Source of the DNA: Polyangium mundeleinium
GTDB taxonomy: Bacteria; Myxococcota_A; Polyangia; Polyangiales; Polyangiaceae
Reading direction: 5' to 3'
Length of the DNA stretch: 64,000 nt
Assembly: GCF_028369105.1 (NCBI RefSeq)
Contig: NZ_JAQNDO010000001.1
Location: 11,502,501 to 11,566,500, forward strand
The translations under genes were made by a program, and so were the position numbers. Of this stretch, positions 1 through 64,000 are shown one piece after another (within the stretch, counting starts at the first letter, position 1; the number at the start of each line of letters is the position of its first letter). The notes beneath the pieces were generated by a model that saw only the letters and a program-made list of their open reading frames with translations, searched no databases and was not told the origin of the DNA.

Positions 1-2
1 GT

Positions 3-371
3 GGATCGCCGGGCGGGGAATCGTCCAAGGGGACTCGGCTCCCGTGGTCGCCGGACAAGATTGTCGCGCCATTGGTCGGCCTTCTCGTCGGTACGGCCGT
101 TGCGGCGTGGTTGCGCCCGTCGGCCGATGCGCCGCGCGTTCGCCACCTTCACCACGCGCCGTACGTGCTGGTCATCTTCTGCGATCCCCCACAAGAGCCC
201 GTCGTCTCCCTCGAGCCCCCTGCGCCCGCCCCGGATCCGGCCCCGGATCCGGCTCCCGTCCGTCGTGCTCCTCGGGCCCCGATCACGTCGTTTACCTTAA
301 CCCCCGAGGCAGAGCGCAAGGTCGACGAGGTCCTTCGAGGAAGGACCCATGATCCCAAAAACGGGCGATAG
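3..371 (+). CDS. C-terminal part of an unknown membrane protein (cut by window edge)
   Basis: This frame is open from the left edge of the window to a TAG at 369-371, so it is probably the 3' end of a gene that starts outside. The visible 122 residues hold one hydrophobic segment (IVAPLVGLLVGTAVAAWL, about residues 20-37), then a Pro/Asp-rich linker with PAPDPAPDPAP repeats, and a charged tail that includes TLTPEAERKVDEVLRG. That suggests a single-pass membrane protein with a periplasmic Pro-rich stalk. A TTG at 72 could instead start a 99-residue protein inside the membrane segment, which is less likely. No family is recognised. Confidence 0.45.
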   Translation, partial: GSPGGESSKGTRLPWSPDKIVAPLVGLLVGTAVAAWLRPSADAPRVRHLHHAPYVLVIFCDPPQEPVVSLEPPAPAPDPAPDPAPVRRAPRAPITSFTLTPEAERKVDEVLRGRTHDPKNGR

Positions 372-455
372 TCGAGCCCTCCGGCATTCCTTGTGCCCGG
401 GTTCGTCTTTCCCGAACCCCTTGCCTCACTTCCTCGGTTTGTCTACCCTCGTGCC

Positions 456-902
456 ATGCGGACAGGCTGTCTCTCGATCGTCGGGCTCCTCGGGCTTGCC
501 GCGCCTGCACGAGCAGATGACACGCCCCCGCATGGCGAGCTGGATCCAGAGACGATACAGGCGGCTGCCGAGGAAGCGCGGTTCACGGAGTACGTGCAAC
601 GCGGCGACCGCGCACGGGCCTCGGGACAGATGGCCGACGCGGTGATCGCCTACTCCGAAGCATTGAAGGTCCGGCCGGATCCATGGATCGCGGGTCGGCT
701 GGGCGTTCTGCTCGTGAAGGCAGGGAGGCCGGCCGAGGGTGCCGCTCTTCTGCATGATGCCGTAAACCGTGATTGGCGTGCCAGCCCTGCGGAGCGGGAG
801 CAATTGCGAGGCCGGCGGGGGGGAGCCCATCGGGGAGGCGGTCGAGGACGAGGAGAACGCGGTGACGTTCTGTTGTCGAGAATCGTATTTTTTGATTTTT
901 GA
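456..902 (+). CDS. Secreted TPR-like protein, C-terminally truncated or frameshifted
   Basis: Starts at ATG 456 because this gives a clean signal peptide (MRTGCLSIVGLLGLAAPARA, cut before D21). A TPR-like helical pair follows (ARASGQMADAVIAYSEALKV, about residues 50-70, and the helix with RLGVLLVKAGRPAEGAALL). After the segment ending SPAEREQL the protein turns into an Arg/Gly-rich run that looks like a wrong reading frame. Related periplasmic TPR proteins of myxobacteria usually continue with a longer domain. I read this as the intact N-terminal half of such a protein, broken near position 810. A partner and function are not visible. Confidence 0.5.
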   Translation: MRTGCLSIVGLLGLAAPARADDTPPHGELDPETIQAAAEEARFTEYVQRGDRARASGQMADAVIAYSEALKVRPDPWIAGRLGVLLVKAGRPAEGAALLHDAVNRDWRASPAEREQLRGRRGGAHRGGGRGRGERGDVLLSRIVFFDF

Positions 903-909
903 CGCGTAG
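823..909 (+). pseudogene. Orphan C-terminal coding fragment overlapping the broken TPR gene
   Basis: In the frame next to the TPR gene, about 28 residues (GEAVEDEENAVTFCCRESYF and a short LIFDA tail) end at TAG 907-909. The composition is protein-like, unlike the Arg-rich sequence in the TPR frame. It may be the 3' end of an unrelated gene fused here by deletion, or the true C-terminus of the TPR gene after a frameshift. The family is not recognised. Confidence 0.3.
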
Positions 910-931
910 GCATCGAAGAGCCCCCATCGCC

Positions 932-1531
932 ATGGCGCAGATCATCGCTACTTTGGGAATCGGCGTTGTCGTGTTTGCCTCCACGAACGTCGACGACATC
1001 TTGCTGCTTTCGGCCTTCTTCTCCGATCCGAGGTACACCCCGCGCCAGGTCATCGCCGGTCAGTTTCTCGGGATTGCGGCGTTGGTCGGAGCGAGTGTGC
1101 TATGCGCGCTGCTCGCGATCGCTATCCCGCCTGGTTGGATCGGGCTGCTTGGCATCGCTCCGCTCGTGCTCGGCGTGCGCGGTTTGTGGAGGCTTCGCGG
1201 GTCTGCAAAGAAGGACGAATCGGACGAGACGCGCCCCGTCAACCCCGGGTCGCGCGTGTTCGAAGTGGCGAGCATCACGATAGCGAACGGAGGAGACAAC
1301 CTCGGCGTCTATATTCCGCTGTTTTCCAGAGAGCCGCGGCTCGTCCCTGCTTATGTCGTGGTGTTCGCCGTCATGACCGCTGTCTGGTGCGCGGCTGGGT
1401 ACTACCTCGTCAACAATCCGATCCTCGGAACACAAATCGCGCGCTACGGCCGCATCGCCCTACCGTTCGTTCTCATCGGACTGGGCCTATGGATCTTGTC
1501 CAGTGCCCTTGTGCTCGTCGTGCCTTCCTGA
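932..1531 (+). CDS. CadD-family cadmium/cation resistance transporter
   Basis: A 199-residue integral membrane protein with five to six hydrophobic segments. It carries the two hallmark acidic motifs of the CadD/LysE-like family: STNVDD near residues 17-22 in the first helix and NGGDN near 119-123, about two thirds along. A cytoplasmic loop rich in charged residues (KKDESDETRP, 93-102) separates the two halves. Members export or tolerate divalent cations, classically cadmium; the substrate here is not shown by sequence. ATG 932 is chosen because it places the first helix at the N-terminus. The gene is convergent with the monooxygenase that ends at 1570. Confidence 0.8.
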   Translation: MAQIIATLGIGVVVFASTNVDDILLLSAFFSDPRYTPRQVIAGQFLGIAALVGASVLCALLAIAIPPGWIGLLGIAPLVLGVRGLWRLRGSAKKDESDETRPVNPGSRVFEVASITIANGGDNLGVYIPLFSREPRLVPAYVVVFAVMTAVWCAAGYYLVNNPILGTQIARYGRIALPFVLIGLGLWILSSALVLVVPS

Positions 1532-1569
1532 GCGCTTCGCGCGGCGCGGGGGATTGGGATTCGTGGAGC

Positions 1570-2775
1570 TCACGGAAGCCGCACCGGATCCTGGTAGTTC
1601 TTGAGCGCGAACGGCAGCGTCAGCGCTCCGAAGTCCGGAATGCCGCCTGGGGGGGCGGTCTCCCCCTCGTCCGTCGGTTCGTCAGGCTTGGCGTTCTGCT
1701 CCAGCGCAATGTCCTGATTGCGAATCACATAGGCGCGCAGGCCGTGCTCGTACGCGGCTATCCCAAGAACCAGATCATCCTTGTGCGTGGCGAGCTCACC
1801 GGCCAGGACGTAGGCGCCGACCATCGCGACCGAGGTGGCCTGACCCGTACCCAGAGAGACGGCGTAGCCAGCATCGCCGACCAACACGACCCGCCCGCGT
1901 GACCAACTGTTCATGCGGACCTGACTCAACGAGTAGAAATGGAAGTCGGTCGCGTGCAGCATGTGTTCCACGATCTGCGGAATCACCCAGCCCGCGCCGG
2001 CGACGCGATCGGCCAGCAACCGTTTCTGCGCGTCGATGTCGCGGAAGTCGTAGTCGATCCCCTTCGAAGCGCTGAAGCCGAGATACGTCCTCGCGTTGAC
2101 ATCCTTTCGCAGGCCCATGACCAGCGCGCCGACGGAGTCAGGCTGCTGGTACATGACTTGCCAGCGCTCGAGACCGAGGAAGTTCGGCATGCCGAAGGTC
2201 GCGACGTACAGGTCACCGAAAGCGCGCAGGAACTGCTCGTCGGGGCCGAAGGCAATCCGCCGCACCCCCGAATACAATCCGTCGGCGCCAATCACGAGCT
2301 CGAAGCGGCGAGGCGCGGCCGTGACGAACGTGACGTCGACGCCCGATTCGTCCTGGGTCAGCGACGCGATGGAGTCGCCGAAGATGTACTCGACTTGGCT
2401 GCCCACGGCTTCGTGGAGAACGTCACAGAGGTCGTCCCGCAGGATCTCGACATCGGGGCTGTCGAGCCGGCCGCCCGTCAAGGTGCTCTCGGTGCTCCGA
2501 AAGATCTCCTGACCGGCCGAGTCGACCACAGCGATGCCCGTCAGCTTCGTGCTCCGATCGCGAATCGTGGGGAGGATGCCCATCCGCTCTGCGACCTCCA
2601 GGGCCGGACCGCGCACATCGAGCGCATGGCCACCCGGACGCAGATGCGGAGCGCGTTCGACCACCGTGACCGCGAAGCCGAAACGAGCGAGCCAATAGGC
2701 GATGGTGAGACCGGAGATGCTGGCGCCGGAGACCAGCACCCGCGTGTCGGTACACGTCGGAGTCGTGGAGTTCAT
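1570..2775 (-). CDS. FAD-dependent monooxygenase (PHBH-fold, aromatic hydroxylase-like)
   Basis: A 401-residue flavoprotein of the p-hydroxybenzoate hydroxylase class. The Rossmann dinucleotide motif is near residues 14-40 (VSGASISGLTIAYWL, ending in the ribose-binding acidic VVER). A middle VIGADGLYSGVR motif (DG motif) and a C-terminal GRVVLVGDAGYAVS (GD motif contacting FAD ribityl) follow. The first glycine motif reads GASISG, looser than GxGxxG. These enzymes hydroxylate or epoxidise aromatic or polyketide substrates with NAD(P)H and O2, and some inactivate antibiotics. The gene diverges from a LysR regulator across an 87-bp gap, the standard layout for substrate-induced control. The substrate is unknown. 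Confidence 0.85.
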   Translation of the reverse strand: MNSTTPTCTDTRVLVSGASISGLTIAYWLARFGFAVTVVERAPHLRPGGHALDVRGPALEVAERMGILPTIRDRSTKLTGIAVVDSAGQEIFRSTESTLTGGRLDSPDVEILRDDLCDVLHEAVGSQVEYIFGDSIASLTQDESGVDVTFVTAAPRRFELVIGADGLYSGVRRIAFGPDEQFLRAFGDLYVATFGMPNFLGLERWQVMYQQPDSVGALVMGLRKDVNARTYLGFSASKGIDYDFRDIDAQKRLLADRVAGAGWVIPQIVEHMLHATDFHFYSLSQVRMNSWSRGRVVLVGDAGYAVSLGTGQATSVAMVGAYVLAGELATHKDDLVLGIAAYEHGLRAYVIRNQDIALEQNAKPDEPTDEGETAPPGGIPDFGALTLPFALKNYQDPVRLP

Positions 2776-2862
2776 GGGAGAGCAGGTTATGGTTCTCGTA
2801 CCGAGTCGTCCAAGACATTGATCGCAATGCTATGATGCCTCTAGAGGAACGGTCTCGAGCCC
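2776..2862. promoter_or_regulatory. Divergent promoter region between monooxygenase and LysR regulator
   Basis: An 87-bp gap separates the two divergent start codons. It contains ATTGATCGCAAT at 2817-2828, a half-site pair (ATTG...CAAT) compatible with a LysR-type operator, followed by a TATGAT box at 2830-2835 that could be the -10 of the regulator. The operator assignment is inference from the family layout; the spacing is tighter than the usual T-N11-A. Confidence 0.4.
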
Positions 2863-3822
2863 ATGGAACTCCGACACCTGCGCTACTTCGTGACGATCGC
2901 CGAGGAGCAGAACTTCCGCCGAGCCGCCACCAGACTCCACGTTTCACAGTCGCCGCTGAGCCGGCAGATGAAGGACCTCGAGGAAGAGATGGGCGTGGAG
3001 CTCTTCGCGCCCGAGGGGCGTGGCATCAAGCTCACGGCCGCAGGGAAGGTCTTCGCGGAGCGAGCCAGGAGCATCCTCGCGAGCGTCGACACGGCCGTCG
3101 ACGAAGCCAAGGGAATCGCCGAAGGCAGGCTCGGCACCGTGGTCATCGGCTTTGAGACGGGAACGACCTTCATGGGTGCGTTCTTGTCCCTCGTCGCAGC
3201 GTTCCGAAAGCGAACGCCCCGTGTCGGCCTGCAGCTCGTCCCCATGAGCAGCGTCGAGCAGTGGGCGGCGCTCCGGCAGGGGACCATTGACTTCGGCTAC
3301 GGTGCCTACGCGCCCAGGGACGGCGCCCTTGCCCACCTCGAAATGGCCCGTGACCGGCTCGGGCTGCTTCTCTCCCCGGAGCATCGACTCGCACGGCTCA
3401 AGAAGATCTGGCTTCGAGACCTCGAGAGCGAGCGCGTGCTGCTCCAGCCACGTCAGCTCTATCCAGGGCTCCACGCGGACATCATCACGGCGGCGCGCGC
3501 ACAGGGCGTGGCGCTGCACGTGACGGCGGAGGTGCTCGACCTGGAGGCGCTCCTGGCGCTGGTGGTGATCGGCGACGCGGTCACCTTCCTCTCGGAGAAG
3601 TTCTGGGAACCGGCTTCGCAGACCTCGTTGCTGTGGCGACCCGTCGAAGACCTCCACATCCATCTGCGTGAGTTCGTCACCTGGCGCGCGGAGGACGTCG
3701 ACGCGCCCGTGGTGCGAGCGTTGATCGAGAGCGCACGCGACGTGCGCCCGCTCCTGCAAGGCGCTGCCGGCCGCACGCGCTCCTCCAAGGCCACCCACCG
3801 AAAACGTCGCAGCAAGCGCTGA
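2863..3822 (+). CDS. LysR-family transcriptional regulator
   Basis: A 319-residue LysR protein. The N-terminal winged HTH (MELRHLRYFVTIAEEQNFRR, then RLHVSQSPLSRQMKDLEEEM, residues 1-60) is canonical. A linker helix and a periplasmic-binding-protein-like effector domain follow (TVVIGFETGTTFMGAFLSLV from about 90 to 290). The last 25 residues are a basic tail. The protein is cytoplasmic and DNA-binding. Its divergent position next to the FAD monooxygenase at 1570-2775 suggests that it controls that gene and itself, with the monooxygenase substrate or product as coinducer. Confidence 0.9.
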   Translation: MELRHLRYFVTIAEEQNFRRAATRLHVSQSPLSRQMKDLEEEMGVELFAPEGRGIKLTAAGKVFAERARSILASVDTAVDEAKGIAEGRLGTVVIGFETGTTFMGAFLSLVAAFRKRTPRVGLQLVPMSSVEQWAALRQGTIDFGYGAYAPRDGALAHLEMARDRLGLLLSPEHRLARLKKIWLRDLESERVLLQPRQLYPGLHADIITAARAQGVALHVTAEVLDLEALLALVVIGDAVTFLSEKFWEPASQTSLLWRPVEDLHIHLREFVTWRAEDVDAPVVRALIESARDVRPLLQGAAGRTRSSKATHRKRRSKR

Positions 3823-3903
3823 GCGTCTCAGCGGGCAACCGCGAAAACAACGTGTGCCCCCTCCGCGCGCGGGCGGCGGCTTTGCCCCTACGGAGGTCGA
3901 CGC

Positions 3904-4113
3904 ATGCCCGAGACTGCGAAGCCACGCGAGCCCGAGACAACTGCCCCGAGCACCGGGAGTGGGACGCCTCTGGCCGCGCCCTCGCGACAGGAGAAGGAGT
4001 GGTTCGAGGCGCGTCAAAACAGCGCCATCGCAAGGAATGACTGCCGCTCGCTGAGGGTCCCGCATCGGGTGCTCACGAGGCGCAGGCGTGGCTTGCGGCG
4101 GAGCGTGCTTTGA
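3904..4113 (+). CDS. Possible small protein, unknown
   Basis: A 69-codon frame preceded by a good Shine-Dalgarno (GGAGG at 3892-3896, 7 nt before ATG). The first 45 residues are Pro/Thr/Glu-rich and hydrophilic (PETAKPREPETTAPSTGSG); the last part is Arg-rich and looks non-coding. It may be a short disordered protein or the broken start of a longer gene. Apart from this frame, I see nothing else in 3823-4128. Confidence 0.25.
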   Translation: MPETAKPREPETTAPSTGSGTPLAAPSRQEKEWFEARQNSAIARNDCRSLRVPHRVLTRRRRGLRRSVL

Positions 4114-4128
4114 TGGGAGTCTGCGCCA

Positions 4129-4605
4129 GTGGGGTCCTTTGATACAGATCCAGCGAGCGTATACTGCTGCTGCCAGGGAACGTTCGACGGCGCCCTCACC
4201 TTCGGAAAATCATACGAAGTGCTGCACTTTGACCGGGACAAGCGCCAGTACCGCGTTCGCGGCGATAATGGCAGAGTGCGGTGGTTCCCCTCCTACTGCT
4301 TCTCCGACCGGGAACCTCCGCGGCTCGTACGCTGGAGGTTCGATCACGTCCCCGGCCAGCAGGTGGATCCGACGTTGATCGAGGAGGTGGTTCTGGAATT
4401 CTCGGACGGCACCTTCCGGTCGCTCCACGTCGCCACGCCGGAGGCATTGCGGGCGGTGCTGGATTCAAACCCTCCCGGCCTGTTCCTCCCGCACCTCTTC
4501 GTGGTGCCAGGCCTGAGCCCGGAGCAGGTCGACCAAGGCCTCCGACACCTGGAGGTCCAGGGGAAGCTCCGGGACGCCTCGCGCCCCATCCCGGACAAGT
4601 CCTGA
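4129..4605 (+). CDS. Hypothetical protein with an SH3-like N-terminal segment
   Basis: A 158-residue soluble protein starting at GTG 4129. The first 55 residues form a beta-rich unit (LTFGKSYEVLHFDRDKRQYR, then GRVRWFPSYCF) that resembles short SH3-like or KOW-like modules. The second half has a beta-strand pair with an acidic edge and a Pro-rich loop (PPGLFLPHLFVVPGLSPEQV). Codon use fits the genome. No signal peptide or membrane segment is present. I cannot assign a function. The start is uncertain, because there is no clear ribosome-binding site. Confidence 0.55.
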   Translation: MGSFDTDPASVYCCCQGTFDGALTFGKSYEVLHFDRDKRQYRVRGDNGRVRWFPSYCFSDREPPRLVRWRFDHVPGQQVDPTLIEEVVLEFSDGTFRSLHVATPEALRAVLDSNPPGLFLPHLFVVPGLSPEQVDQGLRHLEVQGKLRDASRPIPDKS

Positions 4606-4618
4606 CGACGGACCGCCC

Positions 4619-4725
4619 GGATGAGCGCCGTCCAGCCGTTCCGGCTCGCTGGGCCCCATCATTCACCCGACGAGCACTCTGCCGAACCCTTCGCCCGAGG
4701 CGGCGGAGAGGCATCACGGAACCAA
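4619..4725 (+). repeat. Remnant of a dispersed gene fragment (LPNPSPEAA family), copy 1
   Basis: Positions 4676-4715 encode LPNPSPEAAERHH and closely match 25116-25155 (LPNPSPEAADRHH). A decayed copy lies at 7816-7831. The stretch from 4619 also shares the 17-bp word GGATGAGCGCCGTCCAG with 7876-7892. It is a non-functional piece of a gene whose longest surviving copy is at 25012-25241. Confidence 0.5.
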
Positions 4726-4753
4726 ACGCTGCACGAGACCGGGTCATGATCGT

Positions 4754-5701
4754 ATGGAAGTCCCAACAATGACGACCTCCAGCCGTGGGGCTTCCCCCAA
4801 ATGCGTTTCTTCAAACCGACCTCGCTTCCCCTCCATCGTGCGATGCGTGGCATTCCTGTTGGCGTTCGTGTCGAGCGGGGCGCGGGCCTCGGCGCAGCCT
4901 GTCGTGCGCCCCGCATCGACGCAGGCCTCCCCGGCGCAGGCGCAGTCCGACGCGCGGATGCTGTCCGCAAGCCCCGACGCCCCTGTCGTGTCGCTGGGCT
5001 GGCGGAGCACACTGCGCGGCGCAGTGGGGGTGCGCATGCCCATCGTGGGTGCGCTCGCGGGCACGGGGTTCTTGTTGCAGCTGCCGGCGCTCATCGAGCT
5101 GCACAACACGTCGCCGACGCAGGCCGTCCCGTGGGAGTACTGGCGCGGCCGGCTTGCCATCGAAGCGATCTACCGTCGTGAGGTAGCGCTGGGCGCACGC
5201 CGGGCAGCGTTCGCGGGCGCGTTCGCGGTGGAGCACGAGAGCGACCACTCGTCCAAAGGGCACCCGGGCTTCGTGAACCTGAATAGCCTCTCGCTGCGCG
5301 GCGACTCCACCGTCGCGCTCGGGATCCACGCGCTGACGGTGGCGCTGGTCACTCGGTTGCACGTGCTCACGTGCACCACGAACGCCGTGACGTGCGGCAA
5401 CTACGGCGGAAAGGGCGGCTCGGTCACGTTCGAGACCGCGATGGACGTGGTATTCGACGGCACGTTCGTCAAAGGGTATCCCTACCGCTTCTTCGTCGCG
5501 CTGCACGGCGCGTGGCTGGTGAGCAACGAGCTCGCGGCGACCGAGCGGCGCCTCGTGCTCGATACGGGCGTCGCGCTGCGGCCGGCCACGCAGGGGCTCT
5601 ATCAGCTCTATTTCACCGCGCTGGCCGGCAACGAAGTGGGGTACTACCGCATGACTCCCGCGGTCGTGCAGGCAGGCTTCGGCGTGCGCTGGGGGTTCTG
5701 A
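4754..5701 (+). CDS. Predicted outer-membrane beta-barrel protein
   Basis: A 315-residue protein with an N-terminal export signal (FPSIVRCVAFLLAFVSSGARA, about residues 26-46). Alternating amphipathic strands typical of a beta-barrel follow, and the chain ends with a terminal Phe (AGFGVRWGF), the usual outer-membrane assembly signature. A short His/Asp motif (AVEHESDHSSKGHPGF) is reminiscent of DUF1207-like envelope proteins, but I would not assign that family firmly. The start may be ATG 4754 or ATG 4769. The gene stands alone; its 3' end faces the hydrolase gene at 5761. Confidence 0.6.
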   Translation: MEVPTMTTSSRGASPKCVSSNRPRFPSIVRCVAFLLAFVSSGARASAQPVVRPASTQASPAQAQSDARMLSASPDAPVVSLGWRSTLRGAVGVRMPIVGALAGTGFLLQLPALIELHNTSPTQAVPWEYWRGRLAIEAIYRREVALGARRAAFAGAFAVEHESDHSSKGHPGFVNLNSLSLRGDSTVALGIHALTVALVTRLHVLTCTTNAVTCGNYGGKGGSVTFETAMDVVFDGTFVKGYPYRFFVALHGAWLVSNELAATERRLVLDTGVALRPATQGLYQLYFTALAGNEVGYYRMTPAVVQAGFGVRWGF

Positions 5702-5760
5702 CAGCGTCGTCGTCCGTTTGGGCGCGTTCAAGCCCCGGGCGGCGCGCCGGCTCTGAAGCG

Positions 5761-7734
5761 TCACGGCGACAGGACCGGCAGGACGATCGCCGAGGGCGCC
5801 TCGCGCGAGCGCGCGATCGTCTGGGTGGCGGCCACGTAATCGGACTCCTTCGCCGCAAAGATGCTGTCCACGTAGCGCTGCGGATTGCGATCGATGACCG
5901 GGAACCAGGTGCTCTGCACCTGCACCATGATCCGGTGCCCTTTGCGGAACGTGTGGGCGCGGGTCTCGAGGTCGATGGCATAACGCAGCACCTTGCCGGG
6001 CGGGATGGGCGCGGGCTTGGCGAAGCTGTCGCGGAAGCGCCCGCGCAGGACCCTGCTCGCGACCATGAGCTGATAGCCGCGCATGTCGGCGGCCGGCTCG
6101 GCGTTTTTTTCACCGTCCGCCTGCGCCTCGGGCGGGGGCTTCGGATCGCCCTCCGGGTAGACGTCGATGAGCTTCACGATCCAGTCGCTGTCCGTGCCCG
6201 ACGTCGACGCGAAGAGCTCGGCGACGATATCGCCGGCCACCGTGAGATCCGCGTCGAGCGGGCCCGTCGAGAAGCTCAGCACATCGGGCCGGTGATCGAC
6301 GAAGCGCTGGTCCTGCACCATCCACGTCTGCCACTGGCTGCCCGTCAAGAGCGGCTGGATCGGGCGAGAGACAAAGGGCACCGGGTTCTGCGGATCGGAG
6401 ACGTAGCTGTCGACGGCGCCCCGGCCCGTCTCCGTGGGCGGCTCGAACGACAAGGCCCGGCCCGCGCGCAGGTAGAGCTTTTTCTTGGTGACGCCGGCCT
6501 CGGGCGGCCAGCGATCGAAGGTGCGCCAGCGGTTCGTGCCGGTCTCGAAGATCGTCGCCTCGGGCTGGTCCTCGGTGGGTTTGTCGTGGAGCCAGTGGGC
6601 GAGCCAGGGGACCACGATTTTGTCCCGGTAATGCACGCCGGTGTCGCTGCCGAAATCCACGGGTCCGAGCTTGCGCCCGGGGCTGCCCCATCCGCCGTGG
6701 TTCCAGGGGCCCACGACGAGGTGGTTCTTGCGCGCGGCGTCGCTCTTCTCCAGCGTCGCGTAGATGCCGAAGGGCCCGTAAAAATCCTCCTGATCCCACC
6801 AGCCCGCGACGTTGAGGATGGGGATCGTCGCCTTGCGCAGGTGCGACACGATCGCGCGCCGCTCGAGGAACGCGTCCAGGTTCGGGTGCGCGACGAAATC
6901 GTTCCAGGTCGGCATCTTGCCGTGGAAATGGCGCGCGTCGGCGTTGGCGAGCGGCCCGAGGTCGAGGAAAAAATCGTAGAGATCGGAGCGGCCGTACGAG
7001 AAGACCGTGTTCGCCTCCTTGCTCGTCTCCATCCTGGCGACGTACTCGAAGCCGTAGGCCAGCCGGAATGCGCCGTTGTGGCGGAAGTCGTCGCCGGTGA
7101 ACTCGTCGGCGGGAGAGGCCTCCTCGACGATCACGCGCAATGCGGGGTGCGGCTCGAGCAGGGCCATGGTGGCCGTCCAGGCGCCGTACGAGGTGCCCAT
7201 CATCCCCACGCGGCCATTGTTGCCGGGCACGTTCTTCACGAACCATTCGATGGAGTCGTGCGCGTCGGTGGCGTCGTCCACGCCGCGCGGGTCGGCCGGG
7301 TCGTGCGGCGGCGGGCTGATGACGAACGTCCCCTCGGAGCCGAAGCGCCCGCGGCAGTTCTGGGCCGCGATGATGTAGCCGTCCGCGCGGAGCGCGTCTA
7401 CCCCGGGGTTTTCCAGGACAGAGGCGTCCTCGGGGATGCCATAAGGCGAGCGCAGGAAGAGCACGGGCAATGGCTTCTTCGCGTCGACGGGCGAGAAGAT
7501 CACCGTCTCGAGCTTCACCCCGTCACGCATGGGGACCATCGCCTTCGTCATCGTGAAAGCGGGGGGCCTGGGCGCAGGCTCGGGCGCGGGTTTGTCGGCC
7601 CGGGCGGGCGTGGGGGAGTTTTCCGCGGGCTTCGCGCTGGAGGTCGGATTGGCGCTCGCGCACGCGAGCGCGAGGAGCGGGGCGAGGAGGGGGGCCGCTT
7701 GGCGCACGGGCGGAGCGTAGCATGTCACAGGCAT
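5761..7734 (-). CDS. CocE/NonD-family alpha/beta hydrolase (exported)
   Basis: A 657-residue hydrolase of the X-Pro dipeptidyl-peptidase/alpha-amino-ester hydrolase/cocaine esterase class. The order is: a signal sequence (LLAPLLALACA, possibly a lipoprotein), a Pro-rich linker, the alpha/beta-hydrolase domain with the nucleophile motif GTSYGA and preceding NCRGRFGSEG, the cap domain, the histidine loop NHGGWGSPG, and a C-terminal jelly-roll domain ending VLPVLSP. Such enzymes hydrolyse amide or ester bonds, including beta-lactams and acyl peptides, and here would act in the periplasm. ATG 7734 is chosen because the upstream open frame has no signal peptide. It diverges from the phosphotriesterase-like gene at 7985. 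Confidence 0.85.
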   Translation of the reverse strand: MPVTCYAPPVRQAAPLLAPLLALACASANPTSSAKPAENSPTPARADKPAPEPAPRPPAFTMTKAMVPMRDGVKLETVIFSPVDAKKPLPVLFLRSPYGIPEDASVLENPGVDALRADGYIIAAQNCRGRFGSEGTFVISPPPHDPADPRGVDDATDAHDSIEWFVKNVPGNNGRVGMMGTSYGAWTATMALLEPHPALRVIVEEASPADEFTGDDFRHNGAFRLAYGFEYVARMETSKEANTVFSYGRSDLYDFFLDLGPLANADARHFHGKMPTWNDFVAHPNLDAFLERRAIVSHLRKATIPILNVAGWWDQEDFYGPFGIYATLEKSDAARKNHLVVGPWNHGGWGSPGRKLGPVDFGSDTGVHYRDKIVVPWLAHWLHDKPTEDQPEATIFETGTNRWRTFDRWPPEAGVTKKKLYLRAGRALSFEPPTETGRGAVDSYVSDPQNPVPFVSRPIQPLLTGSQWQTWMVQDQRFVDHRPDVLSFSTGPLDADLTVAGDIVAELFASTSGTDSDWIVKLIDVYPEGDPKPPPEAQADGEKNAEPAADMRGYQLMVASRVLRGRFRDSFAKPAPIPPGKVLRYAIDLETRAHTFRKGHRIMVQVQSTWFPVIDRNPQRYVDSIFAAKESDYVAATQTIARSREAPSAIVLPVLSP

Positions 7735-7774
7735 CCACCGCGCCCTCGTCGCGGATCGGCTGGGCGCTTGACCG

Positions 7775-7895
7775 GCGCGTGGCCGATCTGGATCAGCCGG
7801 GGGTGGTTCAACGGCCTGCCGAACCCTTCGCCTTTCTACCCCTCGCGATCCTCCTCCCCGCCTCCTCCAAATCCTGGATGAGCGCCGTCCAGCGC
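7775..7895. repeat. Scar: LPNPSPEAA-family remnant joined to a recombinase tail
   Basis: Positions 7780-7831 (plus strand) align with 25071-25131 but carry a 1-nt shift, so the reading frame is lost. Immediately after, 7841-7875 on the minus strand encodes DLEEAGRR, the C-terminal tail of the tyrosine-recombinase family found at 17-44 kb. The word GGATGAGCGCCGTCCAG at 7876-7892 is shared with 4619. This is a recombination scar between the two divergent hydrolase genes. Confidence 0.5.
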
Positions 7896-7984
7896 GTGTA
7901 TCCTCGCGGGATGAGCGCAGTCGCGCAACGGGTCTGATATCGAAGGCAACCCAGGCGATACTGGCCGCTCGAAGGAGGTGTCGA

Positions 7985-9037
7985 TTGCAGAACGAACGCG
8001 TGGGCAAGGTGCAGACGGTTCTGGGGTTGATCGAGCCGGAGCAGATGGGGACGACCCTGATGCACGAGCACTTGCTCATCGACATGCGCTGCCGTTACTT
8101 GCCGCCCGAGGGCGATCCCTCGCTCGGCGAGCTGCCTTATGCAATCGAGCGGCGCATGGATATCCTCTCGGATCCCGGGGGCAACCGCGACAACGTCATG
8201 CTGCTCGACGAGCAGGAGGCCATCGCGGAGATCCTCGAGTTCAAAAAGGCCGGCGGAGGAACGGTCGTCGACACAACCACCCTCGGGATCGGCCGCGATC
8301 CGCGGGCGCTCGCGCGCATCGCCGAGACCACTGGGCTGCATGTCACGATGGGCGCAGGTTACTACGCCGCGGTCTCCCACCCGGCCGACATGGATGTGTT
8401 GAGCGAGGGCGAAATCTACGAGCAGATCGTGCGCGAGGTGAACGAGGGGGTCGACGGCACGGGCATCAAGTGTGGTCACATCGGCGAAATCGGGGTCGAC
8501 GCGATGACCCCCAACGAAATGAAGGTCGTGCGCGCCGCCGCCCGCGCCCAGCGCGCCACGGGCGCCATGCTGAACATCCACCAGATCTACATGGTCCTCA
8601 AGCGCCAGGGGCACGCCATCGCGGACGCCATCGAGGCCGCGGGAGGCGATCTGAGCCGCACGGTCTTCAGTCACATGGACGGGAGCGAGGAGGATCTCGA
8701 ATATCAGACCAGCCTGATCCGGCGCGGCGTCACCATTGAATACGACGTGTTCGGCATGGAGTCCTACTGGACGCGCATCGACATGCAAATGCCGCAGGAC
8801 GACACGCGGATCCGGGCGGTCAAGCACCTCTTCGACGCGGGCCACGGCGACCACGTGCTGGTCGCCCAGGACATCTGCATGAAGATGATGCTAGAGGGCC
8901 GCGGCGGCTGGGGCTATGGTCACATCCTCAAGCGGGTCGTGCCGCGCTTCCGCAAGGTGGGCTTGACCGACGCCGAGCTGCGCAAGCTGCTCATCGACAA
9001 CCCCCGCCGCTTGCTGCCCTTCACGAAACCAATCTAG
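7985..9037 (+). CDS. Phosphotriesterase-family metal-dependent hydrolase
   Basis: A 350-residue amidohydrolase-superfamily protein (PF02126-like). Metal ligands are visible in order: HEH near residues 27-29 in GTTLMHEHLL, the lysine in GTGIKCGHIGEIG that would be the bridging carboxylysine, then His in LNIHQ, His in VFSHMDG and Asp in VLVAQDICMK. Family members are lactonases, phosphotriesterases or parathion-hydrolase relatives; the natural substrate is probably a lactone but is not shown. The start is TTG 7985, supported by a very strong Shine-Dalgarno GAAGGAGGTG (7971-7980). The gene is convergent with the lipoprotein gene at 9057. Confidence 0.85.
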   Translation: MQNERVGKVQTVLGLIEPEQMGTTLMHEHLLIDMRCRYLPPEGDPSLGELPYAIERRMDILSDPGGNRDNVMLLDEQEAIAEILEFKKAGGGTVVDTTTLGIGRDPRALARIAETTGLHVTMGAGYYAAVSHPADMDVLSEGEIYEQIVREVNEGVDGTGIKCGHIGEIGVDAMTPNEMKVVRAAARAQRATGAMLNIHQIYMVLKRQGHAIADAIEAAGGDLSRTVFSHMDGSEEDLEYQTSLIRRGVTIEYDVFGMESYWTRIDMQMPQDDTRIRAVKHLFDAGHGDHVLVAQDICMKMMLEGRGGWGYGHILKRVVPRFRKVGLTDAELRKLLIDNPRRLLPFTKPI

Positions 9038-9056
9038 GGCGGATTGTTTGCCCTGC

Positions 9057-9500
9057 TCACTGTCCCGCTTTCCATTCCCCTGCGGGCACACCCTCTTTGC
9101 ACGCCTTGGCCGCTGCATCCGCCGCCATGGGGAGCGGGCCGTCGTTGTAGTAGATCTTCGTTCCCTCCGGGGTCGCACAGGATCCGACGCGCTTGTCTGC
9201 CGGACACGCCGCCATCTTGAATTCGCCGGTGCACATGTTCTTGAGGAAGTCCTCGCCTGCCGCCGAGATGTTCGCATCGCCGAACTGCCGGCAAATGCTT
9301 TCGGCCTTGATGACGTTGCAGGAGGCGACCTTGGCGCTTGCGGGCTCTGCTTTCTTTTCGGCCTTCTGCTCGGCCTTGCCTTCCGGCTTGGCCTCTCCGG
9401 GCTTGGCGCCCTCCGCCGCGGGCTTGTTATCGCAACCCGCGCCAAACAGTCCGAAAAACACAATGGCGACAAGGGCAAGGGGCGTTCGCGTGCTGATCAT
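9057..9500 (-). CDS. Small lipoprotein with Lys/Glu/Ala-rich linker
   Basis: A 147-residue lipoprotein. The signal peptide ends in a lipobox (FGLFGAGC, Cys22), followed by a KPEGKAEQKAEKKAEPASAK linker rich in Lys/Glu/Ala, typical of an extended periplasmic stalk. A small C-terminal domain contains six Cys residues (SCNVIKAESICRQFG, NMCTGEFKMAAC, GSCATPEG, AKACKEG) that are likely disulphide-paired. Similar Cys-rich cores recur in myxobacterial lipoproteins of unknown role. ATG 9500 is chosen for the signal peptide. Confidence 0.7.
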   Translation of the reverse strand: MISTRTPLALVAIVFFGLFGAGCDNKPAAEGAKPGEAKPEGKAEQKAEKKAEPASAKVASCNVIKAESICRQFGDANISAAGEDFLKNMCTGEFKMAACPADKRVGSCATPEGTKIYYNDGPLPMAADAAAKACKEGVPAGEWKAGQ

Positions 9501-9782
9501 GAGGTAATGCCTTTCTTTTTCCTGTGTTCGGGGCGTGCGAATACTCCCGATGTTTGGCGTGGTCAAGGAGAATGATTGCATGGCGGTGATCCTCGGCCAA
9601 ATCGAGGACGATGCGACGAACCCCTCGATGTTGGAGCGATGTCCGAACAGAGGATGCGTGCCGGAGGAGCAAGCTGAGCTCGGTGGGGCGCGGCAGCTCG
9701 CGACGATTTCGACGGCGGGATTCGTGGTGGGCGGCATCCCGGCCGAGTGCCGCAAGCCACCGATTTGTGCGACTCTCGGCGC

Positions 9783-10196
9783 ATGCGTACCCTTCTCCTC
9801 GCCCTGCTCCTGCTCGGCTGCCAGACGGCGGCCCCTGGTGCTCCCCCTCAGGCGGACCCCCCTCCTGCTCGGGCCCTTCCTCCTCCCGCGGTGAGCACGG
9901 CAGGCGAGGCCGACGCCTGCACCTCGGACGCGGACTGTGCCGTCTTCGGTCTCCCGAGCTGCATCGACCACGGTTGTGGCCCGCCCTGCGGCCAGGTCGC
10001 GCGCCGTACTCCGGTGGCGCTCCATCACGCCCGGGCCAAGGCCTTCCTCGCTGAGAAGGAGGCGGCCGAGAGGGCGCGTTGTTCGGTCATCTGCCTCAGC
10101 TGCATCGGTCCCCCACCCGTGCAGGTCGATCTCGCGGCCCATGGAGCCCGCTGCGACGCAGGCCGCTGCGCTGTCGTCCGGCGCTCTGGCAGGTAG
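9783..10196 (+). CDS. Cys-rich lipoprotein
   Basis: A 137-residue lipoprotein. The signal peptide MRTLLLALLLLGC ends in a perfect lipobox (LLLGC, Cys13). A Pro/Ala-rich linker and a Cys-rich domain follow (ACTSDADCAVFGLPSC, HGCGPPCGQ, RCSVICLSCIG, RCDAGRCAVV). The CxSDxDC pattern is a common myxobacterial module in secreted proteins and is presumably disulphide-bonded. Its function is unknown. The 282-bp gap 9501-9782 before it holds no convincing gene. Confidence 0.7.
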   Translation: MRTLLLALLLLGCQTAAPGAPPQADPPPARALPPPAVSTAGEADACTSDADCAVFGLPSCIDHGCGPPCGQVARRTPVALHHARAKAFLAEKEAAERARCSVICLSCIGPPPVQVDLAAHGARCDAGRCAVVRRSGR

Positions 10197-10378
10197 GCCG
10201 GGCGGGTGCGCACGCATCACCGACCGGCGTCTGCCTCCGAAACCCCGAAAGACGGAGTTTCAAGGCTATGCCCAAGGTAGAGGTCCCCTCGCTCCCTCCC
10301 CCGTCGCCCAAAGCTGTGGCCTCACTGTCCACTTCCGCTCCCGCCTAGCGATAGCGGCTGCGGATCTTCCTTCCGCGC

Positions 10379-11167
10379 TCAACCTGCTGGGTCGTCGCTT
10401 CCGTCGGATCTCCAGTACCGCTCGGGGTGCTCCAGGATCCCTCGCGTAATCTGGTAATGCTTCGTATCTTGCAAGGCGATCTCGGGCAATGCGGGGTCGT
10501 CGAAGTCGTGGATGACAGCCCCCGGAAAGGTGAGCAGGATGGGCGCGTGTGTGGCGATGATGAACTGCGCCCGGCCGCGCTCCACGCGATCCCGCAAGAG
10601 ATAAAGGAGCGTGAGCTGCCGCTGGGGAGACAGCGCCGCTTCTGGCTCATCGATGAGGAAGAGCCCGTCGTGGATGCGATGCTGGAAGACGTCGAGGAAC
10701 GCCTCGCCATGCGACCGGAGGTGGAGCGACTTGCCGCCGTAATGCATGTAGGGATCTCCCATGAAATCCGGATCGCGCTGGCGCTCTTCGAGGAGCGTCG
10801 CGAAGTTCACGAGCGTCTCGGCGCGGAAGAAAAAGCCGTCTCGGGGCCGATGACGAAAGCGCGGACGCAGCACGCGGGCGAGCTCGGAGCCTTGCTCGTG
10901 CGAGGTGTACAAAGTGTCGACGCTCCCTCCGCCGGCCACGTGGAGGCCACAAAGGTCCGCGATGGCTTCGAGCAGCGTCGACTTCCCGGAGCCGTTCTCG
11001 CCCACGAAGAAGGTCACCGGCTGATCGAGCCCCACGTCGAGCCCCCGAACGAAGGGAAGGTTGAACGGGAAGCGGGCCTCGCCGGGGATGCGCTCGGCGA
11101 CGGCGTACACGCCCTGAAGGTACATCTTGCCCGCGAACGGCGCCTTTGCGGCTCTCTTTGACGTCAT
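10379..11167 (-). CDS. COG3910-like AAA/ABC-type ATPase
   Basis: A 262-residue soluble ATPase. Walker A is GENGSGKST (residues 56-64), the signature-like segment is LRSHGEAFLDVF (150-161), and Walker B with D-loop is LFLIDEPEAALSPQRQ (169-184). A late switch histidine lies in IIATHAPILLTF. The architecture is the short single-domain ATPase of COG3910, related to SMC/RecF/OLD ATPases but lacking coiled coils and a nuclease domain. No transporter partner is next to it, so a stand-alone regulatory or repair role is more likely than transport. ATG 11167 gives a 262-residue chain; the internal Met15 is also possible. Confidence 0.8.
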   Translation of the reverse strand: MTSKRAAKAPFAGKMYLQGVYAVAERIPGEARFPFNLPFVRGLDVGLDQPVTFFVGENGSGKSTLLEAIADLCGLHVAGGGSVDTLYTSHEQGSELARVLRPRFRHRPRDGFFFRAETLVNFATLLEERQRDPDFMGDPYMHYGGKSLHLRSHGEAFLDVFQHRIHDGLFLIDEPEAALSPQRQLTLLYLLRDRVERGRAQFIIATHAPILLTFPGAVIHDFDDPALPEIALQDTKHYQITRGILEHPERYWRSDGSDDPAG

Positions 11168-11180
11168 GGTCGTTGCCCGA

Positions 11181-11360
11181 TCACGCGATGTTGTCGGGCT
11201 CGGGATCCGGAAAAGGGAGCGCCCCGTCTGCCCGGTACTCCGGCACGGCAGGGTACTCGTCGCTCGCCCCGCATCCCATCGGCATCATGCATGCGGCCAT
11301 GCACGTAGCGAGAAACGCCACCCCTGCAAGCCGCCGCCCCCTCCCGCCTGCTCTGCGCAT
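11181..11360 (-). CDS. Very small lipoprotein
   Basis: A 59-residue protein that is mostly signal peptide: basic MRRAGGRGRR, a hydrophobic core, and lipobox MPMGC (Cys about 30). A short acidic/Pro tail follows (YPAVPEYRADGALPFPDPEP). A Shine-Dalgarno GAGGAG lies 8-9 nt upstream of ATG 11360. It ends 13 bp before the ATPase gene starts on the same strand, so the two may be cotranscribed. The role is unknown. Confidence 0.6.
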   Translation of the reverse strand: MRRAGGRGRRLAGVAFLATCMAACMMPMGCGASDEYPAVPEYRADGALPFPDPEPDNIA

Positions 11361-11506
11361 GAGCTCATCTCCTCGCTTGGAGGGAGGATACCTGGCGCAC
11401 GAGCTCAATCCCTCATGGATCGCAGGGCGGAAGCGAGAACGTCGGGTGGGCCGTGATTCACGTGGAACGGGCGGGCCGCACGGGGAGGATGGCCCGCTCT
11501 GCTGGT

Positions 11507-11611
11507 TCAGGACGCGCGGCGGTAGATGAGGCGGCCGAGGGTGGCGATGACGTGGTCGATCCGGTCGAACGCCGGCGCATCGACGCTTTCGAGATTCTGG
11601 AGCCTTGACCG
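11507..11611 (-). pseudogene. Orphan 3' coding fragment
   Basis: About 34 residues with protein-like composition (RLQNLESVDAPAFDRIDHVI, then ATLGRLIYRRAS) end at a TGA at 11507-11509. They have no start codon and no matching upstream frame. This is probably the tail of a deleted gene between the small lipoprotein and the FG-GAP lipoprotein. The rest of 11361-11670 shows nothing. Confidence 0.25.
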
Positions 11612-11670
11612 CGGCGGACGACATACGGCGCATGGCAGCCGAGGCGGGGGGCGGCAGCGGCAGCGGCGCT

Positions 11671-14199
11671 CTACGGCAGGCAGGTGTTGAGCAGGATGCT
11701 CGCCGACGAGCCGCCGGAGTTCGTCACAGCGAGGTCGGGCCTTCCGTCGCCGTTCAGGTCCGCCGCGGCGACCGAAAAGGGCCTCGCGCCCGTCGGATAG
11801 GCGAGCTTCGGCGCGAAGGTGCCATCGCCGTTGTTGACGTGCACGTTCACCGTGTTGGACCCGTAGCCCGTGGTGGCGAGGTCGAGCTTGCCGTCGTTGT
11901 TCATGTCCGCCGCCGTGATCCACTTGGGTTGGTCGCCCGTGGCGTAATCGACCTTCGGGGCGAACGTGCCGTCACCGTCATTGAAGAGCACGCTCACGGT
12001 GCTCGGGGACAAGCCGTCCTCCTCGTTTGCCGCCATGAGGTCGGGCATTCCATCGCCGTTCACGTCCGCCGCGGTCACCGAAGCGGGGAACCGGCCCGTG
12101 GGGTAGTCGACCTTCGGGGCGAAGCCCCCGCTGCCATCGTTGAGGAGCACGCCCACAGCGCCGGTGAACATGGCATTCATGAAGGCGAGGTCGGGCTTGC
12201 CATCACCGTTCAGGTCCGCCGCCACGATCGATCGGGGTCGAATGCCCGTGGGGTGGTCGACCTTCGGGCCGAAGGTGCCGTCGCCGTCATTGAGCAGCAC
12301 GCTCACCGTGAGCGAGATGTCGTTCGCCACGACGAGATCGGTCTTTCCGTCACCGTTCACGTCCGCCGCGACGACGCCCAGGGGACTTTGACCCGTGGGG
12401 TAGTCTACCGCGTCTGCGAAGGTGCCGTCGCCGTTGTTGAAGTGCACGCTCACCAAGTCGTCGTCGCTGTTCGTGACGGCGAGGTCGGGTCGGCCATCGC
12501 CATTCAGGTCCGCCAGGACGGCCGAAAAGGGATAGTATATCGGACCGTAATCGACCTTCGTGGCGAAGGTGCCGTCGCCGTTGTTGACGAACACGCTCAC
12601 GGAGCCCGGTAACATGTCGCCCGCGTTCACCACGGCCAGGTCGGGCCTCCCGTCGCCGTTCACGTCCGCCGACACGACGGTGAGGGGCTGCGGTCCCGTG
12701 GGATGGTCGACCTTCGCTTCGAAGCTGCCGCCACCTCGGTTGAACAGCACGGTCAGCCCCCTCGTCGCGCGCAGGAGGGCGAGGTCGGGCTGGCTGTCGC
12801 CGTTCACGTCCGCCGCCACGATCGGACCGCCGCCGCCCCCGGAGGAGATGTCGACCTTCGGCGCGAAGGTACCGCTGCCGTTGTTGAGCAGCACGCTCAC
12901 CGTGTCCGAACTGGAGCTGGTCACGGCGAGGTCGGGCTTTCCGTCACCATTCACGTCTGCCGCCGCGACCGCCAAGGGGTCCTCGCCGGTGGCGAAATCG
13001 ACCTTCGCCGCGAAGGTGCCGTCGCCGTTGTTGACGAACACGCTCACCGTGTCGCTGTCGTAGTTCGCCACGGCGAGGTCGGGCTTTCCGTCGCCGTTCA
13101 CGTCCGTCGCCGCAATGGACCGAGGCCTCTGGCCCGCGGGATGGTCGACCTTCGCCGCAAAGGAGCCGTTGCCCAGATTAAGCAGCACGCTCACGGTGTG
13201 GCTGGAGTAGTTCGCCACGGCGAGGTCGGGCTTTCCGTCGCCGTTCACGTCCGCCGCGACCACCGAATAGGGGGCGTTGCCCGTGGGGAAATCGACCTTC
13301 GGAGCGAAGGTGCCGTCGCCGTTGTTGACGAACACGCTCACGGTGTGGCTGGAGTAGTTCGCCACGGCGAGGTCGGGTTTGCCGTCACCGTTCACGTCTG
13401 CCGCCGCGACCGACCAGGGGGCCGACCCCGCGGGGTATTCGACCTGCGCTGCGAAGGTGCCGTCGCCGTTGTTGAGCAGCACGTGCATGGTGTTGCCGAC
13501 CACGGCCAGATCGGGCATGCCGTCGCCGTTCAAGTCCGCCGCCGTGATTCCCTTGGAATTGGGCACCGTCGGGAAATCGACCTTCGGAGCGAAGCCCCCG
13601 CTGCCGTCGCCGAGGAGCACGCTCACGGTGCTGCCGCTGCCGTTGACATTCGTGATGGCGAGATCGGTGTTTCCGTCGCCATTCAGGTCCGCCGTCACGA
13701 TCGAGGAGGAGCTCGTCCCGAGCGCCACCTCCAGGATGGGCTGCGTGGGCAATCCCAGCGTCCCGGTGCATGGGGAGGGTGCGACGCACGCTCCCGCGAC
13801 GCAGCTCGCGCCGTCGATGCAGACGAGCGGGTCGCCGTCCGTGCAGGCGCCGGCCTCGCAGGTGCGCGGCTGGCAGACGTCGTCGAAGCCGGGGCAATCC
13901 GTCGGCGCGAGGCACTCGACGCAGGCGCCCATGCCGTCGCACCACGTCCCTCCGACCGAACACGCGCTGCCGACCGGCGTGGGGAGGTGGGCGGGGACCT
14001 CGTTTTCGCACACGTCGTTGGTACATGGATTCCCGTCATCCACCGGCATACAAGGAGAGCCGCCACTTCCGCCGTCGCCGCCACTTCCGCTGCCGCTGCC
14101 GCCGTCGCCGCCGCTGCCGCTGCCGCCACCGGAGTCGCATCCGATAGGAATGGCGAGCAGGCCGAGAATGAACGCTAGATAGGTGAAATGCGTCTTCAT
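11671..14199 (-). CDS. FG-GAP/VCBS-repeat lipoprotein (14 repeats)
   Basis: An 842-residue surface-type lipoprotein. The order is: signal peptide with lipobox IPIGC (Cys about 21), a Gly/Ser/Asp-rich linker (SGGGSGSGGDGGSGS), a Cys-rich module with 12 or more cysteines (about 45-150), then 14 FG-GAP/VCBS repeats of about 45-48 residues. Each repeat carries a calcium-loop motif of the type ADVNGDGKPDLAVAN, and most contain VSVLLNNGDGTFAPKVD. The repeats should fold into beta-propeller blades, two propellers if seven blades each. Several adjacent repeats are nearly identical in DNA (for example 13000-13400), so copy number may change by recombination. Likely role is adhesion or surface display. 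ATG 14199 is chosen for the lipobox. Confidence 0.85.
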   Translation of the reverse strand: MKTHFTYLAFILGLLAIPIGCDSGGGSGSGGDGGSGSGSGGDGGSGGSPCMPVDDGNPCTNDVCENEVPAHLPTPVGSACSVGGTWCDGMGACVECLAPTDCPGFDDVCQPRTCEAGACTDGDPLVCIDGASCVAGACVAPSPCTGTLGLPTQPILEVALGTSSSSIVTADLNGDGNTDLAITNVNGSGSTVSVLLGDGSGGFAPKVDFPTVPNSKGITAADLNGDGMPDLAVVGNTMHVLLNNGDGTFAAQVEYPAGSAPWSVAAADVNGDGKPDLAVANYSSHTVSVFVNNGDGTFAPKVDFPTGNAPYSVVAADVNGDGKPDLAVANYSSHTVSVLLNLGNGSFAAKVDHPAGQRPRSIAATDVNGDGKPDLAVANYDSDTVSVFVNNGDGTFAAKVDFATGEDPLAVAAADVNGDGKPDLAVTSSSSDTVSVLLNNGSGTFAPKVDISSGGGGGPIVAADVNGDSQPDLALLRATRGLTVLFNRGGGSFEAKVDHPTGPQPLTVVSADVNGDGRPDLAVVNAGDMLPGSVSVFVNNGDGTFATKVDYGPIYYPFSAVLADLNGDGRPDLAVTNSDDDLVSVHFNNGDGTFADAVDYPTGQSPLGVVAADVNGDGKTDLVVANDISLTVSVLLNDGDGTFGPKVDHPTGIRPRSIVAADLNGDGKPDLAFMNAMFTGAVGVLLNDGSGGFAPKVDYPTGRFPASVTAADVNGDGMPDLMAANEEDGLSPSTVSVLFNDGDGTFAPKVDYATGDQPKWITAADMNNDGKLDLATTGYGSNTVNVHVNNGDGTFAPKLAYPTGARPFSVAAADLNGDGRPDLAVTNSGGSSASILLNTCLP

Positions 14200-14391
14200 T
14201 TTCCTCTCAGGAAGGACTCGGGTAACGGATACGGGAGCGCCCCACGCTCGCGTCCTTTTCCTATACACGTGATCCCGTCGACGTGGAAGTGAGCCAGGGC
14301 CTTGCACCGGGCCCCGCTGCGCCGAGCGCAGCGTACGCCGGCTCGCTGCAGCAGGGCCTGTCCCGCACCGGCGCTCACTCTGCAGGCTGCT

Positions 14392-14766
14392 TCAGGCGCG
14401 CGATGCGGTGAACTCGATGGGCCGGTTATCGGCATGCGTACCGAGCACGCCGAGATTGCGCCCGGTGACCTTCCAGCGCGACACGACCCGCTTGCCATCC
14501 GCGCTGCTGAACATGTCGAGGCTCGTCAGGCGCATGTCGCCGTTCTTGCTGCTGAAGGACTTTGCCCAGGCCTTGAAGGCATCACGTCCCACGACATCGG
14601 TGCCGTCGTTGTCGATGCCGCTCAGGTCCTGGGGCGGATTGTAAACCCATAACTCGGTCAGGAACTCCTCTCCGATGCTCCTCGGAGGGACGACGAGAGC
14701 TTGCGATTGACATGAGGTCACGAGGAGCGGAAGGGCGAAGAGAACGAGAGCGCATCGGGGGTTCAT
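14392..14766 (-). CDS. SnoaL/NTF2-like lipoprotein, C-terminally truncated
   Basis: A 124-residue lipoprotein (signal peptide with lipobox LVTSC, Cys about 19). It carries the first half of a SnoaL-like fold: EEFLTELWVYNP, then a DLSGIDNDGTDVVGRDAFKA loop, AKSFSSKNGDMRLT, and a strand RVVSRWKVTGRNLG. Full-length members continue after NRPIEFTA with about 40-50 residues that complete the cone-shaped fold. Here a stop follows FTASRA at once. It is therefore probably a truncated, non-functional copy. The remainder to 14200 holds no convincing gene. Confidence 0.6.
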   Translation of the reverse strand: MNPRCALVLFALPLLVTSCQSQALVVPPRSIGEEFLTELWVYNPPQDLSGIDNDGTDVVGRDAFKAWAKSFSSKNGDMRLTSLDMFSSADGKRVVSRWKVTGRNLGVLGTHADNRPIEFTASRA

Positions 14767-15025
14767 GTCGCTGTGTCCCCTGGAGGCACACGCGCACCCA
14801 TGGCGAGCGCGGCGGCACTCGGGAACGCCAAACGCGGGCGACCCCTTCCGCGCCAGCGACGTTTGCTCGCTCGCGCCCCTCGGTCTCGGCTGCGAGGAGC
14901 CCAAGCCCGGCACGCCCGGCACGTTCGATAACGTCTGCAGCGCCGAGTTCGACCCCACCATGGGAAAAGGCCTGAACGTTACCAATCGCGTTCAATTCAG
15001 GGCAGAACGACCTTTACAGGCATAG
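14765..15025 (+). pseudogene. Possible orphan gene fragment (plus strand)
   Basis: Between two minus-strand genes, an open plus-strand frame has strong GC3 bias and a protein-like core (CEEPKPGTPGTFDNVCSAEF, then DPTMGKGLNVTN) at roughly 14835-14980. It then runs into the RCC1 gene. The start overlaps the SnoaL-like gene start, so the first 20 codons are doubtful. It may be a remnant of a deleted gene. Confidence 0.3.
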
Positions 15026-16436
15026 GCCGGTCTGTCGTCGTTCCATCGCCGAGCTCTCCATCCTGATTACGTCCCCACGCCCATATCGTGCCGTCGTTGG
15101 TGAGTGCAAGCGTATGGTAGGAGCCCGCGGCCACGTCCACGACATCACCGATCCCCCCCATCGTCTTTGGTGCAAGTGAATCCGCCACCGTTCCGTCGCC
15201 CAGTTGCCCGTGACTATTGAACCCCCAAGTGGCGACCGAACCGTCAGCACGACATGCAGCAGAATGAGCCGCACCAGCAGCGATTGCCGTGGCACTGCCA
15301 CTGCTAAAATCCAGCACCGGCACTGCGGTTGTTCGGTCCGCGGTTGTGCCATCTCCCAGTCGCCCGTTGCCATTCCAGCCCCACGCGCGGAGAGTTCCAT
15401 CGTTAAGAAGAGCAAGAACGAAATCCTGTCCCGCTGCTACGGCTTTGGCGCCTTGCACGTCATCGGCCTGGACAGGACTCAAACGGTTGATTTTCGTGCC
15501 ATCACCAAGCTGCCCCTTGTCGTTTCTTCCCCATGACCAGACGGTTCCATCTGCTCGGACAACCACAGAATACTCGCCACCAGCACCGACGAGCTTGGCA
15601 TTATTGAGACCTGGAATCAGCCCAGGCAGCAATCGTTCCACGGTGGTTCCATCACCGAGCTGGCCGACAGCGTTCTGACCCCAGGACCAGACAGTTCCAC
15701 TATTGCCAACAGCAAGACTGTGGTCCCCTCCGGCTGCAATACTCTCAATTGCGCTCAAGCTCACGATTTTAAACGGCAACGCTTCGCTTACCATTGTGCC
15801 GTTGCCGAGTTGACCACCATTATTATTACCCCATGCTCGAACCGATCCATCTGCAAGCAATGCGAGCGAATAGCCCGCCCCTGCAGCAATGGACGTGGCT
15901 CCGGCAAGATCCACAACAGCGGTAGGGGCGCTCTTGGAGGCAAGCGTTCCGTCTCCGAGCTGGCCAAAACTATTACGTCCCCATGCCCAGACGGTGCCAT
16001 CCTTACGCAGCGCTAATGAATGGAACGTTCCGGCAGCAATGGCCACAAACTTACAAACTGCACCGACTTCGTCGACGTTGCCGTCGCAATCCTCATCCTC
16101 GGCCTGCGTTCCAGGTTGAGTGCAGGACTCCTCCCTCGGCTTGACGTCACCAGTGCAAGGCTCGTACCCCGAACCGTCCGGCTTGCAAACCATCTTTCCT
16201 GCTTTACAGATCCCAATATCCACGGTTCCCGATGGCCCCGAATAGCAATCCACGGCCATATTGGGCGTACAAGGTCCGCCTTGACCGCCTTGGCCGCCTT
16301 GGCCGCCTTGGCCGCCTTGGCCGCCTTGGCCGCCTTGACCGCTGCTGACCTCTGATTCTGAGGGGCCGCACGCGGCCACGAGAAATACAAAAATGGCGAC
16401 ATATGCACTTGCACTGAAATTCATTACCGATTTCAT
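14997..16436 (-). CDS. RCC1-repeat lipoprotein (7 repeats)
   Basis: A 479-residue lipoprotein, visibly less GC-rich than its neighbours. The order is: signal peptide with lipobox LVAAC (Cys about 23), a (GGQ)n spacer, a MopE-like metal-binding motif around EDEDCDGNVDE, then seven RCC1 repeats of about 48-50 residues. Repeats follow the pattern SIAAGGDHSLAV...GTVWSWGQN..GQLGDGT and should close into one seven-bladed propeller. These proteins are exported, and their function in myxobacteria is unknown. The different base composition suggests recent acquisition. ATG 16436 gives the signal peptide MKSVMNFSASAYVAIFVFLV. Confidence 0.85.
   Translation of the reverse strand: MKSVMNFSASAYVAIFVFLVAACGPSESEVSSGQGGQGGQGGQGGQGGQGGQGGPCTPNMAVDCYSGPSGTVDIGICKAGKMVCKPDGSGYEPCTGDVKPREESCTQPGTQAEDEDCDGNVDEVGAVCKFVAIAAGTFHSLALRKDGTVWAWGRNSFGQLGDGTLASKSAPTAVVDLAGATSIAAGAGYSLALLADGSVRAWGNNNGGQLGNGTMVSEALPFKIVSLSAIESIAAGGDHSLAVGNSGTVWSWGQNAVGQLGDGTTVERLLPGLIPGLNNAKLVGAGGEYSVVVRADGTVWSWGRNDKGQLGDGTKINRLSPVQADDVQGAKAVAAGQDFVLALLNDGTLRAWGWNGNGRLGDGTTADRTTAVPVLDFSSGSATAIAAGAAHSAACRADGSVATWGFNSHGQLGDGTVADSLAPKTMGGIGDVVDVAAGSYHTLALTNDGTIWAWGRNQDGELGDGTTTDRPMPVKVVLP
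16276..16338 (-). repeat. 9-bp minisatellite (7 units) inside the RCC1 gene
   Basis: Seven tandem CCGCCTTGG/A units (plus-strand reading) encode the (GGQ)n spacer after the lipobox. Because the unit is 9 bp, slippage changes linker length without a frameshift. Confidence 0.85.
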
Positions 16437-16601
16437 CCTGGTTGTCCTTTCACGCGACTGGCGTTGCGGAAGATATTATGACTGGGGGAGGACATATTAT
16501 CGTAGAGCAAGCCGCCCGTCGAGAGCGGCTGACGTCGAGCGCCGCTCGATGCACGAGGCAGACGAGCACGAGCGCGGCGCTCCCTGCTCGCCAGGGTCGG
16601 T

Positions 16602-16832
16602 GGCGCTGCGCATGCCCCATGTCGAGCCCGCGGATTTACGCGGTCAAGCGCGGTCACGATCGCCTACGACAACGACGATCTCTATCCCGCCTCGCCCGCC
16701 CCCGGCGCCGCCTCGGTCCACACCTTCCATTGGACGAGGGACGTCAACGGCGCGATCGTCGGCTGGAGGTTCACCGACAACCTCGGCTACATCGACCACG
16801 GCTGGGACTGGCAGACTGGATATTATTGGTGA
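16602..16832 (+). pseudogene. 3' fragment of an unknown gene
   Basis: A clean coding fragment with strong GC3 bias (AVTIAYDNDDLYPASPAPGA, then ASVHTFHWTRDVNGAIVGWR and FTDNLGYIDHGWDWQTGYYW) ends at TGA 16830-16832. It has no start codon; upstream residues become Arg/Ala-rich. The Trp/Tyr-rich C-terminus suggests a small secreted beta domain. It lies at the left edge of the recombinase-remnant region and is probably the tail of a deleted gene. The rest of 16437-16962 holds only the CATGGGTCTCATCG motif at 16884-16897. Confidence 0.45.
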
Positions 16833-16962
16833 TCCGATGACGCATCACCCGCCGCACGACCCCCCGACTCCCGCACGCCTGCGCATGGGTCTCATCGCCG
16901 GCCGTCGGCGACACGGCCAAGTCCTCAGCCGGGCCGCCGGGATCCTCGCTCGTCTCAAGCGC

Positions 16963-17368
16963 TCATTCGCCGCCCCACATCCTCTGGAGCGCCTTCCCGT
17001 ACGCGGCCGCGGAAGCGCCATCAAAGTCGGCGCTCAGCAGCAACACGATATTGTCTCGCTGCGAAGCGCTGCCTACACCCTTGCTACCACGGAGTTCCGT
17101 GTGCGCCTCCGACGCCGTCGCCGCATCGTCGAACTGGCGGATGCACGCCCATCCCGCAGCGCTGGCAGTGTCACCGTCGAAGCGGCGCACGTTGCGAGAA
17201 TGCGCGCCTCCCACGGGGCAGTCGCCTGGGCCAGGCGCCCGCGCGCCGCGCGCCGCGCGTCGGCAGGCCGTAGGCGCGAAGCTCGCCAACGACCTCGTCC
17301 GCGGTCCATGCCGACTTGGCACAGGAGGAAACCAAGAGGAGCGCGATGAGCAGGCCTGTGCGAACCAT
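16963..17368 (-). pseudogene. Lipoprotein gene broken by a frameshift
   Basis: Begins MVRTGLLIALLLVSSCAKSA at 17368, a signal peptide with lipobox VSSC. It continues WTADEVVGELRAYGLPT in one frame. The remaining natural sequence (CPVGGAHSRNVRRFDGDTAS, RQFDDAATASEAHTE, then DNIVLLLSADFDGASAAAYG) is in the next frame and ends at 16963. One indel in the very GC-rich stretch 17245-17290 restores a protein of about 130 residues. It may be a real mutation or a sequencing error. It sits directly downstream of a recombinase remnant. Confidence 0.55.
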
Positions 17369-17397
17369 CCGTACGGCCGATCGTAGCAGATCCCAGC

Positions 17398-17960
17398 TCC
17401 GCAGTACACAAGCAGGTTCCGCTTGCCCACCCGCAACCACATCGTGTTCGCGTAGTGCCGCAAGCAATACACCGACCACCCCCCACCCTCCACCGCTCCC
17501 TCTCGAACGCCTGCACAATCCCGTACCGACCCCCCGCCCTCCCCCGCTCATTCAGCGCCACAAACTCCTCCCGCCCCGCACCCCCACCCCCTCGATCCCC
17601 GCCAGCACCCTCCCCAACTCCGGCGCCACCGGCACCTCCCGCTGCCCCGTCTTCGGCGTGTGCGTCTCCCCGTGCGACCGCCCCTCCCGCACGCTCACGA
17701 ACCCGCCCACGACCTCCCCATCCCGCCGCAACCGCACATCCCGCCACCGTAGCACCCGCAGGCCGCAACCCCGCGTACGCCATCAACGCGAAGCTCACCC
17801 GATGCCGCTCGCTCGCGGCCGCGAGGATCCGCTCGACCTCCTCGTCCGATGGAATCTCTAGAATGCTCTGCCCACCGCCTTGAGCCGCGACATCCCCTCG
17901 GGCATCGCGCGCAGGAACTTCCGTGCCACCGCGAATCGCAGCACCGACCGGATCACACGG
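17398..17960 (-). pseudogene. Tyrosine-recombinase remnant (a)
   Basis: Pieces of the same integrase family as 18655-19432, scattered over three frames: VIRSVLRFAVARKFLRAMPE, then SILEIPSDEEVERILAAASE and ERHRVSFALMAYAGLRP, then EEFVALNERGRAGGRYGIVQ, then WSVYCLRHYANTMWLRVGK. The box I arginine and the LRH of box II are present, but the GHK histidine and the catalytic tyrosine are lost. After LRVGK the chain reads RNLLVYCGAG, an end shared with remnant (f). The N-terminal DNA-binding domain is missing. Confidence 0.75.
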
Positions 17961-18016
17961 TAAGCCGGTGGAGAATGCGCTTGACAAATCGGTCCGGTCC
18001 GCCGAAGAGGCTGGAG

Positions 18017-18607
18017 ATGGCCATCGACTTCATGGTAATGCCCCTCAGCCGCTACATCGCTGGTGACTTTATCTCGCCCGCGATGCGGACCGCGTGGGAT
18101 GCGGGCTTGCCTTACTCGCTGCTCGGCCCTCACGGCATGCTGCAGATACCGAAGGACACACCCTTCGGCGGTCCGGACGCACCTGCCCGGCGCGAGGCCA
18201 TTTTGGAAATGCTGCTCGGCGACCTGCGCGCCCTCCCCGCAATCGGAGACGCCTCGTGGGACGAGCGCTCCGCTGCGGAGCCCGCTTTTCACCGCGTCGA
18301 CCCGGGGTCGTACGAGGCCCTGCTGGAGGAGGCGGCGCGACCTCGGAAACGCGGCCCCTTCGGCCTCTTCGGCACCGCGCCCTCGGCGGTGGTGCACCTT
18401 GGCATGACGCTCCTGGTTCCGTGCGACCTCGCCACGCCGATTGAGATGAGCTCGCCCTTCGAGCGGCGCGTGGGTTCGACCCCGCGGGCGCTTCAGGAGC
18501 TGTCGAGCAGGCCGTGGTCGGCAAGGGCGGCGAGCGCTGTCGAGACGCTCCGCGCAGCGCTCCAGGACGCGGCGCGCCTGGGCCTACCCCTGATCGTGGA
18601 CCAATGA
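18017..18607 (+). CDS. Hypothetical protein, cargo between two recombinase remnants
   Basis: A 196-residue soluble protein with a well-formed N-terminus (MAIDFMVMPLSRYIAGDFIS, then PAMRTAWDAGLPYSLLGPHG) and a conserved-looking IPKDTPFGGPDAPARR loop. It ends with two helices (SARAASAVETLRAALQDAAR). No signal peptide or known motif is seen. It is the only plus-strand gene between remnants (a) and (b). Size and context are compatible with an immunity or cargo protein, but nothing proves it. ATG 18017 is chosen because upstream codons belong to recombinase antisense sequence. Confidence 0.65.
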   Translation: MAIDFMVMPLSRYIAGDFISPAMRTAWDAGLPYSLLGPHGMLQIPKDTPFGGPDAPARREAILEMLLGDLRALPAIGDASWDERSAAEPAFHRVDPGSYEALLEEAARPRKRGPFGLFGTAPSAVVHLGMTLLVPCDLATPIEMSSPFERRVGSTPRALQELSSRPWSARAASAVETLRAALQDAARLGLPLIVDQ

Positions 18608-18654
18608 AGAAGACGACGCCCAAGACTGTACCCGATCCGCGGCGCCAAAGTTTG

Positions 18655-19467
18655 TCAGCGTGCACCTGACAAACCGTTTACGCGCGCCAAGCGCTTCCCC
18701 CTCGCCAACCTCCTCCCCGCCTCCCCAAGGTCCTCCTTCAGATGATGCACATACCGCTGCGTCGTCGCGAGGTGCTTATGCCCCGCCATCCTCTGCACGA
18801 CATGCACCGGCACGCCCACCCGCAACCACATCGTGATCGCGTAGTGCCGCAAACAATACACCGACCACCCCCCGACCCCGACCTTCCACCGCACCCTCTC
18901 AAACGCCTGCACGATCCCGCACTGCCCCCCCGCCCTCCCCCGCTCATTCAGCGCCACATGCTCCTCCCGCCCCGCCCCCCCGGCCCCCTCGATCCTCGCC
19001 AGCAACCTCCCCAGCTCCGGCGCCACCGGCACCTCCCGCTGCCCTGTCTTCGGCGTGTGCGTTTCCCCGTGCGACCGCCCCTCCCGCACACTCACGAACC
19101 CGCCCACGACCTCCCCATCCCGCCGCAGCCGCACATCCCGCCACCGTAGCGCCCGCACCTCGTTCGGCCTTAGCCCCGCATACGCCATCAACGTGAAGCT
19201 CACCCGATGCCGCTCGCTCGCGGCCGCGAGGATCCGCTCGACCTCCTCGTCCGATGGAATCTCCAGAATGCTCTGCCCCATCGCCTTGAGCCGCGGCATC
19301 CCCTCGGGCATCGCGCGCAGGTACTTCCGCGCCACCGCGAATCGCAGCACCGACCGGATCACCACCTGCACATTGTTCCGCGTCGCCCGCGCGAGCCCCC
19401 GCTCCGACAGCTCCAGGTCGCTGGCGAAGCATAGGTGATTCCCTCTGCGTCCCACGCAGGCTGGCAT
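18655..19467 (-). pseudogene. Tyrosine recombinase, N-terminally truncated (b)
   Basis: A 270-codon open frame whose last about 258 residues are the catalytic half of a tyrosine recombinase: SERGLARATRNNVQVVIRSV, box I YAGLRPNEVRALRWRDVRL, strand HTPKTGQREVPVAPEL, box II WSVYCLRHYAITMWLRVGVP, AGHKHLATTQRY with the nucleophile Tyr, and tail LKEDLGEAGRRLARG. The usual first His of box II is Tyr here (VYCLRH). The arm-binding and SAM-like N-domains seen in copy (f) are absent; homology starts near 19432, so the first 12 codons are foreign. All catalytic residues except the first His are present, but the protein probably cannot bind its site. Confidence 0.8.
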
Positions 19468-19518
19468 GCCGTGAGCGAAGGCGCGCGGGGGCGGGGCGGA
19501 TGTTGTGGGGGACGGGAA

Positions 19519-19983
19519 CTACAGCGCGGCGACGAGTGCCTTCGTCTTCTTTCCGACGTCGAGCGGCGCTTCCGAGTTCAATTGAACGAACACGCGCGGG
19601 CCTGCATTCCCGTACCGGTGCGCACCCACGAGCACCGCCGCATCGTCGTACGCCTTGACGGTCGCCGTGTACGCCTCGTCCGTGTCGAATCCGAGGACCG
19701 CTGCGCCTTTACCGGGCACGCTCGGCAACTCGCAATCCCAGCGCTCGCTGGCTCTCGCCGAGAGGCCGCCCGGGACGACCTCTTTGCAATTTGCAAGAAT
19801 GCCCTCGGCGGTGAGTTTGTCGGCCGCCTCCTTCGCTGTGACCTTCTTCAAGGGCGCAGCCGCTGCGGGAGACGGAGCAGGCGTGGCGGGGGCTGCCGAG
19901 GTGGTTGTCGGCGTCGGCGCGGCGTCCGGCTTCGAACAGGCAGCTAGCGAGAGGGCGAGAATTGCGGACGTTATCAGTCTCAT
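19519..19983 (-). CDS. Lipoprotein, unknown
   Basis: A 154-residue lipoprotein. The signal peptide MRLITSAILALSLAAC has lipobox LAAC (Cys16), followed by an Ala/Pro/Thr linker. A compact domain follows, with KVTAKEAADKLTAEGI, ILANCKEVVPGGL, a CELPSVPGKGAAVLGF pair and DTDEAYTATVKAYDDAA. Two Cys may form a disulphide. It is cargo between remnants (b) and (c). ATG 19983 is chosen over the earlier Met at 19995 because it begins the signal peptide. Confidence 0.65.
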   Translation of the reverse strand: MRLITSAILALSLAACSKPDAAPTPTTTSAAPATPAPSPAAAAPLKKVTAKEAADKLTAEGILANCKEVVPGGLSARASERWDCELPSVPGKGAAVLGFDTDEAYTATVKAYDDAAVLVGAHRYGNAGPRVFVQLNSEAPLDVGKKTKALVAAL

Positions 19984-20126
19984 GATGGCCAGCATACTCG
20001 TTCGACTGGGTGCACGTCCACCTTTCCGGCTTACGTCCGCCTCACCGCCCCGCGGGCGGTCGCCCCGCGGGTGGGCTCGTGCTCCGCGGGAAGACGCTCC
20101 ATGGGCCTCAAGTTAGCTTGAGCGTA

Positions 20127-20430
20127 GCAGGCGAGGCGCTTCTCCCCCTCAACCTCCTCCCCGCCTCCTCCAAATCCTCCTTCAGAGGATGCACCTACCG
20201 CGGCGTCGTCGCCCAATTCTTATGCCCCGCCATCCTCCGCACGACACGCACCGGCCCCCCGTGCGAGAGCACGCGAACCTCGAAGCCGTTCTTGAAGCGG
20301 GCCAGGATGCCCTCCGGCAGGCTTTGCCCTTTCGGCAGCGGGCCGAAATCAAAGCCCGCAAGGTCGATAGCGTTCCCCCAGCGCGTGCTCGCGAAAGAAC
20401 TCGGGGGAGAACCAATGAAGGGCCGGGCGC
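20127..20430 (-). pseudogene. Composite remnant (c): gene X fragment fused to a recombinase tail
   Basis: Read on the minus strand, 20430-20262 encodes a fragment of an unknown gene X (GNAIDLAGFDFGPLPKGQSL, then EGILARFKNGFEVRVLSHG). It joins in frame to the recombinase C-terminus (VRVVRRMAGHKNWATT). The catalytic tyrosine codon TAT/TAC is a TAG stop here (TPR-stop-VHPLKEDLEEAGRR). Gene X also appears at 44336-44400 with the same neighbour. The remaining parts of 19984-20569 hold only spacer shared with 44521-44570 and an inverted repeat. Confidence 0.6.
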
Positions 20431-20486
20431 GAAATGACTCCCGCCCGGCCGCCCTCCACGGCCCCCCGCCTTGCTCACGGCCTGCA

Positions 20487-20556
20487 CATGGGTCTCATCG
20501 CCGGCCATTGCGCTGAGGCGCTACCCCAACCCAGCGCCTGCACGATGAGACCCATG
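20487..20556. repeat. 14-bp perfect inverted repeat (CATGGGTCTCATCG)
   Basis: Arms at 20487-20500 and 20543-20556 are perfect reverse complements with a 42-nt spacer. The arm word, or its GAGACCCATG half, also occurs at 16884, 23054 and 44580, always at a boundary of recombinase-associated modules. It could be a terminator for the gene ending at 20570 or a recombination site. Confidence 0.6.
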
Positions 20557-20569
20557 CAAGGACCCTCGT

Positions 20570-21355
20570 TCACTCGCCCGCGACAACCACCTCATCCGGC
20601 GCCTTCCCCCGTGCAGCCTCCTTCGCCGCAACGCTTCGCCGATTCTTCGACCGCCGACCCTTCCACGCCGCGAGCGGCGCGAGCAACCTCTCCGTGAGCG
20701 CCGCCGTCGCGGGCTCGTTCTCCCGCACGTGCGCCACGACGCGCAGCACGTAGCTCCGCAGCGCATCGAGCGCCTCGCCCTGTGCCTTGCCCAAGCTGTG
20801 CGGATCGGCCGCGGGCCGGGCCTTCGTGATCCCGAGCGCCTCCCCATACGCCGTATGCGCGAAGATGAGCTCGTCCAGGAAGGGCTTGCCTCCGAGATTC
20901 GCGATCACGACGTCGAACCCTTTTTCCATGAGGATTCGCATCCGTGTCTCGGCCTCCTGCCACTCGTCGGCGGCGCGCAGCCGCAGGAAGCCGAGGCCCT
21001 GGCCGAAAAGCGCATCGTGCACCCTCGCGGCGTCCGCGGCCGCGGGGTACCGCTCGACGGGCAATCGCTTGATGGAGAGAAGCCAGGACGAGAGCGCGCT
21101 GAACGCATTGTCCTCGACGCGATCGGCGACGGCGACCACCGGAGGCGCCTCGCCCTCCGCGAAGACGCGCTTGCCGAGCTCCACCTGGAGGGTCTCGTGC
21201 GTGGCGGCGAGTGTATTGCGATCGGCGGCGATGGAGATGGGAAGTCCCGGCTCACGGGAGGCCGTCTCGAGAAGCTCGGCGAGGAGGCGAGCGGTGGAGA
21301 CGGCCGTCATGCGAGGCAACGCGACGAGCTGGGTCGGTGAGAACGAACGAGACAT
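20570..21355 (-). CDS. Hypothetical protein (helical bundle type), parent of two deleted copies
   Basis: A 261-residue soluble, mostly helical protein (MSRSFSPTQLVALPRMTAVS, LVALPRMTAVSTARLLAELL, FDVVIANLGGKPFLDELIFA, RSYVLRVVAHVRENEPATAA) with a basic low-complexity tail (WKGRRSKNRRSVAAKEAARG). A strong Shine-Dalgarno (GGAGGAGGAAT) precedes ATG 21355. No catalytic motif is seen. Fragments of its tail and 5' flank occur joined together at 23045-23200 and 44571-44730, so this gene was once present at those loci and was deleted. I do not recognise a function. Confidence 0.65.
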   Translation of the reverse strand: MSRSFSPTQLVALPRMTAVSTARLLAELLETASREPGLPISIAADRNTLAATHETLQVELGKRVFAEGEAPPVVAVADRVEDNAFSALSSWLLSIKRLPVERYPAAADAARVHDALFGQGLGFLRLRAADEWQEAETRMRILMEKGFDVVIANLGGKPFLDELIFAHTAYGEALGITKARPAADPHSLGKAQGEALDALRSYVLRVVAHVRENEPATAALTERLLAPLAAWKGRRSKNRRSVAAKEAARGKAPDEVVVAGE

Positions 21356-21739
21356 GTGGATTCCTCCTCCCGGGCAAAACCCGGGGGACATGGATGTTGT
21401 AGCGGAGGGTGGGACGGACGCCGCGTTCGCATAATCACGACAAAAACGTGCATGGCGGCTGGAGGATGCTGGGCGGTCGCTCGAAGCAGCCAACTTCGAA
21501 CACACGGTTCATCCCCGGCACTCGCACATTCGGCGTCGAACCTGCCCCTATCGCGGGCCCAGCGATGGCGACGACCCCCGGCCGTGGACAACCTCTTCCA
21601 CCTCGCCCCGGCCGCAGATGCCGCGCCGCGACGTGCCTCTCTCGCCGGCCGGTCCCGCCGGGAACGCGCCGGCCGCGGACGACCGCGGTCCCTACTCCGT
21701 CAGGGGCTCGTTCCGCGCGTCACCCGCCTGAATGAGCGC
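21356..21739. other. Gene-free stretch with 5' flank of the 261-residue gene
   Basis: Holds the upstream flank GACGCCGCGTTCGCATAATC at 21418-21437 and the following GTGCATGGCGGCTGGAGG. A slightly diverged form recurs at 23153 and 44680, just before the 42-bp repeat arrays. The rest is GC-rich with short Pro/Arg-rich open frames in several phases. I see no gene I can support. Confidence 0.45.
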
Positions 21740-22903
21740 TCAACACCTCGACGATCCTGCGCTGCCGACGAGCCAGCGCAGCGCCGGCGCGAGTTCTTCC
21801 CGCCAAGAGGAAAAAGCGTGACCACCGGAATACAGGTTGTAGTGCACCGTGCCGCCTCGTGACTCGAACGACCGAGCCGCCGCTTCCACGCCCTCGATCT
21901 GCGAGACGCGCTGGAAGAGGCCCGTTGGCGGATGAGGGACCCGCGTTTCGATCTCCTGCGTGCCGACGCTCAACCAGAACCTCGCGCTTGTCGAGGGAAA
22001 CAATATCGCGTTGTCCGCGAGCCACCAGAACGAACCGGATTGACAGAGAGCGGACGAGAAGGCGTGCGGATGCTGCATCACGGTGTACGCGGCCGCGAGC
22101 CCACTGAGGCTGACGCCGCAAATCAGATGATCCGGGCTGGTAATGCGCTCGTCATGCTTCCTCGCCCACGCCACGACGTCTTCGGCGATGAATCTGGAGT
22201 AATCCGCATTGCATGTATAGTCCTTGTGCCTGGACGCGGAGTCCTGAAACGACACGAAGACGCAGGACATCGAGAGAACGCCTCCGGCCGTCATGCACTC
22301 GCGAATCACGGGCAGGCAGTCCATGTCGTGAAGGTAGAACTCACCGTCGAGGAAGACCGCGAGTTCGTGCCGCCCGTCTTCGATCCCGGGCACGAACCAG
22401 ATCCGCCTCTCGTATCGGCCGCAGGTGCTTCGGAGAACGTGGCGCTCGGGCCGGTCGGGTCGTGCCGCGATGGCCAGGTTGCGGAACAGACCCTTGGGAT
22501 CGTACACGACACGGATGCCACTCTTGACCACGCCCAGCGTGCCGGCATCGCATGGTTCTGTCGCGGCCCACGCGGGCGAGGCGAAACCGAACTCCACCTC
22601 CTTGCCGTCGGCGTAGTGGACGCGCTTCGCTTTGACCGGACCCCAGTCTTCGTCGCTCACACGCCGGACACTTCCAAACCGGGTCATCCACTCGGCGTCG
22701 CCTGCGAGCGCCAGTGGATCGTCCAGCAGGATGACCAGGTCGACGTCGGACTCCGGTCGCGCCATGCCGCGGGCATGAGAACCCACCAGCGCGATTCCCA
22801 GAATCGCGCGCTCGCGCAGCCCCCACTCGCGCAGGTTATTGAGAGTTTCTTCCACGTCTACTCTCGGTGATTTCCGTCGCATGTCGGACCTCGGTGAAGA
22901 CAT
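21740..22903 (-). CDS. Nucleotidyltransferase-esterase fusion protein
   Basis: A 387-residue protein with two unrelated parts. Residues 30-145 are a Pol-beta-like nucleotidyltransferase: GIALVGSHARGMARPESDVD (Gly-Ser 41-42, Asp53, Asp55), then EVEFGFASP and VYDPKGLF. Residues 155-387 resemble the catalytic half of Fes/enterochelin-esterase (putative esterase D) proteins: RYERRIWFVPG, FLDGEFYLHDMDCLPVIREC, the nucleophile elbow GVSLSG (Ser265), SALCQSGSFWW and a C-terminal His in YSGGHAFSSW. The helical C-domain normally following such nucleotidyltransferases and the N-domain of Fes are both missing, so this may be a chimera. The frame is open throughout. A start at Met8 is possible. The 5' end abuts a recombinase fragment. 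Confidence 0.7.
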   Translation of the reverse strand: MSSPRSDMRRKSPRVDVEETLNNLREWGLRERAILGIALVGSHARGMARPESDVDLVILLDDPLALAGDAEWMTRFGSVRRVSDEDWGPVKAKRVHYADGKEVEFGFASPAWAATEPCDAGTLGVVKSGIRVVYDPKGLFRNLAIAARPDRPERHVLRSTCGRYERRIWFVPGIEDGRHELAVFLDGEFYLHDMDCLPVIRECMTAGGVLSMSCVFVSFQDSASRHKDYTCNADYSRFIAEDVVAWARKHDERITSPDHLICGVSLSGLAAAYTVMQHPHAFSSALCQSGSFWWLADNAILFPSTSARFWLSVGTQEIETRVPHPPTGLFQRVSQIEGVEAAARSFESRGGTVHYNLYSGGHAFSSWREELAPALRWLVGSAGSSRC

Positions 22904-22927
22904 CTACCGCTGGCGCTCGACCTGGCG

Positions 22928-23020
22928 AACTTTTCGCCGCACCCTCTCGAACGCCTGCACAATTCCGTACTGCCCCCACGCCCTCCCCCGCTCATTCCGC
23001 GCCACAAACTCCTCCCGCCC
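22928..23020 (-). pseudogene. Tyrosine-recombinase fragment (d)
   Basis: Encodes GREEFVARNERGRAWGQYGI and VQAFERVRRKV, an internal piece of the recombinase catalytic domain nearly identical to 43660-43740. It stops abruptly on both sides, against the nucleotidyltransferase-esterase gene and against the duplicated block at 23045. Confidence 0.7.
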
Positions 23021-23044
23021 CGGGTCGCTGCCCCAGCGCAGCAC

Positions 23045-23453
23045 CTGCGCGAGGAGACCCATGCAAGGACCGTCACACACTCCACCGGAACCCCCACCCC
23101 CTTCCGACCCCTTCCCCCGCGCAACCTCCTTCGTCGAAGCGCTGCGGAACGGACGCCGGGTTCGCATCCTCACGACGGAACCGTGCATGAAGGCGGGGAG
23201 ATGTTGCGCACATCGCTTCCGGTCGTGGCGGGAGGACCCAAACCGATGCGCGTATCGCTTCCGGTCGTGCAGGGAGGACCCGAACCGATACGCGTATCGC
23301 TTCAGGTCGTGCAGGGAGGACCCGAACCGATGCGCACATCGCTTCCGGTCGTGCAGGGAGGACCCGAACCGATACGCGCATCGCTTCCGGTCGTGCGGGG
23401 AGGACCCGAACCGATACGCGCATCGCTTCAGGTCGTGCAGGGAGGACCGGACG
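23045..23453. repeat. Duplicated block, copy A, with six 42-bp tandem repeats
   Basis: Nearly identical to 44571-44979. The first part (23045-23160) is the tail region of the 261-residue gene family joined directly to its 5' flank, so the gene body is deleted. The second part (23207-23458) is six 42-bp units, typically starting CGCGTATCGC and ending ACCCGAACCGATA. The first unit starts CGCACATCGC and the last ends ACCGGACG, in both copies. Units differ at a few positions. No stop codon occurs in several frames, but I see no start, signal or composition supporting a protein. The remainder of 22904-23657 holds nothing else I can support. Confidence 0.85.
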
Positions 23454-23657
23454 CGGTACCCATCAAGCCGGAGCGCACGCGTCATCCCAACGCACGCCCC
23501 ACGCCGCCCGAAGCGTCGGGCCCGGACCGTGGCCGCCCTGTCAGGACGCGTCATCCACGACGAACTCGTCATGCTGCGGCATTGCGGCCGAACCTTACGC
23601 GGCAGCCTCGATGCACGCCATGATGCGGAAGGCCGAACGGATACGCGCAGACGGTCA

Positions 23658-24665
23658 TCAGCGGGTCAGGCCCTGAAGACTGTAGTAGCGAGGGATCCAC
23701 TGGAAGCCTCCTGCCTTGTCGGATCGGACATAACCCAAGCCAGGGAACGAGATGTGCGCAGCGGCCACCAGCGTGCGGTCGTCTGCGAATTTCTTGAACA
23801 TCCCCCATCGGTCCGCAGCGGCAGCGCTTTCATTCGCGTCGAAGTTGATCGTCGCTTGCGGTTGGGGCAGCTGCACGGCGGCCGCATGCACCAGGTCGCC
23901 AAAGAACACGATCTTTTCTCCCTTGCTCTCGATTTGAAAAAGGGTATGCCCGGGTGTGTGGCCGTGCGCGGGAATGGTCTTGACGCCCGGAAACAGCTCG
24001 CCGCCCCCCTGGAACAGGGCCACCTTTCCCGCAGCCTCGTACGGCATCAGGGCAGCCCGCGACTGCGGGAACATGTCTTTCTGGTTGGCGGGAGCGGCCG
24101 CCTCGGCCTGAGGATCGAAGCGGTAGTCGCGGTCGGCCTTGTCCACGTAGACGACGGCGTTGGGAAAGACGCGTTTGCCATCGACCGTCAGGCCGCCGGA
24201 GTGGTCACCATGCAGGTGCGTCAGCAGAACCGCATCGATTTCATCCGGGTCGTAGCCGGCGGCTTTGAGGTTGTTGAGCAGCCGGCCGCCGCTGGTGCCG
24301 AAGAGCGTTCCCGCGCCAGCATCGATGAGCAACAGCTTGCTGCCCGTATTGACCAGGAGCGCATTGATCGAAATTTCGGTCGGATAGGCTTCGAACCCCG
24401 CCGTGAGCAAGCCACGCACCTCGGCGGGGGTGATGTTGGACATCATCTGATCCAGAGGCAGTGAAACGGTGCCGTCGGACAGCGCCGTGAGCTCATAGTC
24501 GCCCAGTTGCATGCGGTAGAAGGCGGGCGCTTGCGACTTCAGCCGTCCGCGCGCTGCACCCTTCGGTTCGGCGACATGTGAGCCGCCGCATCCAACGAGC
24601 CCGAGCGTGGCCGAGCCCATGACGCCGGCCGCCATCAAAATCAAAAAAATCTTGCGAATACCCAT
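23658..24665 (-). CDS. MBL-fold metallo-hydrolase lipoprotein
   Basis: A 335-residue exported metallo-beta-lactamase-fold protein. The signal peptide has lipobox GLVGC (Cys26). Zinc ligands are visible: THLHGDH (His150, His152, Asp154, His155), a later His in GHTPGHTLF, Asp in VVFFGDLVH, and His in AAAHISFPG. The long loop with AALMPYEAAGKVALFQGGGE resembles periplasmic quorum-quenching or beta-lactamase-like hydrolases of the same class. The reaction is probably ester, lactone or lactam hydrolysis; the substrate is unknown. Upstream (24666-24790) is locally AT-rich, consistent with its promoter. ATG 24665 begins the signal peptide. Confidence 0.8.
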   Translation of the reverse strand: MGIRKIFLILMAAGVMGSATLGLVGCGGSHVAEPKGAARGRLKSQAPAFYRMQLGDYELTALSDGTVSLPLDQMMSNITPAEVRGLLTAGFEAYPTEISINALLVNTGSKLLLIDAGAGTLFGTSGGRLLNNLKAAGYDPDEIDAVLLTHLHGDHSGGLTVDGKRVFPNAVVYVDKADRDYRFDPQAEAAAPANQKDMFPQSRAALMPYEAAGKVALFQGGGELFPGVKTIPAHGHTPGHTLFQIESKGEKIVFFGDLVHAAAVQLPQPQATINFDANESAAAADRWGMFKKFADDRTLVAAAHISFPGLGYVRSDKAGGFQWIPRYYSLQGLTR

Positions 24666-25011
24666 GACGTATCTCCAGTGAAGGGGCTCCAACCATCGAC
24701 TCGACGGTGCGAATGCGGCGATTGGTTTGTACTTGCGCGGTCGATGCCTGGAGCGCTTACGACGAATAAACTAAAATTTCTACCTCCTCGGCGCGTAGCA
24801 TGCTCCCCATGCGGCGGCCAACCGTGCCCGTCCTCGGGTGCGGCCGACGGCATGAGCCCAGGGCATACCTGCGCGACGTGTTGATCCTGCTCGTCAGCGG
24901 CTCGAGAGAAGCATCTGGAGCCGCGTCTCGAGCACGCCGCCCTCGTCCTGAGTTCGGGCGCGGCGCGGTCGCGGGGGCCTTCGGATCCGCGCCTTCGTCG
25001 ACTCGGGTCCG

Positions 25012-25241
25012 GCGGAACCCCGCCCGGCGGAGCCGAGGGCTACCTGCATCGCCTGCTGGAGACACGTACGGCGCGCGTGGACGATCCGGATCACCCGGGC
25101 GTGTTCAAGCTCCTGCCAAACCCTTCGCCCGAGGCGGCGGACAGGCACCACGAAGGCTCCCGAGGGCGGGCGCTCTCACGCGACGTCGTCGAGCGTGTCG
25201 TGTGGGAGGTCGTCCCTGTCCTCGCCGAGACGACTTGCTAG
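25012..25241 (+). pseudogene. 3' fragment of an unknown gene (LPNPSPEAA family, longest copy)
   Basis: About 76 codons in good codon use without a start: GAEGYLHRLLETRTARVDDP, then DHPGVFKLLPNPSPEAADRH and SRGRALSRDVVERVVWEVVP, then VLAETTC and TAG at 25239-25241. Shorter pieces of the same sequence lie at 4676 and 7780. The family is not recognised. The rest of 24666-25308 is promoter-like sequence for the MBL gene and nothing else. Confidence 0.5.
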
Positions 25242-25308
25242 GCGCCGGGGAGGAGAAATCCCGGTTTGTTTGCCCTCCCCTCCGGTCACGAGGCACACGG
25301 CTTCCACG

Positions 25309-26769
25309 ATGATCCTCCCCATCACCCACGAAAACATGGAGGCGCGGAGGTGGCCCGTCGTCACCCTCGTCATCATCGCGATCTGCTTCGTGATCCATTC
25401 CTTCGTGGCCGCCACGGAGCGCTCGCAGACGCGGGACCTCAACGCGCTCGTCTCGCAAGCCCTCACCTACCACGCAGCGCACCCGTATTTGAAAACGCGC
25501 CCGCCGCTCGACGAAATCGTCGGCTACAGGCAGCTCCCGCTCCTCGCCGAAAAACCGCGCCCCGAGAAGGCACCGGACGACGAGGAAGCGTTGGCGCGGC
25601 AGCAGCAGCACTTCGATGAGCTCGGCCTCTCCGTGCAGAAAACGATCGACGCATTCCCCACGCGCCGCTTCGGCTACGTGCCCGCGCGCGGGGACGTGCT
25701 CGGGCTCGTGACACATCCGTTTCTCCACGGCGGCTGGCTGCACCTCTTGTTCAACCTCTGGTTCCTCTGGCTCTGCGGCTGCAACATGGAGGACCGATGG
25801 GGCCGCGCCGTCTACGGCCCGTTTTACGTCGCGGCCGGCATCGTCGCCGCGCTCGCGCACAAACTTTTGGGAGGCTCGCCGAACGTCCCCCTCATCGGCG
25901 CTTCGGGCGCCATCGCCGGCGCCATGGGCGCGTTTCTCGTCACGTTCGCCAAGACGCGCATCGGCTTCGTCACCTTCGTCCGCCTGCGCCCCATTTTCTT
26001 CACGGCGCCTGCGTTCGTCATGCTCCCGCTCTGGCTCGCCTTGCAGATCACCTACTTGATGCTCGCGCCGCGCAACGGCGTCGCCTACGCGGCGCACGTA
26101 GGAGGCTTCGTGTTCGGCGTCGTCGTCGCTGGGGCCCTGCGCTTGAGCGGCGTCGAGAAGAAGCTCGACGCCGCCGTCGAACAGAGCGTGACGACAATGC
26201 AAGATCCACGCATCGTCGAGGCCTCGGACCTCACCACGCAAGGCCGCGCCGCCGAGGCGCTCGCGCTCCTCGACGAGCTCCACGCAGAGATGCCTTCGAG
26301 TATCGACGTGCAACTCGAGATCCTGCGGGCCACGAAAATGCTCGGCCAGAGCGCGCGCGAGATGGCGGCCTACGCTCGACTCATGCAGCTCTACGTCCGC
26401 GCGGGCGAGGCCGATGGCGCGATCGCGCTCTTCCGCGAGGTGCGCACCGAGAAGCGGCTCTTCGAGCTGCCAGCCGTGACGCTCATGCAGATGGGACAGA
26501 CGCTCGATGGCGCCGATTTTCCGCGCGACGCGACGGACGCGTACGAGGCGGTGCACCGGAATAACGCAGAGACCCTCTTGGCCGTGAAGGCGATCCTCGC
26601 GCACGCAAAAATCGCCGCGCGCCTCGGGGCGATCGAGGAGGCGCGCGCGCTCTTCACCGCGGCGCGCGAGTCGCCTTTCTCGACGAAGGAGCTCGACGAC
26701 GCGGCCCTCGTCGAGCTCGAAGCGCTCGACCAACGCGAGCCCGCAAAGTCCGGGCGCGTTCCTTCGTGA
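25309..26769 (+). CDS. Rhomboid-family intramembrane protease with C-terminal TPR domain
   Basis: A 486-residue membrane protein. A first hydrophobic helix (residues 15-34) is followed by a long charged loop. The rhomboid core then starts at VTHPFLHGGWLHLLFNLWFL. The catalytic serine is Ser199 in IGASGAIAG, and the partner His263 lies in AYAAHVGGF. From about residue 290 to the end a soluble TPR-like solenoid follows (LTTQGRAAEALALLDELHAE, AAYARLMQLYVRAGEADGAI, IAARLGAIEEARALFTAARE). Rhomboids cleave transmembrane helices of substrates inside the inner membrane. The TPR tail probably recruits partners. ATG 25309 is preferred because the upstream frame is Arg-rich. Confidence 0.85.
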   Translation: MILPITHENMEARRWPVVTLVIIAICFVIHSFVAATERSQTRDLNALVSQALTYHAAHPYLKTRPPLDEIVGYRQLPLLAEKPRPEKAPDDEEALARQQQHFDELGLSVQKTIDAFPTRRFGYVPARGDVLGLVTHPFLHGGWLHLLFNLWFLWLCGCNMEDRWGRAVYGPFYVAAGIVAALAHKLLGGSPNVPLIGASGAIAGAMGAFLVTFAKTRIGFVTFVRLRPIFFTAPAFVMLPLWLALQITYLMLAPRNGVAYAAHVGGFVFGVVVAGALRLSGVEKKLDAAVEQSVTTMQDPRIVEASDLTTQGRAAEALALLDELHAEMPSSIDVQLEILRATKMLGQSAREMAAYARLMQLYVRAGEADGAIALFREVRTEKRLFELPAVTLMQMGQTLDGADFPRDATDAYEAVHRNNAETLLAVKAILAHAKIAARLGAIEEARALFTAARESPFSTKELDDAALVELEALDQREPAKSGRVPS

Positions 26770-26797
26770 GCCGCGCGCCCTCTTCTTTGATGCGCAT

Positions 26798-27274
26798 CTA
26801 GCGGGGGAGCTCGGTCGACCGATCACGCACCACGAGCTCCATGTCACATCGATCGAGCCCGGGCTGATAGAAATCTTCGATTCGTCGCAGGAGCCGGAAC
26901 CCGCGCCGCGCATAAAAGTCCTCGGTCAAGTGGCTCGTGTCAATGCGCACGAGCTCGATCTCGGGCATGTCCGCGAGCCAGGCGAGCCGGCCCTCGGTGA
27001 GCGCCTTCCCATAACCCTTCCCGTGCAACGACGAATGAACGAGGCCCCACGTCAACGTCGCCACGCGTGGGTCTTGCCTCGTGGGCGCGAGCCCCCCGCA
27101 CCCGACGACGGTGCCGTCGTCGTCGCAGATCACGGCATAACGGCCCGGCAAATCGTCGAGGAAGCGCCCGAATCGCTCGCGCTCCTCGACCGAAAAGAAC
27201 CGCGGGGTGTTGCTGTCAAACGCGGCGAGGCACGCCGCCCGATCCTCCGGTCGATAGTCACGCAGCTTCATCAC
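26798..27274 (-). CDS. GNAT-family N-acetyltransferase
   Basis: A 158-residue GNAT protein: N-terminal LRDYRPEDRAACLAAFDSNT, core strand VVGCGGLAPT, motif A with the pyrophosphate loop HSSLHGKGYGKALTEGRLAW (Q/RxxGxG/A type), and C-terminal YARRGFRLLRRIEDFY. It transfers acetyl from acetyl-CoA to an amine; the acceptor is unknown. The start could be either of two consecutive Met codons (27274 or 27271). It is convergent with the rhomboid gene, 28 bp apart. Confidence 0.8.
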   Translation of the reverse strand: MMKLRDYRPEDRAACLAAFDSNTPRFFSVEERERFGRFLDDLPGRYAVICDDDGTVVGCGGLAPTRQDPRVATLTWGLVHSSLHGKGYGKALTEGRLAWLADMPEIELVRIDTSHLTEDFYARRGFRLLRRIEDFYQPGLDRCDMELVVRDRSTELPR

Positions 27275-27346
27275 TCCCTCTCGTGCTGGCCTTGACCGCT
27301 GCCCTCGCTTGCAGGTCGAGACGGTCGCACGGGAGCCGCGTGCGCG

Positions 27347-27480
27347 TCAATGTCCCGCCGAGCCCGAAAGTTCGATGCCGTTCCCTGGCACCCCGTAGAC
27401 CACGTTTGTCCCTTCCCCCGCGGGGTTTGCCCGCGCATCGTCAACGACACGGTATCCGCGCTGTAGAGCTTGCCGCGCCA
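27347..27480 (-). pseudogene. Possible 3' fragment of an unknown gene
   Basis: Encodes QRGYRVVDDARANPAGEGTN and VVYGVPGNGIELSGSAGH with natural-looking composition, then a stop at 27347. No start or upstream domain is present. It occupies most of the gap between the GNAT gene and the Cys-rich lipoprotein. Confidence 0.35.
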
Positions 27481-27505
27481 CGCTCGGATGGCGTACCCTC
27501 GCGCC

Positions 27506-28801
27506 ATGGTTCGACTCGCACGTACAGCGCTCGTGCTCGCAGTCAGCGCTGGCCTTGCCGCGCTCGCCGTCCCGGCCTGCATCATCGGCAGTATAACGGT
27601 TGGTGCCGACTGTCCCATCGACGACGACGGCAACCTCCTCATCCCGCGGGAGTGTTGCATTTGCCCCTCCCCCGAAGCGTGCCCGGCCGGGTTTCCGAAG
27701 GATGTGACCGTCCCCGACTACTGCCGACCTGATTGTCCCGAAGGCATCCCCTACGAGTGCTGCGAGTGCCCCAGCCCCGAGTGGTGCCCTGGCGGCAAGA
27801 TATACGTCCAGGTCCCGGACTACTGCCACTCACTCGATGGCGGCACGGACGCGGGCAGCGACGGCTCGATGTCCTCGCTCTGCACGGGCGGAACGTGCGT
27901 GACCCCGGGACCCGCGAGCTGGAAAGGGCCGATGAGCTTCTGGCAGGGATGGGACATCGAGGCCCCCTCGTGCCCGGAGAACACGCCGATCCTCGCATTC
28001 GAGGGGTGGACCGCGCCGCCCCCGCCCTCGTGCGGCACGTGCAAGTGCGATGCGCCCGAGGGGACGTGCAAGCTCCCAGAGACGTGGAGCGTCAACTCGG
28101 CGGCCTGCGCAGATCCGGGTGGCGGTGTCAAGACAAACTTCGATCCGCCGACAAACTGGGATGGGACCTGCAACGGTGACAAGTCGATCCTCGGTGACAA
28201 ACTCTGCGGCGGTGTTCCGTGCGTCCGCTCGATCACGATCTCACCCCCGGTGATCGAGGAACTGCCGTGCCAAGCGCACCACATCGGGGATCCAGAGCCC
28301 AAGGTTCCCAAGGCCCGGAATGGCGGACCGGAGATCACGCTCGGACGAGTCTGTACGAGCGAAAGCGCCCTGCCGAACTGCATCGAGGCGGAGGGGAAGG
28401 TCTGTGTCCCGAAGCCCCCCAGCTTCTCCTCTTGTTTGTACCGTGAGGGGGATTATGCGTGTCCGGAGGGCTGGGGCGAGAAGACGCTCCTCTACGGGTA
28501 CGTGGAGGACAAACGTAGCTGCGCCGAATGCGAGTGCAGCGAGCCGAGCGGCGGCACTTGCAGCGTGAAGTTTCGGATCTTCAGCGACGCGGCCTGCACC
28601 ATCGAGAAGGAGGCCGCCGACGTCTCGACCGGCATGACCGCTCCCTGCAAGGACCTCATGCCGGGGACGCAGCTCTCCAGCAAATCGGCCGCAATCCTGG
28701 AGTACACAAAGGGCGCGTGCACGCCGAGCGGGGGGAACGCAGAAGGAGAGCTCGTTCTGCTCGAGCCCGTCACGGTTTGCTGCTCCGCTCCCGTGACTTA
28801 G
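27506..28801 (+). CDS. Large Cys-rich secreted lipoprotein
   Basis: A 431-residue protein. The signal peptide MVRLARTALVLAVSAGLAAL ends in AVPAC. Many cysteines follow in short modules (ECCICPSPEACPAG, YECCECPSPEWCPGG, SCGTCKCDAPEGTC, CAECECSEPSGGTC), presumably disulphide-bonded. The two CCxCPSPE..CP units are an internal repeat. A related Cys-rich architecture is common in Polyangiales surface proteins. It overlaps the convergent beta-barrel gene by 3 bp. A start at 27488 is also possible. Function unknown; an extracellular location is likely. Confidence 0.7.
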   Translation: MVRLARTALVLAVSAGLAALAVPACIIGSITVGADCPIDDDGNLLIPRECCICPSPEACPAGFPKDVTVPDYCRPDCPEGIPYECCECPSPEWCPGGKIYVQVPDYCHSLDGGTDAGSDGSMSSLCTGGTCVTPGPASWKGPMSFWQGWDIEAPSCPENTPILAFEGWTAPPPPSCGTCKCDAPEGTCKLPETWSVNSAACADPGGGVKTNFDPPTNWDGTCNGDKSILGDKLCGGVPCVRSITISPPVIEELPCQAHHIGDPEPKVPKARNGGPEITLGRVCTSESALPNCIEAEGKVCVPKPPSFSSCLYREGDYACPEGWGEKTLLYGYVEDKRSCAECECSEPSGGTCSVKFRIFSDAACTIEKEAADVSTGMTAPCKDLMPGTQLSSKSAAILEYTKGACTPSGGNAEGELVLLEPVTVCCSAPVT

Positions 28802-29796
28802 AACGCGTACACGAGCGACCCACCGCCAGTCGTGAAGGGGCGCAGCGTCTCCCATAGGGAAGGAGCGATCGTGTCGAGACCCGTACCGAAAAGCGGGATC
28901 GCGACCTCGACATCCAGGCGCACCGCGAAGTGTTCCGCGAATGGGAGCTCAACTGCGCTGCGCGCCCCAACACCAAACAGGCCTTGCACGCCATGGCCGA
29001 CATACAACCTGTTCAGGGCCGTCGCTCCAACGGCCCCGCCCATGACGAACAAGCAACCGACGAACGGCGCGCGCTTCAGGCATCCCGCACCCGTCATTGT
29101 GAACGTGTGCGCCTCGACCTTGGTTGAGCTCGCAGGGCGCGTCTTCCAGAGCGGCATCCACCGCGCGTCGACTTCAAGCGAGAGCTGCGGGAGCTGCACG
29201 CCGCCGGCAACCCGGAGCCCGGGTGCCCAATCCGGCATGAGACCGGAAGACACGACCCCTCCGAGCGCCACGAAACCTCGCTTCTTTGGAGCCGGCGTTG
29301 CCGTGGCCGGGGACGGTGGGCACGCCGGGCATTGTGGGCATGGTGCCGCCTTGGGAGGTGGCGGAGGGACTGGCGGTGGTGTTGGCGCCTGCGTCTCCTT
29401 CTTCGGCGCCGCAGCTCGTATCCGCGTCGCCGCATCAAATGCCGTCCAATAAAGCACCTTGAAACAGTCGGTCCGGGGTGAGTAGTCGCGGTGATCTGTG
29501 GATACGGCGACGCCGTTCTCATCCGTGATCGTCGTATCGACCGACTTCCCGCCATCGGGGAGTCGCCGGATCCGCACAACGAGCGCGCGCGTCGCTGTCG
29601 GATCGATCGTGCTCACGGGCACCCAGTTCGTCAGGAGGGCCTTGAACTCGAACGCATCCGCGCAACCGGGCAGGGTTCGATCCGCTGTGAGCTCGACGCG
29701 GTGGTGCGGCATCTCGTCCGCCGCGACGGCCGAGGATGCCAAGGTCAAGCCCAGCGCGAAGGTGCCGACCGCGACCCGGAGAGTGTGCGTTCTCAC
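28798..29796 (-). CDS. Predicted outer-membrane beta-barrel with Pro/Cys-rich linker
   Basis: A 332-residue protein starting at GTG 29796. A signal peptide (TLRVAVGTFALGLTLASSAVA) precedes a periplasmic domain with a DNGKSV-type strand pair. A Pro-rich linker with CPQCPACPP (about 150-180) follows. The C-terminal barrel domain then runs ALGGVVSSGLMPDWAPGLRV to a terminal VYAF (C-terminal Phe). It is divergent from the sigma-like factor at 29943 and convergent with the Cys-rich lipoprotein. The three may form one envelope-stress or surface unit. Confidence 0.65.
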   Translation of the reverse strand: MRTHTLRVAVGTFALGLTLASSAVAADEMPHHRVELTADRTLPGCADAFEFKALLTNWVPVSTIDPTATRALVVRIRRLPDGGKSVDTTITDENGVAVSTDHRDYSPRTDCFKVLYWTAFDAATRIRAAAPKKETQAPTPPPVPPPPPKAAPCPQCPACPPSPATATPAPKKRGFVALGGVVSSGLMPDWAPGLRVAGGVQLPQLSLEVDARWMPLWKTRPASSTKVEAHTFTMTGAGCLKRAPFVGCLFVMGGAVGATALNRLYVGHGVQGLFGVGARSAVELPFAEHFAVRLDVEVAIPLFGTGLDTIAPSLWETLRPFTTGGGSLVYAF

Positions 29797-29942
29797 TCCG
29801 CAGCCCCTTCGACGAGAAATGTGGAGGGGTCGGTCGATTGTTCCCGTGATGGAGGGCGACTTCTGCCCTTTGTCTTCATGGGACCCGTGAGCACGAGCAG
29901 AGGCGGCGCCATGTGCCGAGCCTCGACCGAGAGGTCTGGGGC

Positions 29943-30911
29943 ATGACACGCGTCATCGACGACTGCTCGAACGAACTCGGGATCTCCAGAGAGGCCACGC
30001 TCCGGTATCTGGATGCTATGGCCGCGGTGGTTCGTTCGGTCGGAGTCGATTCGGCGCATGGGATGGATATCGTCCATCATGCATTCCTGGTCGCCTGTCG
30101 CAAGCCCAAAGCAGAGCGACCCGATCCATACGACGAAGAAGCGTTCGGCGCATGGCTGAACGCGGTCGCGAAATACGCGGCCCTGACGAACCGCAAGGAC
30201 GCATCCCGCTCGCGGGAAGTCGCGACGCCTACGGAGGAGATCGTGCGCGCAATCGATGCCAGTGGCGCGCACGTCGAGAACTACGAGGCGAAGGTCGACG
30301 CGTCCAGGGTATTCGAGCGTCTGAGCCATGACGATGGCTCCCTGCTCCATGAGCATTTTTACGAGGGGACGACGATCAAAGAACTCGCCGCGGAGCGCGG
30401 TGTGGCGTGGGCGACGATGCGGGAGCGGATGGATAACGTCACCCATCGGGCGCGCATTGTGGTGAACGAGCCTGCGGCGCGGCCGAAACGTCGCCGTCGG
30501 CGCCGGATCGGTGCCATTCCGCTGGCCCTGTTTGGCCTGGTCGCCCGCGAGGCGCGCGCGCAGGTGGGCTCGTTCTGGACACGGCTGGTCGGGTCTCTCC
30601 ACCGCACCCCTGCCCGTTTCATCGGAAGCCTTGGCACGGCAGCCGCAATCTTCACAGGCACGCCGCACCTCGGGTCGTGCGCAGGCGAAGAGCGTGCATT
30701 CGCTGCTCGCGCGCATTGCGTGGAAGGCCGAATCGCGGACGATCTCGCGCGGCATGCTGGCCTCGTCAAGTCGAGACCCAAGCCCCCCATCCCGGCAGAG
30801 GCCCCGAAGGTCACAAGTCCACGACCTCCGCCGGGGGGTCGCTACGAGGACCGCTCGCCGGCGCCCTGGATCATCGCGAACGCGCTTCGGGACGCCGAGG
30901 CGACGAAGTAG
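29943..30911 (+). CDS. ECF sigma-like factor with C-terminal membrane-type extension
   Basis: A 322-residue protein. Residues 45-100 resemble sigma region 2 (GMDIVHHAFLVACRKPKAER, then EAFGAWLNAVAKYAALTNRK). Residues 135-175 resemble region 4 (EHFYEGTTIKELAAERGVAW, with RERMDNVTHRAR). A basic stretch (RPKRRRRRR) and a hydrophobic segment (IGAIPLALFGLV) follow, then an extended tail with a PPIPAEAPK proline stretch. This fits a sigma factor fused to its own membrane-spanning anti-sigma-like part. ATG 29943 is chosen to start at the conserved helix. Targets are probably the adjacent envelope genes. Confidence 0.65.
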   Translation: MTRVIDDCSNELGISREATLRYLDAMAAVVRSVGVDSAHGMDIVHHAFLVACRKPKAERPDPYDEEAFGAWLNAVAKYAALTNRKDASRSREVATPTEEIVRAIDASGAHVENYEAKVDASRVFERLSHDDGSLLHEHFYEGTTIKELAAERGVAWATMRERMDNVTHRARIVVNEPAARPKRRRRRRIGAIPLALFGLVAREARAQVGSFWTRLVGSLHRTPARFIGSLGTAAAIFTGTPHLGSCAGEERAFAARAHCVEGRIADDLARHAGLVKSRPKPPIPAEAPKVTSPRPPPGGRYEDRSPAPWIIANALRDAEATK

Positions 30912-30936
30912 CGCTTTTCAGTTTCGCGAAACACGA

Positions 30937-31026
30937 CTCGTCGGCCTTGGGCGACTTCGGTGTGGCCGCTCCTTGCTCGCGCACAGGTGCTCGCAGGCTG
31001 CACCGTAGTCGCCCAAGGTCGACGAG
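30937..31026. repeat. 26-bp near-perfect inverted repeat before the XRE regulator
   Basis: Arms 30937-30962 and 31001-31026 are reverse complements at 24 of 26 positions, with a 38-nt spacer. The repeat fills the gap between the sigma-like gene stop (30911) and the XRE start (31048). It could be a terminator-type hairpin, an operator, or a 90-bp MITE-like element. It is also an excellent candidate binding site for the downstream regulator. Confidence 0.7.
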
Positions 31027-31047
31027 CACCAGCTCGGAGGACCGGCC

Positions 31048-31344
31048 ATGCCACGTCGACCAACGACCCATCCGCTTCTCATCACCCTCGGCGCGCGCAT
31101 CCGGAATTTGCGCCTCGATCGGCAGATGTCGCTGACCGACCTCGCTGACGCGAGCGGAGTTACGAAAGGCGCCTTGTCCAGTATCGAGAATGGGCGCGTC
31201 AACATGACGATCGCGACCTGCGTGAAGATTGCCGTGGGCCTCGGCTTGCGGGTCAAGGACGTGTTTCCTGGCGGACTGGAGGATCTGGTGTGGAGCGGTC
31301 AAGAAAGCGGACCGAGGAGCCATGTCCAAGAGCGCGCTGGATGA
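31048..31344 (+). CDS. XRE-family HTH regulator
   Basis: A 98-residue protein with one Cro/C1-type HTH: ITLGARIRNLRLDRQMSLTD, then LADASGVTKGALSSIENGRV and NMTIATCVKIAVGLGLRVKD, residues 11-70. The tail is short. A Shine-Dalgarno-like GGAGG lies about 10 nt upstream of ATG 31048. Small XRE proteins of this kind usually repress a neighbouring accessory gene. The large inverted repeat directly upstream may be its operator, and the downstream lipoprotein gene may be a target. Confidence 0.8.
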   Translation: MPRRPTTHPLLITLGARIRNLRLDRQMSLTDLADASGVTKGALSSIENGRVNMTIATCVKIAVGLGLRVKDVFPGGLEDLVWSGQESGPRSHVQERAG

Positions 31345-31492
31345 CGTGGCGAGCGCTCCACGGTGTGGCCGAGGGCAGCGACGCCCTTTTTTGTCCCAGC
31401 AGGATTTCGACGGTCACAACGCGAGCGAACGTGGCTCTACCCCAGAGGTCACGCGCCGACGAATGCGTGTGAAGCAAGCGAGAAAAAAACGA

Positions 31493-32437
31493 ATGAAGAT
31501 CTCTATGACTGTTCCGATGTTCCGTCACCTCACCCGCATGACTTCAGCGTGGCTTCTGGGTGCGCTTTCCCTGGGCTGTGTCGCCGTCCCTGAGGAGGAT
31601 GAGTTGGCAGAGGAATCGATCGCCGAAGCCTCGGCTGCGCTGTCCGGATGGGGCTTCTGGGCGTGGGGGACCACGACGGACTACGACGGGATTGACATCT
31701 CCTCGGCGTCTCCCCAGACCTGCGTCCTCGCCGGTGTCGCAGGGAACCTCAATCGCGGCGGACAATGGTCCAACGACGTGGAATCGATGGCCTGGGTGGG
31801 TGCCAAGTATCCGGCGACCGGGACTTTTCTGTATGCGCACGGTGGTGCCTACACGGATCAGAACAACCAGAGGGTCTGGGATAACAATCCTGTCAATGCC
31901 CAAGCCACTTGCTTCCCCAGCAACGTTCGCGACGACGCCTCGTGGACGAGCGATGACGGCAGCGTCAGCCCCCCCGTCAAGATTGCCGACCTCGACCCGA
32001 ACAACCTGCGGCAATGCTACCTCTCCGGCCTCTGGGGCATTTCTGGCGCGTGGAGCAGCAGCAGCAGGTTCGCGCGCGTGGTCAAGAAGACAACGACGGA
32101 CGCAACCCACCCGACAACGGGATGGTACGTCGAGGCCAATCTCCCTTCTGACCCCTACGATGGCTCGCACGCGCGGGTTTTCGGCACGTGCGTGGACTTC
32201 CCGCTAGGAACGGTGTTCACCTCGGGCTCTGTATTCGCCGCAGCCTCAGCAACGAACACCGTCGCCATCACCTCGGGCACGGGCATCAAGGGCTGCGCGC
32301 TCACCGGGATCACGGGCGCGCTCAACCAGAACGACTGGAACGACGGCGCCGTGATGACGGCTCCCTCCACCACCAGCGGGGACTGGTCGCTGAGCGTCAA
32401 GAACAACAAGACGGCCACGTGGGCTTGCGCGAAGTGA
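31493..32437 (+). CDS. Shadow-type secreted lipoprotein
   Basis: A 314-residue lipoprotein. The signal peptide (FRHLTRMTSAWLLGALSLGC) has lipobox LSLGC. An acidic spacer (EEDELAEESIAEASAALSG) is followed by a domain with a recurring pattern: QTCVLAGVAGNLNRGGQWSN, QCYLSGLWGISGAWSSSS, GCALTGITGALNQNDWND. These are three internal repeats each carrying one Cys, a Gly-rich turn and a Trp, probably a small beta-prism or propeller. The Met at 31463 is an alternative start. The function is unknown. Confidence 0.7.
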   Translation: MKISMTVPMFRHLTRMTSAWLLGALSLGCVAVPEEDELAEESIAEASAALSGWGFWAWGTTTDYDGIDISSASPQTCVLAGVAGNLNRGGQWSNDVESMAWVGAKYPATGTFLYAHGGAYTDQNNQRVWDNNPVNAQATCFPSNVRDDASWTSDDGSVSPPVKIADLDPNNLRQCYLSGLWGISGAWSSSSRFARVVKKTTTDATHPTTGWYVEANLPSDPYDGSHARVFGTCVDFPLGTVFTSGSVFAAASATNTVAITSGTGIKGCALTGITGALNQNDWNDGAVMTAPSTTSGDWSLSVKNNKTATWACAK

Positions 32438-32670
32438 ACCGATCGTGAAATCCGACCGTCAACGCTGAAACCACGTCACTTCAACCCCCCTGCCAAGTCC
32501 GCTCGCCAGCGTTGCCCTTTGCCCCAACCCACGCACCGGAGGTTCTCGGAACGTCTCCTTGCGGTCGCCTTCAGCTCGCGCCCTCGATCTCGCAGAATGG
32601 CTTGGATCACCGCTGTTTGCGGCTGATCTCCGTGTAGTTCGAGGGTGCTGCTAGAAGCTACCTGAGCCGT

Positions 32671-32716
32671 TTCCGAAACCGAAGGTCGCAGGTCCGATTT
32701 CTGCCGGGGGTGGCGA
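32671..32716. other. tRNA T-arm-like sequence, possible attachment-site remnant
   Basis: GCAGGTCCGATTTCTGC at 32688-32704 folds like a tRNA T-arm (5-bp stem, 7-nt loop; loop TCCGATT is close to TTCRANY). It is followed by GGGGGTGG as in an acceptor 3' strand. The rest of a tRNA is absent. tRNA 3' ends are classic integration sites, and the sequence lies inside the recombinase-rich region. The rest of 32438-32859 holds nothing else I can support. Confidence 0.4.
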
Positions 32717-32859
32717 TGATTCCGCGGGGTTAGCGCTTCCTACCGCGCTGCCCCGCCGAACCCTCGGAACCCGTTGCCCCACTGTTGCCCCCCCCGTTTG
32801 CCCTCGGAAGCTGGGCAGATCAAGACCCGGCCAGCGTTCCCGCTGTCCTCTCGAACGAC

Positions 32860-33003
32860 ATGCAGGAACGCGTGCGCAGCGCGCTCGGCGCGTACGCGCC
32901 GGCGAAGACCCAGCATGCCGTGGCGCAAGCGCTCGGGTATCCGCGTGGCTACGTGGCCGCGGTCCTCGAAGGCAAGCCAGGACGGAGCCGTCTCGGGGCA
33001 TGA
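32860..33003 (+). CDS. Small HTH-like protein or remnant
   Basis: A 47-residue peptide starting at ATG 32860: MQERVRSALGAYAPAKTQHA, then VAQALGYPRGYVAAVLEGKP. It reads like a two-helix HTH with a Gly-Tyr turn, as in XRE/excisionase-type proteins. No good ribosome-binding site is seen. It could be a small excisionase-like protein next to the att-like sequence, or the tail of a longer gene. Confidence 0.4.
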   Translation: MQERVRSALGAYAPAKTQHAVAQALGYPRGYVAAVLEGKPGRSRLGA

Positions 33004-33123
33004 GACGGCCGAACAAGGGCTTGCACCCGACGCACGTTCCGCGCGCGGGTGAAGCCCCAGCCGTTGGGCGGTCAAGGCTGGGCTCTGGCTCGACGTGACC
33101 GCCAGATCGCGATATGCGAACGC

Positions 33124-34164
33124 ATGGATTCACGCGACGTCGCTGGCCTCTTGTTGTTGACCGTGACTACGGCATGCGGCGCGCGCACGGCCCTGCCCTC
33201 GGATGGCAACGGCGCTGACGACAGCGCTGCCGGCAGCGCGAGTTCGTCGGGCGGCGCGCCGTCGTGCACCCTCACCATTGACGCGATGGCGACCGCCGTC
33301 CCATCCCTCATCGCCGAAGGCGAGCGCATCTACTACGTCGCGACCGAAGGGCGCGTGATGTCGGCGGATGCGGACACCGGCGCGACGACGCTGCTCGCGC
33401 AGATCCCCGTGCAGGCACTCAACCCCACCATTTCGCTCGCGCTCGACGCAGACTGGCTCTACTTTACGTTCATGGGCGAAAAGGACGGCTGGCCCGGTCT
33501 TTGGCGGATCCCGAAAGCAGGCGGGGTGCCCGAGCATATCGCTTCAGGCAGGATCGACAATATCTTCGTCGACGAGACGGGGCTCTACTGGACCAATTTC
33601 CTCCCCTACGAAGCCAAGCACGAAGTGTTTCGTCGACGGCCAGACGGCACGACGCTGTCTCTGGGCGTGACCGACAAAAACTACGGCTATCTGCGAGGTA
33701 TTTTCCGCGGCACGGCCGGCCTCCTCGTACCGTCGGGGACCACGTTCTTCGCGTTCGACATCGACGGCGCTGGCGCGACCACGATCTCGGACGTCGTCGG
33801 GCACATCTCGCACCCTTTCGAGCGCGATGGCGCGCTCTTCTTCAACGTCGACATCGCCACGCCGCCGCGCGGTTTTTTCCGCGCTTCGCTCGACGGCACG
33901 ATGGCGCAGCAGCTCTACGAAGGCCCCTTCGAGCGCGTCATCACGGACGGCGTCAGCTGGGTCTTATCCTCCTCGAAAGACGGGGAGTATGCCATCTTCG
34001 GCGCGTCCTATCCAGACGGCAAGTCGTCGGTCGTATATCACAGCCCGATCGACAACTCGCCGCGCGCGGTGGCGCTGACGCCGACCCGGCTCGTGCTCGG
34101 GGCCGCGTGGTGGGAGTGGGAAACCGGCATTCGAAGCCTCTGTCGAGACGCGCTCGGGCTATGA
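33124..34164 (+). CDS. Lipoprotein with beta-propeller-like domain
   Basis: A 346-residue lipoprotein. A short signal (GLLLLTVTTAC) has lipobox VTTAC (Cys18), followed by an Asp/Ala/Ser linker. A beta-rich domain of repeating YYVATEGRVMSADADTGATT, DADWLYFTF, NIFVDETGLYWTNF and FRASLDGTMAQQLYE motifs is typical of DUF5050-like or six-bladed propellers reading as fact-value pairs. Cys pairs at either end (SCTLTI and SLCRD) may be bonded. Its stop overlaps the start of the next lipoprotein gene (ATGA), so the two are translationally coupled. Confidence 0.75.
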   Translation: MDSRDVAGLLLLTVTTACGARTALPSDGNGADDSAAGSASSSGGAPSCTLTIDAMATAVPSLIAEGERIYYVATEGRVMSADADTGATTLLAQIPVQALNPTISLALDADWLYFTFMGEKDGWPGLWRIPKAGGVPEHIASGRIDNIFVDETGLYWTNFLPYEAKHEVFRRRPDGTTLSLGVTDKNYGYLRGIFRGTAGLLVPSGTTFFAFDIDGAGATTISDVVGHISHPFERDGALFFNVDIATPPRGFFRASLDGTMAQQLYEGPFERVITDGVSWVLSSSKDGEYAIFGASYPDGKSSVVYHSPIDNSPRAVALTPTRLVLGAAWWEWETGIRSLCRDALGL

Positions 34165-34829
34165 TCGGACTGCAAACCAATCGAGCTCGGATTCTCGCGT
34201 TCGGGCTGCTCGGCTGCTCGGCAGAGCCAACGTCACCCCCGGAAGCCCCGCCGATGCGACCGCTCGTGACCGCGTCTGCCACCCTTCCATCACCATCCCC
34301 GTCGCCAGCCGCGTCCATCACACCTGCCGCGCCGTGGCGGTCGCGGCGCGGCGAATGCGATCTCACCCGAGCGATTGACGAGTTCGTCGGGGCAGAGGTG
34401 GCAGAGGACTGCGGGGACATGCCCGAGAGGCCCCAAGAGGAGGCGTACGAGCGCGCCCGCGCCTGCGCGCTCAAGGCCCACGCGGCGCACAAGCCGTTCC
34501 GGCTCGTATGGGGTGGACCGAGGATCGACTCGATCATGCGTCAGGCGACGGTGGGGAGATTCGTGGACGGACGCTACGAGGTGCGATGGTTCTCTTATGA
34601 TAGCTGCCCTTCGGGCTGCGGCGACGCAGATCCGGTGTGGGGGAGCGACCGCTGCGATTCGCTCGAGGATCTGCGCGCGGCCTGCAAGGCACAAGCGAAG
34701 AGCAAGGGGCCGGTGGACAAGGCTCTCGCATGGCTGTGCGACAAAGACAATGCGCAGGAGGTGCGGCGCTCGCTGGAGCTCAGGTGCACGAACCCCGTGG
34801 AGATGCAGTCCTGCGGGCCGAAGGAGTGA
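34161..34829 (+). CDS. Lipoprotein coupled to the propeller lipoprotein
   Basis: A 222-residue lipoprotein starting in the ATGA overlap at 34161. The lipobox is GLLGC (Cys19), followed by a Pro/Ser-rich linker (SPPEAPPMRPLV...). A compact domain has several Cys (GECDLTRAIDEFVG, EDCGDMPERP, RACALKAHAA, SCPSGCGDADPV, DRCDSLEDLRAACK, WLCDKDN, RCTNPVE). It is probably disulphide-stabilised and associated with the upstream propeller protein at the envelope. No known family is recognised. Confidence 0.7.
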   Translation: MIGLQTNRARILAFGLLGCSAEPTSPPEAPPMRPLVTASATLPSPSPSPAASITPAAPWRSRRGECDLTRAIDEFVGAEVAEDCGDMPERPQEEAYERARACALKAHAAHKPFRLVWGGPRIDSIMRQATVGRFVDGRYEVRWFSYDSCPSGCGDADPVWGSDRCDSLEDLRAACKAQAKSKGPVDKALAWLCDKDNAQEVRRSLELRCTNPVEMQSCGPKE

Positions 34830-34878
34830 GCTCTTCCGGGCCCCCGGAGGGGCGGAGGGGGGCGAGATACACCGCGCG

Positions 34879-35079
34879 GTGGATGGCCTTTTGCCCCTGC
34901 CCGATCCGACGAACCCGGAGCTCACGCTCTTCGAGGATAGTGAGGGCCACTGGATGCTTGAGGGCGAGAGCGGGACGCGCGCCGCCGTGGATCAGGAGCG
35001 CGCTGTCTGGTCGGGACTCCGTCATATCGCGCGCGGTGGACGGATTGAACTGACACCGCCGCAGGACATCGACAGATGA
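34879..35079 (+). CDS. Small acidic hypothetical protein
   Basis: About 66 residues from GTG 34879: VDGLLPLPDPTNPELTLFED, then EGHWMLEGESGTRAAVDQER and GGRIELTPPQ. Codon use and amino-acid composition look genuine. No good start codon or ribosome-binding site is evident, and the same frame stays open upstream inside the previous gene, so it may be a truncated piece. It is probably part of the same transcript as the two lipoproteins. Confidence 0.4.
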   Translation: MDGLLPLPDPTNPELTLFEDSEGHWMLEGESGTRAAVDQERAVWSGLRHIARGGRIELTPPQDIDR

Positions 35080-35292
35080 CCACACGGGCGAACACGTGGA
35101 TGCGGCACGCAGCTCTCGCCCCCTCTGCGACCCTCGCGCACCGCGCACCCTTGACCCGCCAACAAACCCGGTCAAGCCTCCCCACATCGATCTCCTGGAC
35201 AGCGCCATGCGCATGTACGTCTCCGTCGACATCCCCCCTCAGCGAGCCCAACGCCTCCTCTGTACACTGGATATCGGGTGAGTGAACCGACG

Positions 35293-35667
35293 ATGACATT
35301 CAAAGATGGATGGCACGACTTGCCCTCTGGGGGGGCCGTCGAGATCCAAAATGGGTTCCCCGTGCGAGTATCCGACAAGGCGCGGTGGAACCTCGAAGAG
35401 ACCAGGATCCTCGAGGAGGCAAAGGCGTTTGCCAACGCCAAACTGACGTGGGCAATTCGAGACCGCTCGCGACGCTGGACCAAAGCCGCGCTGTGGACGA
35501 TCTTCAAAGCTCCGGACAGGGCCCGTTGGAATTTCGCGGGCGTCCTCCCCGGGGCATGCGAGCGCTGCGGTGAAGAGGCGGGCATTCGATTCATCGAGCG
35601 TGCTCCAGGCGAAGAGCACGAGTGGATCGGTGAGGCGTGTTTTAAAGAAATCGAACCGCCGCATTGA
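35293..35667 (+). CDS. Hypothetical protein with Cys pair (possible zinc site)
   Basis: A 124-residue soluble protein: MTFKDGWHDLPSGGAVEIQN, then PVRVSDKARWNLEETRILEE, an IRDRSRRWTKAALW helix, and a C-terminal CERCGEEAGIRFIERAPGEE with a third Cys in GEACFKEI. The CxxC plus later Cys suggests a small metal site. A GTG at 35278 is an alternative start. Its 3' end abuts recombinase remnant (e), so this is cargo at a module edge. Confidence 0.6.
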   Translation: MTFKDGWHDLPSGGAVEIQNGFPVRVSDKARWNLEETRILEEAKAFANAKLTWAIRDRSRRWTKAALWTIFKAPDRARWNFAGVLPGACERCGEEAGIRFIERAPGEEHEWIGEACFKEIEPPH

Positions 35668-35719
35668 ACCGCGGACGAAGCGCTCCGTTCTTGCACCTGC
35701 CTCGCTCCGCCATCTTCCC

Positions 35720-35900
35720 TCCCCGCCCTCCTCCAAATCCTCTTTCCCGACGCGGAGCCGAGAAGTGATGGCGTCGTGCCGAAGCGCGTAGATCGACCAG
35801 CCCTCGAGCCCGGCGCGGTCGCGCATGCGCTCGAAGGCTTGCGTGAGGCCGTACTGCCCCCACGGTCCTGCCTCGCTCGGGCAGCGCGAGGTGACCGTCG
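35720..35900 (-). pseudogene. Tyrosine-recombinase fragment (e), with internal deletion
   Basis: Encodes GPWGQYGLTQAFERMRDRAG, then EGWSIYALRHDAITSRLRVG followed directly by KEDLEEGGEG. About 35 residues between LRVG and KEDLEEAG (the GHK...QRY segment with the catalytic Tyr) are deleted. The sequence belongs to the same sub-type as remnant (f), which differs from (a), (b), (d) and (g) at many positions. Confidence 0.7.
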
Positions 35901-35935
35901 CGCGATCTCGGGGGCGAAGGCCGGAGCTTGCGCCT

Positions 35936-36745
35936 TCATTTGGGGAGACACGTCTCGGGGATCTCGGGCGAGCCGGGCCAGGTGATGCCCACCTTTTGAA
36001 GCCTGCGCTGAGCGGCAAGCACGCGCTCCGGGTCGGGCGCGGGGAGAAGGAGCGTTTCGAGCTCGGCGGGCGTGAACTCCGTGGGGCCTTTCAGCGCGCG
36101 GTCGACCACCGCGTCCATGATCGCGTGGGCGGGGGCGTCTTGCGGGCGGTCGTGGTACGTCACGATCCCCCCGGGGCGTGGACGATACGACTCACACGAC
36201 AGCGGCAAGAGCCGCCCCTTGTGGAGCAAGCCCCACGCGGCCAGCCGGCGGGCGCCGCGGGCCCGTGTCGGATCGTGGACGGCGAAGAGCGTGCCACCGA
36301 CGCGATCGCCGTGGAGCCAGAAGCCCACGCCCGCCTGCCTCTCCCCATGCTCTTCCCCCACGTAGAGCATGCCGACGGCCATCACGAAGGCGAGCTCGAG
36401 CTCGGCGGGGAGCCCCGGCACGGCCCCACGCACGTCGTCCGGGCCGCCGGTCACGGCGTCGAGCGAGAGGCCGAGCTGCTCGATTGGCCCGGCCCCAAGC
36501 TCGCACGCGAGGCCGACGACGCCTGCCTCGGTCCACGCCACGACCTCGTAGTCGCCACAGCCGTCGTCGTTGTAGATGGCGCCCCTCTTGAGGCCGCCCT
36601 CCCACATCGCGCCGTCGCAGGCTGGGAAGGCAAAGCGCCCGATCCGCTCGAGGTGGGTTTCGATGTACGCGCGCAGCGCGGCGCGTACGATGACGTCTCG
36701 GTCGAAGACGAGGCGTCCGAAGTGACGGGTGACCCGTTCGATCAT
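35936..36745 (-). CDS. Hypothetical protein, possible immunity partner of the upstream HNH-like lipoprotein
   Basis: A 269-residue soluble protein: RHFGRLVFDRDVIVRAALRA, THLERIGRFAFPACDGAMWE, AIYNDDGCGDYEVVAWTEAG, FVMAVGMLYVGEEHGERQAG, and a C-terminal PAELETLLLPAPDPERVLAA helix. No signal peptide. It lies 66 bp downstream of the HNH-like lipoprotein gene on the same strand, so the two are probably cotranscribed. The order toxin-then-immunity is typical of polymorphic toxin pairs, but no known immunity family is recognised. The start at 36745 is the first ATG of the conserved-looking segment. Confidence 0.6.
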   Translation of the reverse strand: MIERVTRHFGRLVFDRDVIVRAALRAYIETHLERIGRFAFPACDGAMWEGGLKRGAIYNDDGCGDYEVVAWTEAGVVGLACELGAGPIEQLGLSLDAVTGGPDDVRGAVPGLPAELELAFVMAVGMLYVGEEHGERQAGVGFWLHGDRVGGTLFAVHDPTRARGARRLAAWGLLHKGRLLPLSCESYRPRPGGIVTYHDRPQDAPAHAIMDAVVDRALKGPTEFTPAELETLLLPAPDPERVLAAQRRLQKVGITWPGSPEIPETCLPK

Positions 36746-36811
36746 GGTGTTTCGCCTAAACCCCGTCGATCCCGGCGTCAACGGGCTCGCCGCCTGCGTA
36801 CACCGGCCGCG

Positions 36812-37777
36812 TCACGGCGTGTACGGCGGAACCTTGTTGATCTGCACCACCTCTTTTTCCGGCGGGACGTTGTAATATAGGAAGCGGTTGAGCCTCCGCG
36901 AGATGACGGCCGCGTTCTTGTACGCGTTCGTGCCCCACGGGCAACTGCGCAAGTCCCTCCTGGGCACCACGTGGTGCACCTGCGCGCGATCTGGGTCGTT
37001 TTCAGGCGTGCCTTTCGGATCTTTGAGGACGAGCGGCTCGATGCATGTCGTTTTCTGGCAGTTTTTCACACAAGGATACTCGAAGCCCGCGAGATCGGAG
37101 CGAATCTCGCCCTTGTGCGCCTTGCGGTTGACCTGGAGGATCCACTCCCTCTGGTCGAGGGACTTGCCGTCGTCGCCGACCTGGCCGCTGGAGCAGTAGA
37201 AGTCTTTGTCCGGTTTGATGGTCGTGACCTCGACCAAGTTCCGGTACGGACCGCTCACCTCCGTCGGAACACTTTTGACTTCGATGAGCGACGACTGGAG
37301 CAGCGCGTCCTCGTACTTGATCGGGATCTTGATCGCGGGATCCGGACCGACCTGTAGGGTGTAGTCACCGTTGCCGACGGGCTGGCACGTGTAGCCCTTG
37401 TCGTACGGCGCATTTCCCGACACCTCGCCGATCTTCACGGCATCGGCACACGCGGCTTCCCACGTTTGGTAGAAGCAGTCGAACGTGCCGGCCTCGGACA
37501 TGTAACAAGCGCTGCCGAACGCGGCGATGTACTTGCTCCGCAGCGCAACGTCCTCCTTCGGGTTTCCCACGAGCGGGATGCGGTAACGCATGCACGCATC
37601 GGGCATCGGCTCCGCGCATTCGCTCGACGTGTCGGTCGGGGTGTCGGATGGAGTAAGGCACGAATCGTCAGGCCCCGGATCGAGAGGCGACCCGCACGCC
37701 CCCGTCATCCCTGCCCCACCAAAGCCCAACACCAGCAAGCCCAGCATTGCCGAGCGGCGTCTCGTCATTGCTCGCAT
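36812..37777 (-). CDS. Lipoprotein with HNH-like C-terminal domain
   Basis: A 321-residue lipoprotein: signal MTRRRSAMLGLLVLGFGGAG with lipobox MTGAC, a Cys-containing middle domain (about 40-240), then a C-terminal segment VHHVVPRRDLRSCPWG, TNAYKNAAVISRRLN. The HH...N...N spacing resembles HNH/ENDO VII-type nuclease toxins (HHVVPR..N.NKNAAVLSRKLN). If active it would be an exported nuclease effector. Adjacent Cys residues might instead give a structural role. A start at 37768 is also possible. The downstream gene at 35936 may encode its inhibitor. Confidence 0.6.
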   Translation of the reverse strand: MRAMTRRRSAMLGLLVLGFGGAGMTGACGSPLDPGPDDSCLTPSDTPTDTSSECAEPMPDACMRYRIPLVGNPKEDVALRSKYIAAFGSACYMSEAGTFDCFYQTWEAACADAVKIGEVSGNAPYDKGYTCQPVGNGDYTLQVGPDPAIKIPIKYEDALLQSSLIEVKSVPTEVSGPYRNLVEVTTIKPDKDFYCSSGQVGDDGKSLDQREWILQVNRKAHKGEIRSDLAGFEYPCVKNCQKTTCIEPLVLKDPKGTPENDPDRAQVHHVVPRRDLRSCPWGTNAYKNAAVISRRLNRFLYYNVPPEKEVVQINKVPPYTP

Positions 37778-37913
37778 GCAGTCCCGAATCGCACGTTGAT
37801 CGGCCGGGCGACAAGGGAAAACAAGCCAGGTGGCTCACGATGCGCCCGGGAACCGAGCGTCCCATAATGGTGACCGGATCGGCGGGAGCCGCGGGAGCCG
37901 CGGGAGCCGGAAG

Positions 37914-37973
37914 CAGGTTGACCTGGAACCGTCTCCAAGACGGGTCGATTCGAGGTGGTTCCTGGTCAACCTG
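37914..37973. repeat. 17-bp inverted repeat at the broken end of recombinase (f)
   Basis: Arms 37914-37930 and 37957-37973 match at 16 of 17 positions with a 26-nt loop. Inside the loop region CCGTCT CCA AGACGG (37929-37943) forms a second, perfect hairpin. The right arm overlaps the stop of remnant (f) at 37966. Three tandem GCGGGAGCC units lie just upstream (37882-37908). Confidence 0.6.
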
Positions 37974-39050
37974 GTTGCGCCGAGCGGTACACAATCAGAT
38001 TTCGCTTGCCGGCGCGGAGCCAGGAAGTGATGGCGTAGTGCCGGAGCGCGTAGATCGACCAGCCGCCGAGCCCGGCGCGGTCGCGCACGCGTTCGAAGGC
38101 TTGCGTGAGGCCGTGCTGCCCCCACGGCCTGCTTCGCTCGTTCAGCGCGAGATGACCGTCGCGTGAGCCGCGGTCGATCGGCACGAGGAGCCGCGCGGGC
38201 TCGGGGGCGATGGGAATCTCGCGTTGGCCGGTCTTCGGCGTGTGAAGCTCGCCGTGGGAGCGACCTTCGCGGACCGAAAGGAAGCCACCCACGGGGCGAT
38301 CGTCGTCCCAGCGGAGGAGCATGTCGCGACGACGAAGCGCGCGGACTTTATTGGGGCGGAGGCCGGCGTAGGCCATAAGGGCGAAGCTCAAGCGGTGCGT
38401 GTCGCGCGCGGCGGCGAGGATCGCGTGGACCTCGTCGTCGGTGGGGAGCTCCAGGATACGCTGGCCGATTTGCTTGAGGCGCGGCAGGCCCTTGGGCGGT
38501 TCGGCGAGGGAACCGCGCTCGGCGGCGAAGCGCAGAACGGAACGGAGAACGACCTGGATGTTGTTGCGGGTCGTTTTGCGCGAGCCTGCGCTTCGACAGC
38601 TCGGGGTCGAGCTCCGCGGCCGCGTGGCCGTCGACCTTGTCGAGGGGTCGATCGGCGAAGCGTGGGAGCACGCGTGTGCTCGAGGATCGACGTGTATCCG
38701 CGGCGGGTCGTGACTTTCAGGTCCGTCAGCATGTATGTGCTGCGGAACTCGGTGGCGATTTCGGCGAGGGTTTTCGTCGGGGGTGGGGGTGGGGAGGCGG
38801 GATCGGTGGGGGATCTGGGTGGGGAGGAGCCGGCGGCGGGTGCTGCTGGGGGTGGGTCGTCCGTCGGCGCGTACGGGGTGCCGAAGCGGGCGAGGTTCAG
38901 GAGGTAGCGCTTCTCCTCGGCGCGAGCGCCGGGGATTGTCTGGGATTGCGCGTCTTTCCGGAATCGATGGCGGGTGCCATCGGGGAGGCGGTAGCGGATG
39001 TCAATGAACAGAACCGGGATGCCCCGTCGGGTCGTTCGTCGGACCGCCAT
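37966..39050 (-). pseudogene. Tyrosine recombinase pseudogene (f), most complete N-terminus
   Basis: The only copy with a natural N-terminus: MAVRRTTRRGIPVLFIDIRY, then a basic arm-binding region, a Pro/Ser linker, and a SAM-like core domain (TLAEIATEFRSTYMLTDLKV, TTRRGYTSILEHT). Two frameshifts break it: near 38630 (continuing VDGHAAAELDPELSKRRLAQ) and near 38560 (continuing VLRSVLRFAAERGSLAEPPK). The catalytic part MSFALMAYAGLRPNKVRALR to YALRHYAITSWLRAGK is present, then it ends RNLIVYRSAQPG without GH or Tyr. Confidence 0.8.
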
Positions 39051-39075
39051 GACTTGGGAGCCTTTCCCAGGTCAT
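39049..39075. promoter_or_regulatory. 11-bp inverted repeat overlapping the recombinase (f) start
   Basis: ATGACTTGGGA (39049-39059) and TCCCAGGTCAT (39065-39075) pair at 10 of 11 positions around a 5-nt loop. The repeat overlaps the start codon of copy (f). A second small repeat CATCT-CAGGCC-AGATG follows at 39073-39088. It may have been an operator or translational hairpin controlling the recombinase. Confidence 0.45.
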
Positions 39076-39231
39076 CTCAGGCCAGATGACTGCGATTGGC
39101 GCCTTATAGCACGCTCACCCACGTTCATCCATCGCGGTCAAACGGTAGAATCCCCCAGAGCCGCTCGCCCCAGGCCCCCGACTCGGTCATTGCCCCCTTG
39201 CCCTTCTGCCTCGCGGACGGGCCCGACCATG

Positions 39232-42200
39232 TTAAGCACCAGCGCCGGCCAACCTTTCCTCGCCATTAAACCACACATACCCCATCCGGTGCCATATCTC
39301 CTGACTGGCCCTAAAAGCAACATTTCGTTGCCATGAGTCTGCCGCATTCATGCCCTGAGCAAGGACCTTCAGTATTCGGTCGCTACCTACCTTGCCAAGC
39401 ATGCTCAAAATCCAGCCTCGCTCATACCTGCCGCTGAAGCGGTCTGATTCATAGAGCGCAACGAGCCACCCCTCCATCTCACTCGTGGCGATCTCATATA
39501 GAGCCCTGAATTCATCTAGCCGGTCGTGCTCTTCTTCACTCGCTTCTCGCTCCAGGAGAGCCATGAGGCGCTGCCTCGCTTGCTCGGTCCCGACTTTCTC
39601 TAATGCCTCAATGTAGACGCCAGACATATAGGCGCTCATGGTCCGGCGATCGTGCCCGTTCATCGACCACGTCCTGTCAATCCACCGGATCGCTTCGTCG
39701 GGCGGGAGCCGATGGGCGCCACGGATGAGCTCACTTTCAGTATATAGCTCCCTGTTCGGCGCCGCCAAAATATGCTCGAATACCTCGCGCGCGAACGTCA
39801 ACTCACCCACCTCACCTAAGGCCAGTGCGGCGCACGCCAGAAATCGAGTATCCATGTCCCTTGATATAAACCGACTCACGAGTGGCACCAGATCCCTCAT
39901 CCGCTGCGCCCCCATGAACGACATCAATAGCTCCAGTGGAATTCGATACATCAAGCGAGGCGAATTGCCTTCCAGCAATAACAACCGGAGCTGTCCGTGG
40001 CGTGCCAAAAGCTTTATGCAGGCGGACTGAAGTCGCTCGTGCCCTCGACGCGAAGCACTCACATCCCTATGAGAAACATCGAGCATGGCGCGCAGCACAT
40101 GCTCCTCTATCCATGCGAACGGAAACCGGACTGCGGCATCAATCCCTTCGGCTCGGACACGACAATCGTCATCCGTACACAGAACAATGCATGAGTCGAA
40201 AGGGATTTCTCCAGCCGACGTCGCAAGAGCGCGCGCGAACGCAAGCCGGGTTTCGACGGGCAATGAACGGTTACACGCATTGTCAGCGATCAGCCGGACG
40301 ACGAGTGGCTCGTCAAAGGATGCAAGCACATCGACGTCTGAGGTGGGCCAACCATGGCCGCGACGCGAGCCTCCGGTGCGAACGACCCGGTCCGCCACTG
40401 CACGTGCGACCGCGATGCTCCCGGTCACCTTTAGAACTCCCGCGAGATCTTCGACGGTGCCGTAATTGTCGTCAACCTGATCACTTACAAACCACTCAAC
40501 AAGCTCAGATTCTATTTGAGATCGAAGCATCCCTCTCCTTGCAATCGTTCTCAGAGCGTAGCTCGCATGCGCACCAGGCCATCGCACGCTCGCGGCTTTC
40601 CACATACGCAAAAGGGTCCGCTGGGCGTCCTCGTCCCCAATTTCGCCCAGTGCACGAAATATGGCCTCGCTCCCACTTGCGAGCGATATTTCATCAAATA
40701 TTTTCCACTCCAATCGACCATCGATCGCGGCACGGACATTCGGCATTTGCCTGCGGGCCATCTCAATAAGAGCCGAGACCTGGATGTCGGGAGTTCCAAC
40801 GTCCAGCATATCCGCTAACGTTGCATCTACGGAGGAACCGGCCAACCGCGAAAGGGCCGCGAATCCGGCCGTTCGTACTTGAGAATAATCAGACAGACAG
40901 CATTTTCGGAGTTGGGGCAGAACCTCTTCTACAAATAGGTTGCTCCCTGCCCCTCCCAACTCGGCGACAGCCTCGGCCGCTGCAAAGCAGTTCAGCTTAC
41001 CAGCAGCAGAAACAAGCTCTCGCGATGATTCCGGCAGCATCGCCAGAGCCATGGGCAGAATGGTTGCGTAGCGCGTTCGCGACACCATGTCGGCAAGGTC
41101 CAACCGCCCCAATGAAAGCAACCTTGACACTTCCACAGCGGCAAAATATTCGAGGAAGGCGCGATGCCAAAACGTTACCCCGTCGCCCTCCCTCCTGACG
41201 AAACCTGTCGACTCAATATTCGACAGCACCTCCGGCAAGCTCACACCGAAAGGCATGTCTCTAGACTCTTCCAGCTGTCTTACAGCAGATCTAAGCGCCT
41301 CTCTCGCGGATGAATCATCGAGACTGTAGCCTTCACCCTCTCGCGCTGTGCGAAACGCAAGGCATGATAATAGGCGGACCTTCACATCCCAATCTAGGTC
41401 TCGCTCAAATCGGTCCTTCGCCAGTTCGATCCTCCTTACTGATTCCACGACCTCGCGCAGAATCTGCATTCTCCCCGTCGGAATACTTCCAGACGAACGG
41501 AACAGAAGTACCAGCAAGGTCAACAACAGCGTGTTGGATGTAAGCCGTTCGAGCCTGCGATCCCTAACTTGATTGCTAAATCTGGCATGCTTTCCGGGCA
41601 GGTGTAGCTTCAGGAGTCGCTCAGCACGCTCTGGTGACAGGTCTTCTACGCGATAGCGGCGCGCGCCGGCCCACGTGGGCACACGCATGGGTCGCGTACT
41701 AATGATGGCTCTCGTTGCCTTGTACTCTCCAAGGATCATCTGAAGCTCGCGCTCAACCGCTTGCCGCGATTGGTCGACCACCTCATCGAAAGCGTCAAGC
41801 AGAAGGAAGAGGCGCCCCTGCCGAAGGAGAGCACGCAGCGATTCTGTTGTCGGGGATCCGTCGAGCCCTGAAAGTGAATGCTGAACAAGGTCCAGTATGC
41901 CAACCGACGGAATACAGTTTCGAAGTCGGATTAGCACCGGAACCACCGTACTGCTCCCGTTAACAAACGCTCGTGCCTGACGGAAGCGCAATTGCGCCAA
42001 CAGGGAACTTTTGCCGATACCCGACTCGCCCACGAGAATTATGGGCGCGGAATCTTGCGTGTTGAACACCTCGCTAAATTGTAGCGGAGGGTTGCTGCCG
42101 TCTTTCTCAAAATGGCGAAATACATGCAGCGCTTCCGGCAGGAGGGGTTCGACATCACCGTTGAGTGCGGTTTGAAGAGGTGACGGCAGCAGGGAAGGGA

Positions 42201-43335
42201 CGCCATCCTGAAGGATGCGTCCGATGTACGACCCGAAATCATGCCATAACACGGATTCTGGCACTGCGGATGGTGCCCCGGCGAACATCGCCGGACCATT
42301 CACGATGACTTGAGTCGTTACGGGCGCGTGATTGTGTACGACAGCCACGGGACCTTGTATCGTGTCCCCCTGGGCGCTCCGGTCGACTGTTGGGCCCGGG
42401 TCCGCGGTTCGCATTTGCTCAAGCAGGGCACGCGCATACGCTGCCGAAATCATTGCGGCATATCCTTGCCAGCGATCCGCCTTGTGCTCATCGCAATAGT
42501 CGCAGGTTCCGCGCACGACGAGGTAACCGACGGCGTTCAGCCACGCGCTGTCGGCGACCCCGGCCCCCTCCATCTCCGCCGCCTTCACACCAAACGTATC
42601 GCGCAGACGGTCACGAAGCCGCGCGTTTTTGAGCAATTTGTTCGCGGACGCAATCGGACCACGGAAAACACGAGGCTCTCCCGTGCTGCGAGCTGCTCGA
42701 CCAACGACCTCTTTGGGATTGTTACTTCGATGCAAAACATCGTCATCATCGATATGCGTAGGTCTACGTGCCCACTCGAGTCCGTGCGCGCGGGCGAAGT
42801 GAGCTTCCCATGAGCGATGCCCTTCAAGTTCGGCTACTTGAAGATCACGATCCGCCGTCAGAAGTCGTGCGCCTGAGGGACGTGGCGGATGGCGGGGGAG
42901 CCTCTCAACAACACCATCCCTCAGGACTTCTTTGTCATGGTCATATTGAATAACACCGTTATGGTCCGATACAACGATGTCACCCAAACGAACATCGTGA
43001 TCTAGCTTCTCTGGATCGGGCACTGCACCAGCGATGCCAACCATTAGTACATTACTAACACTGGGTAAGCGTTCCAAGACAATCGCGACGTTAGCTGCTG
43101 CGAGGTTCTCTCCCATCCATGAACACGCGAGGACCACAGCATGCGTGCCTCCGCCCTTGGCGGGGATTTCGCCAAGCACGTACTCACCCGGCGCTTTTCC
43201 TGGAGTAGAGTAGCTTACGCAACCGTCGAGCATCTTTTTCATCGCCACCATCTCTTTGGGCAGGGCGGTGATGACCGCGACGGTCGTGCGTGCGGCGAGC
43301 GCTTCCGCACGGATATGGTCGTCATTGGCAGCCAT
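39232..43335 (-). CDS. NLR-type protein: PNP/nucleosidase - NACHT NTPase - HEAT repeats (predicted antiphage defence)
   Basis: A 1367-residue protein in one frame. Residues 15-310 are a purine-nucleoside-phosphorylase/MTA-nucleosidase-like domain: VAVITALPKEMVAM, VLMVGIAGAV, KAAEMEGAG (about 251-259) and RGTCDYCDE with the catalytic-type Asp279. A linker with VVHNHAPVTTQVIVNGPAMF (332-351) follows. The NACHT domain carries Walker A GESGIGKSS (436-444), Walker B LFLLLDAFDEVV (509-520) and sensor-like IISTRPM. From about 760 a long HEAT-type helical solenoid runs to the end. This order (effector, STAND ATPase, sensor repeats) is that of bacterial NLRs such as bNACHT and Avs. The effector would cleave nucleosides or NAD-type metabolites after phage sensing. 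A+T content and codon use are visibly higher than around it, indicating transfer. Recombinase remnants (f) and (g) flank it. Confidence 0.85.
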   Translation of the reverse strand: MAANDDHIRAEALAARTTVAVITALPKEMVAMKKMLDGCVSYSTPGKAPGEYVLGEIPAKGGGTHAVVLACSWMGENLAAANVAIVLERLPSVSNVLMVGIAGAVPDPEKLDHDVRLGDIVVSDHNGVIQYDHDKEVLRDGVVERLPRHPPRPSGARLLTADRDLQVAELEGHRSWEAHFARAHGLEWARRPTHIDDDDVLHRSNNPKEVVGRAARSTGEPRVFRGPIASANKLLKNARLRDRLRDTFGVKAAEMEGAGVADSAWLNAVGYLVVRGTCDYCDEHKADRWQGYAAMISAAYARALLEQMRTADPGPTVDRSAQGDTIQGPVAVVHNHAPVTTQVIVNGPAMFAGAPSAVPESVLWHDFGSYIGRILQDGVPSLLPSPLQTALNGDVEPLLPEALHVFRHFEKDGSNPPLQFSEVFNTQDSAPIILVGESGIGKSSLLAQLRFRQARAFVNGSSTVVPVLIRLRNCIPSVGILDLVQHSLSGLDGSPTTESLRALLRQGRLFLLLDAFDEVVDQSRQAVERELQMILGEYKATRAIISTRPMRVPTWAGARRYRVEDLSPERAERLLKLHLPGKHARFSNQVRDRRLERLTSNTLLLTLLVLLFRSSGSIPTGRMQILREVVESVRRIELAKDRFERDLDWDVKVRLLSCLAFRTAREGEGYSLDDSSAREALRSAVRQLEESRDMPFGVSLPEVLSNIESTGFVRREGDGVTFWHRAFLEYFAAVEVSRLLSLGRLDLADMVSRTRYATILPMALAMLPESSRELVSAAGKLNCFAAAEAVAELGGAGSNLFVEEVLPQLRKCCLSDYSQVRTAGFAALSRLAGSSVDATLADMLDVGTPDIQVSALIEMARRQMPNVRAAIDGRLEWKIFDEISLASGSEAIFRALGEIGDEDAQRTLLRMWKAASVRWPGAHASYALRTIARRGMLRSQIESELVEWFVSDQVDDNYGTVEDLAGVLKVTGSIAVARAVADRVVRTGGSRRGHGWPTSDVDVLASFDEPLVVRLIADNACNRSLPVETRLAFARALATSAGEIPFDSCIVLCTDDDCRVRAEGIDAAVRFPFAWIEEHVLRAMLDVSHRDVSASRRGHERLQSACIKLLARHGQLRLLLLEGNSPRLMYRIPLELLMSFMGAQRMRDLVPLVSRFISRDMDTRFLACAALALGEVGELTFAREVFEHILAAPNRELYTESELIRGAHRLPPDEAIRWIDRTWSMNGHDRRTMSAYMSGVYIEALEKVGTEQARQRLMALLEREASEEEHDRLDEFRALYEIATSEMEGWLVALYESDRFSGRYERGWILSMLGKVGSDRILKVLAQGMNAADSWQRNVAFRASQEIWHRMGYVWFNGEERLAGAGA

Positions 43336-43463
43336 GGGGTTCGTATAGCGCGTCTAGATCGAAATAGGTAGTCCTTGGACGTACCTGCATCTCGCAGACG
43401 CTCCCTCCGATCGCCCGGAGGCCCACGGGCTGTGGAGCCCCCACACTTCGGCGTGACCACCGA

Positions 43464-44230
43464 CTAACTTCTCCTCATCAACCTCCTCCCGGCCGCCTCC
43501 AAGTCCTCCTTGAGGTGATGCGCATACCGCTGCGTCGTCGCCAGATGCTTATGGCCCGCCATCCTCTGCACGACGTGCACCGGCACCCCCACCCGCAACC
43601 ACATCGTGATCGCGTAGTGCCGCAAGCAATACACCGACCACCCCCCGACCCCGACCTTCCGCCGCACCCTCTCGAACGCCTGCACGATCCCATACTGCCC
43701 CCACGCCCTCCCCCGCTCATTCAGCGCCACAAACTCCTCCCGCCCCGCACCCCCCGCCCCCTCGCTCCCCGCCAACAACCTCCCCAGCTCCGGCGCCACC
43801 GGCACTTCGCGCTGCCCCGTCTTCGGCGTGTGCGTCTCCCCATGCGACCGCCCCTCCCGCACGCTCACGAACCCGCCCACGGCCTCCCCCTCCCGCCGCA
43901 ACCGCACATCCCGCCATCGCAGCGCCCGCACCTCATTCGGCCTTAGCCCCGCATACGCCATCCACGCAAAACTCACCCGATGCCGCTCCCTCGCGGCCGC
44001 GAGGATCCGCTCGACCTCCTCGTCCGACGCAATCTCCAGAATGCTCTGCCCCACCGCCTTGAGCCGCGGCATCCCCTCGGGCATCGCGCGCAGATACTTC
44101 CGCGCCACCGCGAATCGCAGCACCGACCGGATCACCACCTGCACATGGTTCCGCGTCGCCCGCGCGAGCCCCCGCTCCGAAAGCTCCAGGTCGAGCTGCG
44201 CCGCATTCCACCCCGGCGGAAACGAAGGCG
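43464..44230 (-). pseudogene. Tyrosine recombinase, N-terminally truncated (g)
   Basis: The catalytic half of the recombinase with box I YAGLRPNEVRALRW, HTPKTGQREVPVAPELG, box II WSVYCLRHYAITMWLRVGVP, AGHKHLATTQRYAHHLKED with the nucleophile Tyr, and tail GRRLMRRS. Homology extends upstream of ATG 44144 (WNAAQLDLELSERGLARATR) to a stop at about 44226, so the N-terminal DNA-binding part is missing. It is about 90% identical by eye to copy (b). It borders the NLR gene, 128 bp from its start; that gap holds only its presumed promoter. Confidence 0.8.
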
Positions 44231-44309
44231 CTCAGCAAGCGAAGGACGGTCTCGTAGAATTCCGCGCCCGATGTTCGGTTGGGCCTCGAAGTCGAGCCCG
44301 ATCTTTCTC

Positions 44310-44570
44310 GCCCTCCACCTCCTCCCCGCCTCCAAGGTCGATAGCGTTCCCCAGCGCGTGCTCACGGACGAACTCAGGCGTGTCGACGGCGTAGCGTGCC
44401 TCGGACGTGGCGTCGGCACCGGCGGGGCCCAGCGGGCAAAGGCGAGGAGGGGGCGGGCCCAGAAGGACAGGGCACGCGACGGCCGGCGCATGATCCGGCT
44501 CGATGGGGCGGCCGCGCGCGAAACGACTCCCACCCGGCTGCCCTCCACGGCCCCCCGCCTCCCTCACGCC
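44310..44570 (-). pseudogene. Gene X fragment and recombinase tail bit, second copy
   Basis: 44336-44400 on the minus strand encodes RYAVDTPEFVREHALGNAID, matching gene X at 20262-20430, again followed by a bit of recombinase tail (GEEVEGE at about 44310-44335). The spacer 44521-44570 (ACCCGGCTGCCCTCCACGGC and following) matches 20440-20480. This is the decayed counterpart of the 20.1-20.6 kb module. Confidence 0.5.
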
Positions 44571-44979
44571 CTGCGCGAGGAGACCCATGCAAGGACCGTC
44601 ACACACTCCACCGGAACCCCTACCCCCTTCCGATCCCTTCCCCCGCGCAGCCTCCTTCGTCGAAGCGCTGCGGGACGGACGCCGGGTTCGCATCCTCACG
44701 ACGGAACCGTGCATGGAGGCGGGGAGATGTTGCGCACATCGCTTCCGGTCGTGCAGGGAGGACCCGAACCGATACGCGTATCGCTTCCGGTCGTGCAGGG
44801 AGGACCCAAACCGATACGCGTATCGCTTCCGGTCGTGCAGGGAGGACCCGAACCGATGCGCGTATCGCTTCCGGTCGTGCAGGGAGGACCCGAACCGATA
44901 CGCGTATCGCTTCCGGTCGTGCAGGGAGGACCCAAACCGATACGCGTATCGCTTCAGGTCGTGCAGGGAGGACCGGACG
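44571..44979. repeat. Duplicated block, copy B, with six 42-bp tandem repeats
   Basis: Copy B of the block at 23045-23453. The array runs 44733-44979 in six 42-bp units, first unit CGCACATCGC and last unit ending ACCGGACG as in copy A. The order of variant units differs slightly between copies. The stop codon of the acyltransferase gene (44989) lies 9 bp beyond the array, so the array forms the 3' flank of that gene. Confidence 0.85.
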
Positions 44980-44988
44980 TGATGTGCG

Positions 44989-46404
44989 TCACGCCATCGC
45001 GCACGCGTCGTCCAAACGCAGACTCCCCGGCGCCCGGAGCCGCGCGCGCGTCTCGGCACGCAGCGCATAAATCTCCTGCGCAGCCGGCCCCCACGCGTAC
45101 CGACCGGGCTGCGCCTCCACCAGGATCCCGCGCTCACCCAGCGCCGCATACACATCCCCAACCGTCGGCAGATGCGCCGCGGGGTACGCCGCGACGAGCG
45201 CCTTCGGGCTCACGTGTTCCAACGCACGCTCAGGCTCCCCCATCTGGTGCGTGACGAGCGCGTAATCCAGCGCGATGGGCTCGAACAACGCCTCGACGAC
45301 GCGTTGCAGCCGCGTATCACGCACATCCTCGGCCGTCCCCGGATCGAACCACCGATGGCGCGCGAGATGATCCCGCACGGCCACATGGTGCCCAAGGAGC
45401 ACACGCGCATCCCCATGAAACCAGTGCATCCACTGGTTCTTCAGCGATTGCTGAAGCACGGGCGACGCGAGCTGCGGGGCCTCCAGATCACTCTCCAGCA
45501 CGCATGCCCCCCGGCGACGAAGAGCGGCCGCGAGCCACGCCTCGTCCACGCCTTCGAGCTCGGCGTGGTTGAGAAACATGCGCAGGTGGAAGCTCGACAC
45601 CGTCGTCTGGCGGACCTGCTCGGCGACGATCTCCCGGGCGAGGGGCTGCACCTCCGTCGAGGGCTCCAGCGTGAGCGGCGCGCCGCATGCGATATGGACA
45701 CGGCCGAGCTGCACCTCGTCGCGCGCCATCTGCGTGAGCCATTCGAGCGTCGCGGTAAGCGACATCGGCGGACGCGCGCCGCCCCCGAGCTCCCCTTCGA
45801 ATGCGCCCTCCTCGGGGACACGATCGTACGAAATCGCGATGGGCAACACGACGAAACGCCGCCCCGTCGCTTGCAGCGCCCGCAAAAGCCCGCGCCGAGG
45901 GGGCAATGCCCGCCGCGCGCGGCTGCGTTGCCCCTCGACGAAGAACATCACGGACGCGTCGCGCGCGACGAGCCGCTCGAGCTTGTAGCTCACCTCGCGC
46001 ACCTCCTTGCCGACGCCCCGGCGCACGTAAAACGCCTGGGATTGCTCGAGCAGGCGCCCGATGAGCGGGATGTTCGAGAACTCCTCGGCCGCGGCGATGT
46101 GCGGCACCGGGATGCCGAGCTCCGGGTGCTGGAAGCAGAGGTAGCTGCCGAGGAGGAAATCGAAATAGCTGCGGTGCGAAGGCGCGAGGACGAAGAGGGC
46201 GCCCGGCGGGGCCGCGTCGACCGCGCGGCGGAACGAGCGGCGGTCGAACGTCACGACCGACGTGCACCGCCGCAGCGTCTTGCGCAGCCCGTAGGCGAGC
46301 GTGCCAATCGCCCAATTGCCCGGCCTCCGCGAGAGGGTCCACGGCAGGTCCTGGTTCCCGTCGTCGTGGTCACGCCCCGCGAGCGTCTGCTCCGTTTCCT
46401 TCAT
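44989..46404 (-). CDS. PlsB/GNPAT-family acyltransferase (probable DHAP or glycerol-3-P acyltransferase)
   Basis: A 471-residue cytoplasmic or membrane-bound acyltransferase. Acyltransferase blocks are visible in order: block I APSHRSYFDFLL (HX4D), block II with the AFYVRRGVGKEVREVSYKLE segment, block III FFVEGQRSRARR, and block IV VLPIAISYDRVPEEGAF. These resemble human GNPAT more than the short PlsC proteins. The C-terminal half (about 250-471) is helical. The gene lies 16 bp downstream of agpS on the same strand, so it probably supplies acyl-DHAP for ether-lipid synthesis. A start at 46404 fits this spacing. Confidence 0.8.
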   Translation of the reverse strand: MKETEQTLAGRDHDDGNQDLPWTLSRRPGNWAIGTLAYGLRKTLRRCTSVVTFDRRSFRRAVDAAPPGALFVLAPSHRSYFDFLLGSYLCFQHPELGIPVPHIAAAEEFSNIPLIGRLLEQSQAFYVRRGVGKEVREVSYKLERLVARDASVMFFVEGQRSRARRALPPRRGLLRALQATGRRFVVLPIAISYDRVPEEGAFEGELGGGARPPMSLTATLEWLTQMARDEVQLGRVHIACGAPLTLEPSTEVQPLAREIVAEQVRQTTVSSFHLRMFLNHAELEGVDEAWLAAALRRRGACVLESDLEAPQLASPVLQQSLKNQWMHWFHGDARVLLGHHVAVRDHLARHRWFDPGTAEDVRDTRLQRVVEALFEPIALDYALVTHQMGEPERALEHVSPKALVAAYPAAHLPTVGDVYAALGERGILVEAQPGRYAWGPAAQEIYALRAETRARLRAPGSLRLDDACAMA

Positions 46405-46420
46405 GGCAGCGCCTCCTCGA

Positions 46421-48277
46421 TTACCCTTCGCCGTGACCCAGCTTCACCTCGCCGAGGACACCATGATTCCCTGCGCCGAACAGGTTGTCCGGGTCGACGG
46501 CCTGCTTCACGTCGCGCATGAACGCGCGCGCGCCCTCCGAGTAGATTTCCTTCACGAAGTCCTGCCGGATCTTGCCGACGCCGTGATGGTGGGAGAGCGA
46601 GCCCCCGGCGGCGAGGATCTCCTCGCGCGCGGCGTGCTCCATCTCGCTGTATTGACGCACGGGGTCTTCGACGCCCTTCGCGTAAAAGCCGAGGTAGAAG
46701 TAAATGCAGACGCCCGTCGGATACACCTGCGTGATGCGCCCGGTGAAGAAGGGCTTGCCCGGCAAGCGCCGCTGCTCGTGCTCGCGCAGCACGCGCTTGT
46801 GGACCCGGTCGTAGAGCTCCAGCGCGCGGCTCCACGGGACGCTCGTCTCGAAGCTCTCGGCGATCGCCCAATGCTCGAACGTGAGGTCGCGGATGTACGC
46901 AATGCCGAAGGTGAGCTGATAGCCGCGCTCGCCATTCGCCGCGCCGGCCTTCAGGCCGCCGTGCTGCTTGGCGATGCGGTAGAGCGTCTTTTCCTGGAAC
47001 TCGACCTCGTCTTTCGTCCCTTCGAAGACGATCGTGGCGACGGCGAGCTGGTGCGGATCAAAGCCCTTGATCTTGGTGACGAGGAGCTGCTCCGCGTGGC
47101 TCTTCGCATGCGCCAGGAGCCCTGTCTTCTTCGGCTTGAGCGCCTGACCGAAATGAAACTGCGTGTTATCCATGACGCGCACGCTCGCGGGCACGGCGCC
47201 GGCGCGCTGGAGGTCGTACAGGAAGGCGAGGCCGCGCTCGAGGTCGGGGAAGATGACGCTGCCGTAGCGCTGCACCTCGGGCACGGGGAAGAGCTTGACG
47301 ATGGCGGTCGTGATGATGCCGTAGTTGCCTTCGCTCCCGAACATGAAGTTCCGCGGATTGGTGCCAATGCTCTCGCGCGGCGCCACCTGCGGCCGCTCGA
47401 CGACGCCACGCGCAGTGACGACCTGCATATCGAGGACGAGGTCCTCGATGTTGCCATACCGGTTCTTCTTCATGCCGCTCGCGTTGGTCGCGATCCACCC
47501 GCCGAGCGTCGAGAATTCGAGGCTGTCGGGCTCGTGCCCCATGGTGAGCCCGTGCTTCGCGAGCTCGGCGACGATGTGCCGGCCCGTCGCGCCGGCCTCG
47601 ATGCAGGCCATGCGGTTCGTGGGATCGATCCAGAGGACCTTGTTCATGCGGCGCATGTCGACGGCAAGGACGACGCGCTTTTCATCGATCGACAGGCGCA
47701 AGGCATCCGTGACGTTCGTGCCGCCGCCGAACGGAATGAGGCACGCGCCGTGCTCCTTCGCGACCTCCGTCAGCTTCACGACCTCGTCATGCGACGTCGG
47801 AAAGACGACGAGATCGGGCACGCGCGGGAGGCGCTCGTAACGGATGGCCCAGATCTCGGCGCCGGTGTGCCCGTGGCCGCGGCGCAGGCGAACGAGCGGA
47901 TCACTCGAGATCTGATCGTCCTTGAGGAAGCCTTTCAGCCCAGCGACGACCGCGCTCGTGTCCATGGCCTCGGGGACCGGCGGGGGATAATGCGGCTCAT
48001 TGCGATTGCCGTAGGAGAGCGGCGCGGAGAGCGTGGCCGAAATCCAAGGCAAGAGCGACGGGAGGTCGACATTGCTGATGTTGTAGCGGCGGCCGGTGAG
48101 CACGACGTTGCCGTTCGGCTTCACGACGAAACGCGTATCGGCAAAGCCCCAGCCATCCAGGCTCTCGTCGTCTTTGGGCAGCGGCGCCGGGCTCGGGATG
48201 ATGCGCGTGCTCGGGGCGCGTGCGCCGCGCGGAGGGAGGGTCGAGCCGGATGCGTTGTCGCGGTTGTCGTGTGCCAT
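46421..48277 (-). CDS. agpS: Alkylglycerone-phosphate synthase (AGPS), FAD-dependent
   Basis: A 618-residue flavoenzyme that exchanges the acyl chain of acyl-DHAP for a fatty alcohol, making the ether bond. The N-terminal WGFADTRFVVKPNGNVVLTG is AGPS-like. The PCMH/VAO-type FAD domain shows VVFPTSHDEVVKLTEVAKEH, IPFGGGTNVTDAL, EPDSLEFSTLGGWIATNASG and FGSEGNYGIIT. The C-terminal substrate domain ends with GGSLSHHHGVGKIRQ, the His-rich active-site loop of AGPS, and DPDNLFGAGNHG. Length and motif order match the eukaryotic and myxobacterial enzymes. It is the first gene of an operon with the acyltransferase. ATG 48277 is preferred. Confidence 0.92.
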   Translation of the reverse strand: MAHDNRDNASGSTLPPRGARAPSTRIIPSPAPLPKDDESLDGWGFADTRFVVKPNGNVVLTGRRYNISNVDLPSLLPWISATLSAPLSYGNRNEPHYPPPVPEAMDTSAVVAGLKGFLKDDQISSDPLVRLRRGHGHTGAEIWAIRYERLPRVPDLVVFPTSHDEVVKLTEVAKEHGACLIPFGGGTNVTDALRLSIDEKRVVLAVDMRRMNKVLWIDPTNRMACIEAGATGRHIVAELAKHGLTMGHEPDSLEFSTLGGWIATNASGMKKNRYGNIEDLVLDMQVVTARGVVERPQVAPRESIGTNPRNFMFGSEGNYGIITTAIVKLFPVPEVQRYGSVIFPDLERGLAFLYDLQRAGAVPASVRVMDNTQFHFGQALKPKKTGLLAHAKSHAEQLLVTKIKGFDPHQLAVATIVFEGTKDEVEFQEKTLYRIAKQHGGLKAGAANGERGYQLTFGIAYIRDLTFEHWAIAESFETSVPWSRALELYDRVHKRVLREHEQRRLPGKPFFTGRITQVYPTGVCIYFYLGFYAKGVEDPVRQYSEMEHAAREEILAAGGSLSHHHGVGKIRQDFVKEIYSEGARAFMRDVKQAVDPDNLFGAGNHGVLGEVKLGHGEG

Positions 48278-48456
48278 GGTGGTCGAAGGATGTTGCTCGG
48301 AAAGGATGGAGCCTCAAGCGAAAGCCTTTCGCCCGACGAGGCAGGCCGGACCTGTAGCACAGGGAGGGCGCGTCGTGCCACGCAATGAAGCAACACGTGG
48401 CCGTGCTGCATCGCGGCATTTCTGCGCGAGCGCAAATGTCTCAATGGCCCGATGCT

Positions 48457-48481
48457 CACGCCGCCACGCGCGGGCGGCGTG
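48457..48481 (-). terminator. Hairpin downstream of the CinA-like gene
   Basis: CACGCCGCC and GGCGGCGTG form a perfect 9-bp stem with a 7-nt loop, 4 bp beyond the stop codon of the CinA-like gene at 48486. No T-run follows, so termination strength is uncertain. Confidence 0.5.
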
Positions 48482-48485
48482 TCCC

Positions 48486-49214
48486 CTACTCCACCCGAAC
48501 GACCGCCTCTTCCGGCAAGCTCGCCGCGAACGCGTCCCGCGCCGTCCGCACCTTCTCCACGTCGAGGCCGTCGAAGGTCAGCTTCGTCCGGTATTCGAGC
48601 CCGCTCCACCGGGGGTATGAGCCGATCTCCACGTCCGGGTGCTCCGAGACCACGCGGTCGAGCATCGGCTTGATCGTGCCCTCGTCGAGGGTCGTGAAGA
48701 CCGCATGCGAGACGAACGGCACGTCGGCGCCGAGCTCCGCCTGGATCAGCGGGATCTTCGCCTGGAAGATCTCCGGGACGCCCGGCAGGATCCACACGTT
48801 GTTCATGACGACCGTCGGCCACGGCATCGACTTCGTCGACGCGAGGCGCGCACCATGCGGCATGCGCGCCATCAAGAGGTGCCCCTCGGTCACCTTCTCG
48901 CCGTAGTAGGTCCGCAGCATCGCCTCCATCGACGGGTCGGTCACCACGTGCGTGCCGAAGGCCCGCGCCACGCCGTCGATGGTCACGTCGTCGTGCGTCG
49001 GGCCGACCCCACCCGAGGTGAAGAGCCAGTCGTGCGTCTTCGACAACGTCCGCACTTCCTCGGCGATGACGTCGATGTCGTCGAGCACCATCACCACGCG
49101 CCGGAAGACCACGCCGAGCGAGCGCAGGGCCCGCGCGAGCACGACGATGTTCGCGTCCGCGATCTTGCCGCTGAGCAGCTCGTTGCCGATGATGAGCGCC
49201 GCCGCCGTTCGCAC
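48486..49214 (-). CDS. CinA N-terminal (molybdopterin-binding fold) protein
   Basis: A 242-residue MoCF_biosynth-fold protein of the competence/damage-inducible protein A type: TAAALIIGNELLSGKIADAN (residues 3-22), then FTSGGVGPTHDDVTIDGVAR, MPHGARLASTKSMPWPTVVM and VWILPGVPEIFQAKIPLIQA. It ends after RDAFAASLPEEAVVRVE without the C-terminal NMN-amidase domain of full CinA. It is usually ADP-ribose pyrophosphatase-like or regulatory. The start is GTG 49214, 11 bp after the xseB stop, so it is the third gene of the HEAT-xseB operon. Confidence 0.85.
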   Translation of the reverse strand: MRTAAALIIGNELLSGKIADANIVVLARALRSLGVVFRRVVMVLDDIDVIAEEVRTLSKTHDWLFTSGGVGPTHDDVTIDGVARAFGTHVVTDPSMEAMLRTYYGEKVTEGHLLMARMPHGARLASTKSMPWPTVVMNNVWILPGVPEIFQAKIPLIQAELGADVPFVSHAVFTTLDEGTIKPMLDRVVSEHPDVEIGSYPRWSGLEYRTKLTFDGLDVEKVRTARDAFAASLPEEAVVRVE

Positions 49215-49225
49215 GGAAAAAACTC

Positions 49226-49498
49226 CTAGCTCTCGAACTCGCGCACGATGGGCTTGCCCTGGGCGTCGATGCCGAGGAGCTCCTCGACGCGGCGCTCGGC
49301 CCGGTCGAGCCGGTCCTTCGCGGCGCGCGCGAGGCGCACGCCCTCCTCGAAGAGCGCGAGCGAGCGCTCGAGCGGCAGCTCCCCGCCTTCGAGCTCCTCC
49401 ACGATGGCGGAGAGCCGCCGCGTGGACTCCTCGAACGAGAGCGCGGACGCCTGCTCCGGGGCGGCAGGCTTGGTGATCGAAGCCGTCTCTTGGCTCAT
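49226..49498 (-). CDS. xseB: Exodeoxyribonuclease VII small subunit
   Basis: A 90-residue helical protein: SFEESTRRLSAIVEELEGGE, LPLERSLALFEEGVRLARAA, KDRLDRAERRVEELL. This is the coiled-coil that binds the XseA large subunit. N-terminal (SITKPAAPEQ) and C-terminal extensions are short and low-complexity. Its ATG (49498) overlaps the stop of the upstream HEAT-repeat gene (49495), so translation is coupled. No xseA gene is in this window. Confidence 0.9.
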   Translation of the reverse strand: MSQETASITKPAAPEQASALSFEESTRRLSAIVEELEGGELPLERSLALFEEGVRLARAAKDRLDRAERRVEELLGIDAQGKPIVREFES

Positions 49499-51681
49499 GG
49501 CGACCCAGCGTCCCCCGGGATGGCCTCGGGCGCAAGCGTGAGCGCGGCAGGGCCGTCCGGCAGGCCCGGGACGAGCACCACGCCGTCCGGATCCGCCACG
49601 ATCGGCACAGCCACGCCGTCGGAGCGAACGAGCCGCGCCGCGCGGCCTTGAATCGACGGGAGCGCCGCCGGCGCGTTCGCCACGAGCGAGACCCACGCGA
49701 CCGGGCCGCGAGGCACGGCGAGCGCCGGAAGGAGCGTGCGGCCGGACAAAGCCGCGCGGGCCAAGGCGCGGACCTGGTCGTCCGGATCGAGGTCCCGCGC
49801 GAGTTCGAGCGTCGCCGCGCGCAAGGGCTCGCGACGCACGGAGAGGGCGCGCACGACGGCGCGGCGCACGGTCGGGTCCTCCTCGAAGCGGTAGGCATTC
49901 GCGAGCAGCGACGTCGCGTCCGGCTCCGGATCGAGCGCGAGGCCGAGCGCCGTGTGCGCGCGGATGACCGGATCGGTGCCGGCGAGCAGGCGCTTGATGC
50001 GGCTGCGGATCGCCTCGTCGTCGCGGCTCGGCAAGGCGCGCGCGGCGAGCGCGGCGAGCGGGCTCTCCCCTTCGGCCCAGCGCGCGAGCAGCGCCGTGGG
50101 CAGGCCCGCGCCGCTCGGATCGGCGAGGAGCGCGACGCCCGCCGCGACCTCGATCGCCGAAGGAACGTCCCCCTTCCCCGTCGCCTTCGCGTTCGCGCCG
50201 AGCACGCGCCCGAGCTCCGCCGGCGCGTCGTCCTTGCCGAGCGCCGCGCGCGCGAGCGAGGCGCGCGCCACCGCGGCCACGATCGCCACGTCGCAGGGGC
50301 GTTTCTCGGGGCAAGCTGCGTCGAGGGCGGAGCGGACGCTCGTGCGGCCCGTCGCGACCCGACCAAAGGCGCTCACGGCGCGGTCGGCCGGGTCTTTTTC
50401 GTTCGCCATGGCCACGAGCGCGTCGCCGAGGCCGTCCGGCTCGTCCCCGAGCACGAGCCAACGCACGAGCGCCGCGCGCGTGATCAGCCGGCGCGGCGCG
50501 CCCTTCTTCGCCGACGTGCTGCCGAGCGCCCGCGAGAGGGCCGCGCGCGCGTCCTGGCCTGGCATCCGCGCCAGCGCGAACGCCGCGGCCGTCGCATGTT
50601 CGGGCTTGCCGAGCTGCACGAGCAGCGCCGCCGCCGCCTCCGGCCCGCCCGCGCGCCCGATCGCCGCGATGGCTTGCTCCCGATCGTCTCCGTCGAGCGC
50701 ATCGAGCGCCGCGACGAGGGGTTTGACCAGCGCGGGCGAGGGCGCGGTGAGCGCGAGGCGCACGCCGTCGAGGCGCGTCGGGCCGGCCGCGAGCAGCGCC
50801 GTGATCGCCTCGGACGCGCCTTCCACGCCGAGCCGCGCGAGCACCTCGGCGCCCGCGCGCTTCTGCTTCACGTCGTCGCTCTTCACCCACGTGCGCGCCG
50901 CGGCTTGCGCGCTCGAGTCCCCGAGCCGCGCGAGCGCGAGCGCCGCAGCCGCGCGGTAGGCCAGATCCACGTCTTCGAGCCCCTGCCGGAGCCGCGGAAT
51001 CGCCCGCACGTCCCCGAGGTCGCCGAGCAGCGCGGCGAGGGCCGGCTCGATCCGGCGACGCCCTTCGAGCAGCGCCGCGATCGACGCCGGCGGGTACACC
51101 ACGAGCGCCGCCGACGCCGCCTCACCACCCGGCCCGCCTTGCATCACGGCGCCCACGAGCGCCGACGTGGCCTTCTTGTCGCGGCTCCTCGCGAGCGCGA
51201 GCGCCGCGGCCCCACGCGCGAGCCCTCCGTGCGAGGCCGCGCGCGCCTCGGGCCCGCCTTCGGTCAGCTCCCGGATGAGCAGCGGCCGCACCGCCTCGCG
51301 ATCGGCGTGCGCCGCGAGGATCCGGATGCCTTCGAGGCGCGTGCGCCCGTCGCGCGCGAGGAGCGACGACTGCTCGAACGCGTTCGTCAGGGCGTCGAGC
51401 GCCTCGGGCGTCCCGATCGCGCCGAGCCGCCGCACGCCACGCAGCCGCCCCTCGACCGTCCCCGACACGAGCAGCCGCTCGGCAACGGGGATCCCGAACA
51501 AGCCACGCAGCGTCCCGCGGCCCGGGGCCTCGGCCTCGTCGTCGGCCTCGACGACGGCCTTGCGCGACACGCCCACGGCGAGCCCCTGGGCCTCGGCCGC
51601 GCGGGTAGGCAGGAGCGAGGACGCGACGAACGAAAGGGCAGCGAAGGAGAGCGCGGTGAGGGCCCGGGAGCAGCGAGACAT
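49495..51681 (-). CDS. Exported HEAT-repeat protein
   Basis: A 728-residue protein: signal peptide SRCSRALTALSFAALSFVAS, then about 15 or more HEAT/PBS-type alpha-alpha repeats of about 30-35 residues with the usual ALA-rich helices and Asp/Pro turns (GTPEALDALTNAFEQSSLLA, RRLGAIGTPEALDAL, EALDALTNAF). A final beta-rich segment is VPIVADPDGVVLVPGLPDGP. No catalytic motif. The role is probably a periplasmic scaffold. It overlaps xseB. ATG 51681 begins the signal peptide. Confidence 0.75.
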   Translation of the reverse strand: MSRCSRALTALSFAALSFVASSLLPTRAAEAQGLAVGVSRKAVVEADDEAEAPGRGTLRGLFGIPVAERLLVSGTVEGRLRGVRRLGAIGTPEALDALTNAFEQSSLLARDGRTRLEGIRILAAHADREAVRPLLIRELTEGGPEARAASHGGLARGAAALALARSRDKKATSALVGAVMQGGPGGEAASAALVVYPPASIAALLEGRRRIEPALAALLGDLGDVRAIPRLRQGLEDVDLAYRAAAALALARLGDSSAQAAARTWVKSDDVKQKRAGAEVLARLGVEGASEAITALLAAGPTRLDGVRLALTAPSPALVKPLVAALDALDGDDREQAIAAIGRAGGPEAAAALLVQLGKPEHATAAAFALARMPGQDARAALSRALGSTSAKKGAPRRLITRAALVRWLVLGDEPDGLGDALVAMANEKDPADRAVSAFGRVATGRTSVRSALDAACPEKRPCDVAIVAAVARASLARAALGKDDAPAELGRVLGANAKATGKGDVPSAIEVAAGVALLADPSGAGLPTALLARWAEGESPLAALAARALPSRDDEAIRSRIKRLLAGTDPVIRAHTALGLALDPEPDATSLLANAYRFEEDPTVRRAVVRALSVRREPLRAATLELARDLDPDDQVRALARAALSGRTLLPALAVPRGPVAWVSLVANAPAALPSIQGRAARLVRSDGVAVPIVADPDGVVLVPGLPDGPAALTLAPEAIPGDAGSP

Positions 51682-51738
51682 CGCGGCGCAACTATCGGCG
51701 AGGGAGGCCGGGTTGTCACGCCTCATCCTCGGGGGGTT

Positions 51739-52722
51739 CTAGGCTCGATCGAGCTGGGCCAGGAAGTCGCGAAGGCTTTCGTCGAGGTCTCTCGGCGTCA
51801 CCTTGACCTCGGCGAAGATGCGCTGGGTCCCCGCGGGATCGGTCTTCAGGTTCGCGATGATCGTGTCGAGATCGCCCTTGGCCGCGAGCACGGCCACGCG
51901 CAGCTTGTCCTTCGGCCCGAGGTCGTTCGTCGCCGCGCCGCGGAGCTTGTCCAGGCATTCCGAAAGCTTCACGCCCCGGAGCGCAGCCACACGGGAAGCG
52001 TCCCGCGGCCCGCCGCTGTTCGAATACGCGGTGAGGGTCGTGCTCTCGCGCGCGGCGAGGTACTTCCACATCGCGGACGCGACGTTCGGGACCGTGTTCA
52101 TCGTATCCTTCGGCTTCAAGCCCACCGCCTTGAGGACCTTCTCGTACGACTTGCTGTAATTCTCGGCCGCGCGCGGCTCGACCACGCTTGCGGGGTCCTT
52201 CCCTTGCGCCTGCAAGGCTTTGTTGACGGTATTGCCCGCTCCGGTGATCTTCTTGGTGAAGTAACTCAGCATGTGCTTCACCGAGATGGCGGCATGTCCT
52301 TCGGACTTCAGGAACAGAGCCGACGAGGCCGATCCGACACTTTCGAGCTGGACGAGGAGCTCACTGTATCCCTTGAGGAATTGCCAGCCGGCGCCCGCGC
52401 TCTTGCCGCGCTCGCCGAGATGGCTCGACCACCGATCCGGCAGCGCGTCGTACCCTTGTCTCACCTGCCCCGGACTCTCGAGCTCGATCATGAATGAGCC
52501 CTTCTCGACGGGCTGATGGATCCAGCACACGATGTACAGGGCCTGGAACCCGTCGAGACCCACCGCCGACCGGAGGAGCGCGCTCACGGGTTCACTTCCT
52601 TGTCCAAACCGATCCTTCAGGTACTTGGACCAGTCGGCCGGCGTCTGAAAGCTCGGGCCAAAGATCTTGTCCTTGTCGCTCCGACTGCTCTCACCCTTGA
52701 TGAGGTCCACGAGCGTGGGCAT
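51739..52722 (-). CDS. Hypothetical protein, last gene of the DUF2589 operon
   Basis: A 327-residue soluble protein: MPTLVDLIKGESSRSDKDKI, TPADWSKYLKDRFGQGSEPV, an IHQPVEKGSFMIEL strand, QFLKGYSELLVQLESVGSAS, and a C-terminal helical half (KLRVAVLAAKGDLDTIIANL, TPRDLDESLRDFLAQLDRA). No signal peptide or known motif. It starts 3 bp after the stop of the zinc-ribbon gene, so it is translationally linked. Confidence 0.65.
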   Translation of the reverse strand: MPTLVDLIKGESSRSDKDKIFGPSFQTPADWSKYLKDRFGQGSEPVSALLRSAVGLDGFQALYIVCWIHQPVEKGSFMIELESPGQVRQGYDALPDRWSSHLGERGKSAGAGWQFLKGYSELLVQLESVGSASSALFLKSEGHAAISVKHMLSYFTKKITGAGNTVNKALQAQGKDPASVVEPRAAENYSKSYEKVLKAVGLKPKDTMNTVPNVASAMWKYLAARESTTLTAYSNSGGPRDASRVAALRGVKLSECLDKLRGAATNDLGPKDKLRVAVLAAKGDLDTIIANLKTDPAGTQRIFAEVKVTPRDLDESLRDFLAQLDRA

Positions 52723-52725
52723 CGC

Positions 52726-52974
52726 TCACCTCGCTCCGGGCTTCTTCGCCTTCGCCACCTGGGCCTCGGCCTGCGAGACGGCCTCGTTCAGCGTCTGCAG
52801 CGCCTCGATGGCATGCGCCGAGCCTTGCCGATCGATGTCGAGCTGGAGGCCGCAGCCCGCGCAAAAAATGGAGTGGCCGGTCAGGATCTGCTCGATCGTG
52901 GCCTTGATCTTGAAATTGCAGCACGGGCACGGGAAGCCATGATTGTCGGACTGAGCCTTCAACCCTTGCAGCAT
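52726..52974 (-). CDS. Small zinc-ribbon protein
   Basis: An 82-residue protein: MLQGLKAQSDNHGFPCPCCN, then GHSIFCAGCGLQLDIDRQGS. CPCC (Cys16, 18, 19) and CAGC give four ligands of a zinc ribbon; CxCC is slightly unusual. A helix follows (EALQTLNEAVSQAEAQVAKA). It probably mediates protein or nucleic-acid contact within the DUF2589 module. Confidence 0.75.
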   Translation of the reverse strand: MLQGLKAQSDNHGFPCPCCNFKIKATIEQILTGHSIFCAGCGLQLDIDRQGSAHAIEALQTLNEAVSQAEAQVAKAKKPGAR

Positions 52975-53018
52975 GACGATCCTCTCCTTGCTCGATGGTC
53001 CTGGTTCGTGCGATTGCG

Positions 53019-53519
53019 TTATTCTTGGCCGCCGACGGGCGCCCCGGTGACCTGGATGTTGTTGCTGAGCAGCCCGAAGATGCCCGTGATCCCCGCGGGC
53101 ACGTCGCTGCGCGACATCGTCAGCGTGAACTTGATGTTGGTCGTCTCGGACGTGGCGTCGTTCTTCGACTGCGCGTCCGCCGCGATCTTCGCGAGCAGCT
53201 TCGGCGCTTGCGAATCGCCCTGGCTCATCTCCACGATCTTCGTCGTGAACGAGATCTCCGCCTTGTCGATGCCGAGAATGGGGATCGGGACGAGCGTCAA
53301 GAGCGGTACGGAGACGGTGTATCGCTTGACGCCCACGCCCGGCACGACCTGCTGGTAGCTGAACTGCACCGTGCGCAGCTCGCCCTTCTCGTCGAAGCCC
53401 ACGTTCTGAATGAAGTCCGACGTGGCCCTGGCGGCCATTCCATCCGCATCGACGACGTCGCGGACGAGGCTCCCCACGAGCTGACTCAACGGGATCTGAG
53501 AAACGGTGTTCTCCGGCAT
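53019..53519 (-). CDS. DUF2589-family protein
   Basis: A 166-residue protein: PENTVSQIPLSQLVGSLVRD, VVDADGMAARATSDFIQNVG, QFSYQQVVPGVGVKRYTVSV and the signature PLLTLVPIPILGIDKAEISF. The last segment is NIKFTLTMSRSDVPAGITGI. The PLLTLVPIP segment is shared with the 211-residue paralogue at 53877. DUF2589 proteins are of unknown function. Confidence 0.8.
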   Translation of the reverse strand: MPENTVSQIPLSQLVGSLVRDVVDADGMAARATSDFIQNVGFDEKGELRTVQFSYQQVVPGVGVKRYTVSVPLLTLVPIPILGIDKAEISFTTKIVEMSQGDSQAPKLLAKIAADAQSKNDATSETTNIKFTLTMSRSDVPAGITGIFGLLSNNIQVTGAPVGGQE

Positions 53520-53528
53520 GACGGACTC

Positions 53529-53819
53529 CTACACGATCGCGTGGGGCGCTTCGGCCGTGACTCCCTGGAGCCGCGGCACGCCCGACGCGTCGATCTCGAT
53601 CGACATCTTCACCAAGAGGAGCGGCCCCAGCTCCGCTCGTTCCTTCTCCGCGATCGGCCATTCGAACGTGCACACGACGTGGGTCGGGCGCAGGTTCGAA
53701 CGAAAACGCTCCACCTGCTGCGCTCCGGAGAGCTCGCGCGCAGGCACGCGAACGAGCGCGAGCCCTCGCTCGATTTCATGCAGCACTGCAGTGACCATCC
53801 GCTCGACTCGCTCCTGCAT
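53529..53819 (-). CDS. Hypothetical protein in the DUF2589 operon
   Basis: A 96-residue protein: MQERVERMVTAVLHEIERGL, then ALVRVPARELSGAQQVERFR, CTFEWPIAEKERAELGPLLL. No signal or motif. It lies 9 bp before the DUF2589 gene at 53519 and 57 bp after the upstream one, so it is one operon. Confidence 0.65.
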   Translation of the reverse strand: MQERVERMVTAVLHEIERGLALVRVPARELSGAQQVERFRSNLRPTHVVCTFEWPIAEKERAELGPLLLVKMSIEIDASGVPRLQGVTAEAPHAIV

Positions 53820-53876
53820 CGACGCTCACCCCGAACCGCAAGCAGGTGGAGATCGCGACCATCGCCCTCGTTCAGC

Positions 53877-54512
53877 TCACGTCGTCGTCTTGCCGGGCAC
53901 CGCCTTGATGGCGTCGTTCAGCATGTTGAGCACCTTCGAGGTGCCCGCAGGCATGTCGTGCCCCGTGGCGTGCACGTTGACGTTGACCGTGTACTCGACG
54001 GAGTACTTCGAGTCCCTCGTCGAGCTCGAGTCCGACTTGCTCGAATAGCTCCCCTTGAAATTGACCTTGTCGAAGAGGAAGCCGACGGATCCGCTGGTCT
54101 CGCCGCCCGCCTGGCTCTCCGAGCTTTGCTTCGTGTCGAAGCTCGACGTGGCATTGATGGCCGCCTTGAAGTTGATGTCCATCGTCTCGACGAGCAGGTA
54201 CGGGATCGGTACCAGGGTCAAGAGCGGCACCGTGAGCTGCGCCGTCTCGCCGCCTCGCGAGAATGTGAACGTGACGGACATCACGGCCGTCGGCTTTGCA
54301 TTGTCCGTCGACATCTGGGGGTTGCCGTCTTTGTCGAGGCCAAAGAGGACACCCAGCACGTACTTCAGCGTGGCGTTCGCCGCCAAGGTCTGCGCTTCGA
54401 CGCCCGCGACGAGCGGACCGCCGATGATCGCCCCGAAGGGGATCTGACTGAGGAGCTGCGTCGCGGCTTGCTGATCGCCGCCGGTGGCTTCGCCGGATCC
54501 TGTATCGCCCAT
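53877..54512 (-). CDS. DUF2589-family protein, first gene of operon
   Basis: A 211-residue protein with a long variable N-terminus (MGDTGSGEATGGDQQAATQL, LSQIPFGAIIGGPLVAGVEA), then the shared PLLTLVPIPYLLVETMDINF signature and a Ser-rich C-terminal half (SSKSDSSSTRDSKYSVEYTV, HATGHDMPAGTSKVLNMLND). A Shine-Dalgarno (AAAGGAGTC) precedes ATG 54512. It is a paralogue of the protein at 53019. Confidence 0.8.
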   Translation of the reverse strand: MGDTGSGEATGGDQQAATQLLSQIPFGAIIGGPLVAGVEAQTLAANATLKYVLGVLFGLDKDGNPQMSTDNAKPTAVMSVTFTFSRGGETAQLTVPLLTLVPIPYLLVETMDINFKAAINATSSFDTKQSSESQAGGETSGSVGFLFDKVNFKGSYSSKSDSSSTRDSKYSVEYTVNVNVHATGHDMPAGTSKVLNMLNDAIKAVPGKTTT

Positions 54513-55437
54513 GGGAAGACTCCTTTTTTATGCCGCCGGGCGCCGAAAACGGAGGCACCACCGGAGCACCGCAAGAACAAGGCAAGCAGGTCGAGATACG
54601 CCGCTTGGCCGAAAAGAACGATTCATGGCGCCCACGCACGACACACGTCGCCGTCGCGTGGGATCACGCCCGCGAATCACGGCAAAGCAGCGAGACGCAG
54701 ACCCCCGAGCCAAAGAAGTCGCGAGCCCCGGCTGCAGCTATCGGCCGCTCGCCGGTGCTCTACAGATACGGCCGGTCGATCCTCGGGAGCAACAAATTTT
54801 CGTCCCACGACAGGATCGTTACGAATTCATACGTTTCAGGCCCGCCGAGCCCGGTCGTTTGACAACGAGATTCAGCGTATTTTCCCGCGAGATTCGCGCC
54901 ATTGTCGTTCGAGTCAAACGGGGGTGATCGACACGTACGGCTCGACCAACGATATCGGCGCGTCGCGCGACGCCACGTTTCGCCGCGGATTCGATCCGCA
55001 ATCGCGCTCGGACGCACCCCCGCGGCGCCCCTCCCTGGATCACCTCCGATCCACCTGCCCGTTGCCAAACGCGGATCGCGCCCGTCCCTGGTCACGCGAC
55101 AGCGCAGGTTCGGCCACGATCGATCGCCATCCTGCGAGCGGCGACGCACCCTCGCCCGCCTCCGCGAGGGCCTCCGCTCCCGCACGCCCCGCGCGTCGCG
55201 CCCAACCGTTCCATGAGACCGACGCCGGCCGCCGCGGGGCCTTCCGCCCGCGCCCCCAGGTCCCTCCCCCCTGTCAAGACCCATCTTGGTCGTGCCTCCG
55301 CGCGCGCCGGCCCACCTCGCCGCGGCGCAGCACTATTCCGTATCGTCAGAACGGAACGAAATTGCTGGTCGGGCTGGCGGCTGGCAACTACGTTACGTCA
55401 CCCGTCCCGGGCGGGCCCGAGGAGGAAAGCAGCATCG
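54513..55437. other. Long intergenic region, no gene recognised
   Basis: A 925-bp gap between the divergent DUF2589 operon and the radical SAM gene. It carries promoters for both sides; an 8-bp inverted word CGTTTGAC/GTCAAACG lies near 54853-54920. Open frames present are low-complexity Arg/Pro-rich and antisense to each other. I cannot support a gene here. Confidence 0.4.
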
Positions 55438-57306
55438 ATGTTGTCCGTGCGCCATCTGGAGAAATTCGTCACGGCCTCCGCAAACCGAGTCTGGCCGGTG
55501 ATGCAAAGGCTGAACACGCTCGGCCCCGAGCCTTTGCCGTTCAAACCTCGATGGAGTGATCGCCCCATCCCGCGCGGCAAGGAGCGGACGAAGCCGCCGC
55601 TCGGCTGGCCACGGATGACGGACAGCCTGTGCCCCACCTGCGTCAAGGAAGCGCGCGCGGAAATCCTGCGCGGCGACGCAGACTGGACGAAGCTCGTCAC
55701 GGACAAGCCCGGGGAGATCAAGGCGCACATCGTCGAGCGCGACGGCCAGATCCGGATGGAGAAGGAGTGCCCGAAGCACGGGCGCGTGAGCGACGTCCTC
55801 TCGATCGACCCGAAATTCCTCGAGCGGATCGAGAGCCTCTTCCAGGGCCGCGACGTGGCGATGACGCCCGACCGTATCCACCAGCACGGTTCGAGCTCGA
55901 TCCAGTACGGCCGCGGCGCGGTGCTCACGGTCGACCTCACGAATCGCTGCAACATGATGTGCGACCCGTGCTTCATGGACGCGAATCAGGTCGGCTACGT
56001 GCACGAGCTCTCCTGGGAGGAGGTCACGCAGATCCTCGACGACGCGGCCGAGGTACGGCCGCGTCGGCAGATGTCGATCCAGTTCTCCGGCGGCGAGCCC
56101 ACGCTCTCGCCCCATTTCCTCGACGCGATCCGCTACGCCCGCAAGAAGGGGTATTTCGCCGTGCAATGCGCGACGAACGGGCTGCGCTTCGCGCAGGAGC
56201 CCGGCTTCGCCCAGCAATGCAAGGAGGCGGGCCTGCGCATGGCCTACCTGCAGTTCGACGGGGTCACGAACGAGGCGAACAGCCATCGCAAGATCGCGAA
56301 CCTCTACGACGTCAAGCTCCGGGCGATCGAGGAGCTCGCGGCGGCGGGCATCGACGTCATCCTGGTCGTGACGGTCGTCAATGGCGTGAACAACGACATG
56401 ATCGGGCCGATCATCGAGTTCGCCATCGAGAACGCCGACAAGGTCACGGTCGTGAGCTTCCAGCCCGTGAGCTTCACCGGGCGGGACGAGGACATTTCCG
56501 ACGAGCTACGCGAACAGCAAAGGTACACGCTGAGCCACCTCGCGCGCGACGTGAAGGCGCAGACCGGCGTGACCGAGCCCTTGCGCGATTGGTTCCCGCT
56601 CTCGGCGCTCTCGCCGTTCGGCGACGTCGTTGATCTGCTCGACGGGCCGGACAAGGATTTCGGTCAGCTCAATTGCGGGTGTCACCCGAACTGCGGCATT
56701 GGCACCGTGCTCTTCGTCAACAAGAAGACGAAGCAGATGGTCCCCTTGCTCGAGTTCCTCGACATGGAAGGGATCCTGCGGGATTTCCGGACGATCTTCG
56801 AGGCGGGCCGGGGCTCGAAATGGACGAAGGCGCAGGTGCTCACGAGCATCCTCCGCCATTACAAGCCGGAGAAGGCGCCGCCCGGGTTCGACGTGAAGAC
56901 GCTCGTGAAACAATTCATGAGCCAGACCGGCGCCGCGCACGCGGGCGAGAGCGACGCGAAGGAGTACGAGTGGCGCGTGCTCTTCGTGGCCGGCATGTGG
57001 TTCCAGGATCTCTTCAATTACGATTTCCGCCGGACGGAGATGTGCATCATCCCCTACGGCACGCAGATGGGCGAGATCAGCTTCTGCGCGTACAACACGG
57101 GCGTGGGCTGGCGCAACGTGCTCGAAAAGATCAAGGCGAACGCCACGGTCGCCGAGTGGTACCGCAAATACGGCAGGCACCCGATCTACGCGAAGAACAA
57201 GGACCTCGCCCTGCCCGACTTCGAGAACTCCCTCACCGTGAAGGAACACGAACTCGCCAAGCAGGAGCGGAAGAAGGCCGTCCGCTTGCCGATCGTGCCG
57301 TCCTAG
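55438..57306 (+). CDS. Radical SAM enzyme, Tes/MJ0619-like
   Basis: A 622-residue protein. A metal-type N-terminal unit is present (CPTC, Cys65 and Cys68, and CPKH, Cys111 and His114), as in tetraether-lipid synthase (Tes/MJ0619). The radical SAM site follows as TNRCNMMCDPCFMDANQ with CX3CX2C at Cys171, Cys175 and Cys178. Then come GGEPTLSP, the loop VVTVVNGVNNDMIGPIIEFA, and a C-terminal Cys-containing GQLNCGCHPNCGIGTVLFVN. Relatives catalyse C-C coupling or modification of lipid tails. The start 55438 has GAGGAGG about 11-17 nt upstream; Met60 just before CPTC is an alternative. It diverges from the DUF2589 operon. Confidence 0.8.
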   Translation: MLSVRHLEKFVTASANRVWPVMQRLNTLGPEPLPFKPRWSDRPIPRGKERTKPPLGWPRMTDSLCPTCVKEARAEILRGDADWTKLVTDKPGEIKAHIVERDGQIRMEKECPKHGRVSDVLSIDPKFLERIESLFQGRDVAMTPDRIHQHGSSSIQYGRGAVLTVDLTNRCNMMCDPCFMDANQVGYVHELSWEEVTQILDDAAEVRPRRQMSIQFSGGEPTLSPHFLDAIRYARKKGYFAVQCATNGLRFAQEPGFAQQCKEAGLRMAYLQFDGVTNEANSHRKIANLYDVKLRAIEELAAAGIDVILVVTVVNGVNNDMIGPIIEFAIENADKVTVVSFQPVSFTGRDEDISDELREQQRYTLSHLARDVKAQTGVTEPLRDWFPLSALSPFGDVVDLLDGPDKDFGQLNCGCHPNCGIGTVLFVNKKTKQMVPLLEFLDMEGILRDFRTIFEAGRGSKWTKAQVLTSILRHYKPEKAPPGFDVKTLVKQFMSQTGAAHAGESDAKEYEWRVLFVAGMWFQDLFNYDFRRTEMCIIPYGTQMGEISFCAYNTGVGWRNVLEKIKANATVAEWYRKYGRHPIYAKNKDLALPDFENSLTVKEHELAKQERKKAVRLPIVPS

Positions 57307-57477
57307 TCCCCAGGTCTCGTGTCCTGAGCGACGCACACACGACGACGTGAGGCGTGCATGCGCGCGCGCGATTGCACGCCGCCCGCCGAAGGATGGACGT
57401 GGGCGCGGGTCGGGTCCGTGCTCTGTGTTGGGGTCACCACACATCCAGGATATGCGCCACCATGAGGAGGTGGCGCC

Positions 57478-58902
57478 ATGCGTGGGGCGAACCGTTACAT
57501 GTTGGGCTCGTGTCTGTTTTTGGGTGTGTGGTCCTGGGCGATCGGCGGTTGCACGGACCAAGGTGCGCCGCTCCCGGGGGTGGACGTCGCGCGCGGGGGC
57601 GCATTGCACGCCCAGGCCCCGGGGACAACGACGCGCATGGATTTCGCCTGGACGCAGGCCGCGTGGATGGCCACAGACCGCGGGGTGCCGAGGGCGACGC
57701 TGCTCACGGATGGCCGGGTGCTCGTCACGGGCGGCTCGGGCTTCGAGGACGGAGTCGAGACGGTGCTGGCCTCGGCCGAGCTCTACGATCCGCAGACGAA
57801 TACCTTCTCGGCGGCCGCGTCGATGATCAGACCACGCAACTGGCATACGGCCACGCGCCTCCCGGACGGCCGGGTCCTCGTCGTGGGGGGGTTCTCGTTC
57901 AATTCGTCCGATGAGGAAGGGTTTTACCCCCCGGAGCCGAGCGCCGAGATCTACGATCCGGCGACGGATACTTGGGTTTACGCGACCCATCCGGACGCCG
58001 TGCACAAGGCACATTCCGCGGCGCTCCTCTCGAACGGCCAGGTGCTCATCGTGGGGGGCAGCGGTCAGACCGCGGCCGAGCTCTACGATCCACAGACGAA
58101 TACATGGTCGAGCGCCGGTGGGACCAGCGCCGAGTATTCCTGCGGCTCGGCGACCGAGCTGCCGGATGGCAAGGTGTTCGTCCGCGGCGTTGATGCGGCG
58201 GAGCTTTACGATCCCGCAAGCAACTCCTGGAGCTGGATCGGCGCGCCCATCACCGATTGCACCGACGCCACGTCCGCGTTGCTCTCAACGGGGAAGGTGC
58301 TGTTCACGAACGGCTCGAGCGCCGAAGTGTACGATCCGGCCACGAACCAGTGGTCGCTCGCCGCCCCGCTCCTCACGGGCCGCTACGGCCATACCGGTGT
58401 TGCGCTCGACGGGGGCGCATTCATGGTCGCGGGCGGCGCGATCGAAGATGTGTCGATGGCGTCCACGGAGATCTACGATTCGGCAACCGACACATGGTCC
58501 GCCGGCCCGCCGATGGCCGAAAAGCGCTACCTGCACGCCTCCACGCGCCTCGCCGATGGCAGGGTGCTCGTCCTCGGAGGGTACGAACATCCGGGGAATC
58601 GCCTGAACAGCGCCGAGGTCTTCGACGCATCGGGCGAAGCCGGTGCGGGTGGAGCTGGAGGAATGGGCGCTGGAGGAGCTGGCGGCGGCGGAGCTGGAGG
58701 AGCTGGCGGCGGCGGCGGAGCTGGAGGAGCTGGCGGCGGCGCTGGAGGAATGGCCGCGACCAGTACAGGCGCGGGAGCTTCCTCGGGCGGAGGCACCGAA
58801 GTCGGCAAGGGGTGTAGCTTCCGCAGGCCCGAGGCGGTGCCGAGCGCGGGCCTCTGGCTCTGCCTGCCGCTGCTCGCCGCCGCGCGCCGTCGCAAGCGCT
58901 AG
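57478..58902 (+). CDS. Kelch-repeat surface protein with MYXO-CTERM-like tail
   Basis: A 474-residue protein. Signal MRGANRYMLGSCLFLGVWSW has lipobox-like IGGC. Six or so kelch repeats follow, with pattern ATLLTDGRVLVTGGSG...ASAELYDPQTNTF, AELYDPQTNTWSSAGGTSAE and ATRLPDGRVLVVGGFSF. A Gly/Ala-rich spacer (GAGGAGGMGAGGAGGG) follows, then GCSFRRPE and a short hydrophobic stretch (GLWLCLPLLAAARRRKR). The last part is a MYXO-CTERM-like sorting tail (Cys, membrane helix, basic end). It is probably anchored at the outer surface; the function is adhesion or enzymatic display. Confidence 0.8.
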   Translation: MRGANRYMLGSCLFLGVWSWAIGGCTDQGAPLPGVDVARGGALHAQAPGTTTRMDFAWTQAAWMATDRGVPRATLLTDGRVLVTGGSGFEDGVETVLASAELYDPQTNTFSAAASMIRPRNWHTATRLPDGRVLVVGGFSFNSSDEEGFYPPEPSAEIYDPATDTWVYATHPDAVHKAHSAALLSNGQVLIVGGSGQTAAELYDPQTNTWSSAGGTSAEYSCGSATELPDGKVFVRGVDAAELYDPASNSWSWIGAPITDCTDATSALLSTGKVLFTNGSSAEVYDPATNQWSLAAPLLTGRYGHTGVALDGGAFMVAGGAIEDVSMASTEIYDSATDTWSAGPPMAEKRYLHASTRLADGRVLVLGGYEHPGNRLNSAEVFDASGEAGAGGAGGMGAGGAGGGGAGGAGGGGGAGGAGGGAGGMAATSTGAGASSGGGTEVGKGCSFRRPEAVPSAGLWLCLPLLAAARRRKR

Positions 58903-58923
58903 TGGCGCGCGCGAGCGCCTCGC

Positions 58924-59337
58924 TCACGGGCGCTTTTTGGCGCGCGCCATCATGCCTTCGAGCCGGCCCCCGCTCGACAAGAACCACGCCTCGGCCTGCG
59001 CGACCGTCTGAAACACGGCGGCCCCGTCATCGGCGGCGTTGTGCGCGACGAGCGTCGCGAGCCCGTGCTGCCGCGGCGTCGTGACGAGCCACGCCGTCCG
59101 GATCTGCCGCCGCCGGAGCAGCTTCTGGCAGGTCCCGAGGCCCACGCGCGCCATCACCGTAAAATCGGTGAGCCCGCGGATGTCCATGAGCACGAGCTTC
59201 GTGCCCGCCTGGTTGGCGAGCGCGTCCACGGTCTGCGCGGTGAGCTCCTCCGCGATCAGATCCCCGAGCGCACCGCCGATCTCGATCGTCACCCGATCCG
59301 GCGGAGTCGTCGTGAAGTGGAACCAGTGTTGCGCCAT
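58924..59337 (-). CDS. STAS-like (SpoIIAA-type) small protein
   Basis: A 137-residue soluble protein: TTPPDRVTIEIGGALGDLIA, QAGTKLVLMDIRGLTDFTVM (STAS-type strand-helix), RRRQIRTAWLVTTPRQHGLA, VAQAEAWFLSS. This resembles the STAS/SpoIIAA-like fold used in anti-anti-sigma factors, but the usual phosphorylated Ser is not obvious. It is convergent with the kelch gene, 21 bp apart. Confidence 0.6.
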   Translation of the reverse strand: MAQHWFHFTTTPPDRVTIEIGGALGDLIAEELTAQTVDALANQAGTKLVLMDIRGLTDFTVMARVGLGTCQKLLRRRQIRTAWLVTTPRQHGLATLVAHNAADDGAAVFQTVAQAEAWFLSSGGRLEGMMARAKKRP

Positions 59338-59451
59338 CGAGGCAGACCACCCACCATCCTACGCGAACTCCCCGCTCGTCAACCACCTCACGACATCGAT
59401 CGCAACGGATTCCTCACGACGAGGATTTGTCCGTCCAAGGGACACTTACAC

Positions 59452-60660
59452 TCAGTCCGGCTCGGGGCAGCCGTCGTCGTCGTCCTTGCCGTCCTCGTCT
59501 TCCTTGACCTTGGGGCACTTGTCTTCGTTGTCGGGCACGCCGTCGTCGTCGTTGTCGCCGTCGGGGCAGCCGTCGTGGTCCTCGAACCCGTCCTTGTCCT
59601 CGGGGAGCTCGCGGCACTGATCGGCCTCGTCCGGCACACCGTCCTGGTCGACATCCCGCACACGCGGGGCCCAACCGATGCCCAACATGGCACGCAAGGG
59701 TCCGGTGCCGAGCCCGCCGAAAAACCCCCGCGACACGCCGGCGAGGAGGGAAAAATCCCCGAGCTGCGCGCGCGCCCCGAGCCCCGCCTCGAACGCGGTG
59801 AGGGTGCGGTTCTGCGCAGGGTTCATGGGGTAGATCGGCACGTGCCCGTTCGTCTCGACGAAGACGGTGAAGCGGCCAGCTTCGTCGATGCCGAGGGCCT
59901 GCGGCCGGAAGGAGAGGCCGAAGGAGAACGGGAGCTCGTGTCCGACGCGCTGGCGGCAGCCGTAGGGAAGGTCGGAGACGGGGATGTGCGCGCAGGCGAA
60001 GTTCTCGGTCTCGGCGCGGAGCTTGACGCCCGCGGCGAGGTGGAAGCCGAGGACGAGGAGGCGGTACTCGGCGAGCAAGCGCGTGGTGCTGGTGACGGCG
60101 CCTTCGCCGAGGAAGGAACCACGATCGCCGGTGGGGACGGTGAACCGCTCGTGAAGGCCGAGTGCGAAGCCGCCGAGGTCGCCGCCGGTGGGCGCGATGA
60201 TGACCAGCTTGCCGGTGAACGCGAGGTCGCCGAGGGCCTGCTGGGGGATGTTCGTGGGTCCGAGCGTGGCGACGGAGTCGAAGTCGGGGGTGTCGCCCCG
60301 CTGGTACAGGGCGAACGGGAGGTCCGCGCCGAAGGAGAGGCGGCCGAGGGCGCCGATGTTGGCGACGAGGTCGCCGGTGAGCTGATGGCTGAGGACGTCG
60401 AACGCGTGCTCGTTCGTCACGGGATCACGGAGCGTGATCGGTTTGTACGCATACGAGCCGTAGACGGCGAGGTTCCAGTCGCCGTGCGCGGGCGTGGAGA
60501 CGGGTTCGAGGAAGAGGCTCCCGGCAGGATCGGTGGAAGGACGGTACCCGCGCAGATCGAGCGAGGGCACGGGATCAGGCTCGATCGCAGCGGCCGAGCG
60601 CGTCACGAGGGACGCGGCCAGCGCGAGGCCCGTGGCAAGTCGCAAAGAGAAGAAAGGCAT
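59452..60660 (-). CDS. Outer-membrane beta-barrel with TSP3 calcium repeats (no OmpA domain)
   Basis: A 402-residue protein. Signal MPFFSLRLATGLALAASLVT. A beta-barrel domain follows (about 30-330: WNLAVYGSYAYKPITL, ALGDLAFTGKLVIIAPTGGD, EYRLLVLGFHLAAGVKL and others). The C-terminus has two to three thrombospondin type-3 calcium repeats (DVDQDGVPDEADQC, DNDDDGVPDNEDKC). Usually such proteins continue with an OmpA peptidoglycan-binding domain; this one stops after CPEPD, so that anchor is missing. Confidence 0.75.
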   Translation of the reverse strand: MPFFSLRLATGLALAASLVTRSAAAIEPDPVPSLDLRGYRPSTDPAGSLFLEPVSTPAHGDWNLAVYGSYAYKPITLRDPVTNEHAFDVLSHQLTGDLVANIGALGRLSFGADLPFALYQRGDTPDFDSVATLGPTNIPQQALGDLAFTGKLVIIAPTGGDLGGFALGLHERFTVPTGDRGSFLGEGAVTSTTRLLAEYRLLVLGFHLAAGVKLRAETENFACAHIPVSDLPYGCRQRVGHELPFSFGLSFRPQALGIDEAGRFTVFVETNGHVPIYPMNPAQNRTLTAFEAGLGARAQLGDFSLLAGVSRGFFGGLGTGPLRAMLGIGWAPRVRDVDQDGVPDEADQCRELPEDKDGFEDHDGCPDGDNDDDGVPDNEDKCPKVKEDEDGKDDDDGCPEPD

Positions 60661-60811
60661 GACGCGGGCGTAGGTTAGCCCAGGTGAAACCTCGGAGAAA
60701 AGGGGCGCGGTTGTTCGGCGGTTCTTCGTCCCAAACGGACAAACCTCCCGACGGCGCGGGCTGTCCTTGCCCCTGGCCCCCCGCGAGCAGTAGGCTCCGG
60801 CCCGGCCCGTC

Positions 60812-62554
60812 ATGAACGCCCCGCTGCGCGTCCCTCTCGGCATCGACGACTTCCAGAAGGTCCGGGAGGGCGGTCTGCTCTACGTCGACAAGACGCACCT
60901 CGTGACGGACTTGCTCGAAAAGGCCGGCGCCGAGGTCGTCCTGCTCCCGCGGCCGCGGCGGTTCGGCAAGAGCCTGAACCTCTCGATGGTCCGCTGCTTC
61001 TTCGAGAAGCGCGCGGAGGACCTCTCGCCTCTCTTTCGGGACCTCCGGGTTTGGCAGGCCGGCGACGCAGTCCGCGCGCATTTCCAGCGGTATCCGGTCA
61101 TTCACTTGACGATGAAGGGCGCCAAGCAGGCGACCTTCGAGGCGTGCTGGAAGACCATCCGCGAGAAGATCGAGGCGCTCTTCCGGGAGCACAAGGCGCT
61201 GCTCACGAGCGGCGCGCTCGATGCACGGGAGGAGGAGAAGTACCGCGCCATCCTCGATGGCACCGCCGACGACGTGCTGTACGGGCGGGCTCTCCTCGAC
61301 CTTTGCCACTACCTCCACCGAGCGCACGGCGAGCGCGTGCTCCTGCTCATCGACGAGTACGACGAGCCCATCCACGCGGGGTACACGCACGGGTACGCGC
61401 CCCGCATCCTGGATTTCTGCCGCGCCTTCTACGGTGAAGGATTAAAGGGCAATCCGCACCTCTTCCGCGCGGTGCTCACCGGTATTTTGCGCGTCGCGCG
61501 CGAGAGCATCTTCTCCGGCCTGAACAACGTCACCGTCTATTCCCTGCTGCGCTCGGAGTTCAATACCTGCTTCGGCTTCACCGAGCCGGAGGTCGAGCGC
61601 CTCCTCACCGCCGCCGGCCGGACGGACCGTCTGGAGACGCTGCGCGCCTGGTACAACGGGTATCTCTTCGGAGGCGAGGTCATCTACAATCCCTGGTCTG
61701 TCCTCAACTTCCTGGCCGCCGAGGACAAGGACCCCGAGCCCTACTGGCTTTCGACGAGCTCGAACGATCTCATCCGCGAGCTCCTCCAAGAGCGCGCCGT
61801 CGAGCTCGAACCCCTCTTCGAAGCCCTCCTGACCGGGGACTCCGTGGAAAAGGTGCTCGACGAGCACGTCCCGCTCGGGGAGCTGCGCACGAGCGAAAAC
61901 GCGCTCTGGAGCCTGCTCGTCTTCGCCGGATACCTGAAGGCCGAGCGCCACTCGCGCGGGCCCATGGAGCGCCCCATGCACCGGCTCTCGATCCCCAATC
62001 GAGAGGTGCGCGAGCTTTACACGAGCACCTTCCGGGGATGGATGGCCGCGCGCCTCGGCGGTCGGGGCGGGGCTCTCGATGCGCTGCTCGACGCATTGCT
62101 GCGGGGAGACGCGGAGCGATTGGAGCGGCTGCTCCAGGCGTTCGTGACGAACGTCCTTTCGCACCATGACGTCGGGTTCTTCGGGCCGGAGCGCGTGTAC
62201 CAGGCGTTCATCGTGGGCCTGCTGGCGACGCTGGAGCCGGACTACCAGGTCCGCTCGGACCGCGAATCCGGCCACGGGCGCGCGGACGTCCTCGTGCGCC
62301 CGGCTCGTCCGGGAAAGCCGGGCGTCGTGCTCGAATTGAAGGTCGTCAAGGCCGCGCGCCGCGCCCCGGAGAAAGCGCTCGCCGAAGGCCTCGCGCAGAT
62401 CCGCGAGAAGGAGTACGCCGCCGAGCTACGGGCCGCAGGGGCCGAGCCGGTGCACGCGTTCGCCGCCGCGTTCGACGGAAAACGCGTATGGGTCCGCGCC
62501 GCGACGCTCTCGCCGGAGGAGCCCTCCCCCCGGAAAAAAGCGCGCAAGCGCTGA
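60812..62554 (+). CDS. AAA-ATPase-like protein with C-terminal PD-(D/E)XK nuclease fold
   Basis: A 580-residue protein of the PF09820/DUF1703 type. N-terminal LYVDKTHLVTDLLEKAGAEV, then the P-loop-like RPRRFGKSLNLSMV, an LLLIDEYDEP Walker B at about 185, and ENLYTSTFRGWMAARL-type middle helices. The C-terminal nuclease domain shows ELKVVKAARRAPEKALAEGL (PD-(D/E)XK with Glu-x-Lys) and RVWVRAAT. These proteins are common, mostly unassigned; some may be mobile-element or conflict-system related. ATG 60812 is used; it is convergent with the membrane protein at 62561. Confidence 0.8.
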   Translation: MNAPLRVPLGIDDFQKVREGGLLYVDKTHLVTDLLEKAGAEVVLLPRPRRFGKSLNLSMVRCFFEKRAEDLSPLFRDLRVWQAGDAVRAHFQRYPVIHLTMKGAKQATFEACWKTIREKIEALFREHKALLTSGALDAREEEKYRAILDGTADDVLYGRALLDLCHYLHRAHGERVLLLIDEYDEPIHAGYTHGYAPRILDFCRAFYGEGLKGNPHLFRAVLTGILRVARESIFSGLNNVTVYSLLRSEFNTCFGFTEPEVERLLTAAGRTDRLETLRAWYNGYLFGGEVIYNPWSVLNFLAAEDKDPEPYWLSTSSNDLIRELLQERAVELEPLFEALLTGDSVEKVLDEHVPLGELRTSENALWSLLVFAGYLKAERHSRGPMERPMHRLSIPNREVRELYTSTFRGWMAARLGGRGGALDALLDALLRGDAERLERLLQAFVTNVLSHHDVGFFGPERVYQAFIVGLLATLEPDYQVRSDRESGHGRADVLVRPARPGKPGVVLELKVVKAARRAPEKALAEGLAQIREKEYAAELRAAGAEPVHAFAAAFDGKRVWVRAATLSPEEPSPRKKARKR

Positions 62555-62560
62555 GCTGCG

Positions 62561-63931
62561 TCAGCGATACATCCGATCGATCCGCGTCTCCGGCGACCGC
62601 GGATCGAAGAGCACGAGCGCCACGTAGAACACCCACTCCGCCGGCTTCATCACGAGGTACACCACGTCCGACACCCACGCCGGGCGCAGGTGGTTGCACA
62701 CGGGCCGCGCGAGGAGGTCGTATGTTCGTCGGGCCAAACGACCGAAGCGGGGCCAGCGCTCGTGGAGGAGATCCTCGAACGCGTTCGCCACCGCGAGCTG
62801 CCGGTTCACCACGATCGGTACGCCGCCGCGCCGGCCCATGCGGAGCGGGCGCACGAGCCAGGAATGACCGCGCGCGGCCACGGTGCAGAGGTAATGGCAA
62901 TCGCCGGGGAGCACCTCCACCGGGAGCCGCGAGAGCGTGTAGTCGCACGTCCGCGTGAAGACCTGGAGCGCGCCCGCCGCGTGGCCCAGCCAAACCGCCT
63001 GGAGGACCGCGTGCGCGCCGAGCAGCACCGGCGACAAGGCGAGGGCGCGGAGCAGGGTCGGGAGATGGATCTTGTCGGGCAGGAAGGATTGCTCCGGGCC
63101 TTCACGATACACGGTAAGCGGTTTTCCGATGGCCCGCGCCTCCGCGCCCCGCGAGCGCAGGCGGTGGCGGAGCTCCGCGCCGTAGAGGATCACGGTCAGG
63201 ACCGGGGACAAACAGGGCAAGAAGGCCGGCGGGAACACCACGCCAATGAGCACCCATTTGCCGAAATGCACCGCGAGCAGCACGTGGATGGCCATTCCCG
63301 CGAGCATGCCCGCGTGCACGAGGAGCTCGGCCATCGCCGGGTGCAACGCCGCGCGCCTGCGCCGCGAGACCACGTACGCGAGCGCCGTCACGAGGTGAAA
63401 CGCGAGCAGGCCGAAGACCTCGGGCTCGGCGAGCGGGCGGAAGACCTCGCCGCTCGCCTCGCACTCCATCACCTGGCACGTCGCGTTGACGATGTGGTTG
63501 TAGAAAAGCCCCCACGCGGGGAGGATGCCGAGGACGAGGACGTCCGCCCACGCCAGAGCCGCGCCGCGCCCCTGCGTTCGGGTGCGACGGTAGAGCTTGA
63601 TGACGGCCCAGATCCCGATGCCGACGGCCGCGATCCCGAAGCAGATGAACGCGAGGCCGCGGGCTCCCGTGGCGAGCGCGACGAGAGCCGCGACGGTCGG
63701 TGAGACGTACCCGATGACGAGCAACGTCACGAGCGCGGCGTCCGCGAGGCGGCTGTGCGTGGAGGGCGTCGGTTCGGGCACCACGAGCGGAGCCTCGGGC
63801 GGAGCCTCGGGCGGAGCCTCAGGCAAAGACCCAGGCGGCCACGTGAGGAGCGGCTCGGAACGCGGCAGGATCGCATGTTCGTCGGCGGGTGCCTCAGGCC
63901 CCTTGTCGCGTTCGTGTTCCTCGGAATCCAT
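62561..63931 (-). CDS. Multi-pass membrane protein (DUF6688-like)
   Basis: A 456-residue protein. An N-terminal cytoplasmic region has an EAPPEAPPEAP repeat (about 30-60). Six or so membrane helices follow (ALVTLLVIGYVSPTVAALVA, RGLAFICFGIAAVGIGIWAV, VLVLGILPAWGLFYNHIVNA, VFGLLAFHLVTALAYVV and others). The long C-terminal region is YLCTVAARGHSWLVRPLRMG and KPAEWVFYVALVLFDPRSPE. DUF6688-like proteins end similarly. Function unknown. The start could be 63931 or 63949. Confidence 0.65.
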   Translation of the reverse strand: MDSEEHERDKGPEAPADEHAILPRSEPLLTWPPGSLPEAPPEAPPEAPLVVPEPTPSTHSRLADAALVTLLVIGYVSPTVAALVALATGARGLAFICFGIAAVGIGIWAVIKLYRRTRTQGRGAALAWADVLVLGILPAWGLFYNHIVNATCQVMECEASGEVFRPLAEPEVFGLLAFHLVTALAYVVSRRRRAALHPAMAELLVHAGMLAGMAIHVLLAVHFGKWVLIGVVFPPAFLPCLSPVLTVILYGAELRHRLRSRGAEARAIGKPLTVYREGPEQSFLPDKIHLPTLLRALALSPVLLGAHAVLQAVWLGHAAGALQVFTRTCDYTLSRLPVEVLPGDCHYLCTVAARGHSWLVRPLRMGRRGGVPIVVNRQLAVANAFEDLLHERWPRFGRLARRTYDLLARPVCNHLRPAWVSDVVYLVMKPAEWVFYVALVLFDPRSPETRIDRMYR

Positions 63932-64000
63932 GCGCTCTCCGCGGCCCATCGTACCTCGTGCCCTGCGAGCTGACACGCGGATCCTACCCACGCCTACATA

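What the first reader, a model, noticed from the sequence alone, without database searches (positions are those of the whole stretch)
55438..57306. Tes-like radical SAM enzyme near the ether-lipid module
The N-terminal CPxC...CPKH unit plus CX3CX2C core resembles archaeal tetraether synthase (Tes) and bacterial homologues linked to membrane-spanning lipids. It lies about 7 kb from the AGPS operon. If it couples lipid tails, this organism may make membrane-spanning or branched ether lipids.
Basis: partly seen in the sequence, partly recalled or inferred. Interest (0 to 1): 0.6.

Follow-up and report, generated by a model that had tools for sequence, protein, structure and literature searches.

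The report
Bacterial cousin of tetraether lipid synthase
A soil myxobacterium (Polyangium) carries an enzyme built like the archaeal enzyme that welds two lipid tails together, of a distinct type that it shares with soil Acidobacteria, a phylum known to make membrane-spanning lipids, so this group may be an overlooked source of such lipids.

Summary
Window 55438-57306 (+) encodes an intact 622-aa radical SAM protein under purifying selection, with the CPTC...CPKH and CX3CX2C motifs. It is a true relative of archaeal tetraether synthase Tes: best PDB match MjTes (E 2.4e-69; AlphaFold2 model aligns over 479 residues at 2.4 A, Z 41.9; next fold Z 21.6). It keeps the inferred ligands of the C-terminal cluster that holds the coupling intermediate, plus the Met and Tyr near it. 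[quoted passage not shown]

It belongs to a separate, fully supported clade ("type B", my label): Polyangia, many Acidobacteriota, one Latescibacterota MAG in a capped sample.

The ether-lipid neighbourhood argument fails. AGPS occurs in 11 of 108 family genomes, 7 of 68 with this gene and 4 of 40 without, and lies near it in only two.

Best explanation: tail-to-tail sp3-sp3 coupling of phospholipid tails, giving (iso)diabolic-acid-type membrane-spanning lipids. This is inferred from homology and distribution; no lipid was measured and Mss could not be compared.

The parts
55438..57306 (+). type B Tes-like radical SAM protein, 622 aa (P0001)
   Evidence: fold match; dN/dS
55420..55425 (+). AGGAGG, probable ribosome-binding site 12 bases before the ATG
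   Evidence: sequence
55441..55521 (+). predicted N-terminal helix (residues 2-28), amphipathic (best 18-residue moment 0.49; 95th percentile of the protein 0.45); outside the part aligned to MjTes; possible membrane contact (inference)
   Evidence: AlphaFold2 model; moment; aligned range 57-581
55630..55779 (+). rubredoxin-like metal site C65-X2-C68 ... C111-X2-H114 (Zn_ribbon_HMPTM)
   Evidence: equivalent to MjTes C9, C12, C33, H36 (PMC9433317 passages)
55858..55920 (+). residues 141-161, where MjTes has its N-terminal [4Fe-4S] cluster (C73, C77, C80, His); here HQHGSSSIQYGRGA without cysteine
55948..55971 (+). radical SAM motif C171-X3-C175-X2-C178
56458..56487 (+). FQPVSFTGRD, motif shared with archaeal Tes and used for the genome scan
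56674..56694 (+). CGCHPNC (C413, C415, C419); C419 aligns with the cysteine kept in Tes; C413 is absent from the 24 non-type-B rows
56995..57087 (+). C-terminal cluster region: Met520 (=MjTes Met439), Cys536, Tyr540 (=MjTes Tyr459), Cys550
   Evidence: ligand assignment by alignment with MjTes
46421..48277 (-). AGPS-like FAD-linked oxidase; considered as partner and rejected (proximity not conserved)
44989..46404 (-). acyltransferase (PF01553) next to the AGPS-like gene; not part of the finding

Best explanation
It is a bacterial membrane-spanning-lipid synthase of a distinct Tes subfamily ('type B'). Two phospholipids place one saturated tail each in a hydrophobic cavity beside the radical SAM cluster. 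A 5'-deoxyadenosyl radical takes H from one tail end; that carbon is parked as a C-S bond on the C-terminal [4Fe-4S] cluster (C419, C536, C550, labile Met520); a second 5'-dA radical activates the other tail, which attacks and forms the C-C bond. In Polyangium the likely product is an (iso)diabolic-acid-type C30-C32 dicarboxylic or dialkyl chain spanning the membrane. Shown here: homology, predicted fold, conserved ligands, loss of the N-cluster, clade, distribution, purifying selection. Inferred: chemistry, substrate, product.
For: Best PDB match is MjTes/GDGT-MAS (2.4e-69). The AlphaFold2 model (mean pLDDT 88.2, pTM 0.90) aligns to 7tom over 479 of 498 residues at 2.4 A, Z 41.9, the next fold being MoaA at Z 21.6. 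The three C-cluster cysteines, Met520 and Tyr540 are kept in 29 of 29 rows of P0001 and its myxobacterial orthologues, and in 102, 102 and 101 of 102 type B rows; the two paralogues of this genome that I aligned have His for Met, and one has Asn for Tyr. Lloyd 2022 (passages) shows MjTes using this cluster for the C-S intermediate and binding bacterial phosphatidic acid. Type B abounds in Acidobacteriota; Granulicella aggregans and Acidipila rosea have it as their only match to P0001 at E <= 1e-20. Edaphobacter strains contain 11.8-30.4% iso-diabolic acid (PMC11354219, passages), and E. aggregans has one Tes homologue at 32% identity (PMC8941075, passages), which fits type B (four rows, 28-32% to three archaeal Tes) and not type A (four rows, 40-45%).
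Against: Below the curated Tes cut-off (349 vs 450 bits). One of four metal sites of MjTes is gone. Met439 and Tyr459 are not essential in MjTes (M439A, Y459F active), so their conservation is a marker only. No lipid-gene neighbour is conserved in Polyangia or Acidobacteria among the families I identified. Type B is also in MAGs labelled Candidatus Solibacter usitatus (L104, L135), while cultured S. usitatus makes brGDGTs but no detectable iso-diabolic acid (PMC10087280, passages). Mss homologues were reported in 11 of 97 acidobacterial and 12 of 347 myxococcotal Black Sea MAGs (PMC11868695, passages), so another enzyme could do this job. One search for diabolic acid with Polyangium and Sorangium gave no report. 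E. aggregans itself was not in my sample. Polyangia are thought to be mainly straight-chain (recalled), so an iso product is not assured.
Confidence: 0.6

Rival explanations
1. Same active site, other lipid product: type B couples tails within one phospholipid (macrocycle), cross-links chains mid-chain, or attaches a tail to another hydrophobic molecule, and so makes no membrane-spanning diacid.
For: Tes itself makes both macrocyclic archaeol and GDGT (PMC9433317 and PMC8941075 passages). Type B has lost the N-cluster and stands on a long stem (2.23 changes per column), which could mean a changed reaction.
Against: The C-cluster set is unchanged. The N-cluster was also lost in 5 of 18 archaeal rows that otherwise look like Tes, one of them scoring 572 bits with the Tes model.
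Confidence: 0.2
2. Non-lipid substrate: the protein is a radical SAM maturase of the TrsS/heme-modification kind that only shares ancestry with Tes.
For: The TrsS model scores 226 bits; Zeng 2022 notes Halobacteria with Tes homologues and no GDGT (passages).
Against: It fits Tes better than TrsS (349 vs 226 bits); no partner gene stands out as conserved nearby (ORFs of 90 aa or more only, so a short substrate peptide would be missed); fold and C-cluster follow MjTes.
Confidence: 0.13
3. One reading: part of an ether-lipid module with the AGPS operon 7 kb away.
For: The two lie 7.2 kb apart in the window and about 10 kb apart in one other genome, G085.
Against: AGPS is in 11 of 108 family genomes, 7 of 68 with the gene and 4 of 40 without; G086, G087 and G089 of the same genus have the gene and no AGPS match; in the other five genomes with both (G088, G007, G099, G068, G070) they are on different contigs or megabases apart; AGPS is in none of the 19 other fetched loci, which reach up to 8 kb from the gene.
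Confidence: 0.05

Closest known systems
Tetraether synthase Tes / GDGT-MAS (MJ0619, PDB 7tol, 7tom; NCBIfam NF045702)
   Same: Fold (Z 41.9 over 479 residues), rubredoxin-like site, radical SAM site, C-cluster cysteines, Met439 and Tyr459 equivalents, FQPVSFTGR motif.
   Different: About 32% identity; 349 bits against a cut-off of 450; N-terminal [4Fe-4S] cluster cysteines absent; Cys413; N-terminal helix of about 27 residues outside the aligned part.
Bacterial Tes homologues of Zeng et al. 2022 (Acidobacteria, Proteobacteria)
   Same: Those authors already listed 456 bacterial homologues at E < 1e-50 and proposed a role in brGDGT synthesis (passages). Type B is probably among them.
   Different: In the passages I saw they do not separate a type A (40-42% identity) from a type B (about 32%, no N-cluster); the words 'myxococc' and 'deltaproteobacteria' do not occur in the main text.
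Membrane-spanning lipid synthase Mss (Thermotogota, Clostridia)
   Same: Couples tails of bacterial lipids; superposed models are said to share the catalytic architecture of Tes (PMC13274423 passages).
   Different: Not compared: no Mss sequence could be reached.
TrsS radical SAM (seleno)protein family (NF045646)
   Same: Same superfamily, 226 bits.
   Different: Cut-off 490 not met; poorer and shorter match than Tes.

Membership tests
Tes (tetraether synthase) equivalog | NCBIfam NF045702 curated cut-off 450 bits | tested here: not met
   349 bits; 0 of 108 family genomes over the cut-off; for comparison type B Granulicella 321, type A Terriglobia MAG 582, Methanothermococcus 682
Tes (tetraether synthase) equivalog | N-terminal auxiliary [4Fe-4S] site CX3CX2C plus His | tested here: not met
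   none of the three cysteines in 29 of 29 rows of P0001 and its orthologues, nor in 102 of 102 type B rows
Tes-like superfamily | radical SAM CX3CX2C and rubredoxin-like C-X2-C...C-X2-H | tested here: met
Tes-like superfamily | C-terminal cluster cysteines with Met439 and Tyr459 equivalents | tested here: met
   C419, C536, C550, M520, Y540; ligands assigned by alignment
Tes-like superfamily | overall fold of GDGT-MAS | tested here: met
   AlphaFold2 model, Z 41.9, 2.4 A, 479 residues
Tes-like superfamily | tail-to-tail coupling activity on lipids | not testable with these tools
   needs lipid analysis or enzymology
Mss | clade with characterised Mss proteins | not tested
   no Mss sequence reachable
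TrsS | NF045646 cut-off 490 bits | tested here: not met
   226 bits

The most novel reading that the evidence does not exclude
Type B is the iso-diabolic-acid synthase of aerobic soil Acidobacteria, a Tes that works without the N-terminal cluster, and Polyangia (Polyangium and related soil myxobacteria) are an unrecognised soil source of membrane-spanning lipids, overlooked where the fatty-acid procedure used cannot detect such diacids.
Probability: 0.35. Interest if true: 0.8.

Novelty: new variant of a known kind. Interest (0 to 1): 0.55.

Why it matters
The producers and the coupling enzyme of bacterial branched tetraethers and iso-diabolic acid, on which soil and lake palaeothermometers rest, are not settled (PMC10087280, PMC8941075, passages). 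This report names one protein clade that is a concrete candidate in Acidobacteria, shows by which residues it can be told from canonical Tes, and predicts coupled-tail lipids in a class of soil myxobacteria for which my one search found no report. A culturable type strain, Polyangium fumosum DSM 14668, carries a 98% identical copy, so the prediction can be tested directly.

Tried and rejected
AGPS linkage: rejected by profile and neighbourhood. I count 11 AGPS genomes (44-100% identity, two of them fragments); the tally says 12 at E <= 1e-60, the twelfth (G005, 32%) being left out by me.

Neighbours in 20 Polyangia loci (families seen in at least 4 groups, the own genus counted once): a HEAT-repeat gene in the own genus and in G046, G050, G019; and an ABC-transporter set (ABC_tran; ABC_transp_aux/DUF7088; DUF4340) near the gene, in changing position and orientation, in G047, G056 and G055 with parts in G049 and G329. 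Neither is a lipid gene. Neighbours in 86 type B loci of the genome scan (families in at least 5 loci shown): a QueG gene in 12, on the opposite strand, a 375-aa family without Pfam match in 7, three smaller families in 5 each, not identified by a family search.

Ger/PlsA-like gene of the own genome (C1:10405527-10409120, two BcrAD_BadFG stretches plus DUF2229): present at E <= 1e-100 in 64 of 68 family genomes with type B and 22 of 40 without (Fisher p 2e-6). The list hides two genomes without a match; I took them by elimination as G097 and G098. The contrast is not corrected for shared ancestry or genome completeness, so I use it only as a hint. The type B set of 68 was read by me by score (67 genomes of 321-362 bits plus G071, a partial frame at 67% identity); G091 at 271 bits was taken as a paralogue.

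Viral contigs gave only distant radical SAM fragments (21 loci; none). Plasmids gave 33 records, the three that cover 80% of the query being below 28% identity. For the ligand table 126 rows were used: 20 of the 117 scan loci and L048 of the 29 orthologue loci were dropped as cut off, and L193 as noise; L122 and L181 look frame-broken or misaligned and stayed in (hence radical SAM cysteines in 100 of 102). In that table type B is defined by Cys413 itself (the 29 rows of P0001 and its orthologues by origin), so Cys413 is no independent result; N-cluster loss, Cys415, His416 and Cys419 (102 of 102 each) are; the full string CGCH is in 96 of 102. The tree used 76 rows and that used 58 (paralogues, L182 and part of the Acidobacteria left out; N-cluster and CGC columns dropped). 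Polyangia are one clade at 97 SH-aLRT but only 68/96, so a single origin there is not firm; treekit also warns of the long row L103.

Paper searches for prior reports: (listings). Passages seen in PMC8941075, PMC9433317, PMC11868695, PMC13274423, PMC10087280, PMC11354219, PMC8436480 and PMC4885859 (the last two gave nothing on diabolic acid beyond a reference; PMC8436480 was searched for fatty acids only). Sinninghe Damste 2011/2014/2018, Lorenzen 2014 and Sahonero-Canavesi 2022 were seen only as cited there.

Full report
What was checked. The ORF at 55438-57306 (+) is real and complete: 622 aa, with an AGGAGG before the ATG, Radical_SAM and HMPTM zinc-ribbon domains, and dN/dS of 0.08-0.20 against five relatives. 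The genome has 13.25 Mb, and the protein is 98% identical to one of Polyangium fumosum DSM 14668, so the window is from Polyangium or very close to it.

Relation to Tes. The best match in the PDB is GDGT-MAS of Methanocaldococcus jannaschii, E 2.4e-69; MoaA follows at about 1e-7. The NCBIfam Tes model scores 349 bits, under its cut-off of 450; TrsS scores 226. An AlphaFold2 model made with 56 sequences has mean pLDDT 88.2 and pTM 0.90. It aligns to 7tom over 479 of 498 residues at 2.4 A with Z 41.9; the next fold, MoaA, has Z 21.6. So the predicted fold is that of Tes over nearly its whole length; a predicted N-terminal helix of about 27 residues lies outside the aligned part (57-581).

Metal sites. 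GDGT-MAS holds a rubredoxin-like iron (C9, C12, C33, H36), an N-terminal [4Fe-4S] (C73, C77, C80, His), the radical SAM cluster and a C-terminal [4Fe-4S] with labile Met439 near Tyr459; the C-cluster carries the C-S intermediate (PMC9433317, passages). In P0001 the rubredoxin-like site (C65, C68, C111, H114), the radical SAM site (C171, C175, C178), the C-cluster cysteines as inferred by alignment (C419, C536, C550), Met520 and Tyr540 are all present. The N-cluster cysteines are all absent; the stretch reads HQHGSSSIQYGRG. Met439 and Tyr459 are dispensable in MjTes (M439A, Y459F still active), so I use them as family markers, not as proof of activity.

A separate clade. I scored 126 rows: P0001, 28 myxobacterial orthologues, 96 scan loci and MjTes. 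I call the 102 rows with Cys413 type B: 32 Myxococcota, 68 Acidobacteriota, 1 Latescibacterota and 1 MAG labelled Bordetella. None of them has any of the three N-cluster cysteines, and all have Cys415, His416 and Cys419. Of the other 24 (type A), 19 have the three N-cluster cysteines and 5, archaeal MAGs L151, L154, L179, L187 and L196, have none; these five form a clade within the Thermoplasmata rows. Type B, as sampled in the tree (34 rows), stands at 100/100 support on a branch of 2.23 changes per column, with the N-cluster and CGC columns removed; next to it lie type A rows of Acidobacteriota and one Latescibacterota. In the Myxococcota sample it is confined to the own class: 32 of 377 genomes have a copy of 59-100% identity, own genome included, and the other matches at E <= 1e-20 are at or below 35%. 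In the own family I count 68 of 108 genomes with it, by score.

Why lipids. The three next-best matches in this genome belong to the same superfamily (195-257 bits with the Tes model). The two that I aligned keep the N-cluster but have His in place of Met439, and one has Asn for Tyr459. P0001 is therefore the one of those aligned that looks like a lipid coupler at the C-cluster. Outside Polyangia, type B in this sample is mainly an acidobacterial protein. Most Acidobacteria make iso-diabolic acid (PMC10087280, passages); in Edaphobacter it is 11.8-30.4% of the fatty acids (six columns of a table in PMC11354219, passages). Zeng 2022 reports one Tes homologue in Edaphobacter aggregans at 32% identity, but 42% and 40% for Koribacter and Solibacter (PMC8941075, passages). 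Four type B rows are 28-32%, and four acidobacterial type A rows 40-45%, identical to three archaeal Tes (Methanolobus, Methanosalsum, MjTes; not the MA_1486 that Zeng used), so the E. aggregans protein fits type B. This is an inference across papers; E. aggregans was not in my sample. Against a simple rule: S. usitatus makes brGDGTs without detectable iso-diabolic acid and has two Tes homologues, and two MAGs labelled Candidatus Solibacter usitatus carry type B. PMC11354219 also says that the procedure used for some Edaphobacter strains does not allow detection of iso-diabolic acid, so such acids can be missed.

The neighbourhood. No gene is conserved beside it throughout. In 20 Polyangia loci of up to 18 kb a HEAT-repeat gene recurs in the own genus and three other genomes, and an ABC-transporter set in three to five others, in changing position. 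In 86 type B loci from the scan a QueG gene recurs in 12 and an unknown 375-aa family in 7. The AGPS gene is in 11 of 108 family genomes, 7 of 68 with type B and 4 of 40 without. In the genus, G086, G087 and G089 have type B and no AGPS match; in G088 they are on different contigs; only G000 and G085 have them near each other (7 and 10 kb). Ether bonds could still arise elsewhere: a Ger/PlsA-like protein with two activase stretches is in 86 of 108 family genomes, and a 1617-aa reductase/AMP-ligase/acyltransferase frame resembles ElbD in its domains (the ElbD domains are recalled).

Mechanism and standing. Best reading: type B performs the Tes reaction, sp3-sp3 coupling of two tails through a cluster-bound intermediate, on bacterial phospholipids. 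Shown: homology, predicted fold, ligands, clade, distribution, selection. Inferred: substrate, product, and that the N-cluster is dispensable; the last is made plausible by five archaeal rows that lost it too, one scoring 572 bits with the Tes model. Not settled: Mss could not be compared and its homologues are reported from some acidobacterial and myxococcotal MAGs (PMC11868695, passages), lipids were not measured, and the product may be iso- or straight-chain derived. The existence of bacterial Tes homologues is known; I found no separate description of this clade or of such lipids from Polyangia in the searches named under Tried and rejected, in a library that lacks many subscription papers.

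Noticed in passing
window 23207-23448 and 44738-44974: Two arrays of the same 42-bp unit, 21 kb apart, the second beside a phage-integrase-family ORF (43464-44144); a 33-base core of the unit matches 9 places in the whole genome at up to 2 mismatches, all in these two arrays. They may bound a mobile segment.
   Followed up: partly
window 44989-48277: Acyltransferase + AGPS-like pair, adjacent on one strand; the AGPS-like gene is sporadic in the family (11 of 108 genomes), so probably gained or lost often.
   Followed up: partly
L151, L154, L179, L187, L196: Tes of Methanomassiliicoccales-like archaeal MAGs has lost the N-terminal cluster cysteines, apparently independently of type B; L154 still scores 572 bits with the Tes model.
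   Followed up: partly
L182: A MAG record titled Bordetella parapertussis holds a type B gene that sits deep among Acidobacteria; most likely a mislabelled MAG.
   Followed up: no
window 53019-54512: Two DUF2589 proteins in a row, matched beside the gene in G086 and G088 but not in the fetched locus of G089.
   Followed up: no
window 60812-62554: AAA-ATPase-like + PD-(D/E)XK nuclease protein, found only in the window's own genome among the 20 loci compared.
   Followed up: no
L133 and L118 genomes (G458, G460): Two acidobacterial MAGs (Blastocatellia, Pyrinomonadaceae) have two matches each of 56% and 54% identity to P0001, probably two type B copies.
   Followed up: no
L004 (G000:C1:3244097): One Tes-superfamily paralogue of this genome reads to a stop before the C-terminal cysteine motif in the frame I translated; it may be shortened or broken.
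   Followed up: no
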